NCBI GenBank assembly: GCA_949282435.1
Contig: CASDOM010000003.1
Location: 1-33,462, forward strand
Length of the DNA: 33,462 bases
Direction: 5' to 3'
Origin: an uncultured Ureaplasma sp.
Lineage (GTDB): Bacteria > Bacillota_I > Bacilli_A > Mycoplasmatales > Mycoplasmoidaceae
The notes under the pieces were generated by a model. The model worked only from the letters and a program-made list of their open reading frames with translations. It searched no databases and was not told the origin of the DNA. Both the position numbers and the translations under genes were made by a program. How positions within the stretch are numbered: position 1 is the stretch's first letter; the number at the start of each line of letters is the position of its first letter. Shown piece by piece: positions 1 to 33,462 of the stretch.

Positions 1-38
1 TTTATACATAAATTTATATAAATTAATGAAAAGGTAAT

Positions 39-584
39 ATGATTATAAATAATCAAAAAAATTCCAATAATAAAAAAGATAATATTTTAATTAATGAAAA
101 AATAAAGTTTAAAGTATTAGATGTTATTGATGAAACCGGACAACATCTTGGCGAAATGAATAGGGATGATGCTTTAAAGCTTGCTCAAAATAAGGATTTG
201 GATTTATTAGTAATTGCAATTCAAAATAACAAAGTTATTGCTAAAATTTTAGATTATGGAAAATTTAAATTTGAACAAAAAAGAAAACAAAAAGCTAATA
301 AAAAAAATCAACAAGTTATAAAAATTAAAGAAATAAAAGTTAAACCCTTAATTGGTGATCATGATTTAAATGTAAAAGCTCAAAATGCTAAAAAATGATT
401 AAATGATAATAATAAAGTTAAATTTATCATTGAAGCAAGAGGGCGTATGTGTACTAAACAAGAATATATTCAATTAGTATATGAAAAATTTATTAGTATG
501 TTAGATGGTGTAGGTAAAATTATTCAAATTAATAAACAAGTAAATAATTTTAGATATGAATCAATTATTGAACCTAATAAATAA
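39..584 (+). CDS. infC: Translation initiation factor IF-3
   Basis: Encodes a 181-residue IF-3, close to the usual 170-180. IF-3 binds the 30S subunit, keeps 50S off and checks the initiator tRNA-start codon pairing. The N-terminal domain (about residues 18-85) includes NEKIKFKVLDVIDETG and LDYGKFKFE; a basic linker follows; the C-terminal domain begins near KEIKVKPLIGDHD and contains the family's RGR segment. One in-frame TGA near codon 120 is read as Trp. The ATG start is preceded by AAGG at 31-34. It is the first gene of the infC-rpmI-rplT operon common in bacteria. Here it starts with ATG rather than the rare AUU used by some bacteria. The window opens only 38 bases upstream, so any leader (for example an L20-binding site) cannot be judged. 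Confidence 0.97.
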
Positions 585-606
585 TAATATTAAGAAAGGA
601 TAAGCA

Positions 607-798
607 ATGAAAATTAAACATAAGACAAAACGTTCTGCAGCTAAAAGATTTACTAAAACTAAAACTGGTGAATTAAAAAGAAAACATGCATATCGTTCAC
701 ACCTTGCACAAGGTAAAAGCACAAAACAAAAACGCCATTTAAGAAAAGATGCTATTTTAAAAACATCTGATAAACAACGTTATACACATTGTTTATAA
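607..798 (+). CDS. rpmI: 50S ribosomal protein L35
   Basis: Encodes 63 residues, the normal L35 length. The protein begins [15 protein letters not shown] and carries the typical basic core with [10 protein letters not shown] and a C-terminal KQKRHLRK segment; in other bacteria L35 packs on 23S rRNA in the large subunit. It lies 22 bases after infC and 26 bases before rplT, so the three are very probably one transcript. A purine-rich AAGAAAGGA at 592-600 serves as ribosome binding site. The C-terminal tail (YTHCL) is a little unusual but the length and core are ordinary. Confidence 0.97.
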
Positions 799-824
799 AA
801 AATATATTTTAAAAGGAGACTATT

Positions 825-1172
825 ATGAGAGTTAAAGGTGGTACAGTTACTAGACGTCGTCATAAGGCTGTTTTAAAACAAGCTGAAGGTACATGAGGAA
901 CAAGACATACATCTTATCGTATTGCAAAACAAACAATAATTCGTGCTGGTGAATATGCATATCGTGATCGTAAGAACAAAAAACGTGATTTTAGAAAATT
1001 ATGAATTGTAAGAATTAATTCTGCTGTTAGAGATTTAGGTTATACTTATAGCTCATTTATGAATGAATTAAACAAAAAGAATATTGAAATAAATCGTAAA
1101 ATGTTAGCTGAATTAGCTATTAATAATCCTGAAGAATTTAAAACATTAGTTGAATCAATAATGAAAAAATAA
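825..1172 (+). CDS. rplT: 50S ribosomal protein L20
   Basis: Encodes 115 residues, the standard L20 length. L20 binds 23S rRNA early in large-subunit assembly and in other bacteria can repress the infC-rpmI-rplT transcript. The N-terminus [14 protein letters not shown], the [17 protein letters not shown] block and the C-terminal helical domain ending in [12 protein letters not shown] are diagnostic. Trp codons 25 and 65 are TGA. A strong Shine-Dalgarno AAAAGGAG (811-818) lies at proper distance from the ATG. One oddity: the usually very conserved GYRGRRS-type stretch after about residue 22 reads [11 protein letters not shown] here, with no change in length. It is the last gene of the operon, 19 bases before a terminator hairpin. 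Confidence 0.97.
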
Positions 1173-1191
1173 TTAATTTTTTATTTTATTT

Positions 1192-1228
1192 ATGCAATTA
1201 TTAAATTTAAAAATAATTGCATTTTTTT
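1192..1228 (+). terminator. Intrinsic terminator after rplT
   Basis: An 11-bp perfect stem (arms 1192-1202 and 1212-1222, ATGCAATTATT and its complement) with a 9-base loop runs directly into seven T residues (1222-1228). This is the best hairpin-plus-T structure in the window and lies 19 bases after the rplT stop, so it most likely ends the infC operon. Confidence 0.85.
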
Positions 1229-1381
1229 ATATATTAGATATTATTAGAATTTATAAATTAATAAAAAATGTTATCTTTTAATAATTATTAATTAATTTCA
1301 TAAAAAATTATTATAATTATTTATAACTGCAATTTATGCAAGTTTTCATATATTTTATATTTAAAGGATAGTTAAATATTC
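1229..1381 (+). promoter_or_regulatory. rnjA upstream region with candidate promoter
   Basis: This is a 153-base AT-rich gap between the infC-operon terminator and rnjA, with no gene. A TATAAT at 1312-1317 could be the -10 of the rnjA promoter, but no convincing -35 is present 17 bases upstream. AAAGGA at 1364-1369 may be the ribosome binding site although it is about 12 bases from the ATG, longer than for neighbouring genes. A short TGCA-ATTTA-TGCA inverted repeat lies at 1328-1340. Promoter assignment rests on the -10 hexamer alone. Confidence 0.35.
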
Positions 1382-3181
1382 ATGGAAAAAATTGTTAATA
1401 AAAACAATGTTCCGACATATATATACGCTTTAGGCGGATTAGAAGAAATAGGTAAAAATACATATGTTGTTGAACATGATAATGATTTAGTCATTGTTGA
1501 TGCTGGAATAAAATTTGCTAATGATTTATTATTAGGAGTTGATGGATTAATTGCAAATTATTTACCATTAATTGAAAAGCAAAAAAAAATTAGAGCATTA
1601 GTAATTACTCATGGTCATGAAGATCATATTGGTGGTATTGTTTATATATTAAAAAAAATTAAAATACCAAAAATTATTGCTCCTCAATTAACTGTAAAAT
1701 TAATTGAAAAAAAACTTAATGAACATAAAAACATTAATAAACCTGAAATTATTCCTTATACTGATAATGATCAATTTGAATTAGGAAATATTAAAATAGA
1801 TTTTTTTAGGGTATGTCATAGTATTCCTGATTCATTTGCAATTGTATTTAATACACCTAATGGTAATATTGTAGAAACTGGAGATTTTAGATTTGATTTT
1901 GCTACAAGTGGTGATCAAACTGATTTGCATAAATTAATGCAAATTTCTTCACGTGGTATTGATCTACTTTTATGTGAATCAACATCTTCAGAAGTTCCTG
2001 GTTTTAGCGAATCTGAAAAATATATTATTAAAAATATTGAAGATTATATAAAAGAATCAAAAGGAAGAGTTTTTGTATCTACATTTGCAAGTAATTTATC
2101 TAGAATTGAATCTATTATTGCAATGGGGATTAATTTAAATAGAAAAATTGTAATTTTAGGAAAATCAATGGAATCTAATGTAAAAATTAGTCGTAAATTA
2201 GGATATTTAAAGGCTAGTGATACTGATTTTATTCAACCTAAAGACATCAATCAATACCCTGATAATCAAATATTAGTAATATTAACTGGTAGTCAAGGAG
2301 AAGAAAATGCAGCACTTAATGTTATGGCTTCTCAAAAACATTCTAAGATATCATTAAAACCTTCTGATACAGTCATATTATCATCTAATCCAATTCCTGG
2401 AAATTATGCTTCAGTTGAGCAAATGATCAATAATTTATACAAATTAGGTGTTACTGTCCATGAAAATTCACCAGAAAAAAAGATTCATGCTTCTGGTCAT
2501 GCAACTCGTAGTGAACAACAATTAATGATTCAATCTGTTGGTGCTAAATATATTATGCCTATTCATGGTGAATATAAAATGTTAAAAACATTAAAGAAAA
2601 ATGCAATTGATCTTGGATATGATGATAAAAATATTTTAATTGTTAAAAATGGTGATGTTGTACAAATGCTAAATCATGAAGTAAGTATAACTAATTTACA
2701 ATACAACGCAAATCCAATGTATATTAATGGAAATGATATAAATGAAAATAGTAATGAATTATTAAAAGAAAGAAATGTTTTATCTGCTGATGGAATTATT
2801 AAATTAATTTTTTTATATTCTAAAACTAAAAAAACTGTTATTAATGTTTCAATGTTAACAAGAGGAAGCTTTTATGCTAAAGATTTTACACATCTTGTTC
2901 ATAAAATTACATCAATGTTAAAAACTGAAATAACAAAAGAATTATCAAATAATAATTTTAATATTGAAAATTTAAAAAATATTTCTATTGATTTAATAAA
3001 ACCTATTATTTGAAAGTGAATTAAGAAAAATCCTATTTTTGCTATTAAATTTATTGAATATGATTATTTATCAGATTTACAAAAACAATCAGATTATATT
3101 GTAAAAAAAGAAACAAGTACTGTTACATTAGATGAATTAGAAAAAGAATTAACAAAAGAGGGAGAATATTATGGAGAATAA
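1382..3181 (+). CDS. rnjA: Ribonuclease J (J1-type)
   Basis: Encodes a 599-residue metallo-beta-lactamase/beta-CASP ribonuclease. Enzymes of this family make endonucleolytic and 5'-3' exonucleolytic cuts in mRNA and rRNA precursors. The zinc motif THGHEDHIGG (residues 76-85) is intact, as are ETGDFRFD, the beta-CASP stretch with VSTFASNLSRIESI, and the late SGHAT and PIHGEYK motifs. An intact HxHxDH favours J1 over the degenerate J2. The coding region runs through TGA Trp codons at 3011 and 3017, which adds about 56 residues including the C-terminal domain end; stopping at 3013 would truncate the family. The last 11 bases overlap the kinase gene. Compared with about 555 residues in Bacillus J1, the C-terminus is somewhat longer. 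Confidence 0.95.
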
Positions 3182-3848
3182 AATAATTCCAAATAATAAG
3201 CCAATTAAAATTGCTAATAACATTGTTATTGGTGGTATGATTGCTTTGGGAAAAACTACTTTATCTCAATATTTACATAACATTATTAAACCATCTAATG
3301 TTATCTTTGAATTGCATGAAGATGATAAATTAATGTCTTATTTATTAGAAAAAATGTATGAAAGAAATAATGATAAATTATATGGCTCACTTTTTCAACA
3401 TTATTTTATTTTAAATAGATTTGAAAATTACAAAAAAAATGCTAATAATAAAGATTTGACTATCTTTGATAGAAGCATATTTGAAGATTGATTATTTGCA
3501 AGAGAAAATATTAATAATCCATCTATTTTTAATTTTTATAATAGTTTATGAGAATCGATATGTAATGAAGTAAATTATTTATTAGGTGTTCCAAAATTAT
3601 ATGTTATTCTTGATGCTAATTGAGAAGTATTTAAAGAAAGATTATTTTTAAGAAATAGAAAAGTTGAAACTGATAATTTCAATAAAAACGAAGATTATTT
3701 TAAACATTTACACAAAATTTATAAACAATTTTTAGTAGATGTATGTTGCAAATATGGTATTAATTATTTAGTTGTTGATGCATGTTTGTCAACTGAAAAA
3801 CAAGCTAAAATTATTATTGATGAATTAAATAAAATAAACAAGGATTAA
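3171..3848 (+). CDS. Deoxynucleoside kinase (dAdo/dGuo kinase family)
   Basis: Encodes a 225-residue kinase of the deoxyadenosine/deoxyguanosine kinase type, which phosphorylates salvaged deoxynucleosides in the cytoplasm. A P-loop GGMIALGKTT lies at residues 21-30, the DRS motif (DRSIFED, residues 100-106) supplies the catalytic/substrate site, and RLFLRNRKVE resembles the arginine-rich lid. Several Trp codons are TGA (first at 3489). A strong Shine-Dalgarno GAGGGAG (3158-3164) lies inside the end of rnjA and fixes the start. The gene overlaps rnjA by 11 bases and ends 2 bases before hisS. Substrate preference among deoxynucleosides cannot be read from the sequence. Mycoplasmas lack de novo nucleotide synthesis, so this salvage role fits. 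Confidence 0.88.
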
Positions 3849-3850
3849 TT

Positions 3851-5116
3851 ATGGTATTTCAAAAACCTAGAGGAACAGCAGATTGAATTGATTTAGAAAA
3901 TAAAAAAATAAATCGAATATATGATATTTTAAAGGCAATATCTAATTTGTATGTTATTAATCAAATTGATACTCCTACTTTTGAACATTTAGATTTATTT
4001 TTAAAATCTGTTGGTCAAACTAGTGATATTGTTAATAAAGAATTATATAATTTTACTGATAAAGGTAATCGTAATTTAGCCTTACGTCCTGAAGGTACAG
4101 CAAGTGTTATAAGAGCATATGTAGAAAATAAAATGTATGCTAATAATAATGATGTTACTAAATTATTTTATTTATTTAATTTATTTAGATATGAACGTCC
4201 CCAAAGTGGTAGAATGAGAGAATTTCATCAATATGGGGTTGAATTTTTGAATGTTAAATCCTTTTTAAGTGATGTTGAAATATTATTATTAGCTAATGAT
4301 ATATTAAATATTTTTAATTTAAGTGATAATGTGATTTTAAAAATTAATAATTTAGGTTCTTTTAAACAAAGAGAATTATGAATTAATGAGTTAAAACAAT
4401 ATTTTAGTAAATTTAAATCTCAATTAAGTGAAGACTCATTAAATAGATTAGATAAAAATCCATTAAGAATATTGGATGATAAGGTTGATTCACAAAAAGA
4501 ATTTGTTAAAAACGCTCCTAAGTTATCATCTTTTTTATCAAAAGAAGATCAAAATTACTTTAATAATATTATTAATACTTTAGATACTCTTAAAATAAAA
4601 TATGAAATTGATTATAACTTAGTAAGAGGTTTAGATTATTATACAGGATTGGTGTTTGAATTTGTTAGTTTAGATAATGATTTAATTGGAAAATCTACAA
4701 TTATTGGTGGTGGAAGATATTCCAATTTAATTAAACAAACTGGCGGTCCTGATTATGAAGGTATAGGTTTTGCTATTGGAATTGAAAGATTATTAATGTT
4801 GTTAAATAAATATAATTATGATTTTAAACTTGATAACTTTATTGATGTTTATATAGGGTGTGAGGATTCAATATCTAGCATTATTGGTATTACATTAGCC
4901 AATAAATTAAGAAATTTAGGTTTTAAAACTAATATTGAATATGAAGTATTTAAAAAAGATAAAAATTTTAAAAATGCAATTAAACAAAATGCAAAATATT
5001 TTATTTGAATCAACAAAGATTCAATAAATTCTCAAAATATTTTAGTTGAAAATTTAGCAAACAATGAACATCAAATCATAAATTTAAAAGATATATCTAT
5101 TTTTTTAAATAAATAA
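3851..5116 (+). CDS. hisS: Histidyl-tRNA synthetase
   Basis: Encodes a 421-residue class II synthetase that charges tRNA-His. The start MVFQKPRGTADW matches the family N-terminus. Motif 2 is seen as LFRYERPQSGRMREFHQYGVE-like sequence, the histidine-binding LVRGLDYYTGLVFE starts at about residue 257, GGGRYSNL follows, and motif 3 reads GIGFAIGIERLL. A C-terminal anticodon-binding domain fills about residues 325-421. TGA codes Trp at several points, including 3884, 4379 and 5006. It starts 2 bases after the kinase gene, with AAGGATTAATT as ribosome binding site, and is 9 bases before aspS; hisS-aspS is a conserved pair. No T-box leader is present, since there is no room for one. Confidence 0.97.
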
Positions 5117-5125
5117 AGGTAAATT

Positions 5126-6862
5126 ATGAAAAGAACATATTGCGGTGAATTAAATAATAAATTACTTAATAAAAATGTATTAATTAAAGGTTGAGTCAAA
5201 AAAAATAGAAAATTGGGTAAATTAATATTTTTAGATATTAGTGACAAAACAGGTATGGTTCAAATAGTATTAGATGATACTAATCAATATTATGAACTTG
5301 TTAAAAAAATTTCAAGAGAATCTATTGTAGAAATATATGGATGTGTATGTTTAAGAAATGATCCTAATTTAAATATTAAAAATGGTGATATTGAAATTCA
5401 ATTATCTAGAATAAACATTTTAAATATATCTAGTACAACTCCTTTAATCATTGAAAATAAAACTGATGCATTAGAAGATGTAAGAATGAAATATCGTTAT
5501 TTAGATTTGAGAAGACCAAACATGCAACAAAACATAATTGCGAGAAGTAAAATTGTTAATTTTATTCGTCAATATATGATTAAAAATGATTTTGTCGAAA
5601 TTGAAACTCCTATATTAACAAAATCTACTCCTGAAGGAGCGCGCGACTATTTAGTTCCTTCAAGAATTCATAAAGGGGAATTTTATGCATTACCTCAATC
5701 TCCTCAAATTTATAAACAGTTATTAATGATATCTGGTTTTGAACGTTATTTTCAAGTTGCAAAATGTTTTAGAGATGAAGATTTAAGAAGTGATCGTCAA
5801 CCTGAATTTACTCAATTAGATATTGAAATGTCTTTTGTTAATGAAAAAGATATCCAAAAATTAATTGAAAAAATGTTTCAAAAATTATTTAAAAATATTT
5901 TAAATATTGATATAAAAATTCCATTTATAAAGATGGATTATGAATATGCTATGAACACATATGGATCAGATAAACCCGATTTAAGATTTGGTTATGAATT
6001 AAATGATTGTACTGATTTATTTATTAATTCTAATTTTCAATTATTTTCCAATGCTAAAAATAATAAAAAATGTATTAAATACATTATAGTGGATTCTATA
6101 ATAGATAAATCTAATATAAAACAATTAGATAAATATGCAAAAGATATGAACGCTAAAGAATTGATGTGATTACATGTTGAAAACAAACAAATAACAAATG
6201 GATCATTTGCAAAACATATTGAATTAGATTTAATTAATAAAATTTTAACTAAACATAATTTAATTAATGCAACTTTATTGTTTATTGTTGATTCTATTGA
6301 TATAGTTAATAGTGCATTAGGAATTGTTAGATCTCAATTAGCAAATATTTTAAATTTGAAAAAAGAAAATGATTATAAATTTGTATGAATTGTTAATTGA
6401 CCTTTATTTGAATATAGTAGTGAAGAACAAAGATATGTCGCTGCACATCACCCATTTACTCAACCACAACAAAAGTATCATAAAACATTTGATAAAGATT
6501 TAAAATCTGCTAAGGCAAGAGCATATGATATAGTTTTAAATGGTTTTGAAGTTGGTGGTGGTAGCATTAGAATTACTAATCCTGAAATGCAATCAAGAAT
6601 GTTTAAAATTATTGGATTAAACGAAGAACAAATTAAAAATAAGTTTGGTTTTTTAATTGATGCATATAAATATGGTGCTCCTCCACACGGTGGAATTGCA
6701 TTAGGTATTGATAGATTAGTAGCGATTATGTTGAATTATGAAAACATTAAAGATGTTATTGCATTTCCTAAAAATGCTAGTGCATATGATATATTATTTC
6801 AAACACCAACTCATGTAGATAATAATTTATTAGATGATTTAGGGATTAATATTAAAAATTAA
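5126..6862 (+). CDS. aspS: Aspartyl-tRNA synthetase
   Basis: Encodes a 578-residue bacterial-type AspRS. An N-terminal OB-fold anticodon domain (about residues 1-105, with KGWVKKNRKLGKLIFLDISD) is followed by the class II core: YRYLDLRRP, SPQIYKQLLM, motif 2 FRDEDLRSDRQPEFTQLD and motif 3 GGIALGIDRLVA. The GAD-type insertion expected in bacterial AspRS occupies roughly residues 285-415, and the AAHHPFT and GGGSIR segments are present. Four or more Trp codons are TGA. The ribosome binding site AAAGGT precedes the ATG by 5 bases. The gene ends at TAA 6860-6862, inside the 3' end of the convergent spoT, an 11-base tail-to-tail overlap. Confidence 0.97.
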
Positions 6863-9050
6863 TATTAGATAAAATATTAATTTCATTACTTATATCGTTA
6901 ATAAAATATTTTATTCATTGAATATTAGTTACATATAACAACATTTTTATATTCGCAATATTATTTTTTTTATTTCTATTAATATTAATTGATGATAATG
7001 TAATTTTATATTTGTTCATTTTACTTGTAATTACATTACCAATTGACGGTGTTCATGAACAATCAAAATTTAAATGATATTTAAAAAATTTTGGATATTT
7101 TTCTAACTCATTATAATCTCAATTTAATGGTATTAATTTAATGTTTTTTTTGATTTTTTTTAATTCCTCACAATTAATATTATGAATTATTAAATAATTT
7201 TTTTTGTCAACATATCCTACAACTTGTAAGTCTGGAATTTTATTACAACAATCAGGAAATTTTAAATCACAAAAATAAATTTCATTGATTTCTTGAAAAT
7301 ATTTTGGTTTTAAAAATTTAACATAATATTTTTTATAAAAATTATTAAATGCTAATTTGTTAATGTTTTTACGTTTATCAAAAATATTTACAAAATCGAT
7401 ATCATTGAGTGATTCTGCAGGTAATTTTTTAATTAAATTATCTATATTTTTGATATTTAATTTTTTATTTATAATGATATTAACGTTATAATCTCCACAA
7501 TAATATATTCCTAATTTTTGCTTAACTTTTTTAATAAAATGATTAACATTATCTTTATCATTATTTTTAATATTTTCTAATAATTTTTTAATTAAAGTTA
7601 AACTTGAAGATGAATTAGTAAAATTTATTCATGTTGAATTGATCATTAATGTATTTGCATATTCAAATTTAATTACATCACCTTGTTTTAAAATTGTATC
7701 AAAGCTTGAAATTCTACCATTAACATATATTGTTTTTAAATTAACAAATGTGTTTTGATTATGTTTAATTGCTAAATCTAAACATGAGGATTTTGTGTTT
7801 AATGAATATTTTGTTTCGTTATTTAAGACAAGTACATTAATAATTTTTTCTTTAGTAATTCTTTTAATGTGTTCTTCATTGTATGGATTTTTAATTACTT
7901 CTTGAATTAATATATTTTTGTTAACATTATCTAATATAGTTTGATAACTGTTAAATTTATCCTCGCTATGTTCTTTATAACTTCAATGAGATGCTACACC
8001 ATATTCGGCAATATTATCCATATCGTTTGTTCTAATTTGAACTTCTACTAAAGTGTTTTTTACATTAATAGTAGTATGTAATGATTGATATAAATTATAT
8101 TTAGGCATTGAAATAAAATCCTTAAATGCATTAGGTAAATAACTAAAATTCATATTAATTAAACCTAATACCTTATAACAATCAATACTATTTGACAAAA
8201 TAATTCTTAATGCGTAAATATCATGTATATTATCAATATTATGACCACTTTGAATTTTATCATACGTTGAATATATACCTTTAATTCTTTCTTTAATTTC
8301 AAATACTTGATTATTTTGATTTAATATTGATATAATTTTATTTTTTATTTCTAATCATTCAACTTCATTTGCTAAAATTAACTCTTTTAATTTGTTTTTA
8401 ATATCATTATATTCATGAGGTTTTAATACAGCAAAAGATAAATCTTGTAATTCTGTTTTTAATTTATACATACCAATTCTGCCGGCAATATTTGCATAAA
8501 CTTCTAGTGTTTCCTCAGCAATTTTAATTTGTTTTTCATGTTTTAAATATTTAATAGTTAACATGTTATGATAACGATCAGCAAGTTTAATAATAATTGC
8601 TCTAATATCAACTGACATAGATAAAAAAACTTGTACAATGTAATCTTTTTCAATTTTGCTTTTTTCTCTATTATCTTGTCTATTTTGTTTAGAATATAAA
8701 CTAACTTTAGTTACATATTTAACTAATAATAATATTTCATTACCAAATTTATCTTTTATTTCTTCATCTAAAGTTAATGTATCTTCCAACACATCATGCA
8801 ATACACCTGCAATAATACTTGTTATATCCATTTTTCATTTTATTAGTATTATTGCAGTAGAAATAGGATGTGTAATATATGGTTCACCAGAGGATCTTAG
8901 CTGATTATCATGTTTATTTTTTGCAAATTCAATTGCATCTAAAATTTTTTGAATATCATTTTCATTATAGTTATTTTGATTTGCACTTTCAATTAGTTCA
9001 TTTATTTTTAAATTTATAATATTATTCATTTTTTCTTTATTTATTTCCAT
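6852..9050 (-). CDS. spoT: Bifunctional-type (p)ppGpp synthetase/hydrolase
   Basis: Encodes a 732-residue long RelA/SpoT homologue, the only minus-strand gene. The HD hydrolase is intact by eye: H61, H85-D86, E89-D90 (HDVLED) and D158 (LADRYHN). The synthetase domain spans about 245-365 with KGIYSTY, HDIYALRII, YQSLH (H325) and EVQIRT (E336). TGS follows (about 395-460), then the conserved-Cys domain (C594, C601-C602, H623, C627), and an ACT-like end. Read through all TGA codons, the frame has no TAA or TAG until 6852. It is likely able to both make and degrade alarmone, though the usual NGYQSLH is NLYQSLH here. There is no Shine-Dalgarno; ATG at 9050 lies just after an ATTATA/TATAAT element. 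MEINKEK or the internal Met8 could be the start. The spoT-secDF-apt order matches M. genitalium as I recall it. Confidence 0.95.
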
Positions 9051-9060
9051 ATTTATTTTG

Positions 9061-9080
9061 ATATTATTATAAAATAATAT
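9061..9080. promoter_or_regulatory. Palindromic divergent promoter, spoT/secDF
   Basis: Only 37 bases separate the divergent ATG codons of spoT (9050) and secDF (9088). They contain an inverted repeat with arms ATATTATT (9061-9068) and AATAATAT (9073-9080) around ATAA. On the minus strand it holds a perfect TATAAT (9071-9066) placed for a very short spoT leader; on the plus strand TATAAA occurs at 9068-9073 and 9077-9082. Both genes lack Shine-Dalgarno sequences, so leaderless or nearly leaderless transcripts are plausible. The symmetry may simply be two overlapping -10 elements. Confidence 0.45.
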
Positions 9081-9087
9081 AAATTGT

Positions 9088-12000
9088 ATGAAGAAAAAAT
9101 GATTTCAAAATCACAAATGAACTAAATGAATATCTTTTTTTGGATTAACTAGTTTAATTTGTGGTTCACTAGCTGGCTTAGGTGTTGGAATAGCAAATTT
9201 TGTAACTAGAGGTTCTTCAAATAAGGGGACTAATTTTGATGATAGTATTGAAATTAAAATCAACATTAATTTAGATCGAAATTTAACTGATGAAGAAAAT
9301 TTAAAAGTTGTTGAAGATGTTTCAAATAAAATAACTTTTCAAACCCAAAAATTAGGCGTTAATTCAATTGAAGTAAAAAGTTCAATTGAATATTTACCAA
9401 TTAGTATACAAGATAATATTTCTAATATTCCATATGGTTCTATTAGAGTTTATACTGAAAAATACATTCCTGGTATTGCAATTAATTATGATTCTGGTAA
9501 TTATGTAAATGATTTTTTGCAAAAATTATCTTTATACTATGCATTATCTAATCCTTATAGTTTATCATTAGAAAATGTTAATGTGAATAATGGTTTAATT
9601 ATTAATAATAACAATATTAATTTTGATAAAACATATCAAATTAATAATGACATTTCTAAGGCAACAATTAATAAAGAAAACATTGATATGAAATTAAGAA
9701 ATTCTGCTAATGAAATTAGTGGATGAAATTTAGATAATATGCAGGATCAATTCACTAATGTTTATAAATGAGATGGCGAACAAGAACGTCAATATATATC
9801 TGATTCAACATTAGGTGATTCTAGTGAAAAAAGTACAACTACACAAAGTTTAATTCAAACTTATGATGATTCATCTAGCGATGGTAGCGATTCTACAACT
9901 GAACCTGTAATTAAAGAAATCCCAAAAGAATCATACATATTTTGAATCAACAGAACAGGGTTTATTAATAGATTACAATTTTTAGCTACAATAGGATATT
10001 TAAAATACAGAGTTAATATAAACTCAAATGATTTTATTGAAGAAAGTAGACCTTCTGACGATTCTGAATTTAACCCTAATAATGATCCATATAAAAATCA
10101 AATTACTACTATTAACAATTTATATAATTCAATTACAAATAGTGATGAAATAGCATTCATGGATTGAGCTGGAAATAAAACAAATTATGTTGGTGCAATG
10201 GAATTTTTATATTATGCTAATCAACAAGATTATGGTATTGATAGAAGCGTTGATCCATTAATAAAATTATTAAAAGATTTCTTTTCTTCTAATGAATATA
10301 AAAATAGTGAAAAAGCAATTAGTTTTGAAAGTGCAGATATATATGAATTTTTATATTCTTGAAATGTTGAAAAAATAGATTTATTTTCAGGTTGAATGTA
10401 TACAATTGATTATAATAATTTCTTTTATTTTTTTAGTGATAATACAGACAATCCTGATAATGATTTAGAAATTACTAAAACAACATATTCAAGTGATTCT
10501 TTTAGTGTAAAAACTGAATTTGTTGACCCTTCTGTTAGTAACGCTAATTATTTAATTGATTCATTAAATAATGGATCATATGATGAAACTGTTATTATAC
10601 CTGAACTTTTAAATAATACTCTTAATTCAAATATAAATTCACAGGAAATATATTCTTCATTAATTACTTATATGAATAATATAGTATTTGAATATCCTAA
10701 TTATTTAAGTAATTCTATTACTCATTTATCTGCATTTAATGGTTCATTAGTAGGTGTTAGCGTATTATTATTAGTAATTGGAATTATAGTATCATTACTT
10801 TATAAAGTACCTGGAGTATTAGGCTTTATAGCTTCATTATTTTCTTTTGGATTGTCATTAATTATGATGACAAGTTTAAATAGTATATATAGTATTAGTT
10901 CTTTTTTATCTTTACTAATAGGTGTAATAACAATGTTTTTACCTATTATTAATAGTCAAAATTCATTAAGAAATGCAATTCGATATAAGAAATTTAATAT
11001 TTTTAATTCATTTGTATATAGTATTAAAAAATTTATTAAAATATCAATTGCAACATTTATTCCTGCTGTATTAATATCACTAGTATTTTTATTCTTTGGT
11101 AAATATAGAATTAACGAACTTGGTAGTTCTTTAATTCTTGTTATGTTTGCTAACATAATTGCAATAGGATTTATATTTTTAATAATGTATTCAATTTCAT
11201 ATTATTTATACTTTAAAAATAAACCTAATTTGTTAGTGAATGCTTCATATGTAAAAAAATTAGATTCATTAAGATTTTTTAATGATAATCAAAATGATGT
11301 ATTAATTTCTAATTCATTAATTGATAAATCAATTAATAATTTATTTAATTCATCAAATTTTGTTAAAAAGTTGATATGATCATTACCTATTTTGATTATT
11401 GTTTTAGCAGTTATTGGATGCGTATTGTTAGCTACAATTGGTCCTGGTTATTCTCAATATTTTCATTATTCTACTGAAATTATTATTAATTTTAACAGCG
11501 CTGATGCTAATGGTGTAGAACAATTTATCAATGCAATGAGTGCTGAAAATAATTTAACATGGTTATCACAAGAGTTAATTAATAATGTATATAAAAATGG
11601 AAATGGAGATTGAATATCACAAATTATTTTAATATCTAAAAATAATATGAATGTTAATCAAATAATGGAATGAGTATTAAATAACCATATTAGATTAGAT
11701 AGTAATGCAATTAATCCTACTACATTATGAAATATTAATATTGAAGATATATCATATACTACTAACAATCCTTATATTTCTAATTTATTATTAACAAATG
11801 CAGTTAACTGTATGTTTATTTCATTAGCATTTTTAATAATATTTTCAATTGTATTTTTTAACATAATTAATTTTTTACCAATATTTTTAATTTCATGTTT
11901 TAATATATTTATTTCATTTGGTATTATTAACTTATTAAGAATCCCTGTAGATATTAATTCTATTGTTGTATGATTATTTGTATTTACATTATCTACAATT

Positions 12001-12390
12001 ATTATTTATAATATTTACACTGAATTATTATTTGAATTTAATAAAAAAGAAAATTACACATATAAACAAATTATTACTAAAAATATAGAACAATTAAGAC
12101 AAAATATTAAATCAAGTTTATATATTATATTTTCAAGTTTAGTATATGGATTAGGTATAATGTTGTTTATATCTGTTGAATTTATTTTCAATCAATTAAT
12201 TTTATTTATTTGTATTTTGTTACTTTATTTTATAATATGTATGTTATCTTTATTATTTTTTAGTATTTCAATGTATTTAAGAGAAATATATTTAGCTAAT
12301 GTTAGAAAAAATAAAAGAAACATTGATAACAAAGTAATCTATGATAAAGTAGACGAACAAGCTGTAATTGGTATAAATCATTTTAATTAA
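9088..12390 (+). CDS. secDF: SecDF-like RND-family membrane protein
   Basis: Encodes 1100 residues with duplicated SecD+SecF topology. There is a first TM (about 12-35), a long extracytoplasmic part to about 550, then several TMs (about 552-735); a second half starts with a TM (about 762-785), an ectodomain to about 898, then TMs to about 1075. SecDF helps pull secreted proteins out of the Sec channel using the proton gradient. The assignment leans on topology and on the conserved place between spoT and apt. The sequence is very divergent: by eye alignment the transmembrane Asp of SecD (GMAVDANV-type) and SecF (NDT-type) motifs are absent. A Ser/Thr/Asp-rich linker lies at about 238-272. Trp codons are mostly TGA, which split the frame many times. 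The start ATG 9088 (MKKKW) has no Shine-Dalgarno. Confidence 0.75.
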
Positions 12391-12404
12391 TAAGGATTAA
12401 TATT

Positions 12405-12917
12405 ATGATTGATTTTAAAAAATACATTATGGATGTTAAAGATTATCCTAAAAAAGGAGTAATATTTAAAGATATTACACCATTATTTTTATATCCAAAT
12501 GTTGTTGAACAAATAATTGATGAATTTGCTAATTTTGCTAAAAAATATGATATTGATGTAATTGTTGGTGCTGAATCTCGTGGTTATTTATTTGGTTTAC
12601 CTCTTGCATTAAAATTAAAAAAAAGTTTTGTTTTAGTAAGAAAACCAAATAAATTACCTCGTGAAACATATAAGATAAGTTATAAATTAGAATATGGTGA
12701 ATCTAGTGTAGAGATCCATAAAGGAGATATTAAACCTAATCAAAGAGTTTTGATAATTGATGATTTGTTAGCAACTGGTGGAACTGTTGAAGCAATAGAA
12801 AAATTAGTTAAAATGTCTAATGGTATTGTTGTTGGTAGTGCTTATTTAATTGAATTAGAATCATTAAATGGAAGAAAAAAACTTACTGGAGAAATTTTTT
12901 CTATTTTAAAATATTAA
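12405..12917 (+). CDS. apt: Adenine phosphoribosyltransferase
   Basis: Encodes 170 residues, the full family length. It converts adenine plus PRPP to AMP in purine salvage. The N-terminus has DYPKKGVIFKDITPLF; GAESRGYLFGLPLA and RKPNKLPRETY are the dimer/flexible-loop motifs; the PRPP-binding VLIIDDLLATGGT carries D119-D120. It lies 14 bases after secDF with AAGGATTAAT as ribosome binding site, so it is probably cotranscribed with it. After the stop comes a run of seven T (12918-12924) preceded only by a weak AT hairpin. Confidence 0.97.
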   Translation: MIDFKKYIMDVKDYPKKGVIFKDITPLFLYPNVVEQIIDEFANFAKKYDIDVIVGAESRGYLFGLPLALKLKKSFVLVRKPNKLPRETYKISYKLEYGESSVEIHKGDIKPNQRVLIIDDLLATGGTVEAIEKLVKMSNGIVVGSAYLIELESLNGRKKLTGEIFSILKY

Positions 12918-12930
12918 TTTTTTTATTATT

Positions 12931-12964
12931 TTGATTCTATTTAATGATATATATATATATATCA
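12931..12964 (+). promoter_or_regulatory. Permease promoter with (AT)8 palindrome
   Basis: TTGATT at 12931-12936 could be a -35. Seventeen bases later, TATATA (12954-12959) can serve as -10. The -10 and part of the spacer lie inside an eight-unit AT repeat (12947-12962) that forms a 20-bp perfect palindrome from 12945 to 12964. The permease ATG is at 12990 with no Shine-Dalgarno. The elements and spacing are visible; promoter function and any length variation of the repeat are inference. Confidence 0.45.
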
Positions 12965-12989
12965 ATAATAATCAATAACATAATTAATT

Positions 12990-15900
12990 ATGAGAAATAA
13001 TAAGTTTGACTTGCTTATTAAAAATTCATTAAGAATTTTTAAAAAAACAAAATTATTAATATTACAATTAATGTTTTTATTATTGATTGGTTTAACAATA
13101 ATATTAACAATTTTTTCATCTATATCATTGCTTAATCAATCTAAAAGTAAAATATTAAATGAAGGTAATTTAGCTGATATAACAATTACAATACCAGATA
13201 GTATTCGTGAAAAATCTATAAATGAATCAAATAGTGATGTAAGTATTAATATAGAATCACCTGCAGATAAACAATTACAAGAATATTTAAATAATTTAGG
13301 ATTAAGTTATACCATTAATCAAACTATTAATTTAAATGAATCGCAAGATAACTCAACATTTATTATGTACATGGTTGACAATGATAGTGAAGTTAATAAA
13401 TTAATTACTAATAATGATACTGTTTTTCCTATAGCAAAATATAATGAAAATTATTTCAAAAATGAAATATATAATAGTTTTAAATTTTGTTGAAGTTTAA
13501 GAAATTCATTATCATATATTGAATCAAATTATAATGAATACAGTGAACAATTTTTATATTCACAATATATGAATGTATATAAACCATGATTATTTATGCA
13601 ACTTATTTCAAACGGAATTTGAAATTTATCAAATGATGTAATTGAAAATATTATTCCTATTGTTCAAAAGTTAGCTTTAAAACCTCAAAATGAAAATGAA
13701 TATAATCAATACTATAATATTTATAATAGTGACAAAACAATTAATAAAAATTCATATTGATATAAATTAAGACAAAATATGCAAGTTAAGACTATGATCT
13801 ATAATGGTTGTGGTTATAACATTTCTTGTACTCAAACAATACCATTAATTGGAGATTCAGCTGCAATTCCATTTGATATTCAACTATATGATATTACAAG
13901 TTATTTTGCAATTGCAAGTAGTAATTATTTTAATGCATCAAATAAAAAAACTATTCCACATCAAACTTTAATGGACATTATGCAATTACCATTAATGAGT
14001 TATGATAATAACTCTATTAATCAACAAAACAAAATATATGTATACAATCCTGAAACTAATAGAAGCGAACCATATGATAATTTTGTTCAATGATTAAATA
14101 ATTTAAGTGATGAATATAAGGTTTATGTTAATTCAATTCCTTATGTATTAATTGATAGTGGATTTACTCCTGATATGTTATATCCAATAGTAAATGAAAA
14201 TAGTTATTTTATTGATTCTACACATTCAGGTGTATTATACGTTAATCAATATGGATATTTTAGAAGTACATTAGGTGTAAGTGAATCTAGCACAATATAT
14301 TATTCGGTAAGATATCCACCTGATACAAATATATTTCAACAACAAGATATATTATCTAAATTAAGTAATTTTACAATTGAAAATTATTTAACTAATACTG
14401 CTTATAGATTAGATGATTATAATCAACCTAATATATTAATTTATAATCGTGCTTATTTTTTAAATAATTTACAAAATACCATTTTAACAATAGGGATAAT
14501 CATTGGTACATTAATAGGTTTTTTATCTTTATTTTTTATATGTACATTAATAAGAAGTATTATTAAACAAAATAAAAATATATTGGGAATATGTATTGCA
14601 AACGGTATTGATAAAATATCTCTTGCTATTACTTTTTTTCCTTTTGCATTATTTCCATCAATAATATGTGCAATATTATCATATATATTTAGTTTATTAT
14701 TAACATTCCCTTTAAATAATATTATTAGTACTTATTGGACTTTAGATATTCCTACCCCAACTTTTAATGCATTATTAATGGTTGCAATATTTTTTATTTT
14801 ATTTATAATTTTATTTTTATTAATTATTTTAGTAATTTTATGAACATTAAGAAAGAAAACAACTGAATTATTAAATTCAAGTGGTGAATTTAGAATGAAC
14901 AAATTCATTATTTATTCTAAAAAATTAACTAACTTATTTAGTGCTTTTAATTCATTTAGAGTTACTTATATAATGGGTAATATAGTTAGATTTTCATTGT
15001 TAATATTAATTATTACAATATTTACAACTTTATTATCTTTTACCGTTGGTACATATAATCAATTTTCAATTGCATTTAGTTACACCAATAGAAATAAAAA
15101 TTATAAATATGCTTTTGATTTATATACACCAACTATTAATGGTGGTTATTATTCTGCAATGCCATATGAAGAATTAGGTATTTCTCAATATGGTATGTGA
15201 AATTTTTATTCATCTAATGGTGGAACTGTTAGTGGAGTTGTCAAAGGTCAAGTACAAGATGTCAATTTAAATAATTATTATATTGGTAATTATTTAAATC
15301 CACTTAATGCACCGCAGGAAAGTTTTTATAGTGGTAAAGAATATGCAAACGCTCTTGCATATCCATATTCAAATGATAAATATTTTACTTCTTTATTTAT
15401 GCCTAACACTTCATTATCAAATCAATTAAATAGTAATGCGAATTTTTTTAACAATAAAATATTTATAAAAGCATTATTAGATGTATATATTGATGTTGCC
15501 GGATCACCTATTAATGCATGAGAAATAGCTAAATCAATTGCTCCTACCAGTATATTAAATATTGCTAATAATTTATTTCAAGAACAAATTGAAGTTAATT
15601 ATCAGTTTTATTATTGATTACAACAACAAAATAATGATCCAAATTCTGAAATTTATTATTCTACATATTTACCAAATGTTTATCAACAACCTTTCACTAT
15701 TGATGGTAGTGATATTAGTGATGAATATTTAACTGCATCAAACAAAAAAGAATGAATTTTTATTAAAGAATATAATAATGATACTAATGCATATGAATGA
15801 GTATTAAATAGTGATAATGCAGTTAATTCAGCACCAACATATACAATAAAATCTGAAGTTGTTCAATTATGTGTACAAATGTTAACAAATTCTCAAAATA

Positions 15901-17375
15901 CTTTATTTCAAAATTGATATAAATATGTTTATGATAAAAATCCAAATAAAGGTGATGAAAATCAAATTATTCCTGAATTTAATTACAAAATTGGATATGG
16001 AGTAATTCCGTTATCTAATGATGATGAAACATATACATATATAAATGGTGATATTCTTTCAAAAAATAATGAAAATATAAATACAGTATCTACAAAAATT
16101 GTTGGAATAAAATCAAATTCAAACTTTGTTACATTATATGATGAAAATAATAATGATATTTCTTATTTATTAGAATCAAACACTGCAAATGGAAGTATTG
16201 AAAATCCTTTTCCATTAATCATCAATGAAGTTGTACAAAAATTATATTCATTTGATATTAATGATGTACTTGAAATAAATGCTACAAATTTATATGATAG
16301 ATTTAATAGAAAAAATTTAGAATTAGAAACTTACAATAAAGTATATTTTAAAATTGTTGGAATCACTTCATCAAAATCAGAACAACAATATTTTACTTTA
16401 CAAAAATATGCAAACAAAATTTTAGGGTTTCAAACTTTTGATCTTCCTAATCAAAAATGAAATGGTCCTAATAATCCCGGTTATGGATATGTGCCATTTA
16501 ATGGTGTTTATACAAATGAAGAAAATCCAAGAATAGCATACAATTATGGAGGGGTGTATTCACCAAGTGGATTAACAACGTCTAAAGGTATTTGAGATAC
16601 AAACATTGGATTTAATGAGGGACAAACAAATGGTGGGGAACTCCTTACCCTCATAGAAAATGCATGAGATATTATACCAACAATAATGCATATATCTAAT
16701 ATTGTAGATTATCAAAATAATAATGAAATTGTTGATGGATTCTCATATTTAGATAAATATAGTGATAAACCAAATGATGAAATAACTAATTTTATCCAAA
16801 GTAATATTTTATATACACATAACGAATTATGTAATAATAATTTTGATGTAACAACAATTGGTGATTGAGTTAGAAAATTAGTATCTATTTTTGATACTGA
16901 TCAACCTATTATTACAATGATTTCATCAATTGACACCACTCAAATTAATTTAGGTCAAATATTAGATTCTACATTTTCAAGAATAGAAATTATAGTTATT
17001 AGTTGTTTTATTCCTGTATTATTAATTATTTTATTTTTAATAGCTTTTGTATTAATTAGTGAATCTAACAAACTTATTGCATTAATGAAAGTATTAGGAG
17101 TTAGTGATATTAAAAATATATTCTTATTTATGTTTATGTATTATATAGTATTATTTTTAGGTATTATTATTTCAATTCCATTGACATATTTAGGTTTACA
17201 ATTAACTTCATTATTAATTTTTAATGGATTTAAAATAATCATTTCTCCATCATTACCATATTATATGTTTTTAATATGTTTAGGAATTATTGGATTAGTA
17301 TTTAGTGTTGTGACAATATATGCATATGATAAAATTAAAAAAATTAATGTTCCACAATCTATTTCAGTAAGATAA
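12990..17375 (+). CDS. Giant FtsX/MacB-type ABC transporter permease
   Basis: One open frame of 1461 residues once TGA is read as Trp; I checked the 15201-16685 stretch codon by codon and found no TAA or TAG. It has two similar halves, each a single TM, a large extracytoplasmic domain and a three-TM FtsX domain: TM 21-44, ectodomain about 45-485, FtsX domain about 490-631; then TM 663-686, ectodomain about 690-1325, FtsX domain about 1330-1461. The segment ALMKVLGVSDIKNIF is the typical cytoplasmic coupling loop. Such proteins work with a separate ATPase to move lipids or lipoproteins, or to drive extracellular conformational changes. No ATPase lies next to it, so it must pair with one elsewhere. 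Its stop is 1 base before the first lipoprotein gene. The substrate is unknown. Confidence 0.85.
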
Positions 17376-17376
17376 T

Positions 17377-18390
17377 ATGAAAAAGAAATTATTATATTTT
17401 TTAATTGCACCCTTAATTATTAGCTCACCAATTGTTTTAAGTTCATGTGCTAGCAATTTTGCTCATATAAACAGTAAACAAGTTATTGAATATAATTTAA
17501 ATGCCTTTGATTCAAAAGAATTGATGTTTAAATCAATTAATGAATGACAAAATGAAATTAGTTTGAATGAATATCAACAACTAATTGATACAATAAATAA
17601 TCTTATTGATTCTCAAATTGTTGTGGATGATAATGCATCATTATTTATGAATGAATTAAATACAAATTCTGATAATGAATTATGTAAAAATGTTATTTTA
17701 CAAATTTCTAACAATAATTATATCTATAATATTTATATTAAAAATATGTTTAATTTTTCATATAAATACATTGAACAAAACTTAAAACCAAATTCTTCTT
17801 TAGTTAGTCAACCAATTGATTTAAATCAAAGTGAATTAAGTTCAATTTCTGATGTAAATATAGATAGTGTAAATGATAACGAATTAATTAACGCGATAAA
17901 TTTAGTCGCTCCTAATAATGGTTTTTATATACCTAAAATTTATTATTTAAAATCTAAAAATTTAATTAATGATAAATATACATTTATATTTAGCTTAAAT
18001 CCATCATATAAACAAATATTTGAAATTCTTAGAGTCATGAATAACTGAAATGATATTGTTATAAATATTAATGTATCAATATCAAATGATTCTAATCAAC
18101 AAACAAGTTTTAATTTAAATTTAAATGATATTTCAACTTTTTTTCAAACAACAGATATTAGTACAATTAAAACAATGAGTCAAATTGATATTTTTAATAG
18201 TTTAAATAACTATATAAATAGTCTTACTAATATTAATAATTTACCACCTAATTGTTTAGATAAAAATAATAATTTATTTAATTTTAATATTGTTAATTTA
18301 AATAATGAATTAATTATTAATTTTTCTACAAATCCTAATGATAATAACAATTTAATATATTATAGATTTATTTTAGATTTTAGTGTATAA
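17377..18390 (+). CDS. Predicted lipoprotein, 337 aa
   Basis: A lipoprotein by its N-terminus: three lysines, a hydrophobic stretch and a lipobox LSSC with Cys24 as the lipidation site. The mature part is rich in Asn, Ile and Ser and appears to alternate short helices (for example YQQLIDTINNLIDS) with beta-rich stretches; I recognise no known domain. Segments around residues 172-212 and 265-310 resemble parts of the following lipoprotein. It begins 1 base after the permease stop, has no Shine-Dalgarno, and includes TGA Trp codons (for example 17545 and 18046). Position suggests it is displayed on the outer face of the membrane together with the permease ectodomains; a substrate-binding or adhesin role would be guesswork. 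Confidence 0.85.
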
Positions 18391-18399
18391 TATATACTA
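18381..18399 (+). promoter_or_regulatory. Near-palindrome with TATAAT before lipoprotein 2
   Basis: TAGTGTATAATATATACTA spans the stop codon of the first lipoprotein gene and contains TATAAT (18386-18391) preceded by TG, an extended -10 look. Its arms pair with a single mismatch that becomes G-U in RNA. The same arms (TAGT.TATA and TATA.ACTA) recur upstream of hpt. The downstream TTAGT (18404-18408) could also pair with ACTAA (18396-18400). It could be an internal promoter, an operator or a weak hairpin; no good -35 is visible. Confidence 0.35.
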
Positions 18400-18411
18400 A
18401 CTTTTAGTTAT

Positions 18412-21400
18412 ATGAAAAAAATAAAATTTTTATCAATATTATTTTCTTCAATATTTTCCATATCTACAGTGGCTTCTGTAGGTGTTTTATCAAGTTGTAC
18501 AACAACATCTTCAAGTACTCATTCATATAATAATGAAACTAAAACTATTGAATTAACTAGTAACAATATTAATAATGAAAATATTTTTTATGTATACAGT
18601 GATTTAATTAATAATACTAATAATTACATTAATAATTTAGTTTTAATTATTAATCAATGATATGAATTTAACTTAATAAATACTCAATTAGATTTATCTA
18701 ATATTACAATTCAAAATTGAAATATTAATATTCCTGTAAATAATGATAATATTAAACAAAGTACAATTATTAATTACAATATTAATTTTGAAAATTTAAA
18801 TATTCCTAATTCTAATCAATTTATAATTTCAAATAAAAATATTGCATTTAATGGTTTAAGTATTAATGATATTCCTAGTTTAGATTGACATGAAATACTT
18901 AATAATATATTAATGTATTCTAATTTACCAATTCCAAGTAATTGTTATATTAACACTAGTTTTTATATACTTAAAAAAGATGAAATTATATTTTATATTT
19001 TTTTACCATCTTTATCAACTCCGTTTGGTAAATTAACCATTCAAAATCGTAAAATAGAATTTAATGATGTAATTCCTAATAAAAACATTGCATCTACTAA
19101 TATAACAAATAATAATTTAGTAGAACTAATGGATTGAAATGTTACTTCAATTAATTCTACAAACTTTAATTATATTGATTCGATATTAGACACAAAATAT
19201 AATCCTATCAATTCTTTTTATTCATCATATTATAGTGCAGTTAATTCTCAAGCTGTAATTGATTTATTTAATAATTACTTTTTATCCGAATCTAAATTAG
19301 TAAATATCCAAATTGATCTTTACTATGGTATAAAAAATTTAATTAGTAATCTTTTGAAAACATGAAATGGATCAAACATTATTGATTTAAATCTTTTTTG
19401 TGGAGATAATTTGAAATTAAATTCGAATAATAATTTAGATGGAAATTTTGTTATTCAATTTTCTAATAATACTAATTCTATTCAAGAATTAAATCTTGAA
19501 AATTTATATTTTAATTTTAATATTGATAATATAATTGTTTCTCCAAATCAAATTGTTGAAATTATTATAAATTTTAATGATTCAAATTTAAAACCATTTT
19601 TATATGAGAAATCATATATTAACAATGATGCTTATTTAACATCTTCATGTAATAATGTAAATGTTAAATTATATGTTAATGATGTTTTAAAATATGAATT
19701 AAAAAATTCTGAATATATTAATTTATTACCTAATTCATATTGTTTAAAAACAATTGTAAATAATGTTACAAATGGTAATACATTAATAGACAGCATTAAT
19801 ACATTAAATCAATCTATTAATAATGTTAATGAAAATGATTTAATTAATTTAAATTCAGAATTTGTTAATAATAATGTTTATAAATTTAAAACAATATTAA
19901 AATCAATTCAAAATATAATGTTGTTAACTGCAAAAAATCCTAATATATATGATTTTTTAACTTCGATTAATGGTGATATATACAATATTTTATATGTATT
20001 AACAAATAATAATGCATTAGCTAAAGTTATTTCAGATTTATTTAGACCAATAAATTTATCTACATATTTTTATTATAATTTATCTTTCATAATTGAACTT
20101 GTAGACACATACTTTCCTATTTCAACAACAAAAGAAGAAATCTTAAGTATCTTATATAGTATTAAAAAAGAATGTAATAATGAAGCTAATACTGAACAAT
20201 GAGTTAAGGATTTAGAAAAATTATATAATACAGTAAATACTTTATTATCTCCAGCATTAGGTGATGCATCAGGAATAATTGCACAATTATTAGTAGAATT
20301 ATCAAGTAATAAAAATTTATTTGAAACATTAATTGATTTTTTACCTTGATTAATTAATAAATTAAATCAATTAAGTGGTAATTATTTAACAATTTCTAAT
20401 GCATTATTACAATATATTAATAATATTATTGATTTTGCTAATCAAAATGATCCAAGTTTAGTTGATAATCCATTAGATTATTCTGACTATAAAAAAATTA
20501 GAATATTAGATTTTGTTGTTAATGAAATTACAACTAATAATTCAAATTCATTTTTTGATTTATTACTAACTATATTAGGAAATAATAATGTTATAAACAC
20601 AATTAAAAATATTGTAGATATTGCTAATTTTAATTCTACAATTCAAGTTAGAACAAAAAATATTGGTAATGTATTTAAACCACAATATGAATATGAAACT
20701 AAAAGTATATATGAAGTTATTAAATGAATTATTAATGATTTTTTTACTAATGTTCAAATTGAAAATGGTAGCACTACTGACTTATATAGTGCAATAGATC
20801 AAAATTTAGTATATTCAAAATCTAATGAAAGTTTTAGTTATAATAACAAAAATTATACAGTTAATCAAACTGTAGATTGAACATTTAATTTAAAAAATAA
20901 AATTACTATTGACTTGTTACCTATTGCAGTTTTATTATCTAAAGAAAATATGACATTAGATATGAGTAATATTAACGTTTCTCCTACAATTGAATCATTA
21001 ATTAATAATGTTATTAATGGTGGTATTCCTGTTAATTTAGTAATAAGTTCATCTAACACAATTACAATGAAATTCAATTCTAATAATTCATATTTATATC
21101 CAAACATTAATGAAAATGGTATTGTCAATTGAAATTATATTAGCGAAAACACTACAAATGTTAATTGACAAAAAATTCTTAATGATTCTAATAATAGAGT
21201 TAGTGCTATGCAAAAATGTTATGGATCATCTTGAGGATTAATTAAAACATTATTACCTGTATTGTTATCCACAAATGTTTATACTAAAAAAACTGACTGA
21301 ATAACTACTAATTATTCAACTGGTTATCAAATTATTGATAATTATAATAATTCAAGTTATACTAGTAGTTTATATATAAATCAATTAGTTAATGATAATG

Positions 21401-21690
21401 AATTAATATCTTTATTTACAAATTGGATTAATACTAATTTAACATTTAATAATGGTTTTAATTATGATCAACAATTATTAAATGATTTTATAAATCAATA
21501 TTTTAAATTTAATGGTTTTGATACTAAATTTGTTTATTATCAGCCAGTAATAACTGCTAATAACTATAAATTAATCAATAATGTAAATTCTTATACATTA
21601 AATATTTATTTTAGTACTCCAATTTTGATTATTAAACCTGATAATTCATGTTATTTAACCAATAATTATTCAATTACAATAAATTTATAA
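18412..21690 (+). CDS. Predicted large lipoprotein, 1092 aa
   Basis: A long surface lipoprotein: basic start MKKIKF, hydrophobic stretch and lipobox LSSC with Cys29. No TAA or TAG interrupts the frame from 18412 to 21690; many Trp codons are TGA and one is TGG (21424). The mature protein is strongly Asn/Ile/Ser-rich, as expected for extreme AT bias, with a central helical part (about 440-720, including repeated short amphipathic helices) flanked by beta-rich parts. I recognise no known domain. Segments near residues 160-190 and 1025-1060 resemble parts of the 337-aa lipoprotein just upstream, suggesting shared building blocks. The start lacks a Shine-Dalgarno. The gene is followed by 34 AT-rich bases and a small membrane protein. 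Function is unknown; location and size fit a surface receptor, scaffold or antigen. Confidence 0.85.
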
Positions 21691-21724
21691 TTTTTTTATA
21701 AATATTTATATAATTAATATTAAT

Positions 21725-22030
21725 ATGCAAGATTGATTAATAGCATTAATTGCAATATTATGTATATTAGGTATATTTGCATTCATATACATTATAATTG
21801 CCTTTAGAAGAATAACTATCGTATTCAAAAAAATCGATTATCTAATCGAAGATTTAACTTATAAATCTGAAAAAATGAATAATGTTGTTGATGTTATAGT
21901 TAAACTTTCTGGTTATGTTGATGTGGTTGAAGGTGTTATTAAAAGAAACTCTGATGTTGTATCTACATTTATAAAAAATAATAAAATTGAATCTGTTAAT
22001 GAACTAAAAACAAAATCAAAAATAAAATAA
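21725..22030 (+). CDS. DUF948-type small membrane protein
   Basis: Encodes 101 residues, with Trp4 coded by TGA. A single N-terminal membrane helix (about residues 4-27, LIALIAILCILGIFAFIYII) is followed by an amphipathic, coiled-coil-like region (FKKIDYLIEDLTYKSEKMNNVVDVIVKL) resembling DUF948 proteins of Firmicutes and mycoplasmas, a family of undefined function. It sits between the large lipoprotein and another small helical protein, with no Shine-Dalgarno. The DUF948 call rests on general pattern (TM plus repeated hydrophobic heptads), so it could also be an unrelated membrane-anchored coiled coil. Confidence 0.65.
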
Positions 22031-22038
22031 TATTAAAT

Positions 22039-22329
22039 ATGAAAATAAACAAATTTATATTTCAATACATATTAGGATATATTTTATTAAATGCATTAAA
22101 TAAACAAGATTATGAAAAATTACAATCTTTATTTAATGAAAAATTTGTTAATGTAGATAGAAATATTTCAAAAGTAATTGATATATATAATGATTATTTT
22201 TTAGATAATGATAATTATGATTTTAAATCAGATGAAATTAATAAAAAAATAGATTCAATAAAAAAGGAAATAAAAAATATTAATGCAGATAGTATTGCAG
22301 ATAAAATTTATTCTAAATATAAAAAATAA
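22039..22329 (+). CDS. Hypothetical small coiled-coil protein
   Basis: Encodes 96 residues that I do not recognise. A short hydrophobic N-terminus (IFQYILGYILLNAL, about residues 7-20) is followed by charged helical sequence with a coiled-coil-like C-terminal third (DEINKKIDSIKKEIKNI). No Trp is present. The gene starts 8 bases after the DUF948-type gene and ends 14 bases before uvrA, so it is probably cotranscribed and may act with the preceding membrane protein. The N-terminal stretch may be a weak membrane association segment rather than a true TM. Confidence 0.65.
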   Translation: MKINKFIFQYILGYILLNALNKQDYEKLQSLFNEKFVNVDRNISKVIDIYNDYFLDNDNYDFKSDEINKKIDSIKKEIKNINADSIADKIYSKYKK

Positions 22330-22343
22330 TATTGAGGTAATTT

Positions 22344-25187
22344 ATGGATGATAAACAAAATTATATTATCATTAAAGGTGCAAAAGAAAATAATTTAAAA
22401 AACATTAATGTAAATATTCCTAAAAATAAATTAGTAGTAATTACTGGATTATCTGGATCTGGAAAATCTTCTCTTGCTTTTGATACGATTTATAACGAGG
22501 GACAAAGAAGATATTTGGAATCATTATCCAGTTATGCTAGACAATTTTTAGGAGGTAATGAAAAACCAAATGTTGATTCGATCGAAGGATTATCTCCAAC
22601 AATTGCTATTGATCAAAAATCAACATCTAATAACCCTAGAAGTACTGTTGGAACTATAACTGAAATTTATGATTATTTAAGATTATTGTATGCAAAAATT
22701 GGCACTCCATATTGTATTCATAATCATGGTATGATTAAAACACAAACAATTAGACAAATTGTAGATTTTGTAATTAATTTAAAAGATGAATCTAAAATTA
22801 TAATTTATGCACCTATTATTAATAATCAAAAAGGTAGTTTTAATGAATTATTAAATAAATATCGTAAAGAAGGTTTTTTAAGAATAAGAATTGATTCTCA
22901 AATTTGTTCATTAGATGACGAAATTAATTTAGACAAAAATGTAAAACATACAATTGAAATAGTAATTGATAGAATTATTTTACATCATGATCAACAAACA
23001 AGATCTAGATTAAATGATTCAATTGAAACTGCATTAAAAGTGAGTGGGGGAAGTGTAATAATTAATTATGATAATAATGAAAAAATGTTTAATGTTAATT
23101 ATTCATGTAATGAATGTGGATTTAGTATACCAAATTTAGAACCAAGATTATTTTCATTTAACAGTCCACTTGGTGCATGTAATAATTGTAATGGATTAGG
23201 TTTTACTTATGAACCCGATGAAAATAAAATGTTTCCTGATTCAAATTTATCAATAAATCAAGGTGGAATTGATTTTTTTAAAAATACTGTAAATACTAAT
23301 AATTTAGATTGGCAAAAATTTGAATGTTTATTAAATCACTATAAAATTCCAAAAGATATTCCAATTAAAAAATTATCTGATGAACAAAAAGATATTATTA
23401 TGTATGGTAGTAAACAACCAATTAGTGTTGTTATGGTATCCAATAATAATCGTAAATATGAACAATTAGAAATTGTTGAAGGTGTATTAAATTTAATTAA
23501 AAGACGTCATGAAGAAACTAATAGTGATTTTGCAAGAGAATATTATAGTAAATACATGTCTGAAAAAACGTGTAAAGAATGTAAGGGTAAAAGATTAAAT
23601 CAATATGCATTATGTGTAAAAATTGGTACAAAAGATATTATTGAATTTACTAATTTAGATATCCAAAGTGCAATCGAATATTTATTAAATTTAGAATTAA
23701 CTGATGAACAAAAATATATTAGTAAAATGTTATTAGATGAAATTATTAGTAGACTTGAATTTTTAAACAATGTAGGTTTAGATTATTTAACTTTATCCAG
23801 AAGTGCATCTACATTATCTGGTGGAGAAGCGCAAAGAATAAGATTAGCAACTCAAATTGGTAGTCATTTAACTGGTGTAATATATGTTTTAGATGAACCA
23901 TCAATAGGGTTACACCAAAAAGATAATGATAAATTAATTAATTCATTAAAAGAAATTAGAAATAGTGGAAATTCTTTAATTGTGGTTGAACATGATGAAG
24001 ATACAATGAGATCTGCTGATTGAATCATTGATGTTGGTCCAAAAGCTGGAATTTATGGTGGACAAATAATTGCTCAGGGTACTCCTGAAGAAATTATGAA
24101 TAATGATAATTCATTAACTGGAAAATATTTAAGTGGTAAAAATAAAATTGAAATTCCAAAAAATAGACGTAGTGGAAATGGAAGCAAAATAATTATTAAA
24201 GGAGCAAGTGGCAATAATTTAAAAAATATTAATGTTGAATTTCCACTAGGAAAAATGATATGTGTAACAGGTGTAAGTGGAAGTGGAAAATCAACATTAG
24301 TAAATGAAACATTAATCAAAGGAATTATTAAAGAAAATTTTAATAAATTTGAAAAACCATTACCATATAAACAAATTATTGGTGCAAATCATATTGATAA
24401 GATTGTTGTTGTATCTCAAGATCCAATTGGTAAAACTCCAAGAAGTAATCCTGCTACATATGTAGGTGTTTTTGATGATATTAGAGATGTATTTGCAAAT
24501 GTAATTGAAGCAAAAGAAAAAGGGTATCAAAAGGGTAGATTTTCATTTAATGTAAAAGGTGGAAGATGTGAAAAATGTCAAGGTGATGGAATTATCAAAA
24601 TTGATATGCAATTTTTACCAAGTGTTTATATTAAATGTGATAATTGTAATGGAAAAAGATATAATGAAGAAACTTTATCAATAAAATTTAAATCAAAATC
24701 AATATATGATGTATTATCAATGTCAATTGATCAAGCATGTGATTTTTTTAAAAATATTCCAATTATTCACCGTAAATTGCAATTATTAATTGATGTAGGT
24801 TTAGGTTACTTGCAATTAGGCACTCCAAGTAATTTATTATCTGGTGGAGAAGCACAAAGAATTAAATTAGCAAAACAATTACAAAAAAAACCTACTGGAA
24901 AAACTTTATATGCATTAGATGAACCAACTACTGGATTGCATATCGATGATGTTAAAAAATTAATTGATGTACTTAATAAAATTGTTAATAATGGTGACAC
25001 TATCGTTCTTATTGAACATAATTTAGATGTTATAAAAGTTTGTGATTATATTATTGATATAGGACCGTTAGGTGGTAAAAATGGTGGTGAAGTATTAATA
25101 ACAGGTACACCAGAACAAGTTGCATCAAATTATAATAAATCATATACAGGTGAATATTTAAATAAAATATTTAAAAGAGGATATTAA
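22344..25187 (+). CDS. uvrA: Excinuclease ABC subunit A
   Basis: Encodes a 947-residue UvrA, full length. UvrA is the damage-recognising ATPase of nucleotide excision repair and loads UvrB. Two ABC modules are clear: Walker A GLSGSGKS (residues 35-42) and GVSGSGKS (643-650), each with an LSGGEAQRI signature ([28 protein letters not shown]) and a Walker B ending LDEPS/LDEPT. Zinc modules are complete: C255, C258, C279, C282 and C742, C745, C765, C768. The single break in the frame (24021) is a TGA Trp codon. TGAGGTAA before the ATG acts as ribosome binding site. It ends 3 bases before ispF. The uvrB and uvrC partners are not in this window. Confidence 0.97.
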
Positions 25188-25190
25188 TAT

Positions 25191-25655
25191 ATGATTTATA
25201 AGATTGGCAATGGATTAGATATTCACAATTTAAGATATAAAAAAAACACTTTACAAACAATTGGTGGAGTTAAATTTAAATTAAATTATAAAATTATTGC
25301 TCATTCTGATGGTGATATATTAATTCATGCCTTATCAGATGCAATACTTGGTGCGTTAAATTTAAATGACATTGGATATTATTTTAATGATAATGATATT
25401 AAAAATAAAAACTTAGACAGTTTAAAAATATTAGATTTTGCAATTAAAAAAATGAATAGTATGAAATTTGAAATTTGTAATATCAATATTAATATAATTT
25501 GTGAAAAAATTTATTTTAAAAATTTAATACCTAAAATTAAAGATTTTTTAATATCATTTTTAAATAATGAAAATATAAATATTCAAGCTAAAAGATTTGA
25601 AAGAAAAATAAATCAAATTCAATGCAATTGTATTATATTGTTGAAGTCAATATAA
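25191..25655 (+). CDS. ispF: IspF-like MECDP synthase, divergent
   Basis: Encodes 154 residues similar to 2-C-methyl-D-erythritol 2,4-cyclodiphosphate synthase, a trimeric zinc enzyme of the non-mevalonate isoprenoid pathway. The N-terminal two-thirds matches well: GNGLDIH with metal ligands D10 and H12, AHSDGD (37-42), third ligand H46, and SDAILGALNLNDIGYYF. The C-terminal third does not: the usual TTTEKLGFTGR loop, which contacts the CDP moiety and the second metal, is replaced by a shorter sequence without TTxEK (around residues 133-145). It may therefore be degraded, altered in substrate, or simply very divergent. No other pathway gene is nearby. It begins 3 bases after uvrA, using AAAAGAGG near the uvrA end as ribosome binding site. 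Confidence 0.8.
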   Translation: MIYKIGNGLDIHNLRYKKNTLQTIGGVKFKLNYKIIAHSDGDILIHALSDAILGALNLNDIGYYFNDNDIKNKNLDSLKILDFAIKKMNSMKFEICNININIICEKIYFKNLIPKIKDFLISFLNNENINIQAKRFERKINQIQCNCIILLKSI

Positions 25656-25678
25656 TAGTATATAATATTATATACTAT
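25638..25678 (+). promoter_or_regulatory. hpt promoter with 24-bp palindrome
   Basis: TTGTTG (25638-25643), a 17-base spacer and TATAAT (25661-25666) form a good promoter. A perfect 24-bp palindrome (25655-25678) fills the whole ispF-hpt gap and ends within the hpt start codon. Its core arms match the near-palindrome before the large lipoprotein. The predicted start site leaves only a few bases before the ATG, and no Shine-Dalgarno is present, so hpt is probably leaderless from this promoter. In a longer read-through RNA the palindrome could fold over the start codon. Confidence 0.55.
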
Positions 25679-26240
25679 GGATAAACGTATAAAAGAAATA
25701 TTAATTAGTGAAAAAGAAATAAAAAATAAAATTGAATTAGCTGCTGAATGATTAAATGATTTATATAAAAATAAAACACCAATTATTATAGGTATATTAA
25801 AAGGTTGTATACCTTTTATTGGAAACATTATGCCTAAATTGAAGTTTGATTATAAAATTGAATTTATAACAACAAGTTCATTTAAAGGAAATGTTGTAGG
25901 TAACAATCCATCTATTATTGACTTTAATATGAACAGTAATATTAAAGATCAAGATGTGATTATATTAGAAGATATTATTGACACTGCTAGAACATTAAAA
26001 TTAGTAATTGATAAGCTATATGAATTAGGTGCTAAATCAATTAAAATAGTTACTCTTATAGATAAAAAAGAAGGTAGAAAGGTTAAATTAGATTCTGATT
26101 ATTCTTGCTTTAATATTCCTAATAAATTTATAGTTGGATTTGGTTTAGATTATCAAGAAATAATGAGAAATTTACCATATATTGGAATTTTAAAAGATGA
26201 ATATATATTATCAACAAAGGTAGAAAAGGAAGATAAATAA
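25677..26240 (+). CDS. hpt: Hypoxanthine(-guanine) phosphoribosyltransferase
   Basis: Encodes 187 residues, normal for the family; it salvages hypoxanthine and guanine with PRPP to IMP and GMP. Visible motifs are ILKGCIPF (pyrophosphate loop), TTSSF, the PRPP-binding VIILEDIIDTARTL and the C-terminal FIVGFGLDYQEIMRNLPYIGIL. The TG of the usual EDIIDTG is TA here. One Trp is TGA (25749). Choosing ATG 25677 keeps the family N-terminus; the later Met at 25830 would remove the first 51 residues and the pyrophosphate loop. It is directly followed (1 base) by ftsH, the arrangement typical of Firmicutes, where tilS often precedes; tilS is absent here. Confidence 0.95.
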
Positions 26241-26241
26241 C

Positions 26242-28428
26242 ATGTCTAATTTTATAAAAAATTCTTTTTTTCATTATTTTGAGAAAAAAAATGAAAAAAC
26301 AACGAGTGCAATTGAAAAATTAAGCCAACCAAAATCTAAAGATGCAATGTCTAGTGATGATATTCGTAATAATCGTAAAAAAACTATTAAGAGATTAATT
26401 ATTTGATCATTAGTATTAGCATCTATTGGTGGTATTATTGCTGCAATTGTAATTACTACTACTAAAAAAACAAATACTCCATTAGGTTCTAATACAACTT
26501 TAACATATTCAAATAATAGATTATTATTTAAAAATAATAATCGTGATTATTATGTAAATATTGACCCAAATTCTTTAGTTGCTACTCATTATGCAAACAC
26601 AACTAATCAAGTATACATAGAATTAAGAGCATCAAACACTTCCCTACCTATTGAATTGTTAATTTCTAGATTAACAACTGGTAATTTAATAACATATAAT
26701 TTAACTTCTGATCTGCAATTAAAAGTAGAAGTTACATCTACTCAAAACAATATTAAAGTAATAAGAAATAATATTGATGTAACAACAACAGAAGGTTGAG
26801 ATAATGATGCAAATGTTTTAAATATCTTATCAAAAATGTTAAGTGATGCATTTAGTTATGCAACTAGTGCTTCACCTGGTTTTGATTGATTAAGTTTATT
26901 AAGTGCATTAATGCCATTATTTTTAATTATTCTACTTTTCGTTATGTATAGTTTTATTATTAAAAGACAAATGGGAAGTGGACAAGAATCTATATTTGGT
27001 ATTGGTAAAACAAATTCTAAACCGATTAAAACAAATGTTAGATTTACTGATGTAGCTGGAATTGATGAAGTAAAAGATGAATTAATTGAACTTGTTGATT
27101 ATATTAAACAACCAAATAAATATGCTGTTATGGGTGCACGTGCCCCAAAAGGTGTAATATTATATGGGCCTCCAGGAACTGGTAAAACTTTAATTGCAAA
27201 AGCAGTAGCTGGTGAAGCCAATTGTGCATTTTTTGCTATGTCTGGTTCTTCATTTGATGATATGTTAGTTGGGGTAGGGGCTAAAAGAGTTCGTGATTTA
27301 TTTTCAAAAGCTAGAAAGGTATCTCCTGCAATTATATTTATTGATGAAATAGATTCTGTAGCTTCAAAACGTGGAAAAAATGATATTGTAGGTGGTGGTA
27401 GTGGAATTGCTGACCAAACTATAAATCAATTATTAGCTGAAATGGATGGATTTAATACTGATAGTGGTGTAGTTGTAATTGCTGCTACAAACAGATTAGA
27501 TGTATTAGATGAAGCGATTTTAAGACCTGGTAGATTTGATAGACAAATTCAAGTAACATTACCTGATATCAAAGGTAGAGAAGCAATTTTAAAAATACAT
27601 GCAAAAAATAAAAATATTTCATCAAATGTTAAATTAATTGAAGTTGCAAGACGTACTCCTGGTTTTAGTGGTGCTCAACTTGAAAATGTATTAAATGAAG
27701 CTACTTTATTAGCTGTTAGAAATAATAAAAAAGTTATTTCAATGCAATTTATTGATGAAGCTATTGATAGAGTAATTGGAGGTCCTGCAAGACACGGAAG
27801 AGTTATTAGTGAACATGAACGTAAACAAATTGCATATCATGAGGCTGGACATGCACTAGTAGGTTTACATAGTAAAAACACTGAAATTGTACAAAAAATT
27901 ACAATTATTCCTCGTGGAAATGCTGCTGGATATACATTACAAACTCCGCAAGAACAAGAAAAAGTAATTCAATCAAAAGCAGATATATTAAATCAAGTAA
28001 GAATGACATTAGGTGGAAGAGCAGCTGAAGAAATTATTTTTGGAAAAGATAATATTACAAGTGGTGCTGCAAACGATTTATACAAAGTTACTAATATGGT
28101 TAGAGCAATGGTTATGCAATTAGGTATGACAACTGTTGGTTTGACTCAATTTGTTCCAAGCGAAGGAACAGTTAATCCATATCAATCAAAATTATATAGC
28201 GAGCAAACTGCTTTTGAACTTGATAAAACAATTGAATCTATTATTCAAACTGAATATTTAAATGCTAAAAATATTATTGAAAAAAATAAAAAAGAATTAG
28301 AATTAATTGTTGAAACATTATTAGTTTTAGAAACAATTGTTAAAGAACAAATTGATTATATTCATGATAATTTAAAATTACCTCAAGAAGTAATTGATGC
28401 TAAAAAAGAACAAGATAATAAGGAATAA
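26242..28428 (+). CDS. ftsH: ATP-dependent zinc metalloprotease FtsH
   Basis: Encodes 728 residues: two N-terminal TMs (about 52-74 and 217-241) flank an extracytoplasmic domain, followed by AAA+ ATPase and M41 peptidase. FtsH hexamers extract and degrade membrane and unstable cytosolic proteins. Motifs are Walker A GPPGTGKT (309-316), Walker B IIFIDEID, the arginine-finger region LRPGRFDR, zinc HEAGH (533-537) and the third ligand D612. The pore loop, usually FVG, is LVG (342-344). The start ATG at 26242 follows AAAGGAAGA; beginning at the internal 26911 would remove the first TM. TGA Trp codons lie at 26404, 26797 and 26887. It is 5 bases before serS. Confidence 0.97.
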
Positions 28429-28433
28429 TTATT

Positions 28434-29712
<1,279 letters not shown>

Positions 29713-29720
<8 letters not shown>

Positions 29721-30384
29721 TGGATTATTTATAAGTTTTGAAGGCCCTGAAGGTAGTGGAAAATCAACAATAACTAAAAAAATTTATGAATGATTAACAA
29801 ATTTATCTAATGATAATAAAATTAATTATAAAAAAGTTATATTAACTAGAGAACCTGGTGGATATAACAACAACTTAAGTGAAGATATTAGAAAATTGAT
29901 TTTTTCCAATAAATATGATATTCCACATTTAACAGAGGCATTGTTGTTTGCTGCTGCAAGATCTTCACATGTAATTAATACAATATTACCCGCTTTAAAT
30001 AAAAATTATATTGTTGTATGTGATAGATATATAGATTCATCCTATGTATACCAAGGTTTTGTTAACAATTTAAATATTAATGATATTATAGCTATTAATA
30101 ACATTGCAACATTAAATATTAAACCTAATATAACAATAGTTTTAATGATTGATGCTCAAACTGGGTTAAATCGAATTTTCTCTAATAATAGAGAAACTAA
30201 TAAAATTGATTTAAAAGGTATTGAATATCATCAAATGGTAGTAAATTATTATCATAAATTAAGTGAATTTAATAATGATAATAGAATTAAATATGTTGAT
30301 ACTACTAACAAAAGCATTGATGATGTTTTTAATGAATGTCAAAAATTAATATTAAAATATATTTATGAAAATTCAAACTATTAA
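29713..30384 (+). CDS. tmk: Thymidylate kinase
   Basis: Encodes 223 residues; it phosphorylates dTMP to dTDP, the last specific step to dTTP. The P-loop GPEGSGKST is at residues 11-19, TREPGG follows, and [13 protein letters not shown] is the DR(Y/H) motif with substrate contacts. A short lid lies near the FSNNRETNK stretch. Trp27 is TGA. The start overlaps the last 8 bases of serS, with AAGGAAATAAA inside serS as ribosome binding site. The 3' end overlaps holB by 20 bases, suggesting translational coupling. Confidence 0.95.
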
Positions 30385-31180
30385 TTCAATTAGTTTATCT
30401 TCACATTCTATTTTATTAATTCAAGACATTAATTCTGATTTAAAAAAATCTATATATGACATAATATTTAAATTAATAGAATGCAAAGATAATATTAATA
30501 TTAATTATTATAAAAATAAAATTATTAATAATAATTTTTTAGATATCATTTGACTAAACAATGATATTAAAAAAGACAATATCCTTGATTTAAAATATAT
30601 CGCATCATTAGAAAGTAATGAAAAATTAGGATTAAAATTTTTTATTATTAATAATATTGATAAACTATCAAAAACAACATTAAATTCATTATTAAAAATT
30701 ATCGAGGAACCACCAATTAATACATATTTTATTTTTAGTACTAAAAAAATTGAAAATATAATTCCTACAATTATTAGTAGATGTACAAAAATATTTTTAG
30801 AATCAAATAATAAAAAAGCATTAGAAATATTAAACAATTTAAAATTAAATAGTGATGAAATAAATTTTTATAATTATGTTTTTTATGACACAAACGATTT
30901 AGAAAACTTTATAAATAGTGATGAATTTACATTAATAAATAGTTTGCTTTTATTTTTTAAAAATGATTTTAGCAATTTAACAAAAACATATTTAAATTTA
31001 GATCAATTCAATAAATTAGAATATAGTCAAATAAAATTAATTATTAATTGTTTATTAAATCAAAACATTGATTTTGAACAAAAAAAATTATTAATCGAAC
31101 TTAAAAATAATCTTAAATACAATCCAAATAAAACTTTAATTTATAATCAAATAATAACAATTATGAATAATAGTAGGTAA
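30365..31180 (+). CDS. holB: DNA polymerase III delta' subunit (clamp loader)
   Basis: Encodes 271 residues, short for delta'. The clamp-loader signature is clear: KLGLKFFIINNIDKLSKTTLNSLLKIIEEPP and STKKIENIIPTIISRCTKIF (SRC motif). A Walker A and the zinc-finger cysteines seen in many delta' proteins are missing, consistent with a non-ATPase delta' in a reduced genome. The C-terminal part is a helical collar-type region. It overlaps tmk by 20 bases and is 5 bases before mnmE; this neighbourhood supports the call, since the N-terminus is poorly conserved. Confidence 0.88.
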
Positions 31181-31185
31181 TAAAA

Positions 31186-32538
31186 ATGAATTTTAACACT
31201 ATATGTGCACTTGCTACTGCTAGAATGAATTGTGCAATTCATATTATTAGAGTTTCTGGTATAGATGCATTTATGATTGTAAATAAAATATTAGATAAAC
31301 CAGTTGAAAAAAAAGGTTTTGTAATTTGAAAACGTAATATTATTGATAATAATAAAATTGTAGATGAAGTATTAATTAATACATTTGTTGGGCCTAAAAG
31401 TTATACTGGTGAAGATGTTATTGAAATAAATTGTCATGGTGGGGTGGTATTAGCAGACTACATCATTAACCTTTTGATCAAATATGGAGCAACATATGCT
31501 ACTAAAGGGGAATTTTCTAAACGTGCTCTTATAAACAAAAAAATTGATGTGTCACAAGTAGAAGCAATCAATAATTTAGTTAATTCAAATAATAACATTT
31601 CAATATTTGGGTCTACTAATGCATTAATTGGAAATACAACAAAAAAAATTAATGATTTTCAACACAAATTATTTATGCTTATTGGTCAAATTGAAGTTAA
31701 CATTGATTATCCCGAATATGATGATGTACCTTTAATAACTAATAAAGATGCACTTAAAATTACTAAAAAATTATTAAATGAAATAAATCAATTATTAATA
31801 AATTCTAAACGTTTTATCCCTTTGAATGAAGGTATTAAAACATTAATAATTGGTAATCCAAACGTAGGAAAATCTTCATTATTAAATGAATTAACACAAT
31901 CAGAAAAAGCAATTGTAAGTAATATTTCTGGTACAACAAGAGATATAATTGAATCCTCAATTAATTTAGATGGTATTACTTTAAAACTATATGATACTGC
32001 AGGAATTAGAGAAACCAATAATCAAATTGAACAAATTGGTATTAAAAAGGCATTATCATTAATTGATGTTTCAGATTTAATTTTATTGTTAATACCTATT
32101 AATGAATATCATAATAAATTAGATGAGGTTTTTGAAAACATAATTAAAAATAAAAATTGTATTGTTGTTTATACTAAATCAGATTTAATATCAAAACAAG
32201 AAATAAATAATATTAAATTAAAAGATAATGAAGTTATTATTTCTACTAAAAATCATAATATTGCTAATTTAATTAAAAAAATTAAATACATATTTGAATT
32301 TAATGAATTTATCAATAGTGATATGAATGTATTACAATCTAATAGACAAATAGGAATATTAGAAAATACAAAATATCACTTAGAAAATGCATTAAAATCA
32401 TTACAAAATAATGATCCATTAGATTTAGTTATTTATAATTATGAACAAGCAAATATTAATTTAACAAAAATATTAGGTAATGGTAATGAATATGATTTTT
32501 TAGATGAATTATTTAAAAACTTTTGTATAGGTAAATAA
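31186..32538 (+). CDS. mnmE: tRNA modification GTPase MnmE (TrmE)
   Basis: Encodes 450 residues. With MnmG it modifies U34 of certain tRNAs (5-carboxymethylaminomethyl and related). An N-terminal folate-binding domain (about 1-115, with GPKSYTGEDVIEINCHGG) is followed by helical and G domains: G1 GNPNVGKSS (223-231), GTTRD, DTAG (from 270), and TKSD (330-333) instead of NKxD. The C-terminus FCIGK has the active-site Cys447. Frame integrity needs TGA 31327 as Trp. AGG at 31174-31177 may be the ribosome binding site. It lies between holB and tatD as in M. genitalium. The MnmG partner is not in the window. Confidence 0.97.
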
Positions 32539-32540
32539 AT

Positions 32541-33338
32541 ATGAAATATATTGATACTCACACTCATACTAATTATGGTGAACTAATAGATCAATTTGAA
32601 AATATTATTAGTGAAATTGAAAAAATTGATATGTATATTAATATTGTTGGAAACAATATTAATGATAGTCAATTAGCAATTAATCAATCATACAAATCAA
32701 ATAATACTTATGCAACAATTGGGGTTCATCCAAACGAATTTAATAATGATATTGACATAAAAGAAGTTATTGATACATTAGAACAAATGTATATAAATAA
32801 TCAATCAAAAATTATTGCTATTGGTGAAATAGGATTAGATTATTATAATATTAAAAACAATAATCAAATTGATATTCAAAAACAATTATTTGAAGAACAA
32901 ATAAAACTAGCAATTAAATTGAATTTACCAATTGTATTGCACATAAGAGATGCTCATATAGATGCATATAATATTATTAAAAAATATAACAATGCAAAAT
33001 TTGTAGTACATTGTTTTACTGGCAATGTTGATGATGTTAATAGATATTTGCAATTAAATTGTTATATTTCATTTTCAGGAATTGTTACATTTAACAAAAA
33101 AACTGAGCACATATTAGAAGCGTTAAAAAATGTTCCATTAAGTAAATTATTAACTGAAACAGATGCTCCGTGATTAGCACCAGTACCAATGAGAGGTAAA
33201 ACAAATTTTCCGCAATATGTTTTATATACTAATTCATTTATTGCTCAAACATTAAATTTGGATATTGATAAACTTAATCAAATTTTAGTTAATAATGCAA
33301 TCAACTTTTTTAATTTGAATAATTTTAAATATAAATAA
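32541..33338 (+). CDS. tatD: TatD-family metal-dependent hydrolase
   Basis: Encodes 265 residues of the TatD DNase family. Metal-binding motifs are intact: DTHTHTN (residues 5-11), GEIGLDYY, HIRDA, HCFTG and TETDAPWLAPVPMRGKTN, where the W is a TGA codon at 33171. Family members are implicated in DNA repair or degradation, but the role in mycoplasmas is unsettled. The start is 2 bases after the mnmE stop. It is the last gene of the hpt-to-tatD run and is followed by AT-rich non-coding DNA. Confidence 0.95.
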
Positions 33339-33371
33339 ATCAATTGATAAAATTATTTATTATCCATAGAC

Positions 33372-33393
33372 ATAATTTAAAAAAATTATTTTT
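33372..33393 (+). terminator. Possible terminator after tatD
   Basis: Arms ATAATTT (33372-33378) and AAATTAT (33383-33389) with an AAAA loop run into five T residues (33389-33393), 33 bases after the tatD stop. The stem is 7 bp and all A-T, so it is weak and could be chance in such AT-rich DNA. The rest of 33339-33462 shows no gene, RNA or repeat that I can support. Confidence 0.4.
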
Positions 33394-33462
33394 ATAATTA
33401 ATTAAACTAAAATTACTTCATATATATTTAAAATAAAACAATTTAAAAAATAAATATTAATA

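Follow-up and report, generated by a model that had tools for sequence, protein, structure and literature searches.

A giant permease gene and the gene of a distant P116 homologue form a conserved unit in a Ureaplasma lineage

Introduction

What does a giant permease of the FtsX type do at the surface of a mollicute when its gene directly precedes the genes of two lipoproteins? Mycoplasmas depend on host lipids. P116 of Mycoplasma pneumoniae extracts cholesterol, PC and SM and is an essential protein; its delivery step, and with it what empties or powers the protein, has only been hypothesised, P116 is thought capable of lipid delivery alone, and the term 'ATP' is absent from the main text of the study (PMC10023570). 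The minimal cell JCVI-syn3, in turn, keeps the giant FtsX-type permeases MMSYN1_0034, 0399, 0531 and 0639, to which no function has been assigned (PMC6629657). A genetic link between the two kinds of protein would bring two questions together: what the giant FtsX permeases do, and how lipids are delivered.

Results

The window analysed here, 33,462 b in its full length, is one entire contig of a 508-kb MAG that is 85% complete and represents a wall-less relative of Ureaplasma from the gut. Translation under NCBI table 4 confirmed five plus-strand ORFs separated by gaps of 1, 21, 34 and 8 b, exactly as a sequence-only reading of this DNA had described. Table 11 breaks the same five ORFs up, and the genetic code therefore matters for this locus. 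The block lies between apt, which ends at 12917, and uvrA (22344..25187, plus strand). That reading had taken both flanks for conserved housekeeping genes; this holds for uvrA, while apt as the left neighbour is peculiar to the present genome, its place being taken by rplA in genomes G090 and G092.

The first gene of the block encodes PERM (12990..17375, plus strand; 1461 aa), whose orthologues are 42-58% identical and which was matched in 91 of the 95 genomes of the family. Its hydropathy profile displays exactly eight TM segments in two groups of four (residues 23-41, 503-521, 545-563, 598-616, 668-686, 1334-1352, 1377-1395 and 1425-1443). Between the first and second TM segment of each half lies an ectodomain, one of ∼461 aa (residues ∼42-502; 13113..14495, plus strand) and one of ∼647 aa (residues ∼687-1333; 15048..16988, plus strand). 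The FtsX family PF02687 was matched twice above its cut-off, at 14496-14840 and 16992-17348. These features agree with the FtsX/MacB-type permease with two large ectodomains that had been proposed. As to porter and sabre subdomains in the ectodomain, PERM had no sequence match in the PDB, and the predicted structure of its C-terminal half (AF2) has a pLDDT of 33, which makes the model unusable and fold matches to it meaningless. With two predicted FtsX domains and large ectodomains, PERM is, as judged from its sequence, a giant single-chain type VII ABC permease of the FtsX/MacB/YbbP mechanotransmission type.

Directly downstream are the genes of two lipoproteins, LP1 (17377..18390, plus strand; 337 aa) and LP2 (18412..21690, plus strand; 1092 aa). 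The lipoprotein assignment made earlier was confirmed for both by an LSSC lipobox, with the cysteine at position 24 in LP1 and 29 in LP2. LP1 evolves fast (28-37% identity within the genus) and matched no family in domain-family searches; it was considered as a counterpart of the N-terminal domain of P116, but its local similarity to P116 proteins, over 42-45 columns at 22-26%, is too slight to decide this. A relationship between LP1 and LP2 was rejected, as their similarity is confined to the signal peptide, and so was an origin of either protein as a detached piece of the permease, as neither resembles the ectodomains.

Five genomes of the genus keep the order PERM-LP1-LP2, the genes being 0-47 b apart and the gap between PERM and LP1 being 0-2 b in all five. 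The order and tight spacing of the whole five-gene block are repeated in G088, G090 and G092, and partly in G093, where the block is divided over two contigs. Since they recur in relatives, the arrangement is not due to chance. In the relatives PERM-LP1-LP2 is placed between rplK-rplA and a pair of small genes, which in the window are gene 4 (21725..22030, plus strand; 101 aa) and gene 5 (22039..22329, plus strand; 96 aa). Gene 5 encodes a small helical YtxH-like partner of gene 4 and is homologous to the second gene of the family's small pair (hhalign 97%), in agreement with synteny. Gene 4 had been called DUF948-type, a name without Pfam support: PF06103 left gene 4 unmatched, and only 1 of its 18 homologues matched weakly (E 0.036).

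All five genes had been combined into one envelope machine, and the contiguity and short gaps in the window, G088, G090 and G092 speak for this. The small pair, however, occurs without the permease or the lipoprotein genes in many genomes, upstream of uvrA or of yvcK/metG, and gene 4 is present in 44 of the 95 family genomes. G041 carries rplK-rplA-gene 4-uvrA and lacks the block, and G093 has the pair on one contig and PERM-LP1-LP2 on another. Moreover, no gap in the block is wider than that between LP2 and the pair (34-113 b), and gene 4 has one TM segment followed by Arg/Lys, which predicts an N-out topology with a cytoplasmic helical tail. We therefore regard a five-gene machine as highly improbable. 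Genes 4 and 5 are an older pair of the uvrA neighbourhood, conserved across the family and not part of the permease unit. Of the earlier proposal, a conserved unit of PERM, LP1 and LP2 stands, and the inclusion of the small pair falls.

A profile chain, direct HMM matches and a fold match that agrees in register with the sequence comparison lead us to conclude that LP2 is distantly homologous to P116 (MPN213/MG_075). Residues 267-991 of LP2 (19210..21384, plus strand) matched P116 proteins of Malacoplasma with a profile probability of 98.5% and a score of 138.6 (shuffled maximum 22.9), and these in turn matched P116 at 99.7% with a score of 226.7 (shuffled maximum 25.6). The direct comparison of LP2 with P116 gave 79.7% and a score of 58.0 (shuffled maximum 24.1). 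An HMM of P116 and the Malacoplasma proteins that was built without LP2 matched the LP2 of G092 at 6e-11, as well as P116-like lipoproteins encoded upstream of uvrA in G086 (4e-9) and G094 (5e-7), and had zero matches among reversed sequences. The part of LP2 that is chained to MG_075 spans the bridge helix, the helical fingers and the beta-sheet of P116, a fold with four finger pairs and a five-stranded sheet.

For a structure model made from LP2 sequences only (AF2, pLDDT 41.5), VIA-align ranked P116 first, with a Z of 7.7 at an rmsd of 14.9, values that alone would mean little. The match pairs LP2 488-949 with P116 283-818, and the register agrees: LP2 488 corresponds to P116 283 by fold and to MG_075 284 by sequence. 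LP2 and its orthologues gave no match to the curated P116 family NF045696 (cut-off 65 bits), and we place LP2 in the wider P116 superfamily on the sequence homology of its core domain, as controlled with reversed and shuffled sequences. Foldseek against the PDB returned TULIP-type lipid binders (JHBP, SPLUNC1 and Mmm1), all at E > 0.05 and hence a lead only, and nothing was found for the model in a viral fold library. Assignment to MOLPALP, which we take to be a Mollicutes lipoprotein family, was rejected, there being no NCBIfam match.

P116-family genes adjoin giant permease genes elsewhere as well. In G022, a giant permease gene is followed after 108 b, on the same strand, by a P116-family lipoprotein gene (NF045696, 570.9 bits), and the Malacoplasma genome G023 has a P116-P116-P116-permease-ATPase run, in which the two P116-like genes tested out of three reached 85.5 and 73 bits against NF045696. 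Unlike LP2, the permease-linked Malacoplasma proteins tested thus pass the cut-off. The linked Malacoplasma permeases belong to a different clade from PERM. Same-strand adjacency is found in three separate settings, and the permeases involved come from two clades. With a distance threshold chosen afterwards, a rough simulation put the chance of three linked clusters at ∼0.013.

Conceivably, PERM and LP2 merely share an operon, LP2 acting alone as proposed for P116 and PERM serving some other purpose, for instance efflux or envelope homeostasis. Most P116-family genes are indeed away from any permease (∼35 of 38 counted clusters, with M. genitalium and other Mycoplasmoides among the unlinked cases), and the P116-like lipoprotein genes of G086 and G094 are near uvrA while the permease genes of these genomes are near rplK. 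The authors of the P116 study, too, favour a self-sufficient wringing motion (PMC10023570). The same-strand adjacency in three settings and two permease clades, once with an ATPase gene in the run, argues against mere operon sharing, as do the PERM-LP1 gaps of 0-2 b in five of five genomes, and we consider this explanation doubtful.

The PERM block contains no ATPase gene. Each of 10 genomes of the genus, among them a 97%-complete genome in two contigs, has exactly one MacB/LolD/DevA-type ATPase (189-205 bits; next best 143). In G088, G090, G092 and G093 its gene directly follows tatD, which is the last gene of our contig (32541..33338, plus strand). By synteny, the ATPase gene of the present genome probably lies just beyond the end of the window in a tatD-ATPase-secA arrangement; its own MacB/LolD-type copy was found on contig C15 (ORF 223-1134), which has the order ATPase-secA-uvrB. 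In G020 and G021, the closest relative of the genus ATPase directly follows a giant permease gene. The proposal that ATP-driven movement of the permease acts on the lipoproteins keeps its core, the mechanotransmission type of PERM and a permease-lipoprotein partnership as the best reading, except that the block lacks an ATPase and the only candidate is a single gene elsewhere.

Discussion

We propose that PERM, LP1 and LP2 may be the surface components of a machine that acquires lipids at the expense of ATP. In a putative hydrophobic cavity like that of P116, LP2 would take up lipids present in the host environment, which are probably sterol and phospholipids. The separately encoded MacB/LolD-type ATPase would drive PERM by ATP binding and hydrolysis, and may be shared between PERM and a second giant permease. 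The two large ectodomains of PERM would then move against LP2 and squeeze or re-open it, so that its lipids would pass to the cell's own membrane, with LP1 as an accessory subunit. We put the probability that a type VII ABC machine provides the power to load or unload P116-like lipid carriers at roughly 0.5. Against it stand that LP2 is below the P116 cut-off, that its model is poor, that P116 clusters are mostly unlinked to permeases, that the linked Malacoplasma permeases are of another clade than PERM, that the G089 permease has different surface proteins as neighbours, that P116 itself may deliver lipids alone and that the ATPase is encoded outside the block.

Alternatively, PERM could be an export or maturation device resembling MacB or LolCDE, which would extract or display LP1, LP2 and other lipoproteins or export peptides, and LP2 would be a client instead of a carrier. 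This idea is supported by LolCDE and MacB, type VII relatives that handle lipoproteins or export their substrates (PMC12646458). Behind the PERM counterpart of G089 come genes for different surface proteins, among them a serine endopeptidase, which were rejected as LP1 or LP2 homologues; LP1 and LP2 also diverge fast. However, Mollicutes have no outer membrane that could be the destination of lipoprotein sorting, and the permease-linked lipoproteins of the window clade, G022 and G023 all belong to one homologous, lipid-binding family. An export role is accordingly unlikely in our view.

The lipid-acquisition reading may extend to Mollicutes at large: giant type VII permeases would mechanically drive P116-family extractors of host cholesterol and phospholipids, one ATPase would serve several permeases, and P116 of M. 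pneumoniae might also need an unlinked permease. We offer this ATP-powered importer as a tentative generalisation, conceivable but not the outcome we would expect.

Among known systems, LolCDE-LolA and MacAB resemble the PERM system in having an FtsX-fold permease, mechanotransmission and an extracytoplasmic carrier or adaptor, the last being putative for PERM, whereas LolC/E and MacB form dimers in which each permease has 4 TM segments, in a Gram-negative outer-membrane context. The giant FtsX permeases of Mollicutes (MG_064-MG_065 and MG_467/468/468.1) belong to the same permease superfamily, but those examined in M. genitalium each have an ATPase partner of their own, and no P116-like gene adjoins them. 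YbbAP-TesA, an E. coli type VII system that extracts hydrophobic compounds, shares a permease whose two FtsX-type halves and two ectodomains lie in a single chain, and it has a MacB/LolD-type ATPase and a lipid-related extracytoplasmic partner, for which PERM has candidates; in contrast to PERM, with 8 TM segments, a P116-like neighbour and no adjoining ATPase gene, YbbP has 10 TM segments and an esterase partner (PMC12646458). P116 itself (MPN213/MG_075; NF045696, PF23707) is, like LP2, large and predicted to be surface-exposed, and its core is homologous to LP2 267-991, the profile chain and the fold match agreeing in register. LP2 differs in scoring below the curated cut-off, in its N-terminal lipobox and in being encoded beside a permease, while for P116 no energy source or partner has been described. 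The link between a P116-type lipoprotein and an ATP-driven permease suggests a power source for lipid uptake of which we know no earlier description.

Results

Read with the code in which TGA specifies tryptophan, the five ORFs have exactly the sizes claimed in the sequence-only reading, and the gaps of 1, 21, 34 and 8 bases between them are equally exact. The window spans the whole of one contig from a 508-kb draft genome, whose species NCBI places in the Mycoplasmoidaceae. PERM (12990–17375, + strand; 1461 aa), described as an FtsX-type permease with two large ectodomains, indeed has eight predicted transmembrane (TM) helices, grouped four and four, predicted ectodomains of some 461 and 647 residues, and FtsX profile matches above cut-off on both TM bundles. 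The lipoproteins LP1 (17377–18390, +; 337 aa) and LP2 (18412–21690, +; 1092 aa) carry clear lipoboxes, and gene 4 (21725–22030, +) has the single predicted N-terminal TM of a membrane-anchored protein. Positive charge follows this TM, which predicts that the helical tail lies in the cytoplasm. Immediately beyond the TM helix come R, KK, DYL, ED, YK and E residues that are almost invariant.

The five genes had been proposed to form a single machine. The order PERM-LP1-LP2 is kept in the family genomes G088, G090, G092 and G093, and the block is present in 'Candidatus Ureaplasma intestinipullorum' and two uncultured relatives. Across block-bearing genomes the gaps are 0–2 bases (PERM/LP1) and 1–47 bases (LP1/LP2); a single-sequence search found LP2 orthologues in no more than 5 of the family's 95 genomes. 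Gene 4 and gene 5 (22039–22329, +), however, precede uvrA, yvcK or metG in several genera with neither PERM nor the LP genes alongside. Gene 4 homologues are found in 44 of the 95 genomes. In many of these a homologue of gene 5 (hhalign 97%), also a small protein, comes next, and G093 carries the pair on another contig than the block. The order in G041 is rplK-rplA-gene 4, then uvrA, while that in G090 and G092 is rplK-rplA-PERM-LP1-LP2-pair-uvrA; from these orders, the three-gene block is most readily viewed as set in between rplA and the pair. Thus, the proposed five-gene machine should be split into three genes plus two. We are nearly certain of the permease type and of the conserved three-gene unit. 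The pair itself (21725–22329) represents small membrane/helical proteins conserved upstream of uvrA, or of yvcK or metG, in the Mycoplasmoidaceae.

LP2 gave no match to NF045696, the curated NCBI model named 'P116 family lipid acquisition surface protein'. An LP2 profile search did match a lipoprotein of G022 from a family that is multi-copy in its genus (G022–G031), which we take to be Malacoplasma, with G024 as Malacoplasma penetrans; NF045696 recognises members of this family above cut-off. Profile comparison gave 98.5% for LP2-Malacoplasma, 99.7% for Malacoplasma-P116 and 79.7% for LP2-P116, real scores being far higher than those of 60 column-shuffled controls per comparison. With hhalign set differently, LP2 and P116 compared directly fell short of significance (1.3%), so that the link rests on the chain via Malacoplasma. 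An HMM built without any LP2 sequence matched the LP2 of G092 (6e-11) as well as lipoproteins encoded ahead of uvrA in G086 (4e-9) and G094 (5e-7); the window's own LP2 stayed below threshold in this search, and no reversed sequence was matched. The structure model of LP2, for which four LP2 sequences were the sole input, was weak (pLDDT 41.5). Its best VIA-align match among 996 chains was M. pneumoniae P116 (9fch; Z 7.7, 322 residues, rmsd 14.9), with LP2 488–949 aligned to P116 283–818, and a second P116 entry was also among the matches. This modelled fold match alone is only a lead. The chained alignment, which places LP2 488 at MG_075 284 and LP2 949 at 808, has the same register. LP2 is very probably a remote homologue of P116 and, lacking the NF045696 match, not a filed member of its family. 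The block-bearing clade has further P116-like proteins, one in G090 (L237 8322–10847; strong, E 3e-32) and one in G093, immediately ahead of the small pair (L113 3–2468; borderline, E about 0.002).

P116-family genes also adjoin giant permeases elsewhere. In G022 the gene for a 1605-aa permease is followed on its own strand, after 108 bases, by that for a P116-family lipoprotein (570.9 bits; cut-off 65). On one strand of G023 (L236 4236–19901), three tandem P116-like genes (1074, 1110 and 1072 aa) come first, then a 1694-aa permease and then an ATPase. Both of the two P116-like genes tested pass the NF045696 cut-off, and no other cluster exemplifies the proposed system so completely. In the tree, the P116-linked permeases of G022 and G023 fall in an MG_468-like clade and PERM in another. 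Most P116-family clusters lack permease linkage; a rough simulation of 38 clusters, with numbers entered by hand and the threshold chosen after the data were seen, expected 0.5 linked, P(3 or more) being 0.013. Also in G022 (L238 4682–19767), one strand carries a P116-family lipoprotein gene and, a few genes further on, the small helical pair, uvrA and a giant permease, which amounts to the window's neighbourhood in rearranged form. In G089 (L030 3367–16213), a 2244-aa permease adjoins rplK-rplA. Behind it come two surface proteins, of which the second is a serine endopeptidase of the MGA_1079 family (NF045847).

The block itself contains no ATPase. Searching ten genus genomes for a DevA/MacB/LolD-type ATPase gave one outstanding match in each (189–205 bits), the next best reaching 143 bits; lower-class matches in the window's own genome, as far as located, are those of ECF and other transporters. 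The outstanding ATPase of this genome, with Walker A and LSGGQ motifs, lies outside the window on contig C15 (L124, 223–1134). The order tatD-ATPase-secA is found in G088, G090, G092 and G093; the window ends after tatD and C15 starts with ATPase-secA-uvrB, so the gene probably follows directly after the window. In all ten genomes this single ATPase adjoins secA, although every one of them has at least two giant FtsX permeases. Two of these, each with two FtsX domains, recur in the genus; the window's genome has a divergent third on C35 (L039 4296–9701; 1801 aa). Neither this one nor the genome's other giant FtsX-type permease besides PERM, on C31 (L036 6393–10862; 1489 aa), has an ATPase beside it. 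The arrangement in G020 and G021 is tatD-permease-ATPase-secA, the ATPases scoring ∼405 bits against the C15 sequence and the permeases grouping in the tree with PERM_B, the second giant permease. We infer that one ATPase probably serves several permeases, PERM and PERM_B among them. G080, which we take to be Mycoplasma genitalium, encodes a 1024-aa P116 orthologue that matches the P116 PDB entries and NF045696. Within L167 5536–13458 this gene (MG_075) lies just behind secA-uvrB, the neighbourhood where the window's genus has its MacB-type ATPase and where G020 and G021 have permease-ATPase.

Discussion

In type VII permeases, the ATP cycle moves extracytoplasmic domains (PMC12646458). P116 alternates between wide, filled and constricted, empty states, and delivery of lipids into the membrane is hypothesised to result from a wringing motion (PMC10023570). 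In the simplest joint reading, the permease ectodomains would grip the P116-like carrier and drive its change between wide and constricted forms, upon which lipids would flow into the cell's own membrane. We give such joint ATP-driven lipid acquisition a probability of about one half; contact between PERM and LP2, lipid binding by LP2, the direction of transport and the coupling to energy are all inferred. A literature search, covering few subscription journals, found no paper linking P116-type proteins to an ATP-driven permease. YbbAP-TesA transfers hydrophobic compounds out of the membrane onto an esterase, which shows that lipids can be handled by a type VII system. In contrast to that route from membrane to esterase, the flow in the proposed machine would be inward.
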